From Desulfurococcus amylolyticus Z-533 (GTDB taxonomy: Archaea > Thermoproteota > Thermoprotei_A > Sulfolobales > Desulfurococcaceae), in the NCBI RefSeq assembly GCF_000513855.1, contig NZ_KI911318.1, positions 993,327 through 1,057,326 of the forward strand: a stretch of 64,000 bases of DNA. The letters are read 5' to 3'. Under the pieces are notes generated by a model. It made no database searches. It was not told where the DNA came from and worked only from the letters and a program-made list of their open reading frames with translations. The position numbers were made by a program, and so were the translations under genes. Positions 1-64,000 of the stretch are shown here, piece by piece (within the stretch, counting starts at the first letter, position 1; every line of letters starts with the position of its first letter).

Positions 1-813
1 AGGTGGTATGAAGTACCACCATATGCCTGCTGCAAGCGCTCCTGAGGTGTATGCGTTATACAGGATTAACCCCCAGTTCCAGTCGCCAATACTCCCAACA
101 CCCATGAACACTAGTGCTGCATGCGAGAATATCGCGGTTGAAACAGAGAGCACTGTATTAGCTATTGTCACAGGGATTACTGCTGGAAGGATGTGCCTTA
201 TTATTATCCAGGAATTAGATGCACCGAGGGATCTAGCCGCCTCTATATACGCCCATTCCTTCAGCGATAACACAATTGATCTAACCACACGTGCTATAGG
301 GCTCCAGTTCAGCAAGCCTATTATCAGTATCACCGAAGCTATGCTTGACCCGATAATGGAGCCGATCACGATCATTAACACTATTGAAGGTATCGTTAAG
401 AGGAAGTTCACGACCTGCATTAACACCTCATCTACTAAGCCCCCGTAATAGCCTGAGATCAGGCCTACGACCAGCCCAATTATAGCTGTTATAGCTGCTG
501 CTGACAAGCCAACTATCAGCGAGGTCTTTATCGAGTAAATATTCAAGGTGAATAAGTCGCGGCCCATCTCATCTGTTCCAAACCAGTGCTTACTGTTTGG
601 CGGCTGGAATATACTGGATGGATCAGTATCCTCTGGTCGATAACTCGTGATATAGGGTGCGAGGGCTGTTAACACTATGTATACCAGTATTATTGTTAAA
701 CCTATTTTGATACTACTATTCCTCCTGGTGATCGATACTATTTCCCATAGCATGTCTTTCGCTAATACTGTTAAACTAGTAGCGAACCTGTTACTGCTTC
801 CACCCGTGGTCAT
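1..813 (-). CDS. Peptide ABC transporter permease, DppC/OppC type (3' truncated by window edge)
   Basis: Inner-membrane permease of a dipeptide/oligopeptide ABC importer. The 271 codons in the window start at ATG 813, behind a GGGTGAG ribosome site, and run open off the left edge. The N-terminal region has one membrane span, then the short external segment typical of DppC with FGTDEMGRDLF, then several spans. The EAA-type cytoplasmic loop reads EAARSLGASNSWIIIRHILP, the contact site for the ATPase. Its ATG overlaps the stop of the upstream permease (ATGA), so the two are translationally coupled. The ATPase genes expected next lie outside the window. Substrate is inferred from the family only. 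Confidence 0.93.
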   Translation of the reverse strand, partial: MTTGGSSNRFATSLTVLAKDMLWEIVSITRRNSSIKIGLTIILVYIVLTALAPYITSYRPEDTDPSSIFQPPNSKHWFGTDEMGRDLFTLNIYSIKTSLIVGLSAAAITAIIGLVVGLISGYYGGLVDEVLMQVVNFLLTIPSIVLMIVIGSIIGSSIASVILIIGLLNWSPIARVVRSIVLSLKEWAYIEAARSLGASNSWIIIRHILPAVIPVTIANTVLSVSTAIFSHAALVFMGVGSIGDWNWGLILYNAYTSGALAAGIWWYFIPP

Positions 814-1775
814 GTTCTCACCCTTGGATCAATCAATCCATATAATAGGTCTGCTATGAGGTTGGCTAGTACAACTGAGACGGCTATTACGAGGAAGGCT
901 CCTTGGAGAAGCGGGTAGTCCCTATTATATACGGCTTCATATATTAGCCTTCCTATGCCTGGCCATGCGAAAATAGTCTCGGTGAGTACAGCACCTGAAA
1001 CCGAGGTAGCTATCGCTATAGATATAGCTGTGAGAGTTGGAAGCATAGCATTCTTCAACCCGTACTTGAAGAGTATTCTTCCCTCCCTGAAGCCAACTGC
1101 ATAGTATGTCCTGATATAGTCCTCGCCCAACACGTCAAGCATTGATGCCCTGACTAGCAATGTGAAGCCACCGTAGTTCACGAGGACAAGGGTTATGAAT
1201 GGTAGTATCATGTGGGATGCCAGGTCGTATAGGTGTTCAAGCATTGAGGAGTAGTGTACGCCATAGTCACGCATACCGGTAACTGGGAGATGAAGGTAGT
1301 TTATTGAGGCCAGTATTAGTAATCCTCCAAGCCAGTAGGTTGGAAGAGTGTATAATACTAGCGCCGACCCGCTGACTACTTTGTCAACTAAACCACCATG
1401 CCTCCAAGCTGATACCACGCCGGTTAGTACTCCAAGCAGTATAGACACTATTGTTGCAGGTATAAGGAGCATCAGCGTGTTCACGATCCTCTCTAATAGT
1501 ATCTCAGTTACTGGTTGCTTATAGTAGAATGAGATGCCTAGATCTCCTCTCACGGTATTCCATAAGTAAATGAAGTACTGCTCCCACAGCGGCTTATTGA
1601 GCCCGAATTTCTCCCTGAGGTAAGCTAATTGATCCTGGGTCAACCTTGGATCCCTGAACATCAGGGAAATAGGGTCGCCTGGGAGAAGCCTGAAAAGAAT
1701 GAATGATATAGATAGTAATATGAAGATGGAGAGAACGCTTGAAAAAGCCCTTCTAGTAAGGAACGTGGTGTTCAC
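810..1775 (-). CDS. Peptide ABC transporter permease, DppB/OppB type
   Basis: First permease of the peptide importer, about 320 residues with six predicted spans. It carries the family N-terminus (LRRLLPGDP-like FRLLPGDPISLMF) followed by the YLREKFGLNKPLWEQYFIYL segment, and an EAA loop around DYIRTYYAVGFREGRILFKY. The longest frame begins at a GTG at 1784, but that GTG lies inside the strong ribosome site AGGAGGTGA. The GTG at 1775 (protein begins VNTTFLTRR) has correct spacing and is preferred. It follows the binding-protein stop by a few bases and overlaps the next permease by 4 bases, so the three genes form one transcript. Confidence 0.93.
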   Translation of the reverse strand: MNTTFLTRRAFSSVLSIFILLSISFILFRLLPGDPISLMFRDPRLTQDQLAYLREKFGLNKPLWEQYFIYLWNTVRGDLGISFYYKQPVTEILLERIVNTLMLLIPATIVSILLGVLTGVVSAWRHGGLVDKVVSGSALVLYTLPTYWLGGLLILASINYLHLPVTGMRDYGVHYSSMLEHLYDLASHMILPFITLVLVNYGGFTLLVRASMLDVLGEDYIRTYYAVGFREGRILFKYGLKNAMLPTLTAISIAIATSVSGAVLTETIFAWPGIGRLIYEAVYNRDYPLLQGAFLVIAVSVVLANLIADLLYGLIDPRVRT

Positions 1776-1780
1776 AGGTA

Positions 1781-3523
1781 TCACCTCCTGAATCTATTAA
1801 TTAAGACCACTATTGCAACCACCGCGATAACTCCTGCTGCTACACCTATCACTAGGTAGTCGCTGTTGCCACCCTGGGCTGTAGTAGTGGCTACAGGCGT
1901 TGCGTTGAGAAACGTACGCCAGTCATCACCTCCGAATGGCCCGCCAGGCCACCCGTAGTCGAAGCCGGTGAATTTCACTGAGTGTGCTTGTACAGCCTCT
2001 ATTTCACAGAGAGGTATGTATGGTAGGTCGTTGTACAGTATCTCCTGGAGCATCCACGCTATATTCTTGATCTCATCCATACTTGACGCATTATATATTT
2101 TCTCATAGAGGGAATCATACTCGGGGTTACTGTACCCTGAATCGGAGACACCTGTGAGGGTGCGCCCGGTTGCAAACACGTCGAATTGTGATACATCGTT
2201 GGGGCTTACTATCCAGTCCCATATATCTATATCGTGTCCAAGCCTGACAACTCCATTCACATTATTCCATATAATGGCGCTCATGCTACCAGTATCCATC
2301 GTCTTGATCTCCACGTTGACGCCTATTTGCTTCCACCAGTTCGCGATTACCTGTGCCGCGTTAACTGCTTCGGGGAACTTGCTGGGCACAAGTATAGTGT
2401 ATGAGAGCGGAACACCATTGCTGGAAGCCCTTACACCGTTAGGGCCCAGCTTGTAGCCGGCTTGATCCAGTATTTCTGCTGCCCTGTTAAGATTGAACTC
2501 GTAGGGTTTGAGGTTCGGGTTATAATATATATTCGAGGTTGGGAGAATAGAAGCTATCGACTTTGAATACCCGTGCCACGCTGTATCACAGACGTAAGTT
2601 ACATTTGTAGCATAGGCTAGGGCCCTTCTAACATTCAAGTCCTTCAGGGTTGGATTACCTGTTCCATTGGGGTCCACGTTGAATGCTATGTAGAAGTATG
2701 TTGTCCCAGGGGATGTAAACACCTTGAACCCCGGGTTGTTCACGAGGACATTACGCATCGCCATCGGGATATAGGGTCCAACAGCATCTATGTCCCCGGC
2801 TATCAGCGCGTTGGCTGCACTGGTTACATCGGGGTAGAACTTAACTATGATCCGGTCTACCCTAGGTAGATACCATGGATAGTAGAACCTGTTATACGGC
2901 TCCAGCACAACGTATTGTCCCTCCTTGTACTCGGTGAGCCTGAGGGGGCCGGAACCTATGGGTGGGTACCCGCTATATGTTGATGGATCACTTATATTAC
3001 TCCATATATGCTTCGGCACTATTGGTATATTGCTGGCTGCAAGGGCGAAGAATAACGGTATAGATGATACGGTGAAGTCTATGGTGTAGTTATCTATGAC
3101 TCTTATAGATTCAACGATCTTGACGTTCGCCGCCCTGGATGACCATGGTTCACTAGCTAGGTGGAAGCTGTACTCTACATCGGAAGCCGTGATCGGTACT
3201 CCATCGTGGAATGTTGCATTGGTTATAAGATGGAATCTAACGGTGTCTCCACCGATAACCTCCCATGAAGCAGCCAGGTCCGGGATATATGTTGAATAAT
3301 TGCTGGAGACCCTTACCAACCTGCTATAGATGTCAAGGGTTATCCATGTTGATATCTGTGCATAGGTTGTAAACGGGTTGAATGTATCTAGCGAGGTACC
3401 ACCCCACCCTACCCTGAAAACGCTCTGAGACTGCGCAGTAGATACTGTGCTGACTGATGGTGCAACCAGTAGTAAAGCCACTATTACTGCTACGGCTTTG
3501 ACAATTGTACCCCTGGCATTCAT
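1781..3523 (-). CDS. ABC transporter substrate-binding protein, peptide family 5 (SBP_bac_5)
   Basis: Extracellular peptide-binding lipoprotein-like component, 580 residues. Residues 1-30 form a signal peptide; the body has family-5 hallmarks (DLAASWEVIGGDTVRFHL, NATFHDGVPITASDVEYSF, DLNVRRALAYATN). The C-terminus has a short linker (TTTAQGGNSD) and a membrane helix ending in NRFRR, so the protein is anchored at its C-terminus, as usual for Thermoproteota binding proteins without a lipobox. ATG 3523 sits behind GGTGG. It is the promoter-proximal gene of the transporter operon and is divergent from a putative ACT-domain regulator. The ligand cannot be read from sequence; di/oligopeptides are most likely, though family 5 also includes sugar binders in archaea. 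Confidence 0.93.
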   Translation of the reverse strand: MNARGTIVKAVAVIVALLLVAPSVSTVSTAQSQSVFRVGWGGTSLDTFNPFTTYAQISTWITLDIYSRLVRVSSNYSTYIPDLAASWEVIGGDTVRFHLITNATFHDGVPITASDVEYSFHLASEPWSSRAANVKIVESIRVIDNYTIDFTVSSIPLFFALAASNIPIVPKHIWSNISDPSTYSGYPPIGSGPLRLTEYKEGQYVVLEPYNRFYYPWYLPRVDRIIVKFYPDVTSAANALIAGDIDAVGPYIPMAMRNVLVNNPGFKVFTSPGTTYFYIAFNVDPNGTGNPTLKDLNVRRALAYATNVTYVCDTAWHGYSKSIASILPTSNIYYNPNLKPYEFNLNRAAEILDQAGYKLGPNGVRASSNGVPLSYTILVPSKFPEAVNAAQVIANWWKQIGVNVEIKTMDTGSMSAIIWNNVNGVVRLGHDIDIWDWIVSPNDVSQFDVFATGRTLTGVSDSGYSNPEYDSLYEKIYNASSMDEIKNIAWMLQEILYNDLPYIPLCEIEAVQAHSVKFTGFDYGWPGGPFGGDDWRTFLNATPVATTTAQGGNSDYLVIGVAAGVIAVVAIVVLINRFRR

Positions 3524-3652
3524 AGTTATCCACCAATGGTTAGAAAAGGCTTCATGGAACAGAGATAAAAGCTTTTTTACATATATGAAACATTTTAAAA
3601 AGAAGTGTTACATTTTGGAATATATTTGTTACATTTAGTCATAGGTGGTGCC
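3524..3652. promoter_or_regulatory. Divergent promoter region with phased ACATTT repeats
   Basis: The 129-base gap between the transporter operon (minus) and the regulator gene (plus) is A/T-rich. It carries three direct repeats of the core ACATTT(T/A), starting at 3590, 3610 and 3631, so spaced 20 and 21 bases, about two helical turns. Two of them extend to GTTACATTT. The phasing is what a multimeric regulator bound on one DNA face would use. The last copy lies just before the regulator's ribosome site AGGTGGTG, which suggests autoregulation. Binding is inferred only. Confidence 0.5.
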
Positions 3653-4342
3653 ATGCCCAGGGGAAACACGAGTGTAAGCAACATTGTGAGGGAGATCGTC
3701 GAGAGCGATCCATGCCTAGTGGAAGCATTGAGTAATGGATACGTGAACTATAGCAAGCTATCGGAGAGGCTTGCCGAAGTTATCAGAGAGGAGTATGGGG
3801 TATCATGTACACCTAGTTCCATTAAAATGTCGCTACTGCGCAGCAGGAGCAGTGTAGCTAGGCAATCCCTTAAGTCAAGGATCTTTAGGGTTCTAGCCAG
3901 GAGCAATATAGAGCTTAAGACAGGCCTAGCTATAGTGACATATGATTATACAGTACTCCATAAGGTGTTCAAGAGCGTTCATGAGCTAGCTGGCAGGACA
4001 CGCTTCATATCTATCTCACAGGGCATAGACAATATAACTATAATAGTGAACACTGAGTTACTAGATAACTTAGTTGGCCTGATGGATAAGGAGCCGGTGT
4101 GGCTTGAGAGAGATGTCTCGGCAATCATAATAGTAAGCCCAATCGAGAATATTGAGACACCGGGCTTTATATCCTATATAACAACACTCCTAGCCAGGAA
4201 AGGGATCAACATACTCCAAATAATGTCGGCTCACAGTGACACTATCATAGTAATCGATAGAAAAGACTCTGTGGAGGCATTTAAAACACTGGAGTCAATA
4301 ATATTGAAAGCCAAGGAGGATAGCAAGGAGCCCTTGAAATAA
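3653..4342 (+). CDS. ACT-domain regulatory protein, probable regulator of the adjacent peptide transporter
   Basis: About 229 residues from ATG 3653, chosen because AGGTGGTG precedes it; an upstream in-frame start at 3605 has no ribosome site and lies inside the repeat region. Residues 1-85 are polar and helical (NIVREIVESDPCLVEAL, YSKLSERLAEVIREEYG, SSIKMSLLRSR), resembling a DNA-binding helical domain. The C-terminal half contains two ACT-like beta-alpha units (KTGLAIVTYDYTVLHKVFKS; GFISYITTLLARKGINILQI), a fold that usually binds amino acids. Placed back to back with the peptide transporter, it is likely an amino-acid-responsive regulator. The domain assignment is by pattern; no exact family name is claimed. 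Confidence 0.7.
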   Translation: MPRGNTSVSNIVREIVESDPCLVEALSNGYVNYSKLSERLAEVIREEYGVSCTPSSIKMSLLRSRSSVARQSLKSRIFRVLARSNIELKTGLAIVTYDYTVLHKVFKSVHELAGRTRFISISQGIDNITIIVNTELLDNLVGLMDKEPVWLERDVSAIIIVSPIENIETPGFISYITTLLARKGINILQIMSAHSDTIIVIDRKDSVEAFKTLESIILKAKEDSKEPLK

Positions 4343-4463
4343 ATGGGTGAATACAGTTGACCTCGGCACTCAGCGGGGGGTTCGATACCATCCCTGGATT
4401 GATCTCCAGCAGTAGAAGATGGTTTTTGTTTCACTATGATATAGTTATTCATGGGTGTAATGC

Positions 4464-4988
4464 TTGAGGAGGGCTTTATTCATTGGTAGGTTTCAACCGT
4501 TTCACAATGGCCACCTGCATGCCCTCAGATATATACTAGAGAGGTTTGATGAAGCCGTGATCGCTGTGGCAGCCGCCCAATACAACTACACAGCGGACAA
4601 CCCCTTCACAGCTGGCGAGCGCGTTGAGATGATTAAGCTTGGACTAGGCGACCTATACTCAAGGTGCTATGTGATCCCAGTTGATAATATTTCAAACAAC
4701 TACCTCTGGCCACTCCACCTCCTCAGCTATGTACCCAGGGTTGACACAGTATTCAGCAACAATAGGTTTGTGCAGGAGCTCTTCAAAATACTTGGACTAG
4801 AAACCCTTGAGACACCAGTATTACCTGGTGTCAGTGGCACCATGGTTAGGAGGCTCATGGCTGAGGATGGAGACTGGGAGAGCCTCGTACCCTCAAGCGT
4901 AGCCGAGTTCATTAAAAGGATCAATGGGGTTGAGAGAGTTAGGGGACTCTTGAAGCTATCAGTGAGGGTACAGGGTGAGAGGTTTTGA
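4464..4988 (+). CDS. nadM: Nicotinamide-nucleotide adenylyltransferase, archaeal NadM type
   Basis: Transfers AMP from ATP to NMN, giving NAD+. The 174-residue protein has the nucleotidyltransferase signature GRFQPFHNGHL near the N-terminus (HxGH class) and a C-terminal ISGTxxR-type motif, here SGTMVRRLM. Size matches archaeal NMN adenylyltransferases. TTG 4464 is the only usable start because a TAA lies in frame at 4458; GGTG sits 6-7 bases upstream. Its stop overlaps the start of the next gene (TTGA), so it is co-translated with a CinA-type domain protein, pointing to NAD or pyridine-nucleotide metabolism for both. Confidence 0.93.
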   Translation: MRRALFIGRFQPFHNGHLHALRYILERFDEAVIAVAAAQYNYTADNPFTAGERVEMIKLGLGDLYSRCYVIPVDNISNNYLWPLHLLSYVPRVDTVFSNNRFVQELFKILGLETLETPVLPGVSGTMVRRLMAEDGDWESLVPSSVAEFIKRINGVERVRGLLKLSVRVQGERF

Positions 4989-5734
4989 CCGGGTTAACCA
5001 CTTGCATCATAGCTATTGGCTCAGAGATCACGAGGGGAATAATACAGGACACTAACTCTCACTGGCTTGCTCGTAGGCTGACCAGTATTGGGGTTGATGT
5101 AAGAAGGATTATCGTGGTACCGGATGATATGAGTGAGATAACATGGGCTCTCAGAGCCTGCATTGAGGCATGCAATATAGTGATTACAACCGGGGGTCTG
5201 GGCTTCACAAGTGATGATATAACGATACCGGTAATCGCTGAATCCCTAGGATTGAAGCGAGTTTATTCGCCAGTAGTCTACGAGATGGTTAAGAATAGAC
5301 TTGTAGGCAGGATACCAGAGCACCTCGAGGTAGTCTATCCTCCTGAAGGAGCCGAGCCTCTCTCGAATACTGTTGGTGTCTCACCTGGATTCCATCTGGT
5401 CTACAATGGAAGACACCTATTCATACTTCCTGGGGTACCAGCCGAGATGGAGAACATATTCGAGGGGGAGGTAATGCCGAGGCTAGCCAGGTTAACCGGT
5501 ACAAGTGTTACAACTCTCAAAGTGATCACGAAACATGAGGTGGAAGCTGAGGTAGACAAACTGTTAGAACCACTGAGAGTAAAGTATAAGTGGGCATATA
5601 TAAAGACTCATGCGAGGAAACCTGTGGAAATCACGATACAGGTATATGGAGCCAATAGGGAAGATATAGATGAGAAAGTAAATACGTTGCTAAGAGAACT
5701 CAGTAAAATACTTGAGATAGAGGTGGCCTCTTAA
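4985..5734 (+). CDS. CinA N-terminal/MoaB-Mog family protein (COG1058)
   Basis: 249 residues with the molybdopterin-binding-like fold of the CinA N-terminal domain: AIGSEITRGIIQDTNSHWLA at the N-terminus, ITTGGLGFTSDDITIPVIAE in the middle and LFILPGVPAEMENIFEGEV later. The C-terminal NMN deamidase domain (PncC type) of bacterial CinA is absent, as usual in archaea. Members of COG1058 have shown ADP-ribose pyrophosphatase activity, so a role in recycling nucleotide-sugar or NAD breakdown products is plausible. TTG 4985 overlaps the nadM stop by 4 bases, which strengthens the NAD link. A molybdopterin role is less likely from context. Confidence 0.87.
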   Translation: MTGLTTCIIAIGSEITRGIIQDTNSHWLARRLTSIGVDVRRIIVVPDDMSEITWALRACIEACNIVITTGGLGFTSDDITIPVIAESLGLKRVYSPVVYEMVKNRLVGRIPEHLEVVYPPEGAEPLSNTVGVSPGFHLVYNGRHLFILPGVPAEMENIFEGEVMPRLARLTGTSVTTLKVITKHEVEAEVDKLLEPLRVKYKWAYIKTHARKPVEITIQVYGANREDIDEKVNTLLRELSKILEIEVAS

Positions 5735-5937
5735 CCCTCTGCTACTACCCTCTTCGGCCTTGGTTTCACCCTTATTGTGAATGATGATTCTCTACCACGG
5801 GGGCTTACACCGTGATAGTAGTTGAACCTGCCTTTACAGCTGGGACATATATATGCATTCACTATGTAGAACCTGAATCTCCACTCCTTAATGGGGGCCA
5901 CGTTGACCTCGCTTCCGCAGAACGGGCATTTAACCAT
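5731..5937 (-). CDS. Small zinc-ribbon protein
   Basis: 68 residues with two CxxC knuckles (CPFCGS at the N-terminus and CPSCKG in the middle) that would bind one zinc, followed by FNYYHGVSPRGRESSFTIRVK and a basic tail. ATG 5937 lies behind GGGGAGGGT. It converges on the CinA-type gene with a 4-base overlap. The composition suggests a nucleic-acid-binding protein, but I do not recognise a characterised family. Confidence 0.8.
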   Translation of the reverse strand: MVKCPFCGSEVNVAPIKEWRFRFYIVNAYICPSCKGRFNYYHGVSPRGRESSFTIRVKPRPKRVVAEG

Positions 5938-6027
5938 GGATAACCCTCCCCAAGATATATCTCTATGTATAACTATAAAAACCTAGCTATAAGGCCTACG
6001 TGGACTGGAGTAGGGTTGGATTATGAG

Positions 6028-7080
6028 TTATTTCAGCCATGCTGTAAGTGCTCTGAGCGGGTTTCTCCAGGCTATTTTCTCGATGTCTTCTCTAGTGAAG
6101 CCTTCCTCGAGTAGCTTGCTCCATAAGCTCCCTATTTTATCGATGGATTCCAGTCCTTTAACAAGCGGTGCATCAAGTGAGCCGAAGTAGTCTGAGCCTA
6201 TTGCTAATATGTCCACTCCATAATTATCTCTTATATATACCGCGTGTCTGACCAGGCTGGATACATCTGGTACACCCGTTGACACAAATGAAGCTATGAA
6301 TACTAGTCCTACAACCCCCTTGCTCTCTGCCACTACTTCCAGCGTCTTGTCATCAAGGTTCCTAGGATGGTTATGAACCGATCTGGTATTGGCGTGACTG
6401 ACTATTACGGGCTTTCTTGTTGCCTCGTATGTGTCTTTCACCGTTTTCCCGCTTGCATGGGCTAGATCCACTGCTACCCCTAGCTCCACGGCTCTCCCAA
6501 TGAGCTCTAAACCCTCCCTCGTCAAGCCATTATCGATCTGTGTCCTACAGGATGAAGCGTACTTATTGTTATAGTTCCAGGTTAACCCTAATACACGTAG
6601 CCCGCCAGCATATAAGAGATCCAGGTCCTCTGGGCTCCTCAAGGAATCAGCCCCTTCAAGCCCTACAAGCAAGCCTATGCTACCATTTTTCTCATTGAAG
6701 AGTCCCTGAAGCTGGTCTCTACCTAATACAAGCTTGAACTCTCTGTGGGCTAACACAATATTCCTGTATAAGTCCAACCCTGCGTAAACCGGCTCAAGGC
6801 TCGGATAATGCTTGTAAGATATCCTCCCACCACGGGAGTACCAGGGTATCATGGGGAAGATGCTGGCGACAACGAGCCTTGTGTTGCTGGCGAGGTACTT
6901 CGGGATATCAGCGTGCCGGAGTGGTTCATCGATATCAAAGGGTTTCAATGGGAATGGGTTGAGCAGGCTTCCTGAGAGAACATAGGCCGCTATATCCTCG
7001 TGGAGATCTACTAGAGGCGGGTTCAAGTGGATGCACCCGGAATAATTAATTCTCCATGCTAAATAAATAGGCTTCCCCAT
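6028..7080 (-). CDS. Membrane-dipeptidase-type metallopeptidase (peptidase M19)
   Basis: 350 residues of the renal-dipeptidase TIM-barrel family, a binuclear zinc enzyme that cleaves dipeptides. Metal-site segments are visible: VDLHED near residue 25, GLEGADSL in the middle (bridging Glu), VDLAHASGK and VIVSHANTRSVHNHPRNLDD (His ligands), and IGSDYFGS near the C-terminus (Asp). No signal peptide is evident, so it is probably cytosolic and processes imported peptides together with the transporter to its left. The start is ATG 7080 without an obvious ribosome site, so a leaderless transcript is possible. Confidence 0.92.
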   Translation of the reverse strand: MGKPIYLAWRINYSGCIHLNPPLVDLHEDIAAYVLSGSLLNPFPLKPFDIDEPLRHADIPKYLASNTRLVVASIFPMIPWYSRGGRISYKHYPSLEPVYAGLDLYRNIVLAHREFKLVLGRDQLQGLFNEKNGSIGLLVGLEGADSLRSPEDLDLLYAGGLRVLGLTWNYNNKYASSCRTQIDNGLTREGLELIGRAVELGVAVDLAHASGKTVKDTYEATRKPVIVSHANTRSVHNHPRNLDDKTLEVVAESKGVVGLVFIASFVSTGVPDVSSLVRHAVYIRDNYGVDILAIGSDYFGSLDAPLVKGLESIDKIGSLWSKLLEEGFTREDIEKIAWRNPLRALTAWLK

Positions 7081-7177
7081 TGACGCGTAGATTACTCAAA
7101 GATACAGTAGACTCCGCCTGCGCGTAGTTATACCTGATGACATCCAGTATCGATGTTAAGCGTTTAAGGTATGATGA

Positions 7178-7675
7178 TTAGAGCATCTTATAGACTTCAT
7201 CCAAGTGCTTCTTAACCAGTTCCAGCTTCCCACTTAACTCTGCTAGCCGTGTCTCCAGTTCCTGGTTTCTCTGCCTTAACTCATTGTTTTCTCTTTCTAG
7301 GCTACTTAGTTTCGCAACATAGGATTCTACATCAGGTATGTCTACTTCGATGAAGCCGTTTCCAGTCTCCAGTTTTTTTAACACGTCTGAAACAGCCTTG
7401 CTGAGGGCGTCCTTGATACTCAGGTATTTCCTAACAGTTTTCTCGGGTACCCCGAGCTCCTCGCTTATTAAGCCATAGGAGTAATTGGCCTTGAACCTCG
7501 CGAAGACGGCTGCTGCTGTGGAGAGCTCCTTGATAATGCTTGACTTATCTTCGCTGCTGGAGAGCAGTGTAGTGAGGCCTGGCCCGAATATTGTCGCTGT
7601 GTATAATACTGCCTCGAGGAGCCTTATCTCCTCCTTGCTTCCCGGTTGCAGGGGAGCATATAGCTTCACCAGCAT
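7178..7675 (-). CDS. Helix-turn-helix protein with C-terminal coiled coil
   Basis: 165 residues. The N-terminal two-thirds is helical with an HTH-like stretch YGLISEELGVPEKTVRKYLS around residues 67-86. Residues about 120-165 are a leucine-rich coiled coil (LERENNELRQRNQELETRL), so the protein likely dimerises. ATG 7675 is behind GGGGTG. It stands alone between the dipeptidase and a repeat region. A transcription-factor role is inferred from architecture; no target is suggested by context. Confidence 0.75.
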   Translation of the reverse strand: MLVKLYAPLQPGSKEEIRLLEAVLYTATIFGPGLTTLLSSSEDKSSIIKELSTAAAVFARFKANYSYGLISEELGVPEKTVRKYLSIKDALSKAVSDVLKKLETGNGFIEVDIPDVESYVAKLSSLERENNELRQRNQELETRLAELSGKLELVKKHLDEVYKML

Positions 7676-7771
7676 TGTATGCTTTCACCCCGGTAAGTAT
7701 ATTATGTATTAATATGCTTAAATATGTTTCCCACTATCTTTCCCACAACACAAACAAAGCCTCAGATTGTT

Positions 7772-8040
7772 GTTTCTGTTTTCATACTTTTAGGTTTATG
7801 AAGGTTGGTATAGAACTCTTTTATTGAAGAGTGAGTATGTTGAAGGTGAATCGGGGTGCAGGGGTTTCCCACAGCTATGACCTCGAAAAGCTATGAGGGG
7901 CGAGCCGTGGGCTGGGGTCACTCCGAGCGAGCGGAGCCCAGTGATACGAATACCGAGGGCAGTGAAGCCAGGTGCAGAGGACTCGATATCAAACCCTATG
8001 AAGCCCGAAGCCCCCTAAAAACATGTCCTAGCCCGTTGTG
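7772..8040. repeat. Degenerate head of an R2-type repeat plus anonymous spacer
   Basis: From 7772 the sequence (CCTCAGATTGTTGTTTCTG, then a divergent copy of the TTCTTTTATTGAAG segment) matches the heads of the R2 elements at 10948 and 40158. The remaining bases up to 8040 have no convincing gene in either strand; short open frames there lack ribosome sites. It abuts the R1 element that begins at 8041, so this region is a composite of decayed elements. Confidence 0.5.
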
Positions 8041-8364
8041 GGTTCTGAATCCTCTCTGAATTCCTTGTAGATATTTTGGATGTGTTTTATTCTCTTGGCG
8101 TCTTCACTCGTTTTCATTGATGACCATTACTTTTCTCCCGTGTGGTTTCTTCAGCTTCCCCTGGTGTTCTCTGGATGGGTATACGGGGTGTTTGCACCAG
8201 GTTTAACTATCTTCCCTTCACTGCTGGCTGAGGGCTTTACAAGCGTATGCAGGGGTGCCGGGGGTCACCCAAAGCACTTCCGCTGTGAAGGGTGAAGCCG
8301 GACAGAACGGGGGAATAAGAAATAAGGGGGTGAAGCAATTACAAATATCCACCAGATCCGAACC
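8041..8364 (+). repeat. R1 element copy a, with imperfect terminal inverted repeats
   Basis: One of three related intergenic elements (others at 29768-30193 inverted, and 46201-46398). The left end GGTTCTGAATCC...CCTTGTAGATATTTT and the right end ...CACCAGATCCGAACC are inverted relatives of each other, so the unit is TIR-bounded. The internal segment matches the copy at 30 kb very closely over roughly 150 bases. The minus strand encodes a short KPHGRKVMVINENE-like stretch that could be a tnpB relic. The element ends 6 bases before the next gene's start. Confidence 0.7.
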
Positions 8365-8370
8365 CTGGGG

Positions 8371-8688
8371 ATGAACGTGAGATATCTTCTAACACTAAGG
8401 GTTATACCCATAGGAACCTGTTCTACGAGTCTTAGTAGCTATGTGGCTGAAGTGGAGAAAGTGTTATCGTCCCTTGGATTAAAGCATGTCTTGACGGCTT
8501 CAGCAACGATAATAGAGCTCAGCGATCTAGGCGAGGTCTCCAAGATACTGGAGTCGGTGGTGGATGAACTGGTTGCCCGAGGCGTTAAACGAGTCTCAAT
8601 AGATTTATCAATAGACTACAGGGTGGATAAGGAGTTATCGATAGAGGGCAAGGTTAGACCTGTTAAGGAGAAGCTGGGAAAGGGTTAA
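8371..8688 (+). CDS. MTH1187/UPF0045-family thiamine-binding-type protein
   Basis: 105 residues of the small ferredoxin-like family also called DUF77/YkoF-like; MTH1187 relatives bind thiamine-like ligands and form tetramers. Features seen: LRVIPIGTCSTSLSSYVAEVEKV at the N-terminus, ASATIIELSDLGEVSKILES, and the late VKRVSIDLSIDYRVDK strand. ATG 8371 directly follows GGGG with no room for a classic ribosome site; GTG 8377 is the alternative. The gene is wedged between an R1 element and a tnpB remnant, so its original promoter may be lost or supplied by the element. Confidence 0.88.
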   Translation: MNVRYLLTLRVIPIGTCSTSLSSYVAEVEKVLSSLGLKHVLTASATIIELSDLGEVSKILESVVDELVARGVKRVSIDLSIDYRVDKELSIEGKVRPVKEKLGKG

Positions 8689-8723
8689 GCCGGAGAGACC
8701 AGTGTTACAACCGAAAGCCTCGT

Positions 8724-9412
8724 CCTTTAGGGCTGGAATAGAGGTTTTAAGCTTTTTTCCTTAGAGATATTTTGGTGTCCCGGCCGTGGGCGGTGAGGGA
8801 GTGCTAACCCTAACGGTTGGGATGAGGGTTAGAGGGCAAAACTACATCTATCTCTAGAGCCCATAAATTACTCTATGAAACCTTGAGGAAATACTTCGAC
8901 CTGCCTTCTAGAATCGCCCAGGACTGCTATAGAGAGGCAATTATGATTACTGATTGTTAGAGCAGCTAAGAATCATTTATATGGAGTAGCTAGAGAGGAT
9001 CTGAATAGTCTAGTAGAGTCTCTGAGAGAACCCCCGAAGAGCCATAGGAAGAAACTAATACTGTTATCCTATAGAAAGCTTGTGTACTGGATCGATTGGC
9101 AGTCGGAAAAACATGGTGTGCTAGTAGTAGCTGTCGATCCGAGAGGGACGTAAACCACGTGCCCGAAGTGTGGAGCAAAACTGAGAGAGAAAATGGTTAT
9201 AGAAAATTTAAGTGTCCTAAGTGCGGATTTGAGGGAGACAGAGACCGCATAGTGATTCTAGACATTGAGAGAAGAACACTAGCTAAGCTCCAGATGGGGG
9301 ATCTCTGGCCCCATCGACTGCCCTCCAGATAAAAGATACATCCCCGAATAGATGGAGGGAACCAGTGAACCCCCTAAAGGGAACCCTCGCCCTTTGGAGT
9401 GGGGGAGGTCAG
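8724..9412 (+). pseudogene. tnpB: Decayed IS200/IS605-family tnpB element
   Basis: Broken transposon-associated nuclease gene. The left boundary carries CGTCCTTTAGGGCTGG, typical of archaeal tnpB element ends. Translated pieces in changing frames include LPSRIAQDCYREAI (N-terminal part), LSYRKLVYWIDWQSEKHG, a premature TAA right after VDPRGT, and the zinc-finger/RuvC-III end TTCPKCGAKL...KCGFEGDRDRIVILDIERR. Most of the catalytic middle is deleted. The 3' part from about 9288 (CTCCAGATGGGGGATCTCTG) to 9412 is the element's right end; TnpB guide RNA normally maps there. Matching orphan right ends occur at 20230-20335 and 57878-57945. The protein cannot be functional. Confidence 0.85.
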
Positions 9413-10176
9413 TCCCCGTCCTTCTCCAGGCATTTTTTCAAGTGCTCTGCCAGCTCTAAGTCATCCTTTAACATATAGTCAAGGTATGATGCGATATAAG
9501 TATATAGATCCGTGAGCAACTTGACAAACTGAGATGCATGAGTAGTGGAGGCCAGTTTATCCATAAGCATCTTGAACTCTAAGTGTCTCTTTACATGGGA
9601 CTCCTTCTTTCTTTTATCATACATACATTTATCCTGGAGTTCCTCCTCGAGTTCGAAATGTGCGATGGAGGCGTTGTATGCTTCTCTGAAGGCTTCCTGT
9701 ATCTTGCCTAATTCCCCATCTAGTATATACTTGATCACCATATTGAACTTCTCAAACATATTCCTGTGTGCAGTGTCAAGAGGTTCTACTCCCATATTGT
9801 ATTTCTCAGCCCACCTCACAAACGGCGATTTAACCCTGTACATATCTAGTTTCCTCACATTGCTGGAGTATAGGAGGCCTTTAATAAGCTCTGGGTTAAC
9901 AGGGATTTCTCCTCCATCTGGGCGATGGCACTCAGCGTTAAGAATCCTATCGCCGCTCATGAGAAGCATGCATGAAGTGCCTTCCTGATTAGTGATGTAG
10001 GTCATATAATATTCATTCTCAGATGCATACCTGCCTACAACCTCTAGTAATATTTTCCCTCCTCCTTCCAGCATTACTGACTCGATAATCTCTACCTCTA
10101 ATATGTTCAATAGTTTACTCAGCGGTATCAGCTTCTGTAGGTTCTCTATGTCTTCTCTTATAACTATACTCTTCAT
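9409..10176 (-). CDS. Protein with C-terminal hemerythrin-like domain
   Basis: 255 residues from ATG 10176 behind AAGGTGA. Residues 1-120 form a domain I do not recognise. Residues about 130-250 are a four-helix hemerythrin-like domain with His137 (LDTAHRNMF), His173 and Glu177 (HFELEE), and the pair His194/His198 (HVKRH). The last helix, where the family has a His and Asp about five residues apart, reads YMLKDDLELAEH, so one iron ligand is substituted or shifted. It may bind a di-iron site for oxygen or NO sensing or have lost it. The gene's end touches the tnpB remnant. Confidence 0.78.
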   Translation of the reverse strand: MKSIVIREDIENLQKLIPLSKLLNILEVEIIESVMLEGGGKILLEVVGRYASENEYYMTYITNQEGTSCMLLMSGDRILNAECHRPDGGEIPVNPELIKGLLYSSNVRKLDMYRVKSPFVRWAEKYNMGVEPLDTAHRNMFEKFNMVIKYILDGELGKIQEAFREAYNASIAHFELEEELQDKCMYDKRKKESHVKRHLEFKMLMDKLASTTHASQFVKLLTDLYTYIASYLDYMLKDDLELAEHLKKCLEKDGD

Positions 10177-10244
10177 TAATGGTCACCTTGATCATCATTT
10201 ACAACTATCTAGCTATTATTTATTTCCTTGGAAATAAGTATATG

Positions 10245-10485
10245 TTATTTTTCCCGGATTTTGATAGGCCACGGGATGCTGTTTTCCTCAGCAACACGTA
10301 ATTTCCTATAGGATGCTGTGAAAGCCAGTATTGCTGGGTACACTGTGAGAGAGACCAGTACAGGGGTTAACCGTATACTCCATGGAGTATAGTTTAACAC
10401 GAGTCCTATTAATGGAACTAGTGCTAGTGATAAACCCCAATACTTAATGCGAGCCTCTCTAAGGATGAATATGCCCAGCCCCTTC
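10245..10485 (-). pseudogene. C-terminal fragment of a membrane protein
   Basis: An open stretch of about 80 codons on the minus strand has strong coding character (FILREARIKYWGLSLALVPL, TPVLVSLTVYPAILAF, then ENSIPWPIKIREK and stop) and contains two hydrophobic spans. It has no start: a TAG lies upstream in frame and the similarity breaks where an oppositely oriented fragment begins. It is a relic of an integral membrane protein of unknown function, cut by a rearrangement. Confidence 0.55.
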
Positions 10486-10490
10486 TAGGT

Positions 10491-10947
10491 AAGGCGCTCG
10501 ACGCCTTATCAGTGTATAATATAGGTATTTCTTCAGGCAGTAACATAGGCATGGGGTATGTTGAAGTAATTGAGTCGCCGAGTAGGTTCCATTGATGGCA
10601 GATCTGCCTAATTAATCAAGGCTATAATATTGAAAAATGGTGGAGCAAGGTAAGGAATACAACTATCGTGTACGCTGTGATATCGAAGGACTCTATTAGG
10701 CTCCTCCTGGCTTACAGCGTATACATGTATCCAACGAGCATGGGAAACCTATATGTCAGGATCTCGCTTTTCACCCCTGCAGATGGAGACCTAGAGGATA
10801 AGGCTTACTGGTTAAACACTATCTTAAATAACGCCAACATATCCAGTGGCACGCGTGAGATATCACAAGACTCGATCATGTGGAGCCTCTACCTCGACAT
10901 AGCATTAATGCTCCCACCCTTCATAGCAGGAGTAGTGAATGCCCGTG
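10491..10947 (+). pseudogene. Interrupted surface/membrane protein fragment
   Basis: Plus-strand codons read KALDALSVYNIGISSGSNIG, then ESPSRFH and a TGA at about 10593, then resume in the same frame through WWSKVRNTTIVYAVISKDSI and NLYVRISLFTPADGDLEDKA to IALMLPPFIAGVVNA. There the frame runs into an R2 element at 10948. The 114-codon open part from 10668 is therefore the remains of a larger gene with an in-frame stop, no start and an end lost to the repeat. Function unknown; it may have come from the same region as the oppositely oriented fragment to its left. Confidence 0.5.
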
Positions 10948-11170
10948 CCTCGGTATGCTGTTTCTGCTTTCATATAGGTTTACTATTGAATTCTTTTATT
11001 GAAGTAATGTAATCGCATGCATAAACCTATTCATAAAGTACTCAAGATGTGGGGTGCCCAGGGTCACCCTGAACGCCATCAAGCCATATACAAGCCCAAA
11101 CAGGATACAGGGGAACAAAAACGAGGGGATGAAACCAATTTATATAAACCTATATAAGACCTAAACCCCC
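10948..11170 (+). repeat. R2 element copy i
   Basis: About 220 bases, closely related to 40158-40386 and, in its right part, to 51500-51656. It begins CCTCGGTATGCTGTTTCTG and ends TATAAGACCTAAACCCC. The head read on the opposite strand (TAAACCTATATGAAAG) resembles the tail TAAACCTATATAAGACC, so the ends are imperfect inverted repeats. It has no intact frame. The interior lacks most of the tnpB-like coding sequence seen in the 51.5 kb copy, as expected for a non-autonomous deletion derivative. Confidence 0.7.
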
Positions 11171-11208
11171 ATTATTTCAGCCTCTTTTAGTGATTCCAGC
11201 TATTCCGA

Positions 11209-11234
11209 CCCCCTTCCAGCCCTAAAGGACTCAG
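11209..11234 (-). repeat. Fragment resembling a tnpB-element left end
   Basis: CTTCCAGCCCTAAAGGAC is the reverse complement of the left boundary of the tnpB remnant at 8727. Nothing else of the element is attached. The rest of the gap between 11171 and the MFS gene end at 11359 shows no gene or clear structure. Confidence 0.45.
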
Positions 11235-11358
11235 GGGTATGTGTTTTGACACCATGTTGAACACTCTTTACTGTGTTTGAAGCACTTCAGTAATCCTCTG
11301 GCCACTCTCTTGTGATCTACGTGTGTTCTACATGCTGGCCCCTGAGCGATATACTTAG

Positions 11359-12723
11359 CTAGTTGTAGACACGGTCTTTTTCATAGGTTATCTTGATCGT
11401 AATCCATATTAACAATGATATTATCCACAATAACACTATGGTTGTAGCTGAGTACATGTAAGCGTTTCTCACTGGCGCCATTTCACTCATACATGAATTG
11501 ATGTACCTCATAGATTCTGGGTCATAAAGTGTTATCAGTCTAGGCAGGTCGCTTGCTCTGATATCGGGTGGCATGTAGATGTATGCCAGTGTAGGATATA
11601 GCAGTGGCCCTATAGCCCAGCCAAGTGTGTTGAGTATGTTGTATACTGAGAACACTGTACCGCGGTGCTCAGCCCTGACTACATCGCTTAAGACAACTGT
11701 TATATTAGGATAAGCTATAGTCGTGAACATCATTCCAAAAGCTGCTAGGAGCAGTGGCTGTATCACTATAGACCATTCAACATTACCACATGGATACGGG
11801 TATATTATCATGGAGAGCATCACTGGTAGGCCTATCCCTATGCCTAGTATAGAGATGAAGACTCTGCCTGCTGGACCCTTCTTCCTAGCCACCTTGTCAC
11901 TTAAGATCCCGCCTACAATGTGTCCTATGGCTATCGATACCACCGAGACTATTAATATTAGTGACGCAATGGTCTTTGACACACCCCATTTCACCATTAT
12001 GTAGTCTATCGCAAACGTGGTCAGCATCCCCCACGGGATAGTCCAGAAAACAATCATCACTAAGATAGCTATAACGCTAGGTTTTCTAAATGATGAAACA
12101 GCTTCACTTAGCTTGAACTCTATCACGGAGGTTTTCTCAGCACCCCCTATCCTAACACCTCTTGACACGGCTAGTAGCAGGAGCCCTGTGAGGAGCACCA
12201 TTGCACCGAGAACACCGTAAGTAGTCTGCCACGGCTTCACAGCAAGGTAGAACACATATGCTCCTATAAAGCCGAGGACACTGGATGCATAGTATGCAGC
12301 ATAGCCGGCACCCCTCTTCTCTGGTGGCAGTACATCAGCTATGAAAGCATATACTATTGGAGCTATCCCAGTGTACCCGATCCCGAATATGATGAAGGAT
12401 GTTAGGAGCATCACATAGTTCACTGCGAAAGGTATGATGGCTAGTCCTGTAAACATGAACATTATCATTAGAGACATTGTTTTTCTTCTACCAATCGTAT
12501 CTGCCAGAATACCCCAGAGAATAGATAGCACTGTTCCAATAATCTGTGGAATACTCTTTAAATACCCTATATAGGCCTCTTTTTCATAGCTTTCAACCCC
12601 GGGTATGATGGGGCTGTTCTTCAATACGTCGACAATGAATGCTAGTAGATAGCCCGCCGAGAAGTAGAGTAGCACCAGAATTGCTAGGGCTAGAATTACT
12701 AATCCTGTTCTCCCCTGACTCAT
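11359..12723 (-). CDS. Major facilitator superfamily transporter
   Basis: About 454 residues with 12 predicted membrane helices. The loop 2-3 signature appears as GILADTIGRRKTMSL and the loop 8-9 counterpart as GGILSDKVARKKGPAG. A long external loop before the last helix contains two cysteines. ATG 12723 is preferred because it is behind GAGGTG and overlaps the upstream hydrolase stop (ATGA). The frame could start three codons earlier. Coupling with the hydrolase suggests uptake or export of that enzyme's substrate or product, perhaps an ester or acyl compound; the actual substrate is unknown. Confidence 0.9.
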   Translation of the reverse strand: MSQGRTGLVILALAILVLLYFSAGYLLAFIVDVLKNSPIIPGVESYEKEAYIGYLKSIPQIIGTVLSILWGILADTIGRRKTMSLMIMFMFTGLAIIPFAVNYVMLLTSFIIFGIGYTGIAPIVYAFIADVLPPEKRGAGYAAYYASSVLGFIGAYVFYLAVKPWQTTYGVLGAMVLLTGLLLLAVSRGVRIGGAEKTSVIEFKLSEAVSSFRKPSVIAILVMIVFWTIPWGMLTTFAIDYIMVKWGVSKTIASLILIVSVVSIAIGHIVGGILSDKVARKKGPAGRVFISILGIGIGLPVMLSMIIYPYPCGNVEWSIVIQPLLLAAFGMMFTTIAYPNITVVLSDVVRAEHRGTVFSVYNILNTLGWAIGPLLYPTLAYIYMPPDIRASDLPRLITLYDPESMRYINSCMSEMAPVRNAYMYSATTIVLLWIISLLIWITIKITYEKDRVYN

Positions 12724-13631
12724 AACCCACACCTCTCTAGGAAGCCTATAACTTTCTCACGGTATTCACCAGGATTGGTGATAATGCTCCTCACATGCAT
12801 CGAATCAGTTATCCATAACTCTACCTCGGCGCCAGCCTGCCTGGCCTCCTCAACAAACCTAGTGACCTCGCTTACGTCAACAAGATCGTCTCTCCTACCA
12901 ATTATAACCAGTATCCTGTTATCCTTCAATGTTTTCGCGTATTTGTAGAGCCTTAACTCCTCGCTTTTCACTCTTACTCTACCCTCAGTAAACTTAACTA
13001 TCAGAGGGAATACTAGGAGAAGCATGCTTCTAAGCGGCTCCTTACTCCTCTTAATCCATCTCTTCCCGCTCTCGAATACATCAATGTATGGGCTGTCGGC
13101 TATGTAGGCATCTACACCGCCATATTTAGTTGCATACATTAATACTACCGCGCCACCCATGCTATACCCTATTACACCTATTTTCCCAGCGATCTCAGGG
13201 TGACTTCTCCTAAGCCACTCTATGACATCGTTTAAGTCGTCGACCTCCCTATAGCCTAGTGTAGTGTATGCTTCCTCGCTCTCGCCATGCCCCCGTTGAT
13301 CATATACTAGGATATTATAGCCCTCATCACTGAGAAGCTTTACAACAGGCTTGATATAGGTTTCATTGTATTTGCTAGCCGTATACCCATGAAGTACTAT
13401 GATTGTGGAGGCTTTGCCACCCTTGATCAGCCACCCCTTTAACCTGGTGTTATTCCTTGTAACTACATCAATACTAGTGTATTGCAACCCTAGGTCTCCA
13501 GGATTCCATCCACCCATCTCCCTCGGGGGTCTAGCTAGTTTCACGGATGCGATGTACGCTAGTAGTATTTCGAGGAGTATAAATAGTATTATTACACCGA
13601 GCAGTATTAGAGCCCACAAGATCCCCACCAA
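12720..13631 (-). CDS. Membrane-anchored alpha/beta hydrolase
   Basis: 303 residues. Residues 1-30 are a membrane anchor, followed by an alpha/beta hydrolase with oxyanion segment VLHGYTASKYNET, YDQRGHGESE, nucleophile elbow GYSMGGA, acid GRRDDLVD and histidine in DSMHVRS, so the Ser-Asp-His triad is complete. The start is TTG 13631 or GTG 13628; no ribosome site is visible and the upstream A/T-rich stretch fits a leaderless transcript. It is co-transcribed with the MFS gene and divergent from the glycerophosphodiesterase, suggesting ester or lipid breakdown at the membrane. Confidence 0.88.
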   Translation of the reverse strand: MVGILWALILLGVIILFILLEILLAYIASVKLARPPREMGGWNPGDLGLQYTSIDVVTRNNTRLKGWLIKGGKASTIIVLHGYTASKYNETYIKPVVKLLSDEGYNILVYDQRGHGESEEAYTTLGYREVDDLNDVIEWLRRSHPEIAGKIGVIGYSMGGAVVLMYATKYGGVDAYIADSPYIDVFESGKRWIKRSKEPLRSMLLLVFPLIVKFTEGRVRVKSEELRLYKYAKTLKDNRILVIIGRRDDLVDVSEVTRFVEEARQAGAEVELWITDSMHVRSIITNPGEYREKVIGFLERCGL

Positions 13632-13709
13632 TAGATATATTTATGATCTAAATTAATTAAGTTTACGACTGAAAGCACCCTCTTCAGGGCGAGAGGAGGA
13701 GAAACGGGT

Positions 13710-14444
13710 ATGGCTTTAAAACATGTTATAATAGGTCACAGGGGATTCCCCGCTAAATATCCTGAGAACACCATTGCCGGCTTCCTCGGCGCTATACTCC
13801 ATGGTGCTCATGGAGTAGAGCTGGATGTATGGTTAACCCAGGATGAAGTACCAGTCGTGATCCATGATAGATCAACAAGGAGAGTAGCTGGAGTAGAACT
13901 AGATGTAAAGAACGCTACCATTGAAGAAATTAGAAGGCTGTATCTCGGAATGGGGCAGGGTATACCTACACTGGAAGACGTGTACAGGGCTGTTCCAGAA
14001 GGATACAGGTTATATGTTGAAGTAAAAGATATTGACGCCATCCATAAGGTGTATGAGGCAACCGTCAAGCATAAGAGGGTCAGCGATGTTGTCTTCCTCA
14101 GCTTTATCAGGGATGTACTAGTGGAGTTCAGGAAACTAGATCCCGGTTTAAGGCTTGCACTAAATGTTGCAAGCCTCGAGGAAGCCAGGGAAGCATTAAA
14201 GCTACATAGGAATATAAAACTCTACAGTGTCAACCTCCCTGTGGTAGCCCCGTTAGTCATAGGGTTCAACGTGTTCAGGGAATACGTTAGGGAGGCCAGG
14301 GAACTAGGTCTCAGGGTTGTTGTATGGGATACCGAGGAGTATAAATACGATTATTCATTATATGGGGAAATAGCTTCGTTAATTGATGAGGCCATAGTGA
14401 ATGACCCTGTTAGAATCAGAAACTACCTAGAGATAAAACCTTAA
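13710..14444 (+). CDS. Glycerophosphodiester phosphodiesterase
   Basis: 244 residues, TIM-barrel GDPD family; hydrolyses glycerophosphodiesters to sn-glycerol phosphate and an alcohol. The N-terminal catalytic box is complete: GHRGFPAKYPENTIAGF (His, Arg, Glu), VELDVWLTQDEVPVVIHD (Glu, Asp, His) and later YVEVKDID (metal-binding Glu/Lys). No signal peptide, so cytosolic. ATG 13710 is behind GAGGAGGAG. It converges on the glycerol operon, whose enzymes would consume the product. Confidence 0.93.
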   Translation: MALKHVIIGHRGFPAKYPENTIAGFLGAILHGAHGVELDVWLTQDEVPVVIHDRSTRRVAGVELDVKNATIEEIRRLYLGMGQGIPTLEDVYRAVPEGYRLYVEVKDIDAIHKVYEATVKHKRVSDVVFLSFIRDVLVEFRKLDPGLRLALNVASLEEAREALKLHRNIKLYSVNLPVVAPLVIGFNVFREYVREARELGLRVVVWDTEEYKYDYSLYGEIASLIDEAIVNDPVRIRNYLEIKP

Positions 14445-14457
14445 TCCAGGATCCCGG

Positions 14458-14832
14458 TTAATCCTTTTGTGAAATAATTCTCCTAACTCTCCTTGTGGCA
14501 ACGAGATCGGCTCCGCATATATCCTTCATTATTACATCACCTATTTCCACCGGAGCCTCCACCTCGATGTTAGCTGTTGCCTTCATAACTTTCCATATGC
14601 ACTCTTTTGGCACCGGTTTACTTGTTTTAACGGATACTGTTGGAAACTCGCCGTTTCTCACTTTTACAACCGTTATGACTATCCTCTTAGGCTGGATTGC
14701 TTCCTGCTTACCATACTCTACTCCCCTGTTGCACATAGCTCCCTCAACCTTTATGTTACCATCTCCGAGGATTGTTACTCTTAGCGTGCATCCAATGGGG
14801 CATACTATACAGGTTAACTCCCTTGTAGTCAA
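14458..14832 (-). CDS. DUF1667 family protein, G3P-dehydrogenase-associated
   Basis: 124 residues with an N-terminal CIVCPIGC cluster, a third Cys segment AMCNRGVEYG and a late ICGADLV. The spacing suggests an iron-sulfur cluster or zinc. DUF1667 proteins are regularly encoded with GlpA-type dehydrogenase and an FAD oxidoreductase, probably as an electron-transfer subunit. TTG 14832 overlaps the oxidoreductase stop (TTGA) and has GAGGTGAAG upstream. It is the last gene of the glycerol operon. Confidence 0.9.
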   Translation of the reverse strand: MTTRELTCIVCPIGCTLRVTILGDGNIKVEGAMCNRGVEYGKQEAIQPKRIVITVVKVRNGEFPTVSVKTSKPVPKECIWKVMKATANIEVEAPVEIGDVIMKDICGADLVATRRVRRIISQKD

Positions 14833-16085
14833 GCCGGCTTCACCTCCAGTGTTATCCTTCTAGTATCGACCCTGGAGAGGATTCTCCCAGGTATCCATAG
14901 TCTAAGCATCTCAGCTGGCTTTACACTAGTAAGCCTTATAAAGTACCCTATCTCAGGGATTGAGACATACACGTTTCTCTCTGGTTGTTGAACCCTGGCA
15001 TAAATAACCACGTCTCTCTCGCCGCTGATATAGTGTGGTACAACTAGCCTTATATTCCTGCCCTTCTCGACTCTAACCCAGTCTACTGATGGTACTCCAT
15101 TATTCTCTATGAATAGCTTAGCTCCTTTAGCAGCTAGTTCACCCTGCTCAACGACGTAGTCCACTAGATCGTTTATAATGAGTGCGTTACCTGCTACGAA
15201 TACACCTGGGATAGATGCTTCGAGGAGCTCGTTTACAACCGGCCCCCTAGTAGCGGGATCCATTGCAACCCCTATTTTCTCGAGTAAACCTACATTGGGT
15301 ATTAATCCAGCTGCAACCACCACAGTATCGCAGGGTATCTCGAACTCTGTTTCTTTCAACGGCTTACCGTTTTCACCGATTCTAGCCACTATGACTTTCT
15401 CTACACGGTTTCTACCCTTAACCCCTGTAACCACATGTCCTAGGTAAAGAGGTATATTAAAGTCGTAGAGGCATTGCACAATGTTTCTAGTTAACCCACC
15501 TGGATACGGGAGCATCTCCACTACAGCTTTCACCCTGGCTCCTTCCAGACTGAATCTCCTAGCCATTATGAGTCCTACATCGCCTGAGCCGATTATCACT
15601 ATTTCTCTACCTGGGAGGACACCATAGATATCCATTAAGGCCTGAGCCTCGCCAGCTGTATAGATGCCCGAGCCGGGTCTATCTCCTACTACTCCTATTT
15701 CATATAGGTGTCTCTCTCTTGCACCAGTGGCATATATTATCGTCTTTGCTACAAACCGTGTGACACCGCTTCTTCTAACCGTGTTCACTATTTTCTCATC
15801 ATGGGCTATTACATCTATTGCGTGGACATGGGTTTTAGTATATACATCTACACTGGATACACGGAGTCTATCAATCAATCTCTCAATAAACTCTGTCCCT
15901 GTTAAATCCTCCTTAAAGTAGTGTATTCCAAAGCCGGGATGTATGCATTGAAGCGGTATTCCCCCAAGTATATCCCTGTTCTCTATCAGTGCTGTCTTCA
16001 AGCCAAGGCTATCGGCTTTTATTGCTGAGGCTATCCCGGCAGGGCCTCCCCCGATGACGACTACATCGTATACAAGGGTCTCCAT
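14829..16085 (-). CDS. FAD/NAD(P)-dependent oxidoreductase of the glycerol operon (GlpB-like role)
   Basis: 418 residues of the pyridine-nucleotide-disulfide oxidoreductase class. N-terminal FAD site VVIGGGPAGIASAIKA, a single cysteine in GGIPLQCIHPGFG, a second dinucleotide fold EIVIIGSGDVGLIMARR, and the FAD-contact VPGVFVAGNALIIND. There is no CxxxxC redox pair. In this operon it likely passes electrons from G3P oxidation to a carrier. It begins one base after the dehydrogenase stop, with GAGGGGG as ribosome site. Confidence 0.9.
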   Translation of the reverse strand: METLVYDVVVIGGGPAGIASAIKADSLGLKTALIENRDILGGIPLQCIHPGFGIHYFKEDLTGTEFIERLIDRLRVSSVDVYTKTHVHAIDVIAHDEKIVNTVRRSGVTRFVAKTIIYATGARERHLYEIGVVGDRPGSGIYTAGEAQALMDIYGVLPGREIVIIGSGDVGLIMARRFSLEGARVKAVVEMLPYPGGLTRNIVQCLYDFNIPLYLGHVVTGVKGRNRVEKVIVARIGENGKPLKETEFEIPCDTVVVAAGLIPNVGLLEKIGVAMDPATRGPVVNELLEASIPGVFVAGNALIINDLVDYVVEQGELAAKGAKLFIENNGVPSVDWVRVEKGRNIRLVVPHYISGERDVVIYARVQQPERNVYVSIPEIGYFIRLTSVKPAEMLRLWIPGRILSRVDTRRITLEVKPA

Positions 16086-16086
16086 C

Positions 16087-17565
16087 CTAGGCCCCCTCTC
16101 TCAGCATCTTTTTAACATCTCCCAAACCATATCTCTCCATCTTGACTACAACTTCATGCATCTCCTTACCCTCCAACCCAGCAATAATCCCCGCTATCCT
16201 CCACCTGCAGAAGGAGCCTTGGCACCTGCCGAATCCAGCTTTAGTCCTAAACTTTACACCGTCAAGGGTTACCTGCGCTCCTATGGTCTTAATCCTCTTA
16301 ACCGCTTCAAGTATCTCCGCCTTTGATACGGTTCTACAGTAGCATACTACCTCGCCGTAATCAGGGTTTACCGATACTAGTTCGTCTATTTCCCGTAGGG
16401 ATTTACCGTGAAGCCTGGGGAATCCTCTTCTATAAGGCTTCCAGTCACTCCTGTGCTCCAGGCTCACCGCGTATGATTTAGAGATCATGTCTGCTACATA
16501 ATATGCTATTGCAGGGGCTGCTGTGAGCCCTGGGGATCTTATCCCTGCAACATTGATGAAGCCCCATGGCTCCTCGTATACTTTAATCAGCCATTCACCA
16601 TGTGGGGGCTCAGGTCTTACACCAGCAAATGTCCTCGTGATAAGTGATCTAGGAGGTAGCTCTCTCAGTAGTTTACCTGCTTCCCTGAGTAAATACTCGA
16701 TGCCTTCAAGTGTTGTTGAGGTATCCTCTTTCAACTCGTATGGCATGTCCACTGCCGTAGGACCTATGAGTAAGTCTCCCCCGGTTGTCGTGATAGCGTA
16801 AACTCCTTTGGTTAAACTTGTAGGTGTTGTATGCAGAAGCCTTAAGGGTTTAACACTGGTATCCTCATCAAATACTATATATTCCCCTTTCCTAGGCCTT
16901 ATCACGAAGTCCTCTTCGACACCAGCGCTGTGGGAAATCTCGTCGGCATGAACACCCGCAGCATTAATCACTATGTCGGCCTGAATAAACCCTCCACTTG
17001 TTTCAACTCCTTCAACAGCTTTGTCTTTAATTCTGACTGATTTAACCAGTGTATTCACGAGTATTCTCCCACCATTTTCAACAAGGTTCTCGGCTAGCGC
17101 GGCAACAGCTTCAAAAGGTGATATATTACCAGCTGTGGGTGCATATACTGCCCCCACGGCCATCGGGCTTATAGCTGGTTCAAGTCTCCTTAATTCATCT
17201 CCATATACCGCCCTAACCCCTGGCACATTGTTTCTTCTGGCTGTGTCAATATATCTCAGCGCTTCCTTCTCTTCCTCGCTGTTAGTGAAGACCATTAGTT
17301 CACCAGGCCACTTTGCCGGTATATCCAGCTCCTTAACCCATTGACGCCAGAGCTTGTTACCTTCCACGCAGAGTCTCGCTCTAAGAGGGTGTAACTCGGG
17401 GTCTTCCTCGTGTCCCGGGTGAATTATAGATGTATTAGCCTTAGAGGCCCCCCAGCCTACATCGGGCTCTTTCTCAACAACAACTATATCTAGTCCCTTA
17501 TACATGCTGAGGACTCTTGCGATGGATAACCCTACTACACCGGCTCCAATGATAACTATCCTCAT
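16087..17565 (-). CDS. FAD-dependent glycerol-3-phosphate dehydrogenase with [2Fe-2S] BFD domain (GlpA type)
   Basis: Oxidises sn-glycerol 3-phosphate to dihydroxyacetone phosphate. 492 residues: N-terminal Rossmann motif VIIGAGVVGLSIARVL, a DAO-type body (VVEKEPDVGWGASKANTSII, GGFIQADIVINAAGVHAD), and a C-terminal BFD-like domain with cysteines in VVCYCRT and CQGSFC, four ligands for a 2Fe-2S cluster. The family splits between bacterial GlpA and archaeal homologues; this matches the latter in length. ATG 17565 lies behind GGGAGG, 58 bases after glycerol kinase. Confidence 0.92.
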   Translation of the reverse strand: MRIVIIGAGVVGLSIARVLSMYKGLDIVVVEKEPDVGWGASKANTSIIHPGHEEDPELHPLRARLCVEGNKLWRQWVKELDIPAKWPGELMVFTNSEEEKEALRYIDTARRNNVPGVRAVYGDELRRLEPAISPMAVGAVYAPTAGNISPFEAVAALAENLVENGGRILVNTLVKSVRIKDKAVEGVETSGGFIQADIVINAAGVHADEISHSAGVEEDFVIRPRKGEYIVFDEDTSVKPLRLLHTTPTSLTKGVYAITTTGGDLLIGPTAVDMPYELKEDTSTTLEGIEYLLREAGKLLRELPPRSLITRTFAGVRPEPPHGEWLIKVYEEPWGFINVAGIRSPGLTAAPAIAYYVADMISKSYAVSLEHRSDWKPYRRGFPRLHGKSLREIDELVSVNPDYGEVVCYCRTVSKAEILEAVKRIKTIGAQVTLDGVKFRTKAGFGRCQGSFCRWRIAGIIAGLEGKEMHEVVVKMERYGLGDVKKMLREGA

Positions 17566-17623
17566 TCATGAATCCTCCCGTAATCTATGATCAGTCTATA
17601 ATCAGGCAAGGGATTAAACGTCT

Positions 17624-19198
17624 TTACTCATATCCATAGGCCCATGGTACTTCACGGGCCCATCCTAACGCCCTCTTAACAGCCTCCTTCCACCCCTTGT
17701 AGAGCCTTTCCCTTATCTCCTCACTGATTCTCGGGATAAACTCTTTCTCGGCCCTCCAGTATCTACGTAGTTCATCAATGCTTCTCCAGTAGTCGACAGC
17801 TAGTCCTGCTAGATATGCTGCACCAAGCGATGTAGTCTCATACACCATTGGCCTAACTACTTTTGTATTCAATATATCAGCTTGGAACTGCATCAGGAAG
17901 TCGCTTCTAGATGCACCACCATCAGCCTTTAAGACCTTTATCTCCGAACCTGTTTCAAGCTTCACTATTTCAACAACATCCCTGGTTAAGTAGGCTATGG
18001 ATTCCAGTACCGCTCTTGCCAGGTGCTTCCTCTCGGTGCCTCTTGTTATACCAATTATGAGGCCTCTAGCGTATTGATCCCAGTAGGGTGCACCTAGGCC
18101 GGTGAACGCTGGGACAAAGTATACTCCACCTGTATCGCTCACCGATTCTGCAAGCGGGTTGACCTCGGCTGAGACCTCTATTATCTTTAACCCATCGCGC
18201 AGCCATTGTATCGCCGCCCCGGTTACAAATATGCTTCCCTCTAGGGCGTATACTGCTTTACCAGGTTCAATACTATAGTAGATCGTTGTGATCAATCCAT
18301 GCTTAGAGAAAACTGGTGTAGCCCCAGTGTTAACCAGTATGAAGTTCCCGGTGCCATAAGTACACTTTATATCGCCTTGCTCGAATCCAGCTTGACCAAA
18401 TAATGCAGCCTGCTGATCACCCACAGCTCCAGCTATAGGTACCCTGTATCCATGGAATAATTCATCAGCGATCTCTGGACCCACATAGCCGTAAAGACTT
18501 TTATCGCTTGAGGGGCGTGAAAGCGGGAGTATTTCCAAGGGTATCCTACCCTGTACCTCAAGTAGCTCCCTGTCCCAATCGATCCTCTGTATGTCGAAGA
18601 GCATGGTTCTAGAAGCGTTCGAGTAATCGGTTACATGAGCCCCCTTCTTCTCTGGTGTCAACACATCTCTTGAATTCCTTGTCAGATTCCATATAATCCA
18701 CGTATCAATGGTGCCGGCTATAACCCGGCCGCTTACCGCCTTTTCCCTTACACCAGGCACGTGGTCTAGGATCCACCATATCTTAGTGCTAGAGAAGTAG
18801 CTGTCGGGTACAAGCCCGGTCTTAGAGCGTATGAGATCTATGTATTTACTCTTTAAGTATTCAACCTCCCTAGCAGTCCTCCTATCCTGCCACACAATAG
18901 CATTGTAGGCAGGATTACCTGTCTCGGGATCCCAGAGGAGTATGGTTTCCCGCTGATTCGTGACCCCTATAGCCTTAATCTCACCTGGATTAACACCGCT
19001 ACCCTCGAGAACCTGCTTGATAACATACCTCGTGTTAACCCATATCTCCAGGGGATCATGCTCGACCCAGCCAGGCCTCGGATATATTTGTCTATGTTCT
19101 CTGTAAGCCATTTTAACAGGTAGACCTTCATGATTGAAGAGGATTGCCCTAGTGCCTGTAGTGCCTTGATCTATGGATAAAATATAGCCATCACTCAA
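17624..19198 (-). CDS. glpK: Glycerol kinase
   Basis: 524 residues of the FGGY carbohydrate kinase family; phosphorylates glycerol at the expense of ATP. Diagnostic segments: [14 protein letters not shown] at the N-terminus, [52 protein letters not shown] and [16 protein letters not shown] 19198 follows GGAGGT. It is the first gene of the four-gene glycerol operon (kinase, G3P dehydrogenase, FAD oxidoreductase, DUF1667) and divergent from a monoacylglycerol-lipase-like enzyme. Confidence 0.97.
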
Positions 19199-19289
19199 GA
19201 CCGGTACCTCCTGATATCTAGATCAACACCTGAGGAATTTAAACAGTATCAAAGAACCCGTGTAGTAAAAGCTAATATATTTGGTAAGG

Positions 19290-20144
19290 ATGAAATACAT
19301 ACGTGTGGGAGCCATGTATAAAGAGGGCTACGTTGAACTACCCACCGGATTAAACGCTTTCTACAGGAGCTGGCTACCGGAGGATAAAGCCAGGGGACTC
19401 GTAATCGGTGTACATGGATTCGCGGAGCACAGTGGAAGATATCTGCATGTAGGCGAGGCATTAAGTAGGTACAACTATGCATTCTACATCCATGATTTAA
19501 GAGGGCATGGCAAGAGCAGGGGAGAGGAACCCGGCTACATAGATAGCTTTAACGAGTTCATAGATGACCTAGACTCATTCATGGACTATGCAATCAGGGA
19601 CTCAGGCATACAGGGCACTATACTATTAGGACATAGTATGGGTGGGTTAATCGTTCTCCACTATCTGGCTAAAAGACGCAGGAGGGTTAAAGCCGCTGTC
19701 GTCACCGGGGCCGCTACATTGATTATATACCCGGTTCTACAGAGAATCCTCCTTGAATTAATGAGCATGCTAAGCCCGAGGAAGAGGATAGATTTACCGA
19801 TAGATCCTGGACTATTATCGAGTGATCCAAGCGTCGGGGAGAAATACGCCATGGATGAACTAGTGTTAAAGAAGCCAACTCTCAAGCTAATATATGAATT
19901 ATACAGGGCATCGAAGGAGATCTGGAGGATTGTCGAAGAGATAGACACACCGGTACTGATAATACATGGAGAAAACGATAGAATAGTGAACCCCGAGGGT
20001 AGTCGTAGACTATATGATAGGCTACGCGTAAGCGATAAGGAATTAAAGATATACCCGGGAATGCGCCATGAAGTCCTCAACGAGCCAGAATGGTTGAAGG
20101 TATTGGAGGATATAATAGAATGGATTAATAAACACGTTCAGTGA
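19290..20144 (+). CDS. Alpha/beta hydrolase, monoacylglycerol-lipase-like
   Basis: About 280 residues of the serine-hydrolase (hydrolase_4) family. IGVHGFAEHSGRY is the oxyanion region, DLRGHGKSRG follows, the nucleophile is in GHSMGG, the acid in HGENDRIVNP and the histidine in GMRHEVLNE. No signal peptide. Start choice is uncertain: TTG 19281, ATG 19290 or ATG 19314 are possible; a TATA-like stretch at about 19263-19277 favours a leaderless transcript near 19290. Divergence from glycerol kinase suggests that released glycerol feeds that operon. Confidence 0.88.
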   Translation: MKYIRVGAMYKEGYVELPTGLNAFYRSWLPEDKARGLVIGVHGFAEHSGRYLHVGEALSRYNYAFYIHDLRGHGKSRGEEPGYIDSFNEFIDDLDSFMDYAIRDSGIQGTILLGHSMGGLIVLHYLAKRRRRVKAAVVTGAATLIIYPVLQRILLELMSMLSPRKRIDLPIDPGLLSSDPSVGEKYAMDELVLKKPTLKLIYELYRASKEIWRIVEEIDTPVLIIHGENDRIVNPEGSRRLYDRLRVSDKELKIYPGMRHEVLNEPEWLKVLEDIIEWINKHVQ

Positions 20145-20229
20145 CACCACAACTGAAAAGATCTAGGTCCCTTCATGGCGGGAATGAGATCAGACCATAG
20201 ATTATGATCGACCATGAGATACCTCTGAC

Positions 20230-20335
20230 CCCCCTTCCCAGCCCTTTAGGTGGTTCACTGGTTCCCCGCATCTATTCAGGGTTTACGTTATCTGCGGGGC
20301 AGCCGGGGTGGCCAGAGATCCCCCATCTGGAGTTT
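20230..20335 (-). repeat. Orphan right end of a tnpB element (R3)
   Basis: Read on the minus strand this segment starts CTCCAGATGGGGGATCTCTG and runs through GGGAACCAGTGAACC to CTAAAGGGCTGG, matching the 3' end of the tnpB remnant at 9288-9412. No coding part is attached. The same end appears, shorter, at 57878-57945. In IS200/IS605 elements this zone encodes the guide RNA scaffold and the right-end target site. Confidence 0.7.
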
Positions 20336-20367
20336 TATCGGGGTTGCCGAACCCTCATCCAGTAGTT

Positions 20368-20441
20368 GGGGCAACCCTCATACCCACTGCTTCTACACTT
20401 ACCACCAAAAACAAGATAGAGAATACAGAGCCTGTAAACCT
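20368..20441 (+). repeat. R4 repeat copy, inverted with respect to 48390-48464
   Basis: GGGGCAACCCTCATACCCAC and the next 50 or so bases are an almost perfect reverse complement of 48390-48464; one base is missing in a G run and the outer edge diverges slightly. In the 48 kb copy the sequence reads into a gene fragment, so this may be a piece of the same gene family. The gap 20145-20450 contains no intact gene, only R3 and R4. Confidence 0.75.
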
Positions 20442-20450
20442 TATCCCCCG

Positions 20451-21464
20451 CTATAAATGGCGAGGCTTTCGGTTGTAAACATAGAGTACATCTGTGCCTG
20501 TTAGCAAGTATATTTCATCACCGCTTATGCTAGCTACCGGGATCCCGTAGCCTTTCTTCGCAAGCATGTATATTGTCTCCTCTTTTTCAACTAGTATAGT
20601 CTTGAACACTGATTTATCAAGAGCCACTCTAGGTAGCCTGTGCTGAATACCATGCTTTACTCTCTCATGCTGGTTATTCAAGTAGAGCAGTGCACCGGTG
20701 AGAATAGCTAGGATGGGTGTTGAGTATAGTGTTAATACTCTTGCCGAATAAATACTTATGAAGTTAAAGGGCGGGGGCATGTTTTTCTCCACAATGTTTT
20801 TCACCGTCCTGGTCTCGCTACTGCTTGTATTCGATGATGATGCAGACAATATGTTGTTTGGTTTATCGATGCTGAATAGTATTATGGGGTTGTATTGATA
20901 GACAGCAATATATCCATCAGAGTATTTAACAGTATAAGAGGCATTAATGTCAACCCCGTAGTCAAGCTTAAAGGATGCCGAGGAGATCTCCCTGTCGATA
21001 CGTGAGGCCAGTTCCAATATCTCTTCTATATTAACCGAGCCATTCACATATACGCTCCCAGGGCTACAGAAAAGTGTTAACTGGGGCTCGAGGCTTTTAC
21101 TCCATAGGGAGGATCTTAAGACACCTGAAGCACTGATATTGCACTCAATACTGGTTGCTTCACCATGCTCCGTGTTATTGTATATTACCACCTTAGCATT
21201 CAACCTGTAGAGGGAGTATTGTGCCAGTGAGAGAAAGACCCTGCTGGAGGAGATTACTGAGGCATTGTCGTATATTATAGATGGCTTCACACCCATGGTG
21301 AACAATGCATCCCCATTTATATCAGTGTACTTCACCACGTGTTCAACCACATTGTAGGGTTCGATCCTGTAGGATACAGCCATAACTACGATGCTTACGG
21401 CGAGTGCCAGGATAAGTGTAATAGTTAGGATTCTCATTGTTTTCACTAGTAACTTATTCGCCAA
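20451..21464 (-). CDS. DUF5305-type membrane protein of the pilus locus
   Basis: 337 residues. An N-terminal membrane helix (ITLILALAVSIVVMAVS) is followed by the YRIEPYNVVEHVVKYTDING segment typical of archaeal DUF5305 proteins, a long extracellular domain rich in Ser/Asn, a second helix near residues 240-262 and a cytosolic tail. DUF5305 proteins commonly sit beside SipW-like peptidases. TTG 21464 overlaps the peptidase gene by 11 bases and has GAGGTAT upstream. A role in fibre assembly, anchoring or peptidase regulation is inferred from this coupling. Confidence 0.8.
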   Translation of the reverse strand: MANKLLVKTMRILTITLILALAVSIVVMAVSYRIEPYNVVEHVVKYTDINGDALFTMGVKPSIIYDNASVISSSRVFLSLAQYSLYRLNAKVVIYNNTEHGEATSIECNISASGVLRSSLWSKSLEPQLTLFCSPGSVYVNGSVNIEEILELASRIDREISSASFKLDYGVDINASYTVKYSDGYIAVYQYNPIILFSIDKPNNILSASSSNTSSSETRTVKNIVEKNMPPPFNFISIYSARVLTLYSTPILAILTGALLYLNNQHERVKHGIQHRLPRVALDKSVFKTILVEKEETIYMLAKKGYGIPVASISGDEIYLLTGTDVLYVYNRKPRHL

Positions 21465-22665
21465 GATAAGTATACCTCAACATATTTTTAACAATATAAA
21501 TAATAAAGGTTAAACATAATAAACATGAAGCCAGGAAAAGAACAGTGTAAACGCTGCCTATAGCACCCACAGCGATGATGAATGGATAACCTATATAGGG
21601 AACTCTAAAAACCACTCTACCCAGTATAGTATTAATACATGCCCATAAGGGGTCGTCAACATTGTTTGCATCGCCCCGTGTAATCAGGCAGCTACCATCA
21701 CTGGTTACATTTACAACCCTGTGTACAACAATATTTACCCCATTAGAGAACGCTACTATATCACCAACTGAGATACTCTTGATACTCTTGGGCTCAATAA
21801 CCACTATATCACCAATACCAAGGCTTGGAGTCATACTTCCCGAGGAAATCACTAGGAGCCTGTAGCCCTGTAGAAAAGAGAAGACGAGGAGTAATGCTAC
21901 TACTAGGAGAATAAGTGAAGGATAAGCGGGTTCATGCCTGCGGATTCCACGCATCTTATTATTAGCTATTGCTCCAGCGCGATCCATGAATAGTAGTAAT
22001 CCAGTAAGGATGGTTGAGACCAATAGAGGAAGATATGCTAGAAACACGTTCATCCTCAATGGAAGAACAGGTGAGAGCTTATACATTGATACCTGTATAA
22101 GGGACAAACATAGGGATGCCTTAAACCCGTTGCTAATGTATGTAATCGTGCCAAGGATCCCCCATGCAATCCAGTACAAAGACTTCGCCACAACTGATAT
22201 CGAGGCATCAACATTCTCAAGGAGAAACAGATAAGCTAAGCCTTGAACTACCGAGGTGGAGTATAATAGAATATTGTTCGGGGTTGCTGGTGCGTGCGTG
22301 AGAATAATTTTCCTTGATGATTCTATCAGGGTTACTGAGGAAACATAATAGAAGATCGAGGCAAGATGCTGGGGAAGACTTGATATGAGAGTATTTATGC
22401 CAAAGCCTGTTAGAAGCCCTACAACAATATAAGAGATAGGTATCGAGGCAAACGCTATATAGTAGTATAAACCCATACTACCACGGGTTCCAGGCATCAA
22501 GGTGCTGAATACGCTTACAAGGACAACGGCTATTGAGGATGGAACCAGGTAATAAGAGAACCCGTAGAGTAACCCGGTAAACTTTGATAAAGCCGTGAAA
22601 ATAATCCATGACACATAAAGTAGCAAAGAAATTAGATAGGTGTTACGGGAAAAAAGACTATTCAA
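21454..22665 (-). CDS. Archaeal signal peptidase I, SipW/SEC11 type with large membrane N-terminus
   Basis: 403 residues. The first 240 residues contain about seven predicted membrane helices, far more than the 1-2 of ordinary archaeal signal peptidases. The S26 catalytic domain follows: SSGSMTPSLGIGDIVVIEP (nucleophile Ser near 275), NGVNIVVHRVV (His rather than Lys) and TRGDANNVDDP (Asp), giving the ER/SipW-type Ser-His-Asp site. One helix closes the protein. TTG 22665 sits behind GAGGTGG, 22 bases after the neighbouring pilin gene. It most likely processes the adjacent TasA-like proteins, as SipW does for TasA. Confidence 0.88.
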   Translation of the reverse strand: MNSLFSRNTYLISLLLYVSWIIFTALSKFTGLLYGFSYYLVPSSIAVVLVSVFSTLMPGTRGSMGLYYYIAFASIPISYIVVGLLTGFGINTLISSLPQHLASIFYYVSSVTLIESSRKIILTHAPATPNNILLYSTSVVQGLAYLFLLENVDASISVVAKSLYWIAWGILGTITYISNGFKASLCLSLIQVSMYKLSPVLPLRMNVFLAYLPLLVSTILTGLLLFMDRAGAIANNKMRGIRRHEPAYPSLILLVVALLLVFSFLQGYRLLVISSGSMTPSLGIGDIVVIEPKSIKSISVGDIVAFSNGVNIVVHRVVNVTSDGSCLITRGDANNVDDPLWACINTILGRVVFRVPYIGYPFIIAVGAIGSVYTVLFLASCLLCLTFIIYIVKNMLRYTYLGE

Positions 22666-22687
22666 TTAAAGCCACCTCGTATTCAAC

Positions 22688-23365
22688 TTATGGAGATTGC
22701 GCCGGGACACTGTACTCGTTCCACTGAACAGCCTGCAAGCTTATCGTGAAACTAAGTACCGTGTTCTGTGGAGCACTCTGCAGTACTGTTAGATCAAAGC
22801 TTATATCAGCTGATTGACAGGGATGGAGCTGAGCGCCGAAGTTGTCTCCCCACCAGATCAATATATCTGGTGCTTCATCATTGTTTAAATCTAATTCGAC
22901 ACCCTGTTGTAGCACTTGCTCGTTCAACTCGTAGTAGTATCGTCCATCTATTATTACTCTCCATATCTTCAATGGGATTGAACCATCATTGTGAACCTTC
23001 ATGGCTATGTGGGTATAATACCATGGATAAACATTATACAATCTCACATTCATGGTATCCATGTCTCCATCGCCATCACTATCTATCAATGCTACATCAG
23101 TACATCCTACATCCTTATCAAGCTGGAGAACGCCTGGTGAAGGTAGGTGTGTGGCATTCCAGTCGTTACCTTTATAGGATCCGAAGCCAGGCTGGAGCCC
23201 GCATGCATCCAGCCATATGGTTGACCCTTTCACAATCTCCCAGTCTAGTTCACCAGTGCCAACATATGTGTTTGCTCTTAATATATCCAGCCACATTGAT
23301 GCTCCAAGCAGTAGTCCTACTATGATTAATAGGGTGGCCAATACTATTACATATATTCTATTCAT
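22688..23365 (-). CDS. TasA/AbpA-like secreted fibre subunit (SipW-type signal), paralogue 1
   Basis: 225 residues. The first 25 residues are a hydrophobic signal helix followed by SMWLDILRANTYVGTGELDW, the SipW-dependent motif shared with the next gene (MWYETLLVNTYVETGEV). The body is beta-rich with a calcium-type DSDGDGDMD loop and two early Cys; it ends with VLQSAPQNTVLSFTISLQAV and QWNEY. Archaeal bundling-pilus protein AbpA and bacterial TasA have this layout. ATG 23365 is behind TTAGGTG. The DxDxDGD-like loop suggests metal-dependent folding or bundling. Confidence 0.82.
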   Translation of the reverse strand: MNRIYVIVLATLLIIVGLLLGASMWLDILRANTYVGTGELDWEIVKGSTIWLDACGLQPGFGSYKGNDWNATHLPSPGVLQLDKDVGCTDVALIDSDGDGDMDTMNVRLYNVYPWYYTHIAMKVHNDGSIPLKIWRVIIDGRYYYELNEQVLQQGVELDLNNDEAPDILIWWGDNFGAQLHPCQSADISFDLTVLQSAPQNTVLSFTISLQAVQWNEYSVPAQSP

Positions 23366-23482
23366 ATCTAATACACCTAATGCTATGTGTTAAATGGGTC
23401 CGGGTATGAGCCCCGTTGCCTTTGAAAAAGCATATATTAATGATCCTAGTATTACATGAATTGGTTAGCTGACTGTCGTGAT

Positions 23483-24046
23483 TTATGGTACCTCGTTCCA
23501 CTGTGCATATGTGAATTCAAGCCCGAAACTGTAATCTGTATCCTCACTAGCAGTTTGCAACACCGTTATATTAATTGTTATGTCATGTGTGCCTTCTGGA
23601 TGGAGCTGTGTGTTCTCGGGTACCGTGATAGTAACGCTTAAGGCCTGGTTATCATATCCACCATCGGTGAAGACGTGGTTTAAGAGTTTAACTGGTATCG
23701 TGCCAATGTTCTTCACGGTAAGGGTTATAACCGGGTTATAACCTGGATACGCGTTCACGAGTGTTATATGTACTTTCACCACATTTCCCTCCCCATCGTA
23801 TTCTTCAGGCTCCACTATACATTGAGCCACGTCTTTTCCTTCATCGTTATGGAAGTTTGAGCCTGGTAACTGCGGGTCTGGGCCCTTATCACTGCATTGC
23901 CAATCGGCCCATGCTACCTTGACTTCCCCTGTCTCGACATACGTGTTTACTAGTAGTGTTTCATACCACATTGCCATAGCTGTTCCTAATGCTAGGATTG
24001 CTAGCCCTGCAAGGGCTAATCCCATTACGGTATTTAATGCTTTCAT
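23483..24046 (-). CDS. TasA/AbpA-like secreted fibre subunit, paralogue 2
   Basis: 187 residues. Signal helix (MGLALAGLAILALGTAMA) leads into MWYETLLVNTYVETGEVKVA; the C-terminus VLQTASEDTDYSFGLEFTYA then QWNEVP matches paralogue 1 closely. The length is near that of AbpA-type pilins. There are two Cys in the early body (WQCSDKG, VAQCIVE). ATG 24046 has a TTGGTG site. The longer intergenic region before paralogue 1, with its own TATA-like element, may allow separate expression. Predicted to be exported, cleaved by the adjacent peptidase and polymerised. Confidence 0.85.
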   Translation of the reverse strand: MKALNTVMGLALAGLAILALGTAMAMWYETLLVNTYVETGEVKVAWADWQCSDKGPDPQLPGSNFHNDEGKDVAQCIVEPEEYDGEGNVVKVHITLVNAYPGYNPVITLTVKNIGTIPVKLLNHVFTDGGYDNQALSVTITVPENTQLHPEGTHDITINITVLQTASEDTDYSFGLEFTYAQWNEVP

Positions 24047-24146
24047 TTTACTACACCAAGAACTTCATATTATACCTTGATTATTAAATATCTAAGCCAA
24101 ATTATTTACATATCTAACATATATATTTAAAATACATAAAGCAAAG

Positions 24147-24743
24147 CTACATGGATAATACCATTATTTTCGACGCATCTATTTTTCCCAGGAGATCCGT
24201 GACAACATGTTTCTCACTAGACCCCTTAACTACCAGTATAGCCGGGACCCCTATATCGGTGGATATCACAAGCATCCTTATACACGCCTCCATAAGTATA
24301 TCTGGTTCACAACTTAATACAGTATCCACAATATAGCTTCCCGACGAGTTCTTAATAGTATAGACATAGTGGTAAGCCCCGGATACACCCTTGTACCCTT
24401 GCCATCCATGCACCTTTACCATACAACCCAGATTACGCTCTATAACAGTGTTTAACTTCTTGTCCACAAGCCCGTCGCCTTCATCACCTTCCAAAAGCAT
24501 TCTCTTTAAATTCCTTATCCGCTCTAAGAGTATTTTACCCTTATTACTTAGTATGTACTCTGAAGCATCCCCTATCTTCAGTATGAAGCCTTTCCTAATG
24601 AGCATCGATAAATACTTCTCGAATACCATGGTGTTAAGGTTTGAAGCATACAGCATATGGGTCTTGATGCTTTTTCCTTCCCTACGTAGATTCTCTAGGA
24701 TACATTCCACAATATCAATGCTCGATCTATGTTGCTTATTCAT
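24147..24743 (-). CDS. Winged-helix DNA-binding protein within the pilus locus
   Basis: About 198 residues. Residues 1-80 form a winged-helix domain of the archaeal HTH_45 kind (SSIDIVECILENLRREGKSI, FEKYLSMLIRKGFILKIG, YILSNKGKILLERI). The C-terminal part (GSYIVDTVLSCEPDILMEAC, VPAILVVKGSSE) is an alpha/beta domain I do not recognise. ATG 24743 is preferred over a GTG five codons upstream. Being flanked by fibre-subunit genes on the same strand, it is a good candidate for regulating their expression. Confidence 0.75.
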   Translation of the reverse strand: MNKQHRSSIDIVECILENLRREGKSIKTHMLYASNLNTMVFEKYLSMLIRKGFILKIGDASEYILSNKGKILLERIRNLKRMLLEGDEGDGLVDKKLNTVIERNLGCMVKVHGWQGYKGVSGAYHYVYTIKNSSGSYIVDTVLSCEPDILMEACIRMLVISTDIGVPAILVVKGSSEKHVVTDLLGKIDASKIMVLSM

Positions 24744-24880
24744 TACTACCACGCACACGAAATAAAATAGCGGCTGCTGATTAAAATAGTATTTTAGTTA
24801 TTAATATTTTTTATGTATTGTTTATACATATATATTAAATAACTTGAGTAATTACCTAATACGCTATTATCTTTATATTA

Positions 24881-25441
24881 TCAATTAATAGATATATTCG
24901 CGGTATAGCTAACAATATTGCCCGTCACTATCTCGATCCATGAAACAAGCTTGAATCCTGCCTCGACATCAATGTTAAGCGAATTACCAATATATCCTGG
25001 AACAGGCAGGTTACTGCATTTTATTTCTCCCCAATAAGGCTTGTTTCCAATACCTGTTTTAACCGGAGGGTAGACGTATATCTGTATTACGGGATTTACT
25101 GCACCTTCACGAGTAGCTATTGATACACTGATATTCCTTAGGGTTGCTGTAACTACATCATTGTTCTCGACGACAAGTCCAACCCATACCGTGGATGCAT
25201 TATCCACATGGATCATAAGTGACCTATTATCGGTTGAAAGAACCACATCATTCACGCCTTTACACACGTACTCATTTGCTGCAAATACTTTCCAAGAGCC
25301 TATTTCAAGATACGGCTTCCTTATATGAATGTAAATGTTCGCCTTTAAGCTGTCATACCACATTGAGTATCCTGCTGAAGCAGTAATGACTGCTATAAGC
25401 AGTAATGCGAACACGATAATACTAATTTCATATTCATGCAT
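24881..25441 (-). CDS. Divergent TasA-like secreted protein, paralogue 3
   Basis: 186 residues. The N-terminal helix (IIVFALLLIAVITASAGYS) is followed by MWYDSLKANIYIHIRKPYLE, recognisably the same SipW-type motif as the two pilins downstream, but without TGE. The VLQ(S/T)A segment is absent; the C-terminus reads FKLVSWIEIVTGNIVSY. Two cysteines (EYVCKGV, IKCSNLP) could form a disulfide. It may be a minor or tip subunit. ATG 25441 has no strong ribosome site. Confidence 0.72.
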   Translation of the reverse strand: MHEYEISIIVFALLLIAVITASAGYSMWYDSLKANIYIHIRKPYLEIGSWKVFAANEYVCKGVNDVVLSTDNRSLMIHVDNASTVWVGLVVENNDVVTATLRNISVSIATREGAVNPVIQIYVYPPVKTGIGNKPYWGEIKCSNLPVPGYIGNSLNIDVEAGFKLVSWIEIVTGNIVSYTANISIN

Positions 25442-25586
25442 AATTAAATCAGCTCGGCCATGATAAGAGATAACATATAGTACTTATAAACCAAGTGTAT
25501 AAGACATACTTTAAACCAGCCGAGGATTCCTCTAGATACCAACTAATTCATGGATATACAAGATTAGAAAAAACTGTTTTTGAAAA

Positions 25587-25859
25587 CTAGCTGGACTGGG
25601 ATTGAGGTCCACTGCTCTCCTTCTTTGCTTCCTCCTCGATCTCCTTTTCTATCTCCTCAATGGGTTTAGGAGGAGGTGTTGTTGCAAGTGTGTACCCTAT
25701 CCATCCAAGTATTCCGAAGACTCCTGCAACAGCTATTAGTAGCGTTAACTGCATTAATAGCCCTGAATACTGTGTGAAGAATAATACGTAGGCATAGATT
25801 AGCACTACAATGATCGATATTGCTAGCAGGCCCCATCCAATCACTTGATCCCTACTCAA
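25587..25859 (-). CDS. Small two-span membrane protein
   Basis: 90 residues: two membrane helices (about 8-28 and 37-60) and a charged tail rich in Glu/Lys (EEIEKEIEEEAKKE) ending SSGPQSQSS. TTG 25859 follows GGGGTTAGGG. Context is the ribosomal genes S27e/L44e to its right and the fibre locus to its left; no function can be assigned. The N-terminal MSRDQVIGWGLLAISI looks conserved-type rather than random. Confidence 0.75.
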   Translation of the reverse strand: MSRDQVIGWGLLAISIIVVLIYAYVLFFTQYSGLLMQLTLLIAVAGVFGILGWIGYTLATTPPPKPIEEIEKEIEEEAKKESSGPQSQSS

Positions 25860-25943
25860 AACCCTAACCCCCGTTAATTAATATCCATGTATTATTCATA
25901 AAAGGAGAAATATATATAAATAAATATGAAAAGGATGTTAAAG

Positions 25944-26150
25944 CTAGCCCAGCTCAGCAACTATCTCGGCTTTATCCCTGAGTATCCTGGCTTTCCCGCC
26001 AGTTGGTTGAACCAACTGTGTTCCACAAACCTTGCAGCGCGCTGGAAATGTCGAATGACTAAATACTATGTTCTCGGCACCACAGGTCCTACAGATAACC
26101 TTGTAGAATCTGCTTCTCGGGGCGGGTATCAATATCTTCGTCTTCTTCAA
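25944..26150 (-). CDS. rps27e: Small-subunit ribosomal protein S27e
   Basis: 68 residues with the four-cysteine zinc ribbon CRTCG...CKVCG and the family segments [20 protein letters not shown] and [18 protein letters not shown] 26150 overlaps the L44e stop (TTGA), giving the conserved archaeal L44e-S27e pair. Confidence 0.97.
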
Positions 26151-26437
26151 CGCCCTCCCACCTCTACTAGCTCAGCCTTCTTAAGCCTGATGCCCTCCCT
26201 GTGTATTATATACCCGCATTTCGAGCATTTCAGCTTCAACACTGTCTTCTTTGTTACCTTGGCAAACCTCTTCTGCTCAGGCTTCCTCTTGGAACCATAA
26301 CCCTTCTTCTTCCTGGCGTATCTCCGCTCTCCCTCTGAGAGGCTCCTCCTCTTGCCATGCTTATATATCGTCACGCTATGCTCGGTATGGGTCCTGCATT
26401 TAGGGCAGTACGTTATTATGACCTTGGGTATCCTCAA
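26147..26437 (-). CDS. rpl44e: Large-subunit ribosomal protein L44e
   Basis: 96 residues with zinc-binding CPKCRTH at the N-terminus and CSKCGY near the C-terminus, plus the basic stretch [19 protein letters not shown]. The longest frame starts at ATG 26458, but TTG 26437 (protein begins [14 protein letters not shown]) matches the family N-terminus and has GGGTG six bases upstream, so it is chosen. Confidence 0.96.
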
Positions 26438-26500
26438 GTCTAACACCCGTAAACACATCTATCCAGATAGTCATAGGCTAAGTGATTTAAAAATATTCCC

Positions 26501-26773
26501 TCAACCACCTGATACAGGGGGCATTAAGACAACTGTATCCATATCCATTAGGACTGTGTCAAGGCCTTTTCCAGGAGTCTTCGAATTATGTAGTACTATA
26601 ATCTGCGATGTACCCTGCAGTAATTCACTAATATACTTAGCTAACCCTGGATGCCTCTCGCTAACAATCTCCAGGAGTCCTCTTAGAGTACTCCCTTTAT
26701 TCAACTCTATAACCTCCTCCCCAGTGCCTGCCTTACTCTCCAACCAAAGCATGTATCTAACTCTCACCTTCAT
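26501..26773 (-). CDS. MoaD/ThiS-family ubiquitin-like sulfur carrier
   Basis: 90 residues with a beta-grasp pattern (MKVRVRYMLWL, EEVIELNKGSTLRGLLE, DTVVLMPPVSGG) and a C-terminal Gly-Gly after a VLMPPVSGG strand, which is adenylated and thiocarboxylated in MoaD or conjugated in archaeal SAMPs. It overlaps the GNAT gene by 17 bases. No other molybdopterin genes are near, so a SAMP-like or general sulfur-carrier role is equally possible. Confidence 0.88.
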   Translation of the reverse strand: MKVRVRYMLWLESKAGTGEEVIELNKGSTLRGLLEIVSERHPGLAKYISELLQGTSQIIVLHNSKTPGKGLDTVLMDMDTVVLMPPVSGG

Positions 26774-27125
26774 TGCTTCTCTCCCTTGCTAATGCTTCCT
26801 CATGTAGCCTTCTCCATTCTTCGTCACTTAACTCCCTGTATTTCTCCAGTAATACATCTCTTTCCCCGGGGTTCTTCATGAAGAAGTATACGGCATAGCT
26901 GCAAATCGGCTCCATAAGCCACTTATTCTCCCTGGCTAGTTTTACAGCATACTTCATGAGCTTCCCCGCTACACCCCTACCTCTGTGCTGGGGAGGAGTA
27001 TACGTGGATATAAGCTTCATGACGTTGTTTTCAACGCTGTACCTTATATATGCCTTGCTCCCATCCGGTAGTCTAGCATATATTACTGTAGATGTATGGC
27101 TTATTTCATATTCTTCCCCGTTCAA
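26757..27125 (-). CDS. GNAT-family N-acetyltransferase
   Basis: 122 residues of the small YjdJ/COG2388 type. The acetyl-CoA loop reads TPPQHRGRGVAGKLM, followed by YAVKLARENKW and PICSYAVYFFMKNP. TTG 27125 is behind GGGTGA. It is first of a two-gene unit with the MoaD-like protein. Substrate unknown. Confidence 0.88.
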   Translation of the reverse strand: MNGEEYEISHTSTVIYARLPDGSKAYIRYSVENNVMKLISTYTPPQHRGRGVAGKLMKYAVKLARENKWLMEPICSYAVYFFMKNPGERDVLLEKYRELSDEEWRRLHEEALARERSNEGES

Positions 27126-27206
27126 ACTAGGTCACCCTAACACTATTATCTAGGGCAACCCTTAAAACAATAAGCCATAATAGTCTTGGTTACAGTTAAT
27201 ATACTA

Positions 27207-28439
27207 ATGGTGGTTGAGACGCCTAGAATAGCCTGTAGCGTGATCAGTGTACTAGCCATACTATTACTTATAATCCCCATGGCGCAGGGAAGCATCGGTA
27301 ATCTAGTGGTGAAGACCCTTATCTACGAGGGGGTTATAGAGCTATCTCTCATGGGTAAATCCATTAAAGACGTCATAGGCCTCAATATTTCAAGCCCAGT
27401 TTCACTTTCAATAACATATAAGGTTGAGGAAAACATCTCGTTTACACACCCTGAGCTAACACCTTACGCGTGCAGTATACACATTTACATAGTATCTGTA
27501 ACAGGGTCGACACAGCTACCAGAAAACTGGATAAAAAAACTGGGTTCATGGAGTAATAGTATTGAGCTACAAGGGGATGAGTGTATTAATCCGCCACTGG
27601 TTTTATTCATCAGGAATGGTGAGATAGCCCTGGATAACATATCTAAGACAGGTACCATGACAGGTATCACGAGGCTAGACGTGGATACAGTGCACTTGGT
27701 AGGCGGTAACCCCTTCTTAACGCTTAATCACACCATATACTCGAGCTTCTGGAGTCTATATTACGAGCCCTTATCAGGGATAGTAATATACTATACGCAA
27801 GTATATAATAATAGAAGCCCCGAGGGTGATGTCTTCTTCTACTCATTAACGTTGATGCTGAATAATTACCAGGATATATTCTATGATATCGTAAAAAGAG
27901 AGGTAATAGATTTAAGACCTCTGAACTCCTCGACCACTCCCAGCATCATATTGGTGTATCTGAACTCATTGGGTAATTCAAATGATATCCCCCGCATAAA
28001 TTCAACAAACAACTCCATAACTATATTATTCGATGAACCCACATACTGTTTCATAGAGGCCGGTCCATTTGACCCTCTGGTGAACATCAGCTCTAATATA
28101 GAGTTATACAGGTATTCCACGATCAACGGGTTAACCATATATTATAGTATGAAGACCCCGTGTAAAATCCTATGGTTTAATCTAAGTAATCCCATGAATA
28201 CAGGGGGAAGCCCGGTGGCGAGCGAGAAGGGAGTACCCCCTAAGTATATACAGCCGGGCATGGATTCGATTATTTTCACTATAATGACTGTCTCCGCGGT
28301 CTTATATATAGTATATTCCGTGATCAACTGGCTCATCAAGAAGTACTATGATGTCATCTTTCCCGCTTTAAACCATGCTTCAAATTATACCTGTATACAG
28401 ACAACGGGTTCCTGCCGCCCTTGCACCTATCACTTATAG
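27207..28439 (+). CDS. Membrane-anchored surface protein, unknown family
   Basis: About 410 residues from ATG 27207; an upstream TTG at 27186 is weaker. There is a signal peptide (ISVLAILLLIIPMAQG), a long extracellular domain with many N-glycosylation sequons, and a C-terminal membrane helix (SIIFTIMTVSAVLYIVYSVI) followed by about 30 cytosolic residues. I do not recognise a family. Its last 86 bases overlap the end of the convergent primase gene, an unusually long overlap; the natural C-terminus is read as is. Codon use resembles the neighbours. Confidence 0.72.
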   Translation: MVVETPRIACSVISVLAILLLIIPMAQGSIGNLVVKTLIYEGVIELSLMGKSIKDVIGLNISSPVSLSITYKVEENISFTHPELTPYACSIHIYIVSVTGSTQLPENWIKKLGSWSNSIELQGDECINPPLVLFIRNGEIALDNISKTGTMTGITRLDVDTVHLVGGNPFLTLNHTIYSSFWSLYYEPLSGIVIYYTQVYNNRSPEGDVFFYSLTLMLNNYQDIFYDIVKREVIDLRPLNSSTTPSIILVYLNSLGNSNDIPRINSTNNSITILFDEPTYCFIEAGPFDPLVNISSNIELYRYSTINGLTIYYSMKTPCKILWFNLSNPMNTGGSPVASEKGVPPKYIQPGMDSIIFTIMTVSAVLYIVYSVINWLIKKYYDVIFPALNHASNYTCIQTTGSCRPCTYHL

Positions 28440-29499
28440 GACATATATTCGTAGACTTCATTTTCTCACAGCTGTAAGGCATGTACTTCTTCCTACTACC
28501 CTTCATACCCGAGATATGTTCTACTTGGTACCTGGCTATTTTCTCATTGAAATCCGGTGTCTTCCTGAAATACTCCAGTATAGAATCCACGTCGAGACCT
28601 ATATTAGCTAGAAATGCTGCAAGGTTAAATCTCTCCTCATGACTCGGGTTCCCCCCTGACTCAACAATACTAATTATCCTAGATATACATGGTGGAAGGG
28701 CTTCGGTGATCAGGCCGCCTACTTCACTGGTTTCCATGGTTCCTCTCGCAGTGATGGATTTAAACCACCCGGCATCTACTAGTTTCTCCCTGGCCTTATC
28801 AATGAAATCCTGGAGAGGTATATTCAGTGAACTAATATCCATAGACACAGCATCAGTGATTATATGCTTGATCACCGCTTCCTCAAGGATTCTCAGAATC
28901 ATTCTCTTATTCATATAAACCTTCCCCTCCGAGACAACATTATTCTCTAAAGAGTATGCAGGGTCCTGTGAAAGCCTCTCCGCCACGATCCCCGTGAACT
29001 CTATCACCGGGAGGGAATAGTTAAGCGGTAAGAATGCACCTCTAGCCCTATTCTTCCCCCCGCCAACATTATTAGTGAATACCGGGAGCGCAGGTGGATT
29101 CTCGACGTACACTAGGTGGAGACCTATTTTTGATGCTATGGAGAGGATGACGGAGTCATCCTCTTTGAAGAGACTTCTCCTCGCTGACTTAGCGTATGCT
29201 AGGGCAATCCTATTAATTAGTTTCCTATCCCCGATGGATTTAGCCACCGCTAGAAGAAGCTTATAACATGCGATACTCTCATATTCATCCATGAAAATCT
29301 TCGTGTTAACCCGCATTCTCTCTGAGAGAATATCTGTGAGAACTAATGGAAATATTTCGCGAAGCCTGTCGAGGGCGCCTCTAATGATTATCGATATAAT
29401 CGTTGAGGAATCAGTGTCCCGAGGTAATCCAAACCTACTTGGACTAAAGTCGCTGGGGCCAGCTACAAAGGGGTATTTAATCAAGTCTATGTGAGCCAT
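28354..29499 (-). CDS. priL: DNA primase large subunit
   Basis: 381 residues. Noncatalytic partner of the archaeo-eukaryotic primase, holding a [4Fe-4S] cluster in its C-terminal domain. Four cysteines are visible: PPCISRI, then YSCEKMKSTNICPISDRC. The N-terminal half is helical with MRVNTKIFMDEYESIACYKL. ATG 29499 lies behind GGGAGGT. The catalytic subunit priS is not adjacent. Confidence 0.9.
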   Translation of the reverse strand: MAHIDLIKYPFVAGPSDFSPSRFGLPRDTDSSTIISIIIRGALDRLREIFPLVLTDILSERMRVNTKIFMDEYESIACYKLLLAVAKSIGDRKLINRIALAYAKSARRSLFKEDDSVILSIASKIGLHLVYVENPPALPVFTNNVGGGKNRARGAFLPLNYSLPVIEFTGIVAERLSQDPAYSLENNVVSEGKVYMNKRMILRILEEAVIKHIITDAVSMDISSLNIPLQDFIDKAREKLVDAGWFKSITARGTMETSEVGGLITEALPPCISRIISIVESGGNPSHEERFNLAAFLANIGLDVDSILEYFRKTPDFNEKIARYQVEHISGMKGSRKKYMPYSCEKMKSTNICPISDRCKGGRNPLSVYRYNLKHGLKRER

Positions 29500-29767
29500 T
29501 CTACCTCCCTTTACCTAGTTGTATAAATACCGAGAGATATAATCGTGGTTATATTATTGTAACAATGTGAACATGTTTTGGGCATATATGTTTCTTCAGA
29601 GGGGTCTGTTTTAATCACGGTTCATCCGATAGCGTACTCATCACCATAAATAAAATATATAGGAGGCGGGCTCAGCGCTTTGGCCCCACATCACTCTTCA
29701 GACGACCCCTATTTTCAATAGAGGTCCCCATACATCATTCCCGCGTTGTAGACCTATACCCACTGAG

Positions 29768-30193
29768 GGTTCGGGTCTAGTGGATATTTGTAATCGCTTG
29801 TAGATATTTTTAATTACTTCATCCCCTTATTTCTTGCTCTCCCCCTTCCTCGGGCTTCATTGTTCACTGGGGGAGCGATTTGGGGTGGTCCCGGGCACCC
29901 CTGCATACGCTTGTACAGCTCTCAGCCAGCAGTAACAGTAGGAGTATACAGGTTTATAAGTTTTTAGACGCTGGGTCACCCTGGATGGGCTCCCTGACCA
30001 GGGTATACGTGTTTGAGGGGGAAGATAGTTAAATCAGGTGTAAACACCCAGTATACCCATCCAGAGAACACCGGGGGAAGCTGAAGAAACCACACGGGAG
30101 AAAAGTAATGGTCATCAATGAAAACGAGTGAGGACGCCAAGAGAATAAACACATCCAAAATATCTACAAGGAATTCAGAGAGGATTCAGAACC
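29768..30193 (-). repeat. R1 element copy b (inverted)
   Basis: About 426 bases, the longest R1 copy. The minus-strand reading parallels 8041-8364: GGTTCTGAATCCTCTCTGAA and CCTTGTAGATATTTTGGATG at one end, ATCTACAAGCGATTACAAAT and GACCCGAACC at the other. The ends are imperfect inverted repeats. It contains an extra internal segment absent from the other copies. Together with 29500-29767, where I see no gene, it fills the gene-free gap between priL and the next gene. Confidence 0.7.
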
Positions 30194-30202
30194 TGCAACA
30201 GG

Positions 30203-30730
30203 CTATTTAATTCTTTTAACCTCGAAAACTATTTTCTCATAGCCTCTTACTTTTACACCGGGTTCCACGTTGAATACCAGTAGCCTGCCCCCACTGGTTA
30301 TAACATATGGAACCCCTAGATCAGCCTCGATGAATCTACCCGTTTCAGGGAGCATCCAGTATACTCTATAGCCATATTCAACCGTTTCCTCCTCGTAGAT
30401 ATCCTCGAACACGTTTACACCTGGTTTCAACTCTCCTTTAAACACAATTATGAAGACTATATATGGGTATTCAATGCTACCTCTAAAACCTATGTCGACA
30501 CCTATAACTCTTGGAAAACACGGCTTACCGTTGAGTTTAACCTCCTCCATGTCAAGGTAGAACTGCATATTTTTAGCCAGTGCTTCTTTTTCCTCCGCTA
30601 GCTCATCGCTTGTTAAACCATGGTAGTAGTGATCCGGGTCGTGGTAATCGAAAATCACCACTTCATTGATCCAGCCTGATTCCAATACATGGAAGAAACC
30701 CATGCCGTAAAGGGGTCTGGGCTCCCTCAT
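30203..30730 (-). CDS. Conserved-looking hypothetical protein, partner of membrane HTH protein
   Basis: 175 residues, soluble, acidic. Notable stretches: VVIFDYHDPDHYYHGLTSDE, GVDIGFRGSIEYPYIVFIIV and YWMLPETGRFIEADLG. No motif allows a functional call. ATG 30730 lies behind GGAGA and overlaps the stop of the upstream membrane HTH protein by 4 bases, so the two are co-translated and probably work together. Confidence 0.72.
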   Translation of the reverse strand: MREPRPLYGMGFFHVLESGWINEVVIFDYHDPDHYYHGLTSDELAEEKEALAKNMQFYLDMEEVKLNGKPCFPRVIGVDIGFRGSIEYPYIVFIIVFKGELKPGVNVFEDIYEEETVEYGYRVYWMLPETGRFIEADLGVPYVITSGGRLLVFNVEPGVKVRGYEKIVFEVKRIK

Positions 30731-31707
30731 TTTTTCTCCACTATTCTCCTATATGCTTCCTTACCCTTATCTGTTAGTCTTAAGTAATTATATTTACCAG
30801 TCCTAGCAACTGTTATGAATCCCTCTTCCTCGAGTCTCCTTATCCTTCTGCTCACACTTGACTTAGGTATCCCAGTCTTATTCGTTATCTCGGCCTGAGT
30901 TAATCCAGCGTCTCCAGCCTCACCTAGGGCCCTTAATATGCTTCTCGAAACGGGATCATTTAAGACATCGACCTTCTCGATTCTACCTATACTGGTCCTC
31001 CTCCACCTTAGAACAATGATCACTATCGCGACTACTGTTATTAGTATTAGTAGTAAGGGGAACAGTAAGTTTAATAGATTGAATTGAGTGGAGGAAGGGG
31101 ATGCAGTGTTCACGGGTATCTTCAACACTATGAAATATATCGCTGGATCATGTGTTCGGATCACTGTTGTATTAGTTAACGTCTGAATACTGTAACCAGA
31201 TACCCTAGGGTAGGAGTCTATTATGACGTCATATATTCCGGTCAAGTATATCTCCACGGATACGTTCACTGCTCCACTGGCATAATCCAGTAAATCCAGC
31301 GTCGCTGTATAAGAACCTATCGAGGCTTCCTCAGTTAAGTTACTGACCGTGAAATACAGCGTCACCGTCGAAGCATTGGATACGAGGAGTGATGCAACCC
31401 CACTGTTATCATCGTAATTTACCACCAGAGAACCTGTTGGAGGATTCATAGTGTAGTTAAAGAAGTAGAGGGAGGCGTCGCTGAATATCTTGATGGGTAG
31501 ATCCACATTACCTATCTCACCAGGCGTGAGCGACATAGTGATCGAGACACTGAGAATCCCTGTCCCCTCGATCGGGTTATAGAAAACAACGTACTCGACA
31601 CTCTCGATCCCCTGCTGCGTACCCAGCACTACATGGGTTAAACCAGTGAGCATGCAGAGTACTAGCAGCAGTAACAGGTATGGGTTTAAACCTCTCCAGG
31701 TAAACAC
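30727..31707 (-). CDS. Membrane-anchored transcriptional regulator with C-terminal winged helix
   Basis: 326 residues. Signal-like N-terminal helix, an extracellular beta-rich domain of about 190 residues (EYVVFYNPIEGTGILSVSIT, SIGSYTATLDLLDYASGAVN), a membrane helix (LFPLLLILITVVAIVIIVLR) and a cytosolic winged helix (ILRALGEAGDAGLTQAEITN, IPKSSVSRRIRRLEEEGFI). The layout is that of one-component sensors that read the cell surface and bind DNA. GTG 31707 is preferred because the GTG at 31716 lies in the ribosome site ACGGTG. It is coupled to a hypothetical protein downstream. Confidence 0.85.
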   Translation of the reverse strand: MFTWRGLNPYLLLLLVLCMLTGLTHVVLGTQQGIESVEYVVFYNPIEGTGILSVSITMSLTPGEIGNVDLPIKIFSDASLYFFNYTMNPPTGSLVVNYDDNSGVASLLVSNASTVTLYFTVSNLTEEASIGSYTATLDLLDYASGAVNVSVEIYLTGIYDVIIDSYPRVSGYSIQTLTNTTVIRTHDPAIYFIVLKIPVNTASPSSTQFNLLNLLFPLLLILITVVAIVIIVLRWRRTSIGRIEKVDVLNDPVSRSILRALGEAGDAGLTQAEITNKTGIPKSSVSRRIRRLEEEGFITVARTGKYNYLRLTDKGKEAYRRIVEKK

Positions 31708-31798
31708 GTTAAACACCGTTGTTTTTCCTATAATAAAGTTAGGTTAATAATTATTAAACATCATCTCTAGTGAAATAGTGGTATAAAGGTTGTAAACT

Positions 31799-32431
31799 AT
31801 GTGGATGTACAGCGAGCTATATAGTTGCCCGCTTACAGTAATCCTAGGAACCTTTACGTACAGGGGGTATAAGGGGTGGTCGGTGTTACCAATACTCAAC
31901 TACAGGGTATCAATACTCAGAAGGGGCGATGCATGGAGGACTGTGACAAATATACGCGAGCCTCAATGGTATAAGAGATGCCTCGATACATGTAGAAGCA
32001 TCGCAGATGGCATTAAATCGACCGGTAACATCGTGATGGATCTCTCATTAAACGCGTCATTCTACGGTGGAATAGGCACTTATATTCTCTTAGAGGCTGG
32101 CTTAAGACCGCTATCCCTCGACATAGTTAACACCATGGTGTTTAAATTCTACCTGAAGCCATACACCAGTGGAGGCAGCTATGTAGAAGGAAGGTTAGAA
32201 GACTGGTTGCTTTTACAAACAGGTTTAAGAGAGGGATTAATGAAACCAGTCTTAGATGCCTGTGAAAGCCTTGGATCGGTTAAGGACGATACATGCATAA
32301 TCAACAGCGATTTAGGTGAGGTGGCGATAACACGTGGATACATCAATGAAGACGATTGGCTACATATAGTACCCGATAACTCACCGTTTAGACACGTTTT
32401 AACCCTTGAAACCCGTGTCAACCGATCTTAA
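31799..32431 (+). CDS. Hypothetical protein
   Basis: 210 residues, divergent from the membrane HTH gene. Coding character is good; it has a Rossmann-like stretch NIVMDLSLNASFYGGIGTYI and VKDDTCIINSDLGEVAITRG. I do not recognise the family. ATG 31799 follows a TATA-like GGTATAAAGG closely; a weak AAGGTTG could serve as ribosome site. Confidence 0.62.
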   Translation: MWMYSELYSCPLTVILGTFTYRGYKGWSVLPILNYRVSILRRGDAWRTVTNIREPQWYKRCLDTCRSIADGIKSTGNIVMDLSLNASFYGGIGTYILLEAGLRPLSLDIVNTMVFKFYLKPYTSGGSYVEGRLEDWLLLQTGLREGLMKPVLDACESLGSVKDDTCIINSDLGEVAITRGYINEDDWLHIVPDNSPFRHVLTLETRVNRS

Positions 32432-32508
32432 AGATGACCCGCTGTATAAACAAGTTATAATAGGGTTAAAACCAATCGATTATGGCAGGGAGTAGTGGTG
32501 GGGAAATA

Positions 32509-32649
32509 ATGAAGAACAAGGAGAAAGAGAAGGAGTACCGATTCGTCCCGGGCGTGATACTCGACGACGCCGATGAAGAAATAATATATAGTTTAACAAA
32601 CGGTTGCAGCACTTGTGCTAGATGCCCACTTAAAGGATTATGTGGGTAA
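32509..32649 (+). CDS. Cysteine-rich microprotein (46 residues)
   Basis: A short gene preceded by a strong GGTGGGG site with correct spacing to ATG 32509 (an ATG nine codons earlier at 32482 is possible but lacks one). It has a charged N-terminus (KNKEKEKEYRF), PGVILDDADEEIIYS and the C-terminal cluster GCSTCARCPLKGLCG with four cysteines, likely a metal or iron-sulfur site. It stops 6 bases before the CxxCxxCC-family gene, so they form one unit. Confidence 0.65.
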   Translation: MKNKEKEKEYRFVPGVILDDADEEIIYSLTNGCSTCARCPLKGLCG

Positions 32650-32655
32650 TCCATA

Positions 32656-33180
32656 TTGGAGCGCATAGTCTCGAGAGGGGAGAGGATAAGGTATAAGTGT
32701 ATCAGGAGCGGCACCTGCTGCGGCAGCGGGCCTAATGTGGCTTTAACAGCCTTCGATATATGTAGAATAGCCAGGTTCCTTAACACAGAGTGGAGGAGCC
32801 TGGTTGGCAGATATATCTACGCTGTTATAGCCGATCAAATCCCCATACCTGTTTTAAGAGGCATCAACAATAGATGCGTATTTCTCCAAACCAGTAACAG
32901 CTTGCCGACATGTAGTATCTACCCGGCTAGGCCGAGGAGATGCAGGCTATTCCCTTTCATACCCATCTCCCCCTCGATAAAGGATAAGATGTATGTCTCA
33001 AGGATATGCCCTGGTATCGGGGTGGGCGAGGAGATGGAGCCACCGTGGAGTGAGCTGGAAAAATTTAGCGAGGAGGTAACAATACACTATAGGCTTCTCT
33101 ACGATTACATCTTTAACAAGGGCTACGAGCCTATCAGCGCCCTTGAAGCCGTAATAGATCAGGTGTGCCTTCAGCAGTAA
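32656..33180 (+). CDS. YkgJ-family cysteine-cluster protein
   Basis: 174 residues of the UPF0153/YkgJ group, thought to bind zinc or an iron-sulfur cluster. Cysteines lie in RSGTCCGSG near residue 20, RCVFLQ, LPTCSIYPARPRRCRLFPF and SRICPGIG, the family pattern. TTG 32656 is the available start. It directly follows the 46-residue cysteine-rich protein. Biochemical role unknown; family members occur near methyl- or metal-handling genes in other genomes. Confidence 0.85.
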   Translation: MERIVSRGERIRYKCIRSGTCCGSGPNVALTAFDICRIARFLNTEWRSLVGRYIYAVIADQIPIPVLRGINNRCVFLQTSNSLPTCSIYPARPRRCRLFPFIPISPSIKDKMYVSRICPGIGVGEEMEPPWSELEKFSEEVTIHYRLLYDYIFNKGYEPISALEAVIDQVCLQQ

Positions 33181-33255
33181 CCTACCTGCATGTATTTCTC
33201 TAAACTTAATTAGTTTCCACTACGTAATAAAAAATGTACTATTAAGGGATGCATC

Positions 33256-34062
33256 ATGTATGAGTTCAAGGAGTGGAAGGTAATCGGGTCCGATAAGGTC
33301 TCAGCAATAGGGCTCGGCACATATGGTATCAAGAGTTATGATAAGGCGTTTGACGCGTTCATCTATGCATTAACCCATGGCATAAACCTGGTTGACACTG
33401 CTGAAATGTATGATGGTGGGAGAGCTGAGGAGTTCATTGGAAGAGTGGTTAAAGAGGTTGGACGGGACAGCGTATTCATAACGACCAAGATGCTACCAAA
33501 TAGACTCGATGACAAGGAGAAGATTATTAGGGCGGCTGAGGAGGCTTTAAGGAGGCTTGGTGTACCATATGTAGACCTCTACTTAATCCACTGGCCCAAC
33601 GAAAGCCTCCCGATAAGGGTGCAAGTAAGAAACTTCGAGGTGCTCGCTGAGAAAGGTTTAACCAGGTATATAGGGGTAAGCAATTTCGAACCAGCCATGC
33701 TGCGAGAAGCCATAGAGGCTACAGGCAAGTACAAGATAGTTGCAAACCAGGTTCACTACAGTGTATTCAACAGGCACTATGTTGAGAAAGAACTCCTACC
33801 CTACTGTATTGAGAAGAAGATAGCTCTCCAAGCATATACCCCTCTTGAAAGAGGGAACGTAGTGATAAATAACGTCATAAAGAAAATGGCTGAGAAATAT
33901 AGTAAAACACCTATACAGGTGGCATTGAACTACCTGGTGAGCCATATGAATGTTATAGCCGTGCCTAAGACAGAGAATATAGAGCATGTAAAGGAAATAC
34001 TGGGCTCAATAGGCTGGTGGATGAGTATCGATGACCTTGAATACCTGAGAAAACACGCCTAG
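33256..34062 (+). CDS. Aldo/keto reductase
   Basis: 268 residues, TIM-barrel NADPH-dependent carbonyl reductase. The catalytic tetrad is intact: Asp and Tyr in DTAEMYDGG, Lys in FITTKML, His in LYLIHWPNE. RYIGVSNFE and AVPKTENIEH mark the substrate and NADP regions. ATG 33256 is behind GGGATG. It stands alone; the natural carbonyl substrate cannot be inferred. Confidence 0.94.
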   Translation: MYEFKEWKVIGSDKVSAIGLGTYGIKSYDKAFDAFIYALTHGINLVDTAEMYDGGRAEEFIGRVVKEVGRDSVFITTKMLPNRLDDKEKIIRAAEEALRRLGVPYVDLYLIHWPNESLPIRVQVRNFEVLAEKGLTRYIGVSNFEPAMLREAIEATGKYKIVANQVHYSVFNRHYVEKELLPYCIEKKIALQAYTPLERGNVVINNVIKKMAEKYSKTPIQVALNYLVSHMNVIAVPKTENIEHVKEILGSIGWWMSIDDLEYLRKHA

Positions 34063-34154
34063 TTATCGAGGCAAGCCCTCCACGTCTTTTAGGCAGACCC
34101 CTGCTGGTATAGTGGATAAGGAATAAAATAGGGTTTACATAAATCTTCAACCCG

Positions 34155-34691
34155 ATGGTGACCGAGGACTTGGAAAACAAGGAGCTAGAACTAACAAAGA
34201 AGCTTGCTGCAAACCCAAGGATAAGTATTAAGAGGCTTGCCGACGACTTAGATATGAATTACACTGCTTTAAGGGATAGGATTAGGAAGCTATCCTATAA
34301 GGGCTTGATAAGCTTCATCCTATCTGTTTCACCGCTTATCACCGGAAACACTGCAGCCTTGGTTAGGTTGAAGGGACATAAAGTGGAGAAATTGTTGTCG
34401 AGTGCCTCGAAATGTAATAGGGTTATAACAGGCCTAAAGGTGAGCGATGATGAGGCCATCCTAGTGATCTATGGAAAAGACAAGGGTGATATTGTATCAG
34501 TTATAGATGTATTGAGAGATGAAGCCGGCGGGGATCTTGAAATATACGTGGAATACGGGAGGCTCCACCCAGACTTTAAAGTCCAGATAAGGAACCCCAA
34601 TCCTGAGTGCAATCATCCGCCATGTAATAACTGTATACCCGTGCTCAGGAATAGGGTTAAGAATGGTTCTGGGCTTCATGGAACGCCGTAA
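34155..34691 (+). CDS. Lrp/AsnC-type regulator with C-terminal cysteine cluster
   Basis: 178 residues. N-terminal HTH (LTKKLAANPRISIKRLADDL, NYTALRDRIRKLSYKGLI), then a ligand-domain-like alpha/beta part (VIDVLRDEAGGDLEIYVEYG). The tail has NPECNHPPCNNCIPV, three Cys plus His, as expected for a metal-sensing site. No ribosome site precedes ATG 34155; ATAAAATAG about 30 bases upstream suits a leaderless promoter. Converges with the next gene, overlapping 16 bases. Confidence 0.78.
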   Translation: MVTEDLENKELELTKKLAANPRISIKRLADDLDMNYTALRDRIRKLSYKGLISFILSVSPLITGNTAALVRLKGHKVEKLLSSASKCNRVITGLKVSDDEAILVIYGKDKGDIVSVIDVLRDEAGGDLEIYVEYGRLHPDFKVQIRNPNPECNHPPCNNCIPVLRNRVKNGSGLHGTP

Positions 34692-34915
34692 GCCTCCTTG
34701 GTGAATACGAATATATTTTCATAGGTCGGCTTTCTCCTTAGATCTCTTATTCTCCTCCTGTACCACGGCATTTGTTTAAGGGTGTGATAAATTATTTCCC
34801 CGAATACCTTCCACCCCTCACTATTCAATTCATCGCCGTAGAAATAGTAATCCCGGTTATCATAGAGTTTCAAGATGAGACTTCTAACGTATTCAACACT
34901 CTTCTCCTTACGCAT
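34676..34915 (-). CDS. Small hypothetical protein downstream of adenylate kinase
   Basis: 79 residues, basic (EYVRSLILKLYDNRDYYFYG, PWYRRRIRDLRRKPTYENIF). ATG 34915 is preferred; a GTG at 34921 overlaps the adk stop. It is tightly coupled to adk. No family recognised. Confidence 0.6.
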   Translation of the reverse strand: MRKEKSVEYVRSLILKLYDNRDYYFYGDELNSEGWKVFGEIIYHTLKQMPWYRRRIRDLRRKPTYENIFVFTKEAYGVP

Positions 34916-34920
34916 TAACA

Positions 34921-35601
34921 CTACCCTACTCTAACATCTTCTTTGCATGGTTGTAGCTGGAGTATCTTATTCCTCCTTAAGGCCTCCTCCAGCACCGGGA
35001 ATACCTCCTTGATAGACTTGTTTGAATCTACTTCAATAAGCTTACTACTTACCCTGTAATACTCGATTATTGGTTTAAACGTCTCATAGAACACTCTATA
35101 TCTGTTTCTAACTACCTCTGGCTCGTCATCTGGGCGCTTGATCAATTGTGCTCCATCGTAATCACATTTCTCATCCTCCCTGGGCTTCGGCTCATAGTAT
35201 ATATTATATACTCTATTGCATACTGGACATATTCTCCGCCCGCTTAATCTCCTTACAGCCACTTCTTCCGAGACAACAAGATGTACCACGGCGTCGACAT
35301 CCACTATTTTATCGAGGGCTTTGGCCTGCTCTAGGGTTCTCGGGAATCCGTCTAGGATGAAGCCTCTTAATGCATCGGGTTGCTTCAGTCTCTTGCTTAC
35401 AACTTCTATAACGATCTCATCTGGAACCAGTAACCCCTTCTCTATATAGGATTTGACCACTCGTCCCAGCTCGGTGTCTCTAGCTATTTCCTCCCTGAAT
35501 ATATCGCCGGTTGAAATGTGGGGAATACAGTACTTCTCCCTTAGTATCTGCGCGTAGGTTCCCTTACCTGCCCCAGGGGCGCCTATTAAGACTATCTTCA
35601 C
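34921..35601 (-). CDS. adk: Adenylate kinase
   Basis: 226 residues from GTG 35601, behind GAGGTGG; the longer frame to 35700 adds a nonhomologous stretch. Catalyses ATP + AMP to 2 ADP. P-loop GAPGAGKGT, AMP site ISTGDIFRE and GFILDGFPRTLEQAKAL, and a LID domain with CPVCNRVYN and CDYDG that likely binds zinc. This is the bacterial/long type, not the short trimeric Sulfolobus type, which is a point of interest in a crenarchaeon. Confidence 0.95.
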   Translation of the reverse strand: MKIVLIGAPGAGKGTYAQILREKYCIPHISTGDIFREEIARDTELGRVVKSYIEKGLLVPDEIVIEVVSKRLKQPDALRGFILDGFPRTLEQAKALDKIVDVDAVVHLVVSEEVAVRRLSGRRICPVCNRVYNIYYEPKPREDEKCDYDGAQLIKRPDDEPEVVRNRYRVFYETFKPIIEYYRVSSKLIEVDSNKSIKEVFPVLEEALRRNKILQLQPCKEDVRVG

Positions 35602-35677
35602 TAAAAGCCACCTCATTAAGTATTGATTCATCTTCGGTAATTTAATTATTATGGAGAATACTGGCTGAGAGTGAAAA

Positions 35678-36829
35678 CTATGCCTTATACCTAGGATCAC
35701 TTATACCGAGCCAGTTCAATAGTTTCTGGAACGCATGGTATTTCGAGACCGCTCTCGACCCATGGGGGCCAGGCCTCTTCATATAGAATGCGTTAACCTC
35801 GTAGATCGTGCCGTAAGCCTGTCTATCAAGCGCTATCCTTCCTATTCTAGCAAGATCTACGAGTAGACCGGCCAGCGCCGGGCTGTCATTTATCCTCATT
35901 AATATGTAGAACTCATCCTTGAACTCGCCGAAGCTGTAGTACTCAACAATCATGGCAACAAACTTCTTGTCCCCTAATGGCTCGAGATACCCGGTTGGCC
36001 TGATGTAGTTGGGGGCTTCATAGCCAAGTATATCCTCTACGATACCGCTCTTCGTCTTCTTCTTCATGATATTCCTCTCAGGCAGGTTCAATGCAAGGAA
36101 ATCGGTGTTGCCACCTATATTAAACTGCGCTATATCAATGACTTTTCTATTCCTCTCATACATGTGCTCCAGTAGGTCGGCTGTGAAGGGTGTTGCCCCA
36201 GTTGAGCCATCATCACCTAGTATGGTGCATTTCCTCTCAGTACATAGCTTGATGAAGCCTGGATCATTAGCTAGAGGTGAGGGTATCGCGTTCACGAATG
36301 TTACAGGTCTATATTTCGCCGCGTAAAGCGTTGCAGCATAAGCGTATGTCTGGCTAGCGGTTAGATCACCGTGCAAAGCCCTCCTCTCTATCTCCCTTGG
36401 ATCACCAACGGCTTCAACAGGTTCAGTAGTCATAACGTTGATTAATACGTCTACGTTGAGATTCCTCCATTCATCGATCAACTCGTTTAACGCGGCATCA
36501 ATACCCTTATCCTCTTCTCTCCCCCTAGCCTTGAAGGGGAGTCCCTTCATGCTATTTAAATGAATACCCCTGCTTACGACAATGTCCTTCAGGGATCCAG
36601 GTATCGAGTCACCCGGGTAATCCCTTCTCGCCAACTCGTATACCGTCTTCCCAACTTTTGATTCATCTACATCGTATGACGCCACTATTTCTATATCACT
36701 ATACTTGTAAGGAAGCCACTCCCTCAGAGGAACCCCGTAATCAGGTATCTCATTGTTCTTTAATCTCTCTAATCCAACCTCGAAGTGTAGTGCAACCAAT
36801 CCTTGACCTATTATAGCCACACGAATCAC
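35678..36829 (-). CDS. Inositol-3-phosphate synthase (myo-inositol-1-phosphate synthase)
   Basis: About 383 residues. Converts glucose 6-phosphate to inositol phosphate with NAD+. N-terminal Rossmann VAIIGQGLVALHFEVGL, FVNAIPSPLANDP, GDDGSTGATPFTADLLEHMY and IGGNTDFLALN are characteristic. GTG 36829 is chosen because the GTG at 36838 sits in the AGGTGG ribosome site. It begins directly after a PadR-type regulator in the same transcript. The product supplies inositol lipids or the thermoprotectant di-myo-inositol phosphate; an IMPase is encoded at 42 kb. Confidence 0.95.
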   Translation of the reverse strand: MIRVAIIGQGLVALHFEVGLERLKNNEIPDYGVPLREWLPYKYSDIEIVASYDVDESKVGKTVYELARRDYPGDSIPGSLKDIVVSRGIHLNSMKGLPFKARGREEDKGIDAALNELIDEWRNLNVDVLINVMTTEPVEAVGDPREIERRALHGDLTASQTYAYAATLYAAKYRPVTFVNAIPSPLANDPGFIKLCTERKCTILGDDGSTGATPFTADLLEHMYERNRKVIDIAQFNIGGNTDFLALNLPERNIMKKKTKSGIVEDILGYEAPNYIRPTGYLEPLGDKKFVAMIVEYYSFGEFKDEFYILMRINDSPALAGLLVDLARIGRIALDRQAYGTIYEVNAFYMKRPGPHGSRAVSKYHAFQKLLNWLGISDPRYKA

Positions 36830-36838
36830 GGCGACCAC

Positions 36839-37159
36839 CTATAATTTAAGCTTACTAAGAATCTCCTCGATCAATACAAGCGCATTCTTGAATGCATTGA
36901 TCCCCCTCTCTGTTACAGAGTACAGTGTTTCGCCGTTTTCCTGTCTCCGGGATAGTAGTCCATCCCGGCTCATCCTGTATACGACAGTATACACGGTTAC
37001 AGCGGGAGGATCTATACTGAATTTCTCCCTCAACCTAACCTTTATATCGTATGCCCTCAACGGCCTACCCTCCTCCATGAGTATTTTGACTATATAGAGC
37101 CATAGATTCTCCACCGTGAGCTTTTTAACGAGCCTGATATATGCTCTCGATGTACTCAT
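36839..37159 (-). CDS. PadR-family transcriptional regulator
   Basis: 106 residues; winged helix with LWLYIVKILMEEGRPLRAYD, SIDPPAVTVYTVVYRMSRDG and NGETLYSVTERGINAFKNAL. ATG 37159 follows AGGTTGA. It is the first gene of an operon with inositol-phosphate synthase and therefore probably controls inositol synthesis, perhaps in response to heat or salt. Confidence 0.88.
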   Translation of the reverse strand: MSTSRAYIRLVKKLTVENLWLYIVKILMEEGRPLRAYDIKVRLREKFSIDPPAVTVYTVVYRMSRDGLLSRRQENGETLYSVTERGINAFKNALVLIEEILSKLKL

Positions 37160-37315
37160 GGTTTCAACCTATATTTATGATCATAAATATAGTTTAAAAA
37201 GCTTTAGCTACAAAGAGGACACAAAGCCGATACATGACTTAAGCTCTATAGGAGCTGAAATCTTTTTGTGTGTTTAGAGGAGGGGTTTATATGGGTTGGT
37301 GGGCTGGGTGGAGCC

Positions 37316-37363
37316 CCCTAGGTGAAACCATGAACATAGTATAATTAGAGCGAACACCTAGGG
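37316..37363. repeat. Inverted repeat downstream of aspS
   Basis: CCCTAGGTG at 37316-37324 is the exact reverse complement of CACCTAGGG at 37355-37363, with a 30-base loop. It lies 20 bases past the aspS stop (minus strand), so it could be a 3'-end stem or a protein site. A tiny plus-strand frame (ATG 37291 behind GAGGAGGGG, 17 residues) crosses it and is not annotated as a gene. Confidence 0.5.
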
Positions 37364-37382
37364 AGAAATGGTGTCAAAAAGG

Positions 37383-38645
37383 TTAAGGCACCAGTCTTGT
37401 TCTATCCCTAACAAATAATATGGCCTCCCTAACGTTTTCCAGGTTGAGCATTCTCATCAATAATCTCTCAACACCTAGCCCGAACCCGCCATGTGGTGGC
37501 ATACCATATTTGAAAGCCTCCAGGTAAAAGCTGAAGTTCTCCGGGTTAAGACCTTTCTCCCTCAACGCTTTCAATAGCTTCTCATACCTATGCTCCCTTT
37601 GTCCTCCACTCGCTATCTCCAGCCCGCGGTAATCGAGATCGAATTTCCTAGTGTAGACCCCGTCCTCATCCCTCATGTAGTAGAAGCCCGTTGAAGCCCA
37701 TGGGAATCCCACTATAAAGTATAGCTCATATCCCTTCTCGGTCATTATTTCTCCCAGCTTCTTCTCAGCGTAGTCGCTTAGGTCCTCTGCCTCCGAGATC
37801 TCGAGTCCTTCGCTTCTAAGTATATCGACTGCCTCCTGGAATTTTAGCCTCTTAAACGGTGACGAGGGTTTCTTAAGCGTGGCGCCGAGTATTTCCAGCT
37901 CCTCTTTATTGTTCTTCGACACATACTCTATGATGTATGTAATCAGGTTTTCAAGCGTTTGGAGAACATCCTCGACGCTATTTATAAAGCCTTGCTCCAC
38001 ATCTATACCCCATGACTCGTTCAGGTGTCTCGTCGTATTGTATTTCTCAGCCCTGAAATACGGGGTTATCTCATAGACCCTTGTGAAGCCAGCCATCAAC
38101 ATTTGTTTAAATAACTGGGGACTCTGGCTAAGATACGCATCGTTCTCGAAATACCGGATCTTAAACAGTGTTGCACCGCCTTCAGCACCAGCAGCCACGA
38201 TCTTCGGGGTTTGAACCTCTATGAACCCGTTCTTGGAGAAATACTCTCTGGCTGCATTGAGTAAGCTATTCCTAATAATGAATATCGCCTTCTCAACGGG
38301 GTTTCTCACTAAGAGCCATCTGTACTTTATCCTCGTATCGAGTAAAGCCGGTACCTTACCCATGGTGTCGACTGGGAGGGGTTCAATGGGTTTCGCGTAA
38401 ACCTCTATCTTCCTAGCTATATACTCTACTCCTCTCGCACTCCTTTGCTCTGGGGCCTCCTCCCCCTCGAAGCAGAGAGCTGTGCCGATATCGATTTCCA
38501 TCCCCAGCTTAAATAATTCAGGCTCCCTTTCCTCCTTTAATACCAGGACACTTGGTTTCACGCTGTCGCTACTTACCTCAATAATAATTATCCTTCCAAT
38601 ACTTTTCTTCCTTATAATCCAACCACAAATCCTCTTTAAACCCAT
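37383..38645 (-). CDS. aspS: Aspartyl-tRNA synthetase (archaeal class IIb)
   Basis: 420 residues. Motif 1 region [34 protein letters not shown], motif 2 [18 protein letters not shown] and motif 3 [16 protein letters not shown] are clear, as is [11 protein letters not shown]. The N-terminal OB-fold anticodon domain is divergent: the usual RDLGG...F...RD pattern is replaced by [17 protein letters not shown] and the leader is short. It may therefore be a discriminating variant or a paralogue. ATG 38645 is behind AGGTGA. Confidence 0.88.
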
Positions 38646-38754
38646 TCTACTTCACCTGTGAAAGCATGCCCCAGCCTTCTCAGCTCTATAAGGGCAGGCT
38701 TCTAGCTGTAAAAATTTATTAGTAGGTTTAAAATAATATTTTATTAGCGGCTAA

Positions 38755-38925
38755 TTACCCCCAGCCCCGAAGCCAGGCAACCCAGCTATAAATGCACTAG
38801 ATTAACTAGTGTATAAAGCTGGGTAGGACCCTACGGGGTTTAAAGGATATCCGAGGGTTTGGCCTGGCTAGGATATCCGGGGGTAGGCTACAGCTTTTCC
38901 CAGCCGGCGGAAATACCGCCGGCTG
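38755..38925 (+). ncRNA. Candidate structured noncoding RNA
   Basis: No gene fits between aspS and the Met tRNA, but the sequence can form nested perfect stems: AGCCAGGC (38772) with GCCTGGCT (38862) enclosing CCCAGCT...AGCTGGG and CACTAG...CTAGTG; flanking CCCCG pairs with CGGGG; two GGATATCC palindromes occur; and a terminal hairpin CAGCCGGCGG/CCGCCGGCTG closes with an AAATA loop. A TATA-like TTTAAAATAATATTTTA lies at about 38727-38743, placing transcription start near 38755. It lacks the diagnostic parts of SRP RNA and RNase P RNA as I know them. Strand is inferred from the promoter. Confidence 0.5.
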
Positions 38926-39008
38926 ACTGATTTAATAACTAGACTATGGCAAACAGTAAAAACTTATAATCCCTTGTTATAATTACATAGAAAACAGCGG
39001 GGCATCAT

Positions 39009-39082
39009 AGCGGGGTAGGGCAGCCTGGTAGCCCGCGGGGCTCATAACCCCGAGGTCGGTGGTTCAAATCCACCCCCCGCTA
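39009..39082 (+). tRNA. Initiator tRNA-Met (CAT)
   Basis: 74 bases, intronless. Acceptor AGCGGGG pairs with CCCCGCT, giving the A1:U72 feature of initiators; the anticodon stem carries the GGG/CCC initiator pairs around CTCATAA; T-arm GGTGGTTCAAATCCACC. CCA is not encoded. A TATA-like AAAACTTATAAT lies about 45 bases upstream. The last three bases overlap the stop codon of the opposite-strand gene at 39080. Confidence 0.96.
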
Positions 39083-39934
39083 CTTCCTCCTAACTTTTCC
39101 AGTACCCTGTTTCTTCCTGCATACAGCGAACATTACTATAGCCGTGATGAGAGTCTCTAGAGTGAGTATTGGAATTATATATGATTGAAGATTCATAATT
39201 AGTTTTCCATCCTCTATTGAGAAGACCATGGGACCCCATAAAACCTCGCTATTCACTACTACCGGTTGCCCTGTCCCATTTATCTTTATGGTCCTGCTGG
39301 ACCTGGGATCAACGCGGATGCTTATCGTGTTGATGAATGTACTCGCTCCATATATCTTTATATAGGTTTTACACGTTCCCCATCCATTATTATGTATTTC
39401 TACAACTGGGTCCACGGGTAAAATATAGAGGTTGATTGACACGTTAAATAGGTAGGGGGATTGAAAGTTCACTAGCCAGTGGCCTGGTTCAAGTAGCGTG
39501 ATAAACGCTGGCGGGTATGGATAGTAGGGTTTTATCCCGAGGTCTAATCTTATATCCGTTACAAGCGTGAGGTTCTCTATTCTCTTCCAGGGTAAAAATA
39601 TACTGGTTTGATTATCTATAACATATAGGTCTGTCCCATTAGTGTTCAATAACTCGCTTATTGGAAGGGATAAGTTGCCAACGAGTAGTTTAACAACTAC
39701 TGTTTCATTCTGCCTTACAGTGAATGGACCTGGAGGAGTGATGTATCCGTTTGCATCCACTAGTAAGAATACATCACTGTATTTTTGATCCACTAGTAAG
39801 TCATATGTTGAAACCACCAGCTTAGGCTGCGAGGTGTCAAGCACGTATGTCGAAACAAGTAGAATCAATACTAGGAATACTAAGAAATTCCTAGCACATT
39901 TCTTCCTAAGCCTTAAAACCAGGTAAGTATGCAT
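39080..39934 (-). CDS. Membrane-anchored surface protein, unknown family
   Basis: 284 residues. N-terminal signal anchor (FLVFLVLILLVSTYVL), an extracellular beta-rich region with NxS/T sequons, C-terminal membrane helix (IIPILTLETLITAIVMFAV) and a basic tail. ATG 39934 is behind GGTGAG. Layout resembles the 47 kb protein but sequence similarity is not obvious. Its TAG stop shares bases with the tRNA-Met 3' end. Confidence 0.7.
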   Translation of the reverse strand: MHTYLVLRLRKKCARNFLVFLVLILLVSTYVLDTSQPKLVVSTYDLLVDQKYSDVFLLVDANGYITPPGPFTVRQNETVVVKLLVGNLSLPISELLNTNGTDLYVIDNQTSIFLPWKRIENLTLVTDIRLDLGIKPYYPYPPAFITLLEPGHWLVNFQSPYLFNVSINLYILPVDPVVEIHNNGWGTCKTYIKIYGASTFINTISIRVDPRSSRTIKINGTGQPVVVNSEVLWGPMVFSIEDGKLIMNLQSYIIPILTLETLITAIVMFAVCRKKQGTGKVRRK

Positions 39935-40038
39935 AGCTTACTCACCATGGGTTCGAACCTGTTTACTATACCTGTAACCAGTAATACATAAACCTATCTA
40001 GCTGGAGATAGTGTAAGCCCAAAGGAGATTGGTTGGTA

Positions 40039-40112
40039 AGCCGCCGCCGGGATTCGAACCCGGGACCTCTGCCTTACCAGGGCAGCGCTCCACCAGGCTG
40101 AGCTACGGCGGC
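40039..40112 (-). tRNA. tRNA-Thr (GGT)
   Basis: 74 bases on the minus strand, intronless. Acceptor GCCGCCG/CGGCGGC, D-arm TAGCTCAGCCTGGTGGAGC, anticodon loop CTGGTAA within stem CTGCC/GGCAG, T-arm CCGGGTTCGAATCCCGG, discriminator T as expected for Thr. CCA is not encoded. Confidence 0.96.
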
Positions 40113-40157
40113 AGGCTTACTGTTTAATATCCAGGACTGGGATTATATTTTTTACCG

Positions 40158-40386
40158 CCTCGATATGCTGTTTCTGTTTCCATATAGGTTTACTATTGAA
40201 TTCTTTTATTGTATTGAAGAATGTAATCGCATGAATCTATTCCTTAAATCCCTTAATTCAAGATGTACGGGGCTCCGGTGTGCCCGCGAACATCCCTAAG
40301 CCGTATGCAAGCCCAAGCAGGATACAGGGGAACAAAAACGATGGGATGAAACAAGCTTATATAAACCTATATAAGACCTAAACCCC
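40158..40386 (+). repeat. R2 element copy ii
   Basis: About 229 bases nearly identical in its second half to 51500-51656 and similar along its length to 10948-11170. Starts CCTCGATATGCTGTTTCTG and ends CTATATAAGACCTAAACCCC. The codons ATGAATCTATTCCTTAAATC at about 40230 correspond to the tnpB-like C-terminus of the 51.5 kb copy, but upstream coding sequence is deleted. Ends are imperfect inverted repeats. Confidence 0.72.
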
Positions 40387-40435
40387 CTAGCTATTGTACA
40401 CCTATGTTAAAGTCTAAGCAGTGAAAAATACTCCA

Positions 40436-41965
40436 CTATGTTTTTAATACTAATATTTCAGAGTATCCATCCTCGATAAGGGTTTCCTCCAGGATTTTAA
40501 ACATGTCGACGGGATTCTGAACACGTTTCTCAGGGTTAATGCTTAGAGCCCTTGTTAGGTATTCTAGGATTTTTCCATTGATCCTACCTTTTAGAGACTC
40601 GAGATACATTGCGAGATATTCGTCAACAGGTTCCCATAGCTTAGGTAGGGCTTCCTCAATTCTTGTCTCTCCTCGTGCTAGCTGCTCGATAATGGTTTTC
40701 GAGTTGCTCGTGTATTCCTCCAATCCCTCGCCTTGTAAGAGGGGGGTCTCTATATTGAAGAGGATACGTGATATTAGCTTGTTTAACTGGAGATGTGGTA
40801 GGATAGGTTTATTCGTTAAGGCTTGTAGGATCATGGAGGAAGCCATGAATAAATTACCCGCCGGTGTAATCCTGTTAGTGAGTAGTATAAGGGGATCAAT
40901 GGTTTCAAGCCCCCTGTATAACCCTCTATAAGGAGAGTCGAGCCTCTGGAGATTAGTGCAATACTCAACAACGGGCCTATAGCCTAGTGGCTCACTCGGG
41001 TCCTCCACTAGCCATACATCTCTAAGTCTTAGAGCATTCAACCCGTAGCCAAGCGTATTCATGAGGGCAGCCAACCCGGTTAACCTATGGAGAACGAAGA
41101 GTGCTTCCTCAGTGTTTAACTGGGATTCCTTGATCTTCCTCTCAAGGTTTACGCCGCCACTATGTGATTTAATAATGCATGGAGGGAGCTCAAGATATGT
41201 TTTCTCATCGAGGGGGTGCTGGCCGGCTATAAAGCCTACGCATTGGCCCATATACTTAGCGAAGCCGACTAGCTTTCTTAACGCATCTGCCCCGACGCCG
41301 GCTGGGTACTGAATAGATCTTAGGGAGAACTGGTAGTTTAATGCATCAATCGTGTTTAGAAATAGTTTCCCCGTATTATCTACCTGCTCCAGTTTCGGTA
41401 TTTCAATAATATACTGGGATCCCTCAGGGTCAACTGCATGTAGCTTAAAACTATATTCATCCTCGTCCAGTATCCCGGTTACCTTGAATCCATATATCGC
41501 CCTATTGATCCATGCATCGGGGAAAGTAATCCTGGTTTTCAAGGCATACTCCAGGATGCTCTTTAATAAGGGAGGTAGATCATCCTGGCTCAATCTCCCT
41601 ATTACAATGCTACAGGTGGTTTTAGGATATGATGCAGCCTCGAGAAGCATTCTATATGCTTCACCGCCTTTCACAACGGCTCCTGGGGCCTCACCCACTA
41701 CGGCGAGCACTATGTTTCCCACTACTATGAATCTAAGGGTTTTCCTCCTTCGATCATATTTTATGACAGCGTAGACTAAGTCATTCTTTTCCTTAAAGAA
41801 TCTCTCGCCAATTTTACCCAGTGTATCAACCGCTTCACTACACGGTAATTCTCTCTCGGGTTCAACAATACTGATTTTTCTAATTAATGACGCCAGATTT
41901 AATGGATCTGCAAATATCTCACTGGCTTCATCCAACCGGTCGTGCGTTCTTAAATAATGCGACAA
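40436..41965 (-). CDS. Protein with degenerate protein-kinase-like C-terminal half
   Basis: About 509 residues, soluble. The N-terminal 180 residues are an unknown alpha/beta domain (ELPCSEAVDTLGKIGERF, YAVIKYDRRRKTLRFIVVGN). The C-terminal 250 residues follow the order of a kinase C-lobe: LRLRDVWLVEDPSEPLGYRP in place of the catalytic loop, YRGLYRGLETIDPLILL like an APE/D-ysLG region, and YLTRALSINPEKRVQNP like the terminal NPxxR segment. The HRD and DFG motifs are missing, so it is probably a pseudokinase or scaffold. TTG 41965 is preferred (AGGTG upstream); GTG 41974 lies in that site. Confidence 0.6.
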   Translation of the reverse strand: MSHYLRTHDRLDEASEIFADPLNLASLIRKISIVEPERELPCSEAVDTLGKIGERFFKEKNDLVYAVIKYDRRRKTLRFIVVGNIVLAVVGEAPGAVVKGGEAYRMLLEAASYPKTTCSIVIGRLSQDDLPPLLKSILEYALKTRITFPDAWINRAIYGFKVTGILDEDEYSFKLHAVDPEGSQYIIEIPKLEQVDNTGKLFLNTIDALNYQFSLRSIQYPAGVGADALRKLVGFAKYMGQCVGFIAGQHPLDEKTYLELPPCIIKSHSGGVNLERKIKESQLNTEEALFVLHRLTGLAALMNTLGYGLNALRLRDVWLVEDPSEPLGYRPVVEYCTNLQRLDSPYRGLYRGLETIDPLILLTNRITPAGNLFMASSMILQALTNKPILPHLQLNKLISRILFNIETPLLQGEGLEEYTSNSKTIIEQLARGETRIEEALPKLWEPVDEYLAMYLESLKGRINGKILEYLTRALSINPEKRVQNPVDMFKILEETLIEDGYSEILVLKT

Positions 41966-42053
41966 AAGCGACACCTATTTAATCATTATCCAACCTTACT
42001 AAATAAATAATAATGATTCTAGATGGGTTAAAATTACAAAGGTGGTAAAAGCA

Positions 42054-42896
42054 ATGCATGGATCAGATGAGATGATCAAGACATCTAAAAAAATCATCGA
42101 CGAGCTGAAATCGCTCCTACGTGAGCACTACGGGGACCCAGGGTACGCTACTGTAGTTGGGGAGGGGGTTTCAGGAGATATAACGAGGCGTATAGACCTC
42201 ATGGCGGAGGAATATGCTGTCGACGCCTTCAGTAAATCCGGGCTAAACATATGGGTAGTCAGCGAGGAGAAGGGATTATATAGGCTGAGAGAAAACCCTG
42301 ATTACATAGTACTACTCGATCCCCTTGATGGAAGCCTCAACTATGTATCACAAATACCATTTGCAAGTATTTCTATGACGCTATATACGGTTAATAGATC
42401 TGGCCCGCCTCCACTAATACACGAAGCCATATATGGCGTGGTAGCTGATGTATTCAACAATATTCAAATAGAGTATATAGATAGCAAGATCATGTATGAC
42501 AATAAGGTTTATGAGAAACGAGTATCGATCAATAGAAGACAACATAGAATTGTATCAGCTTACTTTAATAGAGTAGAGGAGTTCTCAATTATAAGGGATA
42601 TGGTCATCAATCAAGGAGAAGGCTTTAAGCTAAGGATAATGGGCTCTGCATCCATCGAGTCCACCCTGGCATCACTTGGATTAATAGACTACTTCATCTC
42701 TCTAACAGGGCGGCTGAGAAACACCGATGTAGCGTTAGCAATAGTGGCAGCTGTAAAGCTAGGGAGTAGCATACTAGTTGAACCATCGCTGAATAGTATA
42801 CGGGTAGATAAAGTGGAGATAGTAAGGAGGCTTGTAATTGGCCCAAGTAACGATTCAATAATTAATGAAATAAGGAGAAAATGGTTCGCTAGTTGA
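42054..42896 (+). CDS. Inositol-monophosphatase-family phosphatase (IMPase/FBPase)
   Basis: 280 residues from ATG 42054, behind AAGGTGG; GTG 42042 overlaps that site. Metal-dependent sugar or inositol phosphatase. The family box VVLLDPLDGSLNY-like LLDPLDGSLNYVSQIPFAS is intact, VSEEKG gives the upstream Glu, and the late TGRLRNTDVALAIVAAV replaces the usual WDxxAG with NTDVALAIVAA, still providing Asp. With inositol-phosphate synthase at 36 kb it could yield free myo-inositol; dual fructose-bisphosphatase activity is common in archaea. Confidence 0.88.
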   Translation: MHGSDEMIKTSKKIIDELKSLLREHYGDPGYATVVGEGVSGDITRRIDLMAEEYAVDAFSKSGLNIWVVSEEKGLYRLRENPDYIVLLDPLDGSLNYVSQIPFASISMTLYTVNRSGPPPLIHEAIYGVVADVFNNIQIEYIDSKIMYDNKVYEKRVSINRRQHRIVSAYFNRVEEFSIIRDMVINQGEGFKLRIMGSASIESTLASLGLIDYFISLTGRLRNTDVALAIVAAVKLGSSILVEPSLNSIRVDKVEIVRRLVIGPSNDSIINEIRRKWFAS

Positions 42897-42900
42897 AAAA

Positions 42901-44016
42901 CTATAGCATCAGCAATGGTTTAAGCCTGTGTGAAAGCACTCTAACACCCTTCCTGGTCACCAATACATCTTCCTCCATTCTCACGCCATACCTACCGTTA
43001 AAATACACGCCCGGCTCAATAGTGAAGACCATCCCTGGCTCAAGCAGTGTCGAGCCTCCAAGCCTAAGATATGGGGGTTCATGTACAGCTATACCTATTC
43101 CATGGCCTAACCCATGTATGAATCTCTCATGTAAGCCGTATTTCTCAAGTTTTTTAACAGCTTTCTCAGCAACATCACCAGCTTTAATGCCTGGGTAGAT
43201 ACTGTCAATGGATTCCCAGAGCGCCTCCTCTACTGCTTCCAGGCTCCTTCTTTCATCAGGGGTGGGTCTGCCCCATGTAATCATCCTCGTTAAATCACTG
43301 CATCTACCCCTGTATTTAACACCCACATCAATTAACACGAGATCTCTCCTACCCAGCTTCTTACTACCTGGTAGAATATGGGGATAGCTATTACCTGGTT
43401 TAAATGCTATAATTGGGTCGAACGCGTACTTCTTCACTCCTTCCCTTCTCACTCTTTCCTCAAAGAAACCTGCGAGCTCGGCCTCTGTAACGCCCTCCGA
43501 TATATTGTCCTGGATCGTCTTTATCCCCTTTATGGTTATATCAACTGCCTTCCTGATGGCCTCTATTTCCTTCTCGTCCTTAATCATTCTATGCTTCCAC
43601 ACGTCTCCTGAGATATCGACTACTCTATCGCTGTGGGTTTCCTGCTGGATCGGGGTGTCTTGAAGCTGTTTGTCAATACCTATCTTACTGCTTTTATCGA
43701 TTATTTCCTTCAGGATCTCCCTGTAGTCTTTTTCAACTATCCTTGCATCACTAGGCTTCAGGGTTTTCGAGTAGGCATATACCTCTACTTCTCCCGGAAG
43801 TGAATCCCTGTATCTATAGTATTCGAGGAGCGGGACATATATACTTACACCTCCACCTCTGGTCGCATGTAGCAGTAGCGTGGCATCAGCCACTGTCTCC
43901 ACACCAGTATAATACTCTATATTTTCAGGGGAGACCAATACTATGTCCTGTAATCCATGGGACTCCATGAGACTTACGAGTTTCCCTATCCTTAATTCCC
44001 TACTCATATCATTCAA
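42901..44016 (-). CDS. Xaa-Pro dipeptidase/aminopeptidase (peptidase M24)
   Basis: 371 residues with creatinase-like N-domain and pita-bread catalytic domain. Metal ligands: LIDVGVKYRGRCSDLTRMI (two Asp), HGLGHGIGIAVHEPP (His), FTIEPGVYF (Glu), VRMEEDVLV (Glu). Cleaves X-Pro peptides in the cytosol. ATG 44016 or the ATG at 44007 may be the start; both follow AGGGTTGA. Confidence 0.94.
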   Translation of the reverse strand: MNDMSRELRIGKLVSLMESHGLQDIVLVSPENIEYYTGVETVADATLLLHATRGGGVSIYVPLLEYYRYRDSLPGEVEVYAYSKTLKPSDARIVEKDYREILKEIIDKSSKIGIDKQLQDTPIQQETHSDRVVDISGDVWKHRMIKDEKEIEAIRKAVDITIKGIKTIQDNISEGVTEAELAGFFEERVRREGVKKYAFDPIIAFKPGNSYPHILPGSKKLGRRDLVLIDVGVKYRGRCSDLTRMITWGRPTPDERRSLEAVEEALWESIDSIYPGIKAGDVAEKAVKKLEKYGLHERFIHGLGHGIGIAVHEPPYLRLGGSTLLEPGMVFTIEPGVYFNGRYGVRMEEDVLVTRKGVRVLSHRLKPLLML

Positions 44017-44092
44017 CCCTAGTAATCAATGAGTTATTAATGCTTGAAACAAATATAAACTATGGAGGTATTGTGAATGCGTGGTGATATAC

Positions 44093-44308
44093 TTGAGCAT
44101 TGAGGTAAAGTGTCCTAAAGACAATAATACAATGATACTTGTCTTGGAGTCCGAGAAACTTAGCGATGGTACAGTGAAGGCATACTTCAACTATAGGTGT
44201 CCTATCTGCGGCTTCAAGCTAGAGGTAGAGAGAATAGAGATAACACGCAGCGGTGAGGCTATAAGTATTAAAAAGACTTTTACCCCTCCTCCTTCCCAAC
44301 AACATTAG
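44093..44308 (+). CDS. Small zinc-ribbon protein
   Basis: About 71 residues from TTG 44093, behind GGTGA; a GTG at 44081 is possible. Cysteines VKCPKD near the start and YRCPICGFKLE later give three to four ligands, a degenerate zinc ribbon. Ends in TPPPSQQH. Function unknown; it converges on the following gene with a 29-base overlap. Confidence 0.65.
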   Translation: MSIEVKCPKDNNTMILVLESEKLSDGTVKAYFNYRCPICGFKLEVERIEITRSGEAISIKKTFTPPPSQQH

Positions 44309-44687
44309 ACTGTTTTAAAGACTCCTCGCCTAAGCCATAATCCCTTTGCATGGTTCTACCCTTAGCTACGAGAACCTCTCTAATAGTTTTTCTAACCAGT
44401 TCAAGAGCCTCCATTGATTCCGTTTTAGCAACATATTCGCCATCTTCACTCCTCCCAAACACAACTATGTGCCCTGTATTCTCCTCAATTAATTTGAGGA
44501 TAAGCTTGTTAAGTCCGCCGGCAGGTACCTTCATTGAGTGCCAGCCCTTGATAGATGGGGGTTTATCAACTGTTTCACCAACTAACACGTATCTAAGGCT
44601 CTTCCTACCCTTAGATACAACCACCTGTTTCAACCTGCCTGTTACACGTATCCAGCGGTTTCCACGTAGCTCCAGGTATACCTCCAT
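44280..44687 (-). CDS. Hypothetical protein
   Basis: 135 residues, basic, beta-rich start (MEVYLELRGNRWIRVTGRLK, SLRYVLVGETVDKPPSIKGW) and a helical C-terminus (SMEALELVRKTIREVLVAKG). ATG 44687 lies behind GGAGGAT. I do not recognise the family. The upstream gap to 45063 holds a possible guide RNA. Confidence 0.65.
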   Translation of the reverse strand: MEVYLELRGNRWIRVTGRLKQVVVSKGRKSLRYVLVGETVDKPPSIKGWHSMKVPAGGLNKLILKLIEENTGHIVVFGRSEDGEYVAKTESMEALELVRKTIREVLVAKGRTMQRDYGLGEESLKQSNVVGKEEG

Positions 44688-44949
44688 AGCTGTATCCTCC
44701 CATAAATTGATCCATGACTAAACAGGAACTCTGGGTAAACTACCTTGATGCCGCTATCATGGGGACCAATGTCTTATAGTGGTGAATGAACTTATAAGCT
44801 TTCAGCTTCATTTAACCAGGCTCCGAATTGCCCGGTGTCTTGTAGACGATTAGTCTTTAATATTATTGAAGCATCTCTAGAAACAGGGTCTTCCTTGGGG
44901 GAATGCTGTCACGATGATTAAATAAGGAGTTTACACATAGCGAGGATCC

Positions 44950-45010
44950 GGGATGACCGGGCAGAGACGTACTGAGTTGATGATGTAGGTGGAGCGACTG
45001 GGACTCCTGA
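44950..45010 (+). ncRNA. Possible C/D box guide RNA
   Basis: In a gene-free gap the boxes appear in the right order: C-like GGGATGA (44950), D' CTGA (44972), C'-like TTGATGA (44977) and D CTGA (45007). The first spacer is 15 bases, within range; the second is 23, longer than usual. AGGAGT upstream can pair with ACTCCT just before the D box. Each C box has one mismatch, so this is tentative. Confidence 0.33.
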
Positions 45011-45062
45011 ATAAACTATTTAACTAGGTTTTGACAATACCTTTTCACATAGGTGTGAATAT

Positions 45063-46208
45063 ATGACAAGCTACATGGATGTTGTTAAGGAAGTGGAGAA
45101 AATCCTATGGCCTAAACCCATGAAGCTATTCACAGCAGGACCTGTTGCATGCTTTCCAGAAGTCCTTGAAGCCATGAAGATACAGCAATTAAGCCACAGG
45201 AGTAAGGAATACCAGGAATTACACAAGGATACCGTTAAAAGGCTCGCCGACTTCCTCCTTGCTAGAAAAGCCACTGTTTTACTGATACCATCAAGTGGTA
45301 CAGGCTTCATGGAGGCTAGTGTGAGAAACGCTGTTACCCCTAGAGGTAAGGTGCTTGTAACAGTGATAGGTGAGTTCGGGAACAGGTATAAGGAGGCTGT
45401 TGAGAGGAATGGCAGGATACCAATAGTATTGGAGAAGCCGCTGGGTAAACCAGTCATACCAGAAGAGCTGGATGACGCGCTAAAGAAGAACCCTGATGTA
45501 GAGGCAGTCACGATAACATATAATGAAACCAGTACAGGAGTATTAAACCCGTTGAAAGAGCTGGCCAAGGTGGTGAAGGAACATGGTAAACTACTCTTCG
45601 TTGACGCTGTTTCAGCTATGGGTGCAGCTGATATCAGGGTGGACGAATGGGGCATAGACCTAGTCTTCGCCAGTAGCCAGAAAGCATTTGGTGTTCCCCC
45701 AGGCCTCGCTATGGCTGCTGTAAGCGAGGAAGTATTTGAGAAAGCGAAAAAGATACCCGAGAGAGGACTATACTTTGACCTACTGGAGATAAAGGAGTTC
45801 CTTGAGAAACAGTGGTCTACGCCAACGACGCCACCAATTCCACAAATAGCAGGCCTCAACGTCGCACTGAGAATAGTTGAGAAGATGGGTGGGAGAGAAG
45901 CATGGCTTAGAATGTATGCTGAGAGAGCTGAGAAGATTAGGAGGGGTGTGCTGGAACTCGGCTTAAAACTCTTCGCAGAACCAGGCTATTATAGCCCTAC
46001 AATAACAGTTGTATATAATCCCCCCGGAGTCAAGGGGCCAGTGATATACGAGGAGCTTAGAAAGAGAGGCATTGAAATAGCTAAAGGATATGGTAAGGTG
46101 AAAGACGAGACCTTCAGGATAGGACACATGGGCTATATAACCGAGAAGGATATAGAGGACTTATTCAGGAACCTGAAGGAGGTACTTACAGCCGTCAGCA
46201 GGTTCTGA
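45063..46208 (+). CDS. Class V aminotransferase (serine/alanine-glyoxylate type)
   Basis: 381 residues, PLP-dependent, fold type I. FTAGPVACFPEVLEAM and QQLSHRSKEYQELHKD at the N-terminus, PSSGTGFMEASVRN for phosphate binding, FVDAVSAMGAADIRVDEWGI with the cofactor Asp, and Lys in FASSQKAFGVPPG. Likely serine-pyruvate or alanine-glyoxylate transamination. ATG 45063 lies behind AGGTGTG. Its TGA stop falls inside the left end of an R1 element (46201), so the final residues may derive from an insertion. Confidence 0.94.
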   Translation: MTSYMDVVKEVEKILWPKPMKLFTAGPVACFPEVLEAMKIQQLSHRSKEYQELHKDTVKRLADFLLARKATVLLIPSSGTGFMEASVRNAVTPRGKVLVTVIGEFGNRYKEAVERNGRIPIVLEKPLGKPVIPEELDDALKKNPDVEAVTITYNETSTGVLNPLKELAKVVKEHGKLLFVDAVSAMGAADIRVDEWGIDLVFASSQKAFGVPPGLAMAAVSEEVFEKAKKIPERGLYFDLLEIKEFLEKQWSTPTTPPIPQIAGLNVALRIVEKMGGREAWLRMYAERAEKIRRGVLELGLKLFAEPGYYSPTITVVYNPPGVKGPVIYEELRKRGIEIAKGYGKVKDETFRIGHMGYITEKDIEDLFRNLKEVLTAVSRF

Positions 46209-46398
46209 ATTCTTGTAAATATTTTTGAACACGTTTTATTCTCTCGACGTCTCTACTCGCTTTCCTCGATGACTATTGCTTTTACTTTTCTCCCGGTATT
46301 CTCTGGGTGGGTATACAAGGTATTCCCCCGCTGTGAAGGGTGAAGCAGGTAGCCAGAAATATCTACAGGCAATCACAGGTATTCACCAGACCCGAACC
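46201..46398 (+). repeat. R1 element copy c
   Basis: 198 bases, the shortest R1 copy, same orientation as 8041-8364. Left end GGTTCTGAATTCTTGTAAAT, right end ATCTACAGGCAATCACAGG and CAGACCCGAACC; the two ends are imperfect inverted repeats. The interior ACTTTTCTCCCGGTATTCTC matches the other copies with internal deletions. Overlaps the stop codon of the aminotransferase gene. Confidence 0.7.
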
Positions 46399-46421
46399 AT
46401 GTCCTACAGGGCTAGTTAGGG

Positions 46422-47102
46422 CTACTTCTCCAAGTATTCTTCGACATCCTTCCTCAAGTCTCTCGCAAGCTCCCTAATCTTCTCTGCTTTCTCAAGGGCT
46501 TTCTCAATCCAATCCCTGCTCGCTTCAATACCTTTCCTAGTGAAGTAGGCTATAGCCTCGCTCCTGCTCTTGAATACTCCTGCTTCTACGAGTTTGTCTA
46601 TTACCTCCATGTCCTCCTTCCTAACCCTCGCAGATACAACTAGCGTAGTCCCGGGTAGCCTAGCTATCCTGCCTACTACCTCGGCAACCCTTTCAGCAAG
46701 GTCTTGCGCGAGCTTTGTAGCAGTAGACGCTATCTCGGCGAGGCTCCTAGAGATAGTGTCGCTGACGCTTAAAGCGGATTCTACAGCTCTCCTACCGTAC
46801 CTCTCCGACACTGTCTCAACAATAGACCTTACCCTCTCGAGCTGTTGCCTAAGCCCTGTTCTAAAGTCTTCTAGAGCTTTCTCGAGAACACTATTCTCAA
46901 CCCTACCCCCGTATTCTTCAAGCTTCTTCGTGGAATCGGCTATTTCCCTAAGAACATTCTCCACGCCCTCCCTGAGGGATTTTAGAGCTGCCTCCCTATC
47001 CCCTTTCTCGATAGCTTCTCTAACCCTAGCCTCGAGAGAATCTACTTCGACTTTCACCTTGTAGACTAGTTCTTCAACCAGTTTCTTGTATTCATCGCTC
47101 AA
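46422..47102 (-). CDS. Coiled-coil protein with C-terminal ribbon-helix-helix domain
   Basis: 226 residues. Residues 1-140 are a continuous charged coiled coil (EARVREAIEKGDREAALKSL, GLRQQLERVRSIVETVSERY). Residues about 150-195 match a CopG-type RHH: TTLVVSARVRKEDMEVIDKL then FKSRSEAIAYFTRKGIEAS. A further helix closes the protein. TTG 47102 (AGGTGGAAG upstream) is preferred to GTG 47120. RHH proteins bind DNA as dimers; the long coil suggests a chromatin-organising or partner-binding role. Divergent from the next surface protein. Confidence 0.75.
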   Translation of the reverse strand: MSDEYKKLVEELVYKVKVEVDSLEARVREAIEKGDREAALKSLREGVENVLREIADSTKKLEEYGGRVENSVLEKALEDFRTGLRQQLERVRSIVETVSERYGRRAVESALSVSDTISRSLAEIASTATKLAQDLAERVAEVVGRIARLPGTTLVVSARVRKEDMEVIDKLVEAGVFKSRSEAIAYFTRKGIEASRDWIEKALEKAEKIRELARDLRKDVEEYLEK

Positions 47103-47216
47103 GGCTTCCACCTGTAACACATATTACAATATTACACTACTACAGGAGGGGTTTAAAAACTTGACAAGGTAGCCCAGCATATTACATTAATAGTTTTGTA
47201 TAAGAGGGGTATACTA

Positions 47217-47798
47217 GTGAGTTATATAAGGCTGTTTCCTAAGTTTTATCATGGGGGCTTAAACTTGTTCTACAGGATTATACTAGTTGCGGTAGGCTTA
47301 GCACTAGCGGGTTTTATAGCTTTTGCTTCAATAACCAATATATTCGTTGTAAACATCAGAGGCGCTGTAAACGTGCCCCGGCCGATATTTGAGAGGAGCA
47401 TTGAGATCGAGATCAATGCGTCCAGCGGTTCTAGAACAATAGACTTAGGCACCGTGACAATACCTGGAGACGGCTATTTCAAGGTTGAAGCCTACAGCAG
47501 TATCCTAGATAAGGGTTTCAGAATCATATTGAACGGTGTCCTCAGGCTCGAGCCTGTATACAAGCCGTTGACGGGTAATTCGAGCGTAAGCATTAGCATG
47601 CCATGCCTACTCGTGGTAAACACTACATGCTACAGAGTGATGGTTATTATACCAGGGTATGACACGCCTGTGAGGATATCGGGGGGAGAGTATAGGGCGA
47701 GCCTGGATATCACTTGGGGCGAAGCAGAGGGGACAGGGTCTTTCCAGCTGGTTATCAAAGGCCTATACAGTGAGAGCCCGTTCCAGCCGTTGACATAG
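47217..47798 (+). CDS. Signal-anchored surface protein, unknown family
   Basis: 193 residues from GTG 47217, behind GAGGGGT; TTG 47196 and TTG 47265 are alternatives. One N-terminal membrane helix (IILVAVGLALAGFIAFASIT) and an extracellular beta-rich domain with NxS/T sites and two Cys (PCLLVVNTTCYRV). No C-terminal anchor. No family recognised. It is divergent from the RHH coiled-coil gene with 114 bases between. Confidence 0.65.
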   Translation: MSYIRLFPKFYHGGLNLFYRIILVAVGLALAGFIAFASITNIFVVNIRGAVNVPRPIFERSIEIEINASSGSRTIDLGTVTIPGDGYFKVEAYSSILDKGFRIILNGVLRLEPVYKPLTGNSSVSISMPCLLVVNTTCYRVMVIIPGYDTPVRISGGEYRASLDITWGEAEGTGSFQLVIKGLYSESPFQPLT

Positions 47799-47984
47799 GA
47801 TACGCTTAGAGCTTTTCACGACTCTAGGAGAGGGTTTACGAGAGCAGATGCTTACCCCATGTTGGGCATTAGGCTTAGACACCGTTTCACCTAGGTCGCC
47901 TAGTAAGCATGCATCAAATCCGTCTACCTTGTTTAAAGCGTATTTTACATACCCTGCTAGAGCGGCCCGGGCTTCTCACCGTAT

Positions 47985-48447
47985 TTAACCCATACTGTCT
48001 TCGAGTATACTATCGTCTCGTTGAAGCTCCTGTGTATTGCTGTAAGTAGGCCGAGGAATTTCCTTGCTTTGGAGCAAGCATTTTGACACAAGGTATGGGA
48101 AGGTGGGTGTTGAGAATACGTTGAAAGATGTTGAAACCATGCTCTTAAACCTACTCCTCCTGAGAGGGCCTCTCAGCCGTGTTAGTGAGGCAAAAACTAT
48201 TTTAAAACCACCCTTCTCCTCGACGTCTACGAGCAACCTCCTGCTTTTCGCAAGCGGGTCTACGGCCTCTATACTGTTAACTCCTATTGCTGTGCTCCTA
48301 CCCGCGTACTCTATCCTACCCCTAGCCAAGATAGTGCCGGTACCTCAGCTATTTTGTAGCCTTGTGCTGTTACTGCTGTTAGTACCTCTAGGTTTACAAT
48401 CTCTTTATTCTCTATCTTGTTTTTGGTGGTAAGTGTAGAAGCAGTGG
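47985..48447 (-). pseudogene. Frameshifted gene fragment
   Basis: Two minus-strand frames continue each other: KEIVNLEVLTAVTAQGYKIA (second frame) and ARGRIEYAGRSTAIGVNSIE, then DPLAKSRRLLVDVEEKGGFK in the first. The change of frame near 48320 and loss of a recognised start show decay. The upstream edge is the R4 repeat, also present at 20.4 kb, so both sites may be relics of one gene family. Function unknown. The gap 47799-47984 shows nothing else. Confidence 0.5.
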
Positions 48448-48464
48448 GTATGAGGGGTTGCCCC
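48390..48464 (-). repeat. R4 repeat copy
   Basis: Reverse-complement match to 20368-20441 over about 74 bases, with one G-run length difference and a few changes at the outer edge. On the minus strand it reads toward the frameshifted gene fragment (TASTLTTKNKIENK), so the repeat could be the 5' part of that gene. Confidence 0.75.
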
Positions 48465-48495
48465 TGATCACCGTTGGAACAACATATAGTTAGAA

Positions 48496-48585
48496 TGGGC
48501 CCGCGGGGACTTGAACCCCGGGCCTCCGCCTCTCTCAAACCGGGCTTGTAAGGGCGGCGTCCTAACCAGGCTAGACGACGGGCCC
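48496..48585 (-). tRNA. tRNA-Val (TAC) with 15-base intron
   Basis: 90 bases. Acceptor GGGCCCG/CGGGCCC, D-arm TCTAGCCTGGTTAGGA, anticodon stem CCGCC/GGCGG. The loop is CTTACA-intron-A; the intron is about 15 bases (AGCCCGGTTTGAGAG) after position 37, the canonical archaeal site for bulge-helix-bulge splicing. T-arm CGGGGTTCAAGTCCCCG. Discriminator A. Confidence 0.93.
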
Positions 48586-48660
48586 TTCCTCATTATATGG
48601 ATAGACCGGGGTTAAAAATTCTTTACAATATATTATCAATGTGGAGAACCGGGTGATTGC

Positions 48661-49914
48661 TTGTCTTCTATCCCACAAAGCAGTCTACACGATGTATGCG
48701 TCTCAATTGCCTCCTCTATGCTTGGATTAAATGTGGCTAAGGAGATTCTGAGACAGCTCGCCGAGAAGATACGTGGTCCACGGTTAATAGGCTTAGTTAC
48801 CGAGTCTAATATAGCCAGGTATCCTGCCTGTGATCTGAGTATCATTATAGTTGCAACAGGGGGTACAGAGCACATATTACAGGGGATTGCTAATAATTCA
48901 CGCAGTGTTGCCCTGCTCTACAATAATAAATATAATAGCCTGCCAGCCACCATAGAGTTCCTCGCATACCATAGAGAACAAGGGAGAGAACCCTTAATGG
49001 TTACCGGTTACAGGGACATAGAACATCTAGTGGAATTAGTGGAGAGGTTGTCAAGGATATACTCGGCGGTATGTAGGCTGAGGAAAGCTAAGCTGGGTGT
49101 GATAGGAGGTATAAGCGATTGGCTTATCTACAGCAGGGTAGGCAGTGAATACTTAAAATCCCTCATGGATCTCCAGTTATCATACATAGATACCGAGGAA
49201 TTGATCAAGGCATATAACGAGGCAGTGGTGAATGCGAGTGAGATAAATGATATACTTGGAAGAGCCCATGAAACACTTGTCACCAGTGAAGAAGTGGCTA
49301 AAGCGCTTAGATTATATAAGGCATTACAAGCCTTAATCACCCGTTACAACCTCGATGGATTCACAATAAAATGCTTTGATATAATACCCCGTTTAAAGAC
49401 GACGTCCTGCCTTGCCCTAGCACTATTCAACACAATGCTTATACCAGCGTCTTGTGAGGGAGACATACCACTATTAATCTCGATGGCTCTAGGCGAGTGG
49501 ATTACGTTGAAACCGGTTTTTATGGCTAATATAGCCGAGATCACAAGTGACAGCATAGTGCTCGCACACTGCACGTCTCCAATAATAGGTGGCTACACAT
49601 TAGTGACGCATTTTGAATCAGGGCTTGGAGTCAGCTTACGCGTGGATTATAGAGTGGGGGACAAGGTGACTGTTTACAGGCTTGACAACAAGGTCTCCAC
49701 TCTCAGACTCGGTGTAGGCTATATTGAGAGGCATGAGTGGAGTGAGAACATGTGTAGGACACAGGTCCGCGTTAAATTGCTTGGAGCTGAGAAGATCCTT
49801 AGAGAGAGTATTGGGAATCACTATGCCTTAATAATAGGGGACTATATAGATGATCTAGTGGCAGCGGCCAAGTTGCTTGGTACATCCATAGACTACTTTA
49901 ATGTTCGTGCTTAA
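48661..49914 (+). CDS. Sugar isomerase-like protein (fucose/arabinose isomerase family)
   Basis: 417 residues similar in layout to the archaeal/thermophile L-fucose isomerase-like group (COG2407): LGVIGGISDWLIYSRVGSEY, CFDIIPRLKTTSCLALALFN, EGDIPLLISMALGEWITLKP, VLAHCTSPIIGGYTLVTHFE. The last parts give the Glu, Asp and His used for the metal in this family. TTG 48661 lies behind GGGTGA. It converges on TFB with a 4-base overlap. The sugar substrate is not evident. Confidence 0.82.
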   Translation: MSSIPQSSLHDVCVSIASSMLGLNVAKEILRQLAEKIRGPRLIGLVTESNIARYPACDLSIIIVATGGTEHILQGIANNSRSVALLYNNKYNSLPATIEFLAYHREQGREPLMVTGYRDIEHLVELVERLSRIYSAVCRLRKAKLGVIGGISDWLIYSRVGSEYLKSLMDLQLSYIDTEELIKAYNEAVVNASEINDILGRAHETLVTSEEVAKALRLYKALQALITRYNLDGFTIKCFDIIPRLKTTSCLALALFNTMLIPASCEGDIPLLISMALGEWITLKPVFMANIAEITSDSIVLAHCTSPIIGGYTLVTHFESGLGVSLRVDYRVGDKVTVYRLDNKVSTLRLGVGYIERHEWSENMCRTQVRVKLLGAEKILRESIGNHYALIIGDYIDDLVAAAKLLGTSIDYFNVRA

Positions 49915-50780
49915 AGTAAAACCTCTATGTCAACGTCTTTTATGATTGAGCCATACGCGTTCCTTATAGCTACATCGCTAAGGCCCACGGTTTCAGCAAC
50001 CTCAACCTGGTTCCTCTTATTATTGGTGAGAATCCCTGCTAGATATACTGCTGCGGCTGCCAGGCTCGTCGGGCTTTTACCGCTTATAAATCCCTGTTCC
50101 TCGGTCACTGATATAATATAGTTCGCCATAGTCTCAACGATCGGTGGAGCATTCAGCTTGCGTATAATATAACCCACGTAATGCCTCGGATCAAAGTTTT
50201 CCCTGGAAATCTTTATATTGCTATTAGATTCACGTATTAACCTCACTCCCTCCCATAAGTCTTTCTCATCGACGTTTAGCTCTGATATAAATACCTTTAA
50301 AGACTTAGGGGTATCATTAATCCTATACGATAAATAGATAGCTGCTATGATTATCTTTCTCAATGTACTCTCCTTGTAATTCTTATCCTTTACCGCTTCA
50401 TGGACAAGTTTTGCAGCTGTCTCCTTTACAGCTGGCGGAGGATTAATGAGCTTCAGATACTCGTTTAACTCCTGTAGCGCTTTTTTAAGCTTCCTATCCT
50501 TCTTCTCAACCTTTATCTCACTGTTAACTCTAACCCAGCTCCTTCCTTGTTTCAGGTGTTGCATGAAGCAACCAGATATCTCAGTCCCTCCTACACCATG
50601 GTCATGAACCATGTTTGTAAACATGCCACTGTACCGTGGGGTATTGTTATTCTTCAAGAAGCCCTCGAAACCCTGATAGATAGGCTTCTCATTAAACACG
50701 AAGCCGCATGACTGACATATATAGCTGTTTGAATCTGGATCGAATATTATGTTTGTGCCGCCACAGTTGGGACACTTCAA
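49911..50780 (-). CDS. tfb: Transcription initiation factor TFB (TFIIB)
   Basis: 289 residues. N-terminal zinc ribbon CPNCGGTNII...CQSCG, then two cyclin-like repeats (ETAAKLVHEAVKDKNYKEST; VETMANYIISVTEEQGFISG) with SPTSLAAAAVYLAGILTNNK and a recognition helix VEVAETVGLSDVAIRNAYGS. It recruits RNA polymerase to TBP-bound promoters. The B-reader linker is divergent. TTG 50780 is behind GGGGTGAG and overlaps gar1. Confidence 0.96.
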   Translation of the reverse strand: MKCPNCGGTNIIFDPDSNSYICQSCGFVFNEKPIYQGFEGFLKNNNTPRYSGMFTNMVHDHGVGGTEISGCFMQHLKQGRSWVRVNSEIKVEKKDRKLKKALQELNEYLKLINPPPAVKETAAKLVHEAVKDKNYKESTLRKIIIAAIYLSYRINDTPKSLKVFISELNVDEKDLWEGVRLIRESNSNIKISRENFDPRHYVGYIIRKLNAPPIVETMANYIISVTEEQGFISGKSPTSLAAAAVYLAGILTNNKRNQVEVAETVGLSDVAIRNAYGSIIKDVDIEVLL

Positions 50781-51043
50781 CGTCTCTCACCCCTTTTATA
50801 CTTTCTCTGGGAGGCTAGATAATAGTAGAGGATCGTGGAGGAGGGGGCCAGATCCTTGCTCTCTAGCTTCACTACTACTCTGGGGTCGTCAACCCTACCG
50901 ATAACATCTACTATCCTGCCTATTCTTCTATTGTTCTCATCATATACTGAGGAATTAACTAGTTTTAAGACGTCCCGTGTAGAGGGTTTTACAATGAGGA
51001 ATCCATCCCTGGTAGAAATCTCTACCATACCAAGCTTATTCAT
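50777..51043 (-). CDS. gar1: H/ACA RNP protein Gar1-like
   Basis: 88 residues. Gar1 core RIGRIVDVIGRVDDPRVVVK and the strand VEISTRDGFLIVKPS fit the six-stranded barrel of the pseudouridylation complex. Basic tail YKRGERR. ATG 51043 is chosen over GTG 51052, which lies in the ribosome region. The gar1-tfb pairing is common in archaea and supports both calls. Confidence 0.88.
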   Translation of the reverse strand: MNKLGMVEISTRDGFLIVKPSTRDVLKLVNSSVYDENNRRIGRIVDVIGRVDDPRVVVKLESKDLAPSSTILYYYLASQRKYKRGERR

Positions 51044-51409
51044 AAGTATCACTCTGGTATTACCATCACTATATTACTTTAAACTCATAGTTCATATATA
51101 AGGCGTATACCATATAAACACTACATTATTCAAAAAATATGTAATACATGGGTTTTTAAATAAAGTGCTCAACAATAAAATAATACATTAACGCATATAA
51201 TTAAATACTTCACTATTAAGGAATATACAGACATCAAACTCTATATATCGCTAGCACACCCCTCAGAGATTCACAGCTGAAAACCATTTCCTAGAAGCAT
51301 AAAGCTTAAACCATGAGCCTCGCCAAGTTGTTTCTGGTTTTATAATGGTTTGTATGTGTTGGTGTTAGTCTTCTGCTATTATTATATTATTGCATATACT
51401 TTTTGCCGT
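51044..51409. other. A/T-rich intergenic region without a recognised gene
   Basis: About 365 bases, much more A/T-rich than its neighbours. No open frame with a ribosome site is seen on either strand. It contains the gar1-tfb promoter at the left and several TATA-like stretches. I see no origin-type repeats or long inverted repeat. Confidence 0.5.
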
Positions 51410-51413
51410 GTAG

Positions 51414-51656
51414 GTGTTTCAGAGGCTGATTCTAGAAGACCACAGGATCCTCAAGAACCCGGAGCACGGGTTCACCGGAGACAGGGATAGGGTAGCATAC
51501 ATGAATCTCTTCCTTAAATTCCTTAATTCAAGATGTACGGGCTCCGGTGTGCCAGTGAACACCCCTAAGCCGTATGCAAGCCCAAGCAGGATACAAGGGG
51601 AACAAAAACGAGGGGGTGAAACAAGCTTATATAAACCTATATGAGACCTGAACCCC
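51414..51656 (+). pseudogene. R2 element copy iii carrying a tnpB C-terminal remnant
   Basis: The plus-strand frame encodes FTGDRDRVAYMNLFLKFLNS, which resembles the RuvC-III end of TnpB (CGFxGDRDxxAxxN), then GVPVNTPKPYASPSRIQGEQ and a stop. The zinc-finger cysteines before it are gone (NPEHGF replaces CxxCGF). The DNA from about 51500 to 51656 matches R2 copies ii and i. It therefore links the R2 elements to a tnpB-type parent. Not functional. Confidence 0.65.
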
Positions 51657-51702
51657 ATTCAGAGGTATTTGGATAAAAACAATGAATATAGTCCATTGGT
51701 TC

Positions 51703-51999
51703 TCAACCAGTTATCCCCCGCATCTTTCTAATCTCATCGGCAATCATGCGGAGGATCTCTAGTTTCCCTGATTTCTTATCAACCAAGACACGCCCTTTTC
51801 CCTCTTTTAGCCTCGGGTAGTGTTTCTCCTCGTACAAGGGGTTTAACCCGAGTCTCTCCGAGGCCTCTATTATTTCCTTGATACTAGGATTTGGCACAGC
51901 CTTGCCTAAAGATATCTTCCTTCCTTCACTACGGCTCTTTTTCGAGTCTATGTAAGCCGGGTATACAACGATCCTCCTACCTTTGTTATCCCGACTCAA
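51703..51999 (-). CDS. srp19: Signal recognition particle protein SRP19
   Basis: 98 residues. RRIVVYPAYIDSKKSRSEGR, GKAVPNPSIKEIIEASERLG and KHYPRLKEGKGRVLVDKK are the family features; binds SRP RNA helices 6 and 8. TTG 51999 is behind GGGGGAT. Lies downstream of S8e. Confidence 0.95.
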   Translation of the reverse strand: MSRDNKGRRIVVYPAYIDSKKSRSEGRKISLGKAVPNPSIKEIIEASERLGLNPLYEEKHYPRLKEGKGRVLVDKKSGKLEILRMIADEIRKMRGITG

Positions 52000-52049
52000 A
52001 AAATCCCCCTTGATACTTGGTGATTATCCTATCCGAGGGCCCTCCCAGC

Positions 52050-52436
52050 CTACTTCTTAAGGAGGATCCCGTTCAAGACTCCGTCTTGTCCGGGTCTTGA
52101 TGTAACCTTTACGAGTCCTAATTCTGTTTTCACTATTGTGCCTTTCGAGATAATTTTAAACCTGGCGTTCTGCGGATTTGATGGTGTCTCGACGACGTCC
52201 AGTATCTTGACCTTCTTAACCGTCTTGTCATCGGGTACCGCAACATTAATGTATAAGGCCTTCTTTAACTTATACTTTACCCCTCCTCCAAGCGTCCTCA
52301 CGTGTATCTTCTCCTCGCTGCTACTTAGAGTGGTGTTTACCGGCGGGGAGCCTAGCTCATATTTTCTCTTACCCCTTTTCTCCCCTTTCAATCCACCTGT
52401 TGGTTTTCTTAAATCATTACCCTGATAGTGAGACAT
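52050..52436 (-). CDS. rps8e: Small-subunit ribosomal protein S8e
   Basis: 128 residues. HYQGNDLRKPTGGLKGEKRG, KRKYELGSPPVNTTL and ISKGTIVKTELGLVKVTSRP identify the archaeal S8e. ATG 52436 follows AGGTG. First of a two-gene unit with srp19. Confidence 0.97.
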   Translation of the reverse strand: MSHYQGNDLRKPTGGLKGEKRGKRKYELGSPPVNTTLSSSEEKIHVRTLGGGVKYKLKKALYINVAVPDDKTVKKVKILDVVETPSNPQNARFKIISKGTIVKTELGLVKVTSRPGQDGVLNGILLKK

Positions 52437-52546
52437 CACTAAACACCTGTATTCTAGTTAAAACAAGTATTACCTGGTTATAAATGTTTTGTGAGCAGAG
52501 CAGTAGTTATATTCCTTAACAATTATTATACTCAATATGGAGAACA

Positions 52547-53383
52547 GTGATATCGGGGTCAAATGAATTGTACGAACTACAGGGATTTCTAATCAACATG
52601 TTATACAAGCTGAGCCCGCGTGTCTTAAAGCCGGTTTATGAAATATATGAGAAATGGCTTTGGATGCAGATACGCAGAGGGCCTTTTCCAAGACATATAG
52701 GTATAATTCCAGATGGAAACAGGAGGTGGGCGAAGAGACTTGGGCTAGACCCTTCACTGGGGCATGTTTATGGATACGAGAAAATAAAAGAAGTCCTTAA
52801 ATGGATATGGGAGCTAAAAATAAGGTATGTAACAATATACACCATGAGCACTGAAAACTGCAGATTCAGAGATGAGCGTGAACGAGAATACTTGTTTAAC
52901 CTAGCCAGGAAGGGATTAGCCGAGTTAAAGAACATGAGGGAGATACATGAGAGGAAAGTCAGGGTGAAAGTATTCGGGTCACTGGATCTAGTCCCAGAGG
53001 ATATAGTCGTGTTGGCGAGTGAATTAGAGAAGGAGACAGCCAGGTATGATTCATTCCAGCTAAACATAGCGTTGTGCTACGGCGGCAGGCATGAGATAAT
53101 CGATGCCGTAAAAGCTATTGTGAAAGAGGCGTTAGAGGGTAAAATAAGCCTTGAAGATATCAATGAGGAACTATTCAGCAAATACCTTTACACTAATGGA
53201 GCACCAGATCCGGATCTAATAATCAGGACCAGCGGGGAGGAAAGAATCAGTAATTTCCTACTATGGCAGTCAGCCTATAGTGAGCTATATTTCTGTGATG
53301 TATTCTGGCCGGAATTCCGTAAAATAGATTTCTGGAGAGCCATTAGAAGTTACCAGAGGCGTGAAAGAAGGTTTGGTAGATAA
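52547..53383 (+). CDS. uppS: Cis-prenyl diphosphate synthase (UppS family)
   Basis: 278 residues. Makes long-chain polyprenyl (dolichol-type) diphosphate for glycan carriers. HIGIIPDGNRRWAKRLGLDP with catalytic Asp, YVTIYTMSTENCRF, LNIALCYGGRHEIIDAVKAI and PDPDLIIRTSGEERISNFLL, YSELYFCDVFWPEF are all present. GTG 52547 is behind GGAG. The N-terminal extension of about 45 residues is typical of archaeal members. Confidence 0.95.
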   Translation: MISGSNELYELQGFLINMLYKLSPRVLKPVYEIYEKWLWMQIRRGPFPRHIGIIPDGNRRWAKRLGLDPSLGHVYGYEKIKEVLKWIWELKIRYVTIYTMSTENCRFRDEREREYLFNLARKGLAELKNMREIHERKVRVKVFGSLDLVPEDIVVLASELEKETARYDSFQLNIALCYGGRHEIIDAVKAIVKEALEGKISLEDINEELFSKYLYTNGAPDPDLIIRTSGEERISNFLLWQSAYSELYFCDVFWPEFRKIDFWRAIRSYQRRERRFGR

Positions 53384-53390
53384 TATTGTC

Positions 53391-54299
53391 TTACTGCTCC
53401 TCCATGAAATCCTCCGGTTCGCCATATATTATCTTGAGCTCGTCGATTGTCAAACGCTTCTTACCGCTTGCCTTCTCCAGGATCTCCTGCTTCTTCATGT
53501 TTAAAACCATGCCCAGTTTAGCCTTCTCCAGCTCCTTGTTGAGGTTGCTAACCTTCTCCCTTAACTCGTTGAGCTTATTGGTTAAATCCTCGATTTCCTT
53601 GGATATAGCGTTAACCGAGTCCTGCTTAACCTGTATATCGTTCTTTAAGTCAAGGTATTTTTTCACTAGTTCATTCAACTGTTGTTTGATCTTATCCCTT
53701 TCAGCTGTAAGCCTACCTATTTCCCCCCTCATATTGTTGAGCTTACTGGTTAAGTCTTTTACCTGGATCCTGAGGCTCGAATAGAATGCCTTAACCTCTA
53801 ATATTTCATTTTTCTCTTTTCTCAGCTTCTCGGCTTTCTCCAGCAGCGATGTAAGCCTCTTTATCTTCTGTATTACCCTGTTCTCTTCTTCAATTGATAA
53901 GACCCTAGTTTGCAGCATCCATTCAAGCCTCTCGATCTCCTCTCTCAGTATATTAGATGGCGTCCTCGCCTCCCGCGACATGTTCTGGATGACGTTTTGT
54001 TTCATAACAAGTATTTCTCTCAGCGTCCTCAACTCTTCTATCTTGTTCCTCCTCTCCTCAGCTAGCCTTTTATACTCTTCAAGGAGGCGTTTCCTCGCCT
54101 CTCTAATATTCTTTAGTTTTTCCTTGAGCGACCTCAGCTCACCGAGATACTTCTGCTTCTCGGCTCTTTCTGTTTTCAACTCATTTATTAACCGGTATCT
54201 CTGCTCCTTCAGCGTCTTTATCTTCTCTCTTACCTCACTGATCTGCTTTGATGCTTCTTCTATTTCTCTTTGTATTTCCTCAATACTTGTTTGCGTCAT
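53391..54299 (-). CDS. Archaeal coiled-coil protein
   Basis: 302 residues, almost entirely coiled coil with high Lys/Glu/Arg (IKTLKEQRYRLINELKTERA, EKAEKLRKEKNEILEVKAFY), ending with a small globular tail (LTIDELKIIYGEPEDFMEE). It resembles the COG1340 group of archaeal coiled-coil proteins of unknown function. ATG 54299 (GGGAG upstream) is preferred; ATG 54311 overlaps the previous gene's stop. Confidence 0.82.
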   Translation of the reverse strand: MTQTSIEEIQREIEEASKQISEVREKIKTLKEQRYRLINELKTERAEKQKYLGELRSLKEKLKNIREARKRLLEEYKRLAEERRNKIEELRTLREILVMKQNVIQNMSREARTPSNILREEIERLEWMLQTRVLSIEEENRVIQKIKRLTSLLEKAEKLRKEKNEILEVKAFYSSLRIQVKDLTSKLNNMRGEIGRLTAERDKIKQQLNELVKKYLDLKNDIQVKQDSVNAISKEIEDLTNKLNELREKVSNLNKELEKAKLGMVLNMKKQEILEKASGKKRLTIDELKIIYGEPEDFMEEQ

Positions 54300-54310
54300 T
54301 AGTTCTCCCA

Positions 54311-55009
54311 TTAACCCTGTTTAAGTATGATCCTCGCGTCGACAGCTATAGCCCCCTTAGGGTAGGCCATCACCGGGTTTAAATCTATTGATTCTATCTC
54401 AGGGTTCTCCTCCATTAATCTAGCTGTTTTAACGATTATATCAGCTATGGCCTCCTTATCGACTGGCGGCTGGCCACGGTAGCCCTCGAGTATTTTCGAC
54501 GACTTGATCTCATTAAGCATTCCCAATGCATCGTTCCTTGTAATAGGGGCTATCCTGAATGAAACATCCTTTAATACCTCAACGAATATACCGCCCAGCC
54601 CGAACATTATTACTGGCCCAAATATGCCGTCTCTCACCCCGCCAACAATTACCTCGAGTCCTTGTGGAGCCATGTTATACATTAACACCCCCACTAGTCT
54701 AGCATTTGGTGCTTTAAGAGACACTGTTCTAAGCATTTCTTCAACCGCTTTTCCAACCTCCTCTCTACTCTTGAGCCCTAGTTTCACACCGCCTACATCA
54801 CTCTTATGTGTTATATCCGGGGACACTATTTTCAACGCTATTGGATACCCTATTTTATCAGCTAGCTCCACTGCCTCTGCTGGTGATTTAACAACCACTA
54901 CCTCCGGGGATGGGATCCCATAGTATTTAATTATTTGGAACGCCTCATGCTCCAATAGTTTGAACCTTTTTTCCTTAAGTGCTGCAGCTAATATGTCACG
55001 TGGAGACAT
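54311..55009 (-). CDS. acdB: ADP-forming acyl-CoA synthetase, beta subunit
   Basis: 232 residues; ATP-grasp subunit that makes ATP from acyl-CoA, ADP and phosphate at the end of peptide fermentation. EHEAFQIIKYYGIPSPEVVV, YPIALKIVSPDITHKSDVGG, GPVIMFGLGGIFVEVLKDVS and IESIDLNPVMAY are diagnostic. ATG 55009 is behind GAGGAT. Directly follows the alpha-subunit gene. Confidence 0.95.
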   Translation of the reverse strand: MSPRDILAAALKEKRFKLLEHEAFQIIKYYGIPSPEVVVVKSPAEAVELADKIGYPIALKIVSPDITHKSDVGGVKLGLKSREEVGKAVEEMLRTVSLKAPNARLVGVLMYNMAPQGLEVIVGGVRDGIFGPVIMFGLGGIFVEVLKDVSFRIAPITRNDALGMLNEIKSSKILEGYRGQPPVDKEAIADIIVKTARLMEENPEIESIDLNPVMAYPKGAIAVDARIILKQG

Positions 55010-55024
55010 ACATCCTCAACCCTG

Positions 55025-56410
55025 TTATCCTTGTATATTGGACTTTATTCTACTATAAGTATATAATACTTTAAGTGCTTTAGCAGCTCTTTCAGGCGAC
55101 TCGAAAACGGTTACCCCGTTCTCCTGTAGTTTCCTAGCCAGCTTAATTGCCTCCTCTCCACCTATTGAAATAACTATAACCGGCTTCATATACTTATTCT
55201 TGGCCTCTATGAGGTAGTCTGCCAGACCACCCTTTATCCCTGGTACCTGTGGAAGCGCCACTACAACCACTGCATCGACATCGCTACGTGGCAATACTTT
55301 CTCAAGTACCTTTATATATCTCTCATCATCTGTATCTCCTGTTAAATCAATCGGGTTCTCCACGATACAGTGAGGCGGCAGTATTTTCCTAAGCTCCTCC
55401 TTTAAGTCCGGCGGAGTCCTAGGCAGCTCAAAACCCTGGACTGTTAGCGCATCGGTTAACATTACCCCGACACCGCCAGCGTCCGTAACCACATAGACCC
55501 TGTTACCATTCATCAATGGTTGATCCAGTAGTATTCTTACAGCATCCATCATTTCGTCGAAGCTTTCAACCTCTATTACACCTGCCTGCTTAAACGCTGA
55601 TCTATATAGCGAATAATTACCAGCTAAAGCAGCCGTGTGGCTTGCCGCTGCAAGGCTTCCACGACTGGTTTTACCGGCTTTGAACACGAGTACAGGCTTC
55701 ACCCTGCTAACCCTCCTAGCCGTTTCAATGAACATTCTTCCACGGGCATTCTTCAAACCCTCCAAGTATACCAGTATCACCCTTGTTTTATCGTCGCCGG
55801 CGAGGTATTCAAGTAAGTCGATGTCATCCACGTCTATCTTGTTACCGTAGCTTATAGCCCTTGAAACACCAATATTATTATAGGCCATCCAATCCATGAG
55901 AGCGGATGCGAAGGCGCCGCTTTGACTAATGAAGGCAACATATCCCTTGGGAGGCCGCTTCATCTTCTCCTCTGGAAGGAAGAATGTGTCAACACCGCTC
56001 CAATTATCGAAGATACCAATACAGTTGGGACCGATTATTCTTATACCGTATTTCACCGCCAACTCCTTTATCTCGTGTTCCAGCCTCTCGCCTTCAGGGG
56101 TCCCAGTCTCCTTGAAGCCACCGCTTATTATTATTACAGTCTTACACCCTTTTTCACCGAGCTCCCTGAGCACCTCTGGAACGCTTGGAGCAGGTACAAC
56201 AATGATAGCTAGATCCGGTGTCTCCGGTAACTCACTCACGCTTCTATAGCATTTCAAGCCCATGATCTCATTGTACCCGGGGTTTACGGGGTATATTCTT
56301 CCCTTATACTTCTTAATGAAGTTTTCCAGTATAACCCGGCCGACCTTCCCCTCCTTTGGCGTTGCACCTACTATCGCGACACTCCTTGGATTGAAGAATG
56401 AGTCGAGCAT
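55025..56410 (-). CDS. acdA: ADP-forming acyl-CoA synthetase, alpha subunit
   Basis: 461 residues. CoA-binding domain (SFFNPRSVAIVGATPKEGKV), RIIGPNCIGIFDNWSGVD, phosphohistidine site SLAAASHTAALAGNYSLYRS, and the flavodoxin-like ends (RVYVVTDAGGVGVMLTDAL, ENPIDLTGDTDDERYI). ATG 56410 is behind GGGGG and matches the family start; the frame extends to 56461 without homology. With acdB it conserves energy from acyl-CoA, consistent with peptide or sugar fermentation. Confidence 0.96.
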   Translation of the reverse strand: MLDSFFNPRSVAIVGATPKEGKVGRVILENFIKKYKGRIYPVNPGYNEIMGLKCYRSVSELPETPDLAIIVVPAPSVPEVLRELGEKGCKTVIIISGGFKETGTPEGERLEHEIKELAVKYGIRIIGPNCIGIFDNWSGVDTFFLPEEKMKRPPKGYVAFISQSGAFASALMDWMAYNNIGVSRAISYGNKIDVDDIDLLEYLAGDDKTRVILVYLEGLKNARGRMFIETARRVSRVKPVLVFKAGKTSRGSLAAASHTAALAGNYSLYRSAFKQAGVIEVESFDEMMDAVRILLDQPLMNGNRVYVVTDAGGVGVMLTDALTVQGFELPRTPPDLKEELRKILPPHCIVENPIDLTGDTDDERYIKVLEKVLPRSDVDAVVVVALPQVPGIKGGLADYLIEAKNKYMKPVIVISIGGEEAIKLARKLQENGVTVFESPERAAKALKVLYTYSRIKSNIQG

Positions 56411-56508
56411 TGGGACGCCCCCTGCTAATATAATCTTTCTACCTAGATTAAATGCTGCCAAGGTATAAATACTGTATTCAAAGTAAATACTGAAAACAGG
56501 TGGGAACT

Positions 56509-57072
56509 GTGGGTAATGTGACTTTACTGGAGTTATTCCTAGAGTTCCTGAAGATAGGCTTCTTCATGTTTGGAGGCGGATACGGTGGTATAGCCTTAAT
56601 GTATAAGGAGCTCGTTGAAATAAAGGGTTGGGTGTCTGATGAAGAGTTCACCAGCCTCCTAGGAATAGCTGAGAGCACGCCGGGTCCCATAGCAATAAAT
56701 TCAGCCACATGGATAGGGTACTCCCTGGGAGGTCTACCGGGCTCTATTCTCGCTACAATGGGTGTTGTATTACCAGCATATCTGGTGATACTTACTGTAG
56801 TTACATCTCTCAGACCCTACATGAGTAATGATGTGGTTAGGATAGTGTTTAGAGGTATTAATGCGGCTGTGGTAGCATTAATACTATATGCATTTATAAA
56901 AGTGGCTAAATCCACCCTACTGACTTCAGCAGGATTTAGCCTAAATCTGATAGCCTTCGCAATCTTCATAGCGGCGTTCATACTACTGTATATCGGGAAC
57001 CAGCACCCAATAATAGTGATAATAGTATCTGCCTTGGTAAGCGTGCTATTAAAATATGTTTTCGGAATATAG
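56509..57072 (+). CDS. ChrA-family transporter, half-size
   Basis: 187 residues, single chromate-transporter domain with about six spans. FLKIGFFMFGGGYGGIALMY, WVSDEEFTSLLGIAESTPGP, SATWIGYSLGGLPGSILATM are family features. Half-size ChrA proteins normally work as a pair of two adjacent genes; here only one is present, suggesting a homodimer, a distant partner, or a different substrate. GTG 56509 follows AGGTGGG. Confidence 0.86.
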   Translation: MGNVTLLELFLEFLKIGFFMFGGGYGGIALMYKELVEIKGWVSDEEFTSLLGIAESTPGPIAINSATWIGYSLGGLPGSILATMGVVLPAYLVILTVVTSLRPYMSNDVVRIVFRGINAAVVALILYAFIKVAKSTLLTSAGFSLNLIAFAIFIAAFILLYIGNQHPIIVIIVSALVSVLLKYVFGI

Positions 57073-57118
57073 TGTCGAAGCAGTGTTTTTCTTATGCTAA
57101 ATACTGCTTAAAACACCG

Positions 57119-57811
57119 CTAAGACTCAACAACCACAACTGGTATCGGTTGCTGTGATTTAGACGGTGTCTCAGCAGCAACGCTAACCTTAACTGCTGTA
57201 TCCACTGGTAGATTCTCCAACGCCTCTATTCTATCCAGGTGGTTTTTAACACTGGCTTTCTCGGAGCTCAAGATATCCAGGTTTCTCCTGAGGTGATCCA
57301 TGGATGCCTTATATGCTTTCTCCGGTATTTCACCACCTATATAGCTTACCTTTACAGCCGTTACAGTTTTCTCCAGCTCAACTATCATGTCCTCTATTTC
57401 ATGCATTCTCTTCCTGAGTACCTCCTTAACGTTTTTCGAGTCCTCCTTAAGCTTTATCAGAGACTCCTCTAGTTTCTTCTTGAATTCCTCATAGGTGTGC
57501 TTCGGTATCTCCTTCCTGCTGTTTAATTCCTCAAGGGCTGCAGCACGCTTCTTAACCCTCTCCAACCTGTTCTCGAGTACTGTGGCCATGTATTCCCATT
57601 CAGGTAGCAGAATTATATTACCGTTCTCGAACCTGAACCTCTCTATTTCAACCTGCTTAAAATCAAAGTCGTTGAAGCTTACCTCTAGGGATGAAATGTT
57701 ACCATCTGAGTCACTGTAGAATCCCACTATGTATCCCACTCGTCTCCCGTATGGATCATTCACGGGCTTACCAAGGTATTCATCGATTTTCTCAACTGTT
57801 AGACCCGGCAT
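57119..57811 (-). CDS. cdvA: CdvA-like cell-division protein
   Basis: 230 residues from ATG 57811, behind AGGTG; the frame continues upstream to 57910 into repeat DNA. Residues 1-60 form a PRC-barrel (KIDEYLGKPVNDPYGRRVGY, GNISSLEVSFNDFDF), 70-200 a coiled coil (PEWEYMATVLENRLERVKKR, KKLEESLIKLKEDSKNVKEV, VKVSYIGGEIPEKAYKASM), and the C-terminus is PIPVVVVES. This is the layout of crenarchaeal CdvA, which recruits the ESCRT-III protein CdvB at mid-cell. cdvB and cdvC are not adjacent here. Confidence 0.83.
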   Translation of the reverse strand: MPGLTVEKIDEYLGKPVNDPYGRRVGYIVGFYSDSDGNISSLEVSFNDFDFKQVEIERFRFENGNIILLPEWEYMATVLENRLERVKKRAAALEELNSRKEIPKHTYEEFKKKLEESLIKLKEDSKNVKEVLRKRMHEIEDMIVELEKTVTAVKVSYIGGEIPEKAYKASMDHLRRNLDILSSEKASVKNHLDRIEALENLPVDTAVKVSVAAETPSKSQQPIPVVVVES

Positions 57812-57877
57812 ACAATACACCTGGTAAACTATCCAGTTGCAATGATTTAAAAACCAAGGGTCTAAATTGACCTTCTC

Positions 57878-57945
57878 AGCCCTGAAGGGTGGTTCACTGG
57901 TTCCCTGCATCTATTTGGGAATGCATCTTTTATTTGTGGAATAGT
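57878..57945 (-). repeat. Orphan right end of a tnpB element (R3), short copy
   Basis: On the minus strand it reads AAATAAAAGATGCATTCCC, AATAGATGCAGGGAACCAG and TGAACCACCCTTCAGGGCTG, matching the element ends at 9320-9412 and 20230-20300. No tnpB coding sequence is attached. It lies between cdvA and tldD. Confidence 0.65.
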
Positions 57946-58000
57946 CGAGGGGATAAAGTTTTTTATTCTGAGAACAATATATGGTTCTTTGGTGTAAACA

Positions 58001-59434
58001 TTGCTGGATCTTGTTGAATACGCGGTTAAATTAGCCAGCGATCTAGGCGCATCCTATGGTGAAGCAAGGTACCACGGGATCAACGGGTTCACTATCTATA
58101 CTAGAAATGGAAATGTAATGGGCTCCGGCATTACGAGCCGTAGAGGTATAGCTGTCAGAGTCGTAGTAAACGGGGCCCTCGGGTTTGCTGCAACACCCGA
58201 GCTAACTAGGGATGGGGTAAGAAAGACTGTGGAGAAAGCCGTCTCATTAGCGAAGGCAGTATCTCAACTCATGAAGAAGCCGTTGAAACAAGACGACTCA
58301 AGGCTTGGAAGAGCCAGGTACTCCGTTGTAGCTAGAAAACCATTTGACTCAATACCGCTAGATGAAAAAGTCAACTATATGACGGGGCTGTGGAGAAACA
58401 TACAGGGCTCCACTAAGGAGGCACGTATCCCCGTGTTAACTGTTACATATAACGAGTGGACTGAGGAGAAGATAATAGTCAATAGTGATGGCGGATACGT
58501 GGAGTCAAGTATTCCTAGGATAACCATGTATTACAACATGGTGGTGACGTCGCCTGCGAAGGGCAGTCTACAGAGGTGGGAGCAATTGGGGGGCTCCGGT
58601 GGATTAGAGCTACTTGAGAAGTGGAGGCTCCATGAGAAGCTGCCTGAGGAAGTAGGTAGATACGAAGAAATCCTCTTCAAGGCTCTGCCACCCCCCACAG
58701 ACCCGGTAGACGTTATCGTGGGAAGCGAGATCGTCGGGCTAGTTGTCCATGAGTCATGCGGGCACCCGAGTGAAGCAGATAGAATAATGGGCCGGGAAGC
58801 AGCCCAGGCTGGGAAAAGCTTCATAAAGCCAGGTATGCAGGGTTCCCGGATAGGTAATGAATACGCTACAGTCATAGATGACCCAACCATACCTGGAAGC
58901 TATGGTTTCTACCTATACGATGATGAAGCCGTTCCAGCTAGAGCTAGATACCTCTACAAAGAGGGAGTCATATACGAGCACCTGCAAAACAGGTTCACAG
59001 CCCCATTCTATAATACTAGAAGTAATGGAGCAGCTAGAGCCATGGACTACGCCAGTGAACCTATTATTAGAATGGCGAATACGTATTTAAAACCAGGGGA
59101 CATGAGCTTTGAAGAACTCTTAGAATCGGTTAAGAGAGGAGTATATATTAAGTCTTACATGGAGTGGAACATCGATGATGAACGGTGGAGTCAGAGGTAT
59201 GTCGGGCTGGAGGCATACATGATAGAGAATGGAGAGTTAAAGGGATATGTTAGAAACCCGGTGCTGGAGGTTACCACGAAGTCGTTCTATAGTAGCATAG
59301 ATGGAGTAGATAGAAACCTGGAATTCTACGCTGGTACATGCGGTAAAGGCGAACCCTCCCAGGGCGTACCCGTATGGTTTGGAGGCCCGAATGTGAAGCT
59401 TAAGAATATAAGGCTTAGAAGTACTGTGGGGTGA
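58001..59434 (+). CDS. tldD: TldD metalloprotease subunit
   Basis: 477 residues. The zinc site is VVHESCGHPSEADRIMG (HExxxH). Other features: YGEARYHGINGFTIYTRNG, YATVIDDPTIPGSYGFYLYD, RNPVLEVTTKSF and CGKGEPSQGVPVWFGGPNV. It degrades unfolded small proteins with its partner TldE/PmbA encoded next. TTG 58001 is behind GGTG; only 5 bases separate it from pmbA. Confidence 0.95.
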   Translation: MLDLVEYAVKLASDLGASYGEARYHGINGFTIYTRNGNVMGSGITSRRGIAVRVVVNGALGFAATPELTRDGVRKTVEKAVSLAKAVSQLMKKPLKQDDSRLGRARYSVVARKPFDSIPLDEKVNYMTGLWRNIQGSTKEARIPVLTVTYNEWTEEKIIVNSDGGYVESSIPRITMYYNMVVTSPAKGSLQRWEQLGGSGGLELLEKWRLHEKLPEEVGRYEEILFKALPPPTDPVDVIVGSEIVGLVVHESCGHPSEADRIMGREAAQAGKSFIKPGMQGSRIGNEYATVIDDPTIPGSYGFYLYDDEAVPARARYLYKEGVIYEHLQNRFTAPFYNTRSNGAARAMDYASEPIIRMANTYLKPGDMSFEELLESVKRGVYIKSYMEWNIDDERWSQRYVGLEAYMIENGELKGYVRNPVLEVTTKSFYSSIDGVDRNLEFYAGTCGKGEPSQGVPVWFGGPNVKLKNIRLRSTVG

Positions 59435-59439
59435 TTTGA

Positions 59440-60765
59440 ATGGAGATATATAAGAGGATATTAAAGGAGGCCCTTGATAAGGGGTTCCAGGAGGCAATCG
59501 TTAGAGTGCTTGAATCCGAGAGAACGATGACCAAGATAGCTAACAGCGAGCCAAGCGTGGTGCAACACTGGAGGAGCCTCGATATAGGTTTATACCTTGT
59601 AAAAGATAAGAGGATATTTATAGCCGAGGTAAGAGGCTTAGATCCAAGTGGGACAGAATACACCTTGAACCAATTATTCTCGATAGCCGACAAGCTCAGG
59701 GAATCCGAGCTCTACGCTCCTCTCCCAGAACCCGGTAAACCAGTTGAAATAGGTAACCTAGTTGATAAGAATATCGATAAGTACATTGAGGATCCATCGA
59801 GTTTAGCTGAGGAAGTAATTAACACAGCGCATGAGGAGAGAATAGATTATATAGCTGGAATGATCGACCTAAAGCATGAGAAAGAATACATAGCGTCGTC
59901 AAAAGGATTCGAGGGGATGCATGAATATACATCAATGGAGTCATATATACGGGCATTCGCCGGGGAAGAAGGTAGTGGTCAATGGAGCACCTGCTCCACA
60001 AAGCTTAGGAGAGATAAACTAGCCGAGATGGCCAGGATAGCTGCGAGGTATGCTGTCGACTCCAAGAGTAGGGTAGACATAGAGCCCGGGATCTATGATT
60101 TAATACTTTCCCCAATGGTGTTCGGGAACCTATTAGACTACATATCATACATGGCTTCAGGCTTCAGCATCCTCACCGGGATGTCCATGTTTATAAAGAA
60201 CAAGCCAGGTGATAAGGTAGCCTCTGAGAAATTCACTCTTATAGATAACCCACACGAACCCGAGTTACCGGGTAGCAGGGGCTTCGACCTAGAGGGAGTA
60301 CCCACTATAAGGAAGCCCATCATAGAGAAAGGGATACTGGCAACAATACTCCACAACTCTAAAACAGCCGCGAAATTCAGCGCATCAACCACCGGTAACG
60401 CTGGATGGATCTCACCAGAGCCGTGGAATCTAATAGTGGAACCAGGAGATTACAGGCTCGAGGAGTTAATTAGTGAGGTTAAGAAAGGGATATTGATCAA
60501 CAATAACTGGTATACTAGGTTCCAGAACTATGTTGAGGGAGAATTCTCAACCATAACGAGGGATGCATTATTCTTTATCGAGAACGGCGAGATAAAGACT
60601 GCTGTGAGAAAAATAAGGATAGCTGATAAACTCGGGAACATATTAAGAAATATTGATGGGCTAACAAAGGAGAGATACGATGTGAAATGGTGGGAAATAA
60701 GCTATCCAACCAGGGCGCCATATATATTAGTAAGAGGGGTAAATACTTCAAAACACACTATTTAG
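59440..60765 (+). CDS. pmbA: PmbA/TldE protease subunit
   Basis: 441 residues, noncatalytic TldD homologue lacking HExxxH. Features: LSPMVFGNLLDYISYMASGF, NPHEPELPGSRGFDLEGVPT, STTGNAGWISPEPWNL and FSTITRDALFFIENGEIK. ATG 59440 is behind GGGGTGA. Forms the TldD/E protease that in other organisms also matures microcins. Confidence 0.94.
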   Translation: MEIYKRILKEALDKGFQEAIVRVLESERTMTKIANSEPSVVQHWRSLDIGLYLVKDKRIFIAEVRGLDPSGTEYTLNQLFSIADKLRESELYAPLPEPGKPVEIGNLVDKNIDKYIEDPSSLAEEVINTAHEERIDYIAGMIDLKHEKEYIASSKGFEGMHEYTSMESYIRAFAGEEGSGQWSTCSTKLRRDKLAEMARIAARYAVDSKSRVDIEPGIYDLILSPMVFGNLLDYISYMASGFSILTGMSMFIKNKPGDKVASEKFTLIDNPHEPELPGSRGFDLEGVPTIRKPIIEKGILATILHNSKTAAKFSASTTGNAGWISPEPWNLIVEPGDYRLEELISEVKKGILINNNWYTRFQNYVEGEFSTITRDALFFIENGEIKTAVRKIRIADKLGNILRNIDGLTKERYDVKWWEISYPTRAPYILVRGVNTSKHTI

Positions 60766-60814
60766 TTTGAGTAGTCTTTAATATAGCGTTGCTTCATTGA
60801 ATCACGATTAATTT

Positions 60815-61036
60815 TTAACTGGCTACCACTTTTCCAGCTATTCTATTCTTAATATACTCATCAAATATAACTAGTATACCATCAATTATCAAGTATAATG
60901 CAACAAGTATTCCCAATAATTCAGGTTTCACCAGTATTAAGAATCCGAATACTAGCATTATTATTCCTATTAACAGTCTTGGCACACTGACCCCAAGATA
61001 TTTCCTCATCAACTCCTGTATCTTCTCCTCAGCCAT
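60815..61036 (-). CDS. Small two-span membrane protein
   Basis: 73 residues with a short cytosolic helix (EEKIQELMRKYLGVS), two membrane helices (LLIGIIMLVFGFLILVKP; ILVALYLIIDGILVIFDEYI) and a basic tail. It resembles the repeat unit of HdeD/DUF308 membrane proteins. ATG 61036 is behind GGTGAGA. Unknown function. Confidence 0.72.
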   Translation of the reverse strand: MAEEKIQELMRKYLGVSVPRLLIGIIMLVFGFLILVKPELLGILVALYLIIDGILVIFDEYIKNRIAGKVVAS

Positions 61037-61160
61037 ATCATCTCACCCTATTAATATTATGATCTCTTACTTTCGATTTATAAACATCAAAATATAGATC
61101 AGAGGCCCGGATACTAGTCAAATAATGTCCTAGGAGACTAAGGGTGTGGTGAGGCCGGGA

Positions 61161-61223
61161 GTGACCCGACCCATGTTCATTCCGCCCCGTTACGCGGGGG
61201 TGTTACATGGGCACCGGGGTCAC
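61161..61223. ncRNA. Candidate structured RNA hairpin
   Basis: GTGACCC (61161) pairs with GGGTCAC (61217), CCCATG with CATGGG, and CCCCG with CGGGG around a TTACG loop, giving a long interrupted hairpin inside a 340-base gene-free gap. TATA-like elements occur on both sides (TTTATAAACAT at about 61076 for plus; AAAATTTAAAAC at about 61250 for minus), so the strand is unresolved. It could be a guide RNA of the H/ACA kind or a 3' structure; I see no diagnostic box beyond ACA-like triplets. Confidence 0.4.
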
Positions 61224-61376
61224 ATCACTTAGCTACTATGGCTAATACTTGTTTTAAATTTTATTCCATAACCTAATATCCACAATGCCCTTCAAGGTTC
61301 AAGGACTCTTTCCCCTAGCATAGGGAAGGATGTGGTTAAAAGATTAGACCCGGGTGGAGAGCTGGGTTGGGGAGTA

Positions 61377-62411
61377 TTATTTTACCTCAACGGATGGGTT
61401 TTTAGCTGCCTTTATATTTAATACTGACTCAGCTATTCCATTAGAATACCTCACGATTCTTCTAAGACTGTCACATATTAGTGTAAGCCCGGCTTTCTCG
61501 TTATCTGGAAGCGTTGAGTTTATTATTTTCTCATATATTGTTTTCTCTATTTCATCTACTAGTACACGAGCGGTTTGAATTACTTCTTCGGCATCCCTTC
61601 TGCTTAAACTATATAGCGACCCCATGGCCTTATTGAAGAGGTCTGATGCCTTCACCATTAGTTCATACACTATATCTGCCCCACTAGTCTTCTTCATGGC
61701 CAGTATTCTTCTAGCTATGTTAACGATGTGATCCGCTATTCTCTCCAGGTTTCTCGCTATAATCCTATAGCTTAATGCTTCCACAATGCTACTTATTCCT
61801 AGCTCATGCTGTATCCTTACATCGAGTAGTGCCATGCTTAATTCTCTCACAATCATATGGTGGAATCTATCGGCTTCATCATCCCTCTGTATTATAGCGT
61901 AGGCCACGTTCCCATCCATTGTTTTCAATAATGTCTTCGCATCCTCGATCATGTTGTTGACTATTAAGTGGAGCCTCCTCACAGCACTTAATAGTGGGAG
62001 CTCCTTGATATTCAGGAGAATCTTGAATGTCACACTGTTATATGACTCCTCGACCACTTCAACACCCGCCAGCTTTATCCTAGCCATATTCTTTACTTCA
62101 CTGATAAACCTGGCTGGATCAGGTATTCTGGAATCGAATGTCACAACTATAGTACTATATCCTGAAAGGTACATCGCTAAGAGCATCCTAAATACCTGGT
62201 CCACGGTTACCTCGGGGCTAACCTTAATAGTGGACTTTACTTGAACCGCTTCTGTTGAAGGAGGTATTATCACCAGTTTATCGCCATATTTCTCCACGCT
62301 TACGTAGTCACCGCTCTTCAACCCCACTGCGTCAACCCATTCCTTAGGTAGAGTTATTATATATGATGAAGACCCAGTTTTTTGCACCCTTCTTCTCTCA
62401 GTACCCACCAT
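61377..62411 (-). CDS. AbrB-PhoU fusion, phosphate-uptake-type regulator
   Basis: 344 residues. N-terminal SpoVT/AbrB DNA-binding domain (RRVQKTGSSSYIITLPKEWV, GLKSGDYVSVEKYGDKLVII), a middle domain, and two PhoU-like helical repeats (RLHLIVNNMIEDAKTLLKTM; IARNLERIADHIVNIARRIL, DEIEKTIYEKIINSTLPDNE). The architecture is the archaeal PhoU regulator. ATG 62411 (GGTGGAC upstream) is preferred over GTG 62426. No phosphate transporter is adjacent. Confidence 0.92.
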   Translation of the reverse strand: MVGTERRRVQKTGSSSYIITLPKEWVDAVGLKSGDYVSVEKYGDKLVIIPPSTEAVQVKSTIKVSPEVTVDQVFRMLLAMYLSGYSTIVVTFDSRIPDPARFISEVKNMARIKLAGVEVVEESYNSVTFKILLNIKELPLLSAVRRLHLIVNNMIEDAKTLLKTMDGNVAYAIIQRDDEADRFHHMIVRELSMALLDVRIQHELGISSIVEALSYRIIARNLERIADHIVNIARRILAMKKTSGADIVYELMVKASDLFNKAMGSLYSLSRRDAEEVIQTARVLVDEIEKTIYEKIINSTLPDNEKAGLTLICDSLRRIVRYSNGIAESVLNIKAAKNPSVEVK

Positions 62412-62648
62412 GTAGTCCACCACCACTTTAGTTTAACCAATTATATGTGTCTATTAATTTTAAGATCAATTATTACAGACTTATATATACTTTACTATCA
62501 AGTAGGTAAAAGAATATGGAATCCGAGTAAAGTACAAGCATAACCATATCTTACTCAATAACCATATCCATCTATAAAATATTTTCATAACATTAAGAGA
62601 TTTGATATAAAAACTATTCACCCATAAAGCATGAGATATCAGCAACTA

Positions 62649-62752
62649 GAGCCGGGGGCGGGATTCGAACCCGCGAGTAAACGGGTTTCCGTGAACCCCT
62701 TGCCAAGGTTAGCCCTGCAGCCCGCCGCCTTAGACCGCTCGGCCACCCCGGC
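62649..62752 (-). tRNA. tRNA-Cys (GCA) with 28-base intron
   Basis: 104 bases. Acceptor GCCGGGG/CCCCGGC, D-arm GGCCGAGCGGTCTAAGGC, anticodon stem GCGGG/CCCGT with loop CTGCAG-intron-A; the intron is about 28 bases starting GGCTAACC and ending CACGGAA. T-arm GCGGGTTCGAATCCCGC. Discriminator U, required for Cys. At first glance the intron looks like a class II variable arm (Leu/Ser), but the anticodon stem and discriminator support Cys. Confidence 0.85.
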
Positions 62753-62832
62753 TTCTAGATATAATTATACTATAAGACCTTATAAATTGAGACGCTGTGG
62801 ATAAACTGGTGATAGAATTCATCACTTAGTCC

Positions 62833-63597
62833 CTATCCTCCTGAACAATACTTCTCATTGAATTCGTCATACCCAAGCATCCTAGCTGTCTTCAATAATC
62901 CTATTTCAAGATTGTCGATGGTGAACACTAACGCCTTTACTTCTTTGCCACTACTAAGTACTTCTCTACAGATGCGGTGATGACCATCGATGACGAAATA
63001 CTCCTGGTTATACTTGTATACGAGGGGTGGGCAATGTAGCGACAATGCATGGGGCTCGGGTCCTGGTATAGGGGGTTGCGTTGGCTTAAGAAGCGTTATA
63101 CTAATAGTTTCAACCCATATCCTTGCCAAGGTATTATATTGTTTCTCAAGAAACCTAACCGTGTTAACGATGTGTCTCCAACATATAAGCTCCTGGGGTG
63201 TGTCAACCGGGTTCACTGAATCTAATTCAATTATGGATTTAGCTAATTTAGGCCTGTATTTTGGAACAAGGATCGTTAAGCCCGGTATCCTCCATCCGAG
63301 CCATGCGTAGACTATAACCCTGTGATGACCATCCACAACATAGTGAAGTCCACCCAGGCCCGTTACAACTATTATGGGGACCTGATACATCCCAAATAAA
63401 ACAGATCTCAAGACCAATCCAAGCTTATCGGACTCAATGAAGCCCTGGGTAAGTACGAGACTCCGAGGAGTATAAGTCCTCTCCCCAACGAAGATAGCTG
63501 AGCCGTATTCTTTACTATAGAAATGCAGGAGATCCCTTACACGTAGCTCTACATCCCTCCTCGAAGCCAGCCTCAACCTATCGCTTAGACCCTGCAC
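62833..63597 (-). CDS. ParB/SerK-like protein with two DGHHR motifs
   Basis: 254 residues with two tandem halves. Each has a hallmark of the ParB/sulfiredoxin superfamily: YVVDGHHRVIVYAWLGW near residue 90 and YFVIDGHHRICREVLSSG near 212. In archaeal SerK (ADP-dependent free-serine kinase) and ParB this motif binds nucleotide. A kinase or nucleotide-dependent switch is likely. GTG 63597 overlaps the preceding gene by 13 bases; TTG a few codons later is possible. Confidence 0.78.
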   Translation of the reverse strand: MQGLSDRLRLASRRDVELRVRDLLHFYSKEYGSAIFVGERTYTPRSLVLTQGFIESDKLGLVLRSVLFGMYQVPIIVVTGLGGLHYVVDGHHRVIVYAWLGWRIPGLTILVPKYRPKLAKSIIELDSVNPVDTPQELICWRHIVNTVRFLEKQYNTLARIWVETISITLLKPTQPPIPGPEPHALSLHCPPLVYKYNQEYFVIDGHHRICREVLSSGKEVKALVFTIDNLEIGLLKTARMLGYDEFNEKYCSGG

Positions 63598-64000
63598 AGG
63601 CTTCTACACTCTCCGGCTCTACCTATATGGGGAATAGACTTACATCGAAAACGGATACCATGGCGAAAAGATCTTTGCATACCTGTCGCCCTCGTCGTTG
63701 CATCTCTACGACTCCCCTTTAATACAAATATGGTGAGCACAGCTATTATGGATGCGATAGCTACCACTATGATCATCGGAGCATTATCCCCTACAGAAGT
63801 TATGTTGGTAATGTTCCCGGCCACCGTAATCCTTTGTGTCACAGTTAAGGTCGTTGATACTGTTTTTTCAATAGTGATAGTCTCCGTCTTAGTGGTGGTT
63901 AATATAGTAGGTGAGTCCTTGGTCAAAGTAACAGTACTCACCTGCGTCACCGTGGTTGTCTCCGTCTTAGTAATAGTTACCGGCTGTGAGACCGCCCCAT
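63585..64000 (-). CDS. C-terminal end of a Thr-rich membrane-anchored surface protein (5' outside window)
   Basis: The frame is open to the right edge. It has a Thr/Val stalk (TITKTETTTVTQVSTVTLTK, TKTETITIEKTVSTTLTVTQ), a membrane helix (IIVVAIASIIAVLTIFVL) and a cytosolic tail of about 45 residues with several Arg and four Cys. Such stalks anchor binding proteins and S-layer-associated enzymes in Desulfurococcales. The tail is longer than usual for this class; a frameshift after the helix would explain it. Function lies upstream of the window. Confidence 0.75.
   Translation of the reverse strand, partial: GAVSQPVTITKTETTTVTQVSTVTLTKDSPTILTTTKTETITIEKTVSTTLTVTQRITVAGNITNITSVGDNAPMIIVVAIASIIAVLTIFVLKGSRRDATTRATGMQRSFRHGIRFRCKSIPHIGRAGECRSLCRV

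Follow-up and report, generated by a model that had tools for sequence, protein, structure and literature searches.

Among the closest described systems is the fibre of Pyrodictium abyssi, whose subunit AbpX assembles by donor-strand exchange and has been solved structurally (PDB 9sj2, 9rhp; named ABPx in PMC11952670). In bacteria, the TasA-SipW-TapA system of Bacillus subtilis and the CalY/TasA system of Bacillus cereus combine subunits of the TasA superfamily and a SipW-type signal with an adjacent dedicated signal peptidase and more than one secreted partner encoded in the locus (PMC9674648, PMC10151520, PMC13082335). AbpA of Pyrobaculum calidifontis (Wang 2022, as described by papers citing it) is an archaeal bundling pilus built as a TasA-like donor-strand fibre. 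The thread protein Saci_0406 of Sulfolobus acidocaldarius (PMC9715654, PDB 7pnb) has a type I signal peptide, an N-terminal donor strand and a beta-sandwich.

In this study, we analyzed a stretch of 64,000 nucleotides from Desulfurococcus amylolyticus Z-533, here called the window, in which a block of six genes very probably encodes a donor-strand fibre of the TasA/ABP class. We regard this locus as a multi-subunit variant of the known fibre class. With the AbpX fibre it shares a homologous subunit (E 2e-17), the same N-terminal donor-strand sequence and a signal peptidase of the same two-domain family, which is encoded directly downstream of abpX. Whereas abpX represents a single subunit with no DUF5305 or winged-helix gene found beside it, the window has three subunits and both of these genes. 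The features listed above for the two Bacillus systems are present in the window as well, but the sequence relationship is remote (profile level only) and no TapA homolog was identified; in addition, the peptidase carries an extra large membrane domain and a DUF5305 and a winged-helix protein are encoded. The locus, judged from its genes, and AbpA both fall into the TasA-like archaeal donor-strand class, yet the profiles of the three window proteins gave no sequence match to AbpA among the PDB sequences at E up to 10. Similarly, the predicted signal peptide, donor strand and beta-sandwich resemble those of the Sulfolobus thread without a sequence match and with a weak fold match (0.018).

The six-gene block and its MW-motif proteins

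All six open reading frames lie on the minus strand. Read from the 25441 end, they encode P0003 (24881..25441, 186 aa), the winged-helix protein P0006 (24147..24758, 203 aa), P0002 (23483..24046, 187 aa), P0001 (22688..23365, 225 aa), the signal peptidase P0004 (21454..22665, 403 aa) and the DUF5305 protein P0005 (20451..21464, 337 aa), with intergenic gaps of 122, 100, 117, 22 and -11 nt. The tight spacing on one strand described in the sequence-only reading is thus correct, and the winged-helix ORF, which lies inside the block, also belongs to the cluster. The N-terminus of P0006 is HTH_45/Sso10a-like (Pfam PF14947 at 1.3e-15; Sso10a_fam at 2.4e-14, just below the cut-off), and its gene recurs next to the cluster in most related loci.

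The pattern MW[YFLMSTA][DE]xLxxNxY is present in exactly three of the 227 ORFs of the window (about 30,000 residues), namely P0001, P0002 and P0003, and always directly follows a hydrophobic N-terminal helix. QWNE occurs in exactly two ORFs. Both motifs, the first shared at the N-terminus of three proteins and the second common to the C-terminus of two, had been recognized in the sequence-only reading and turn out to be confined to these proteins within the window. P0001 and P0002 are related by BLASTP (E=2e-20), and profile comparison with hhalign connects the family of P0001 with that of P0002 (100%, E 9e-46), the family of P0002 with that of P0003 (99.0%, E 9e-18) and the family of P0001 with that of P0003 (98.6%). 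Because of these matches, the resemblance is attributed to common ancestry and not to chance, and by their sequences the three proteins are considered paralogs.

P0001, the second TasA/AbpX-type subunit, is featured by two conserved acidic loops. In the first one, DSDGDGDMDTMN (residues 95-106; 23048..23083, minus strand), D95, G98 and D99 are conserved in at least 90% of 33 relatives. In the second one, DLNNDEAPD (residues 159-167; 22865..22891, minus strand), D159 and D163 are invariant and D167 is conserved in at least 90% of the same relatives. Our guess is that both loops are candidate Ca2+ sites. P0001 was also considered as an FG-GAP/Ca2+ adhesin, a candidate that was rejected with only a weak loop match (0.0086).

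Relationship to AbpX and TasA

Pfam, NCBIfam and single-sequence PDB searches yielded little, and the firm link to AbpX comes from family profiles only. Against the PDB sequences, the P0002 family profile matches AbpX with an E-value of 2.3e-13, and chain 9sj2_C with 2e-17 when a wider alignment (A6) is used. The P0001 family profile (A2) matches AbpX at E 2.4e-7 and the P0003 family profile only at E 0.0099. In the reciprocal search of the window's genome with AbpX, the P0002 gene is the sole match (E 4e-4). A TasA/camelysin profile that was built separately from proteins of Firmicutes genomes matches both TasA (1.1e-11) and AbpX (1.3e-4). This family aligns with the P0002 family (hhalign 97.6%, E 4e-12) and the P0001 family (97.9%, E 4e-13), while the probability is just 42.8% for the P0003 family. 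Sequence alone therefore places P0001 and P0002 in the TasA/ABP superfamily; P0003 joins indirectly, through its homology to the other two and without a direct TasA link. The TasA/AbpA-like identity put forward in the sequence-only reading was thus supported by the matches of P0001 and P0002 to TasA and AbpX, but neither by AbpA, which is also absent from the top 50 fold matches, nor by a direct link between P0003 and TasA. Pfam family PF12389 matches none of the three window proteins and nothing in eight genomes with remote bacterial or archaeal loci; in the P0002 family it matches 4 of 42 members at E up to 0.1 (best 2e-4). A search of the plasmid collection with P0002 gave no match.

The AF2 model of mature P0002 (pLDDT 89.3) is a beta-sandwich of eight strands, with the N-terminal 18 residues outside the fold and a low-confidence tip, as would be expected for a free donor strand. 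The P0001 precursor is modeled as a confident beta-sandwich as well (pLDDT 84.7). Foldseek returned no PDB match with E < 0.001 for either model, so that of the fold suggested in the sequence-only reading the confident beta-sandwich and the free N-terminal tail were recovered but not a significant match, and the fold is therefore not taken as proof. TasA (8aur) and the Sulfolobus thread (7pnb) appear among many other beta-sandwiches, at 0.067 and 0.089 for P0001 and at 0.041 and 0.018 for P0002. The top 50 of P0002 also holds donor-strand pilins (the pilin domain of PapG at 0.0068, CS17, FimG and CfaB), matches that are suggestive only because many unrelated Ig-like sandwiches occur in the same top 50, without a control.

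In the alignment, the shared N-terminal motif, MW(Y/S)ExLxxNxYxxTG, corresponds to the beginning of mature AbpX, and the strand of P0002 aligns with WSETLSLSATISTG of AbpX. In chain 9sj2_C this segment begins at the second residue, whereas in construct 9rhp_A it is located at the C-terminal end behind glycines, suggesting a self-complemented construct. The genomic AbpX precursor reads LTYAQWSETL. In the alignment of the P0002 family, MWSETL... is preceded by a small residue (-1) in nearly all members, and conservation across the mature protein is among the highest at W, L and TG. P0002 itself has AMA followed by MWYETLLVNTYVETG, in parallel to AYFTD...NTFTAGT in TasA relatives; an equivalent N-terminal strand has been described in TasA fibres (PMC9674648). 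In P0003 the N-terminal helix is followed by GYS and then MWYDSLKANIYI. The SipW-type signal model TIGR04088 matches 11 of 42 members of the P0002 family, the window protein itself not being one of them. Since the AbpX strand is aligned and a type I cleavage site precedes it, the MW motif is best read as a donor strand released after a type I signal-peptidase site. The predicted strands, all on the minus strand, comprise residues 26-40 of P0002 (23927..23971), after signal cleavage between AMA and MW at a site conserved in the P0002 family; residues 24-38 of P0001, MWLDILRANTYVGTG (23252..23296), according to the alignments of its profile with AbpX and the P0002 family; and residues 27-41 of P0003 (25319..25363), as aligned to the N-terminal strands of AbpX and P0002.

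The cluster-specific signal peptidase and the DUF5305 protein

P0004 consists of a membrane domain of about 250 aa and an S26B domain with Ser/His/Asp residues. It scores 83 bits with TIGR02228 against a cut-off of 51.85 (E 1.8e-23) and matches the SipW model (7.3e-16), and Ser277, His315, Asp332 and Asp338 do not vary across 30 relatives, in full agreement with the Ser-His-Asp signal peptidase with a large membrane domain read from the sequence before. The N-terminal membrane domain has conserved ExxR and G/P positions and no Pfam match. As a separate, general signal peptidase of 156 aa is encoded elsewhere in the genome, P0004 is an extra, cluster-linked enzyme. In P. abyssi, the gene following abpX encodes a signal peptidase of the P0004 family (5.4e-57); the genome in question was taken as P. 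abyssi because one of its proteins and AbpX show 100% identity across the 138 residues searched. Together with the AbpX match, this neighbor upholds the core claim of the sequence-only reading, namely that a Desulfurococcales host has a locus for a TasA/ABP-like donor-strand fibre and, within it, a signal peptidase of its own. The host itself falls into Desulfurococcales according to its relatives. No DUF5305 gene or second subunit is found near abpX in P. abyssi, and neither is therefore essential to every such fibre.

According to hydropathy, P0005 has membrane helices at its N- and C-terminus and a domain in between. Although the window protein scores below the threshold of Pfam PF17231, the model matches 23 of 26 aligned orthologs (best E 4.5e-36), and the DUF5305 label given previously is right. 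Of the 41 class genomes in which DUF5305 is matched, 35 encode subunits as well, compared to 82 of 229 overall (hypergeometric P=6e-13, ignoring shared ancestry), and in nearly all 35 genomes DUF5305 lies within a few kb of the subunits on the same contig (tables compared by eye). In three Sulfolobaceae-like genomes without AbpX-type matches, DUF5305 adjoins a signal-peptidase-like gene and a small protein with an N-terminal helix, one of these neighborhoods being confirmed by profile and two read from sequence. No paper on the DUF5305 family was found in the literature searched, and we consider it an unstudied candidate for a role in assembly or anchoring. More tentatively, the P0004-type two-domain peptidase and DUF5305 might act together in the membrane as a dedicated unit for assembly, coupling the cleavage of the signal to the insertion of the strand and both starting and anchoring a mixed TasA-type fibre; archaea and bacteria would share such a unit, and the Sulfolobaceae-like genomes would reuse it with other subunits.

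Dozens of Desulfurococcales genomes carry the cluster, and its gene order is kept across dozens of loci. Remoter versions are present in Archaeoglobaceae, Desulfovirgula, other Firmicutes and one Dehalococcoidia (Chloroflexi) MAG. A genome of the same genus (G002) has 246 bp at the site where the window has the block, in the order glycerol kinase, hydrolase, nothing, 90-aa membrane protein, S27e and L44e; given this clean absence, the block behaves as a unit. A second genome of the genus (G001) likewise lacks it.

Proposed assembly and alternative readings

The observed homology, the signal and strand motif, the linkage, the catalytic residues and the predicted fold with its free tail are the elements from which we modeled a heteromeric extracellular fibre of the TasA/archaeal bundling pilus class. 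P0001, P0002 and P0003 would be exported by Sec through their SipW-type N-terminal helix and cleaved by P0004 just before MW. This cleavage would free the N-terminal strand MWxETLxxNxYxxTG, which would then enter the open groove in the beta-sandwich of the next subunit and give rise to a stable filament. We infer not only polymerization, signal cleavage and strand exchange but also the stoichiometry, in which the main repeat is most likely formed by AbpX-like P0002, our best candidate for a major subunit. P0001, possibly with Ca2+ loops, would be a second subunit that is hardly ever missing, and P0003, the third TasA/AbpX-type protein, a candidate minor subunit acting as initiator or tip. The DUF5305 protein, itself anchored in the membrane, probably serves to hold or nucleate the fibre there, beside the peptidase, and P0006 is a candidate regulator of the cluster. 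Bundling, the three-component make-up and a tip subunit, all raised in the sequence-only reading, may likewise be part of this system.

The same donor-strand assembly could also operate with swapped roles, P0001 with its acidic loops forming the main rod and P0002 serving as initiator or minor subunit. We consider this unlikely: P0001 is retained almost as strictly as P0002, and Ca2+-dependent assembly of Pyrodictium cannulae is named in the title of Sleutel 2024 (cited in PMC11952670), but AbpX is closer to P0002 and forms fibres with no gene for another subunit next to abpX. Clearly less probable still are monomeric or small-oligomer surface proteins that have retained TasA ancestry and SipW-type export without polymerization. 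The missing PF12389 matches of the window proteins, the non-significant fold search and the P0003 relatives that also occur as stand-alone genes away from the cluster would fit such proteins, whereas the strongly conserved donor-strand motif, matching the strand at the N-terminus of a fibre subunit of solved structure, and the joint retention of two different subunits in nearly all loci argue for a fibre. Type IV pilins or archaellins, with which the hydrophobic N-terminal helix and weak matches to ArlG, UpsA and flagellin models would agree, are rejected as highly improbable on the position of the conserved cleavage site (AxA before MW) after instead of before the helix, the adjoining peptidase moreover being type I and not class III and the block containing no pilus ATPase or platform gene.

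With a TasA/ABP-class fibre built mainly of P0002 as the preferred reading, the solved AbpX fibre finds its place in a gene cluster that is widespread and encodes several subunits, together with the peptidase that probably serves it and DUF5305 as a helper family. To our knowledge, no TapA-like initiator has been identified for archaeal TasA/ABP-type fibres, whose start and attachment can now be tested directly. That thermophilic Firmicutes and a Chloroflexi MAG have this gene set as well is relevant to a common origin of archaeal and bacterial biofilm fibres. In the clusters of some relatives, P0003 is replaced by a longer third protein that combines a TasA-like N-terminal domain with SdrD_B/Ig-like domains and is a possible tip adhesin.

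An empty site and its flanks

The entire cluster is absent at this position in the same-genus genome G002, where comparison of L141:2297-2542 with window 20145-25586 reveals a cleanly empty site, flanked by a hydrolase on one side and a 90-aa two-helix membrane protein on the other. The latter (window 25587-25859) lies outside the cluster, adjoins S27e/L44e and is kept in both same-genus genomes. A 417-aa protein (window 27186-28439) is conserved within the genus and has no Pfam match.

Signal peptidase and subunit paralogs

The signal peptidase P0004 is fused to a membrane domain of ~250 aa (window 21913-22665), in which ExxR and G/P positions are conserved and for which Pfam gave no match. 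Long third paralogs (438-469 aa) are encoded at L112:1724-3115, L104:6399-7808 and L120:6561-7877, the last with a masked run within the gene. Their TasA-like domain is followed by an SdrD_B domain, and they are possibly tip adhesins. The ortholog of P0002, the candidate major subunit, at G007:C1:63044-63595 contains one in-frame TGA, so that either the gene is disrupted or the assembly is wrong at this point.

DUF5305 loci in another family and stand-alone P0003-type genes

Three DUF5305 loci in genomes of one other, Sulfolobaceae-like family (L182:7434-9908, L183:6727-9216, L184:4502-7850) combine DUF5305 with a gene resembling signal peptidases and one for a small N-helix protein, without any AbpX-type hit. 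Stand-alone genes of the P0003 subunit type, with no adjoining fibre cluster, occur at L189:4467-5066, L190:6581-7189, L191:6065-6670, L192:5847-6443, L193:1433-2050 and L194:4160-4751; several are Cys-rich.
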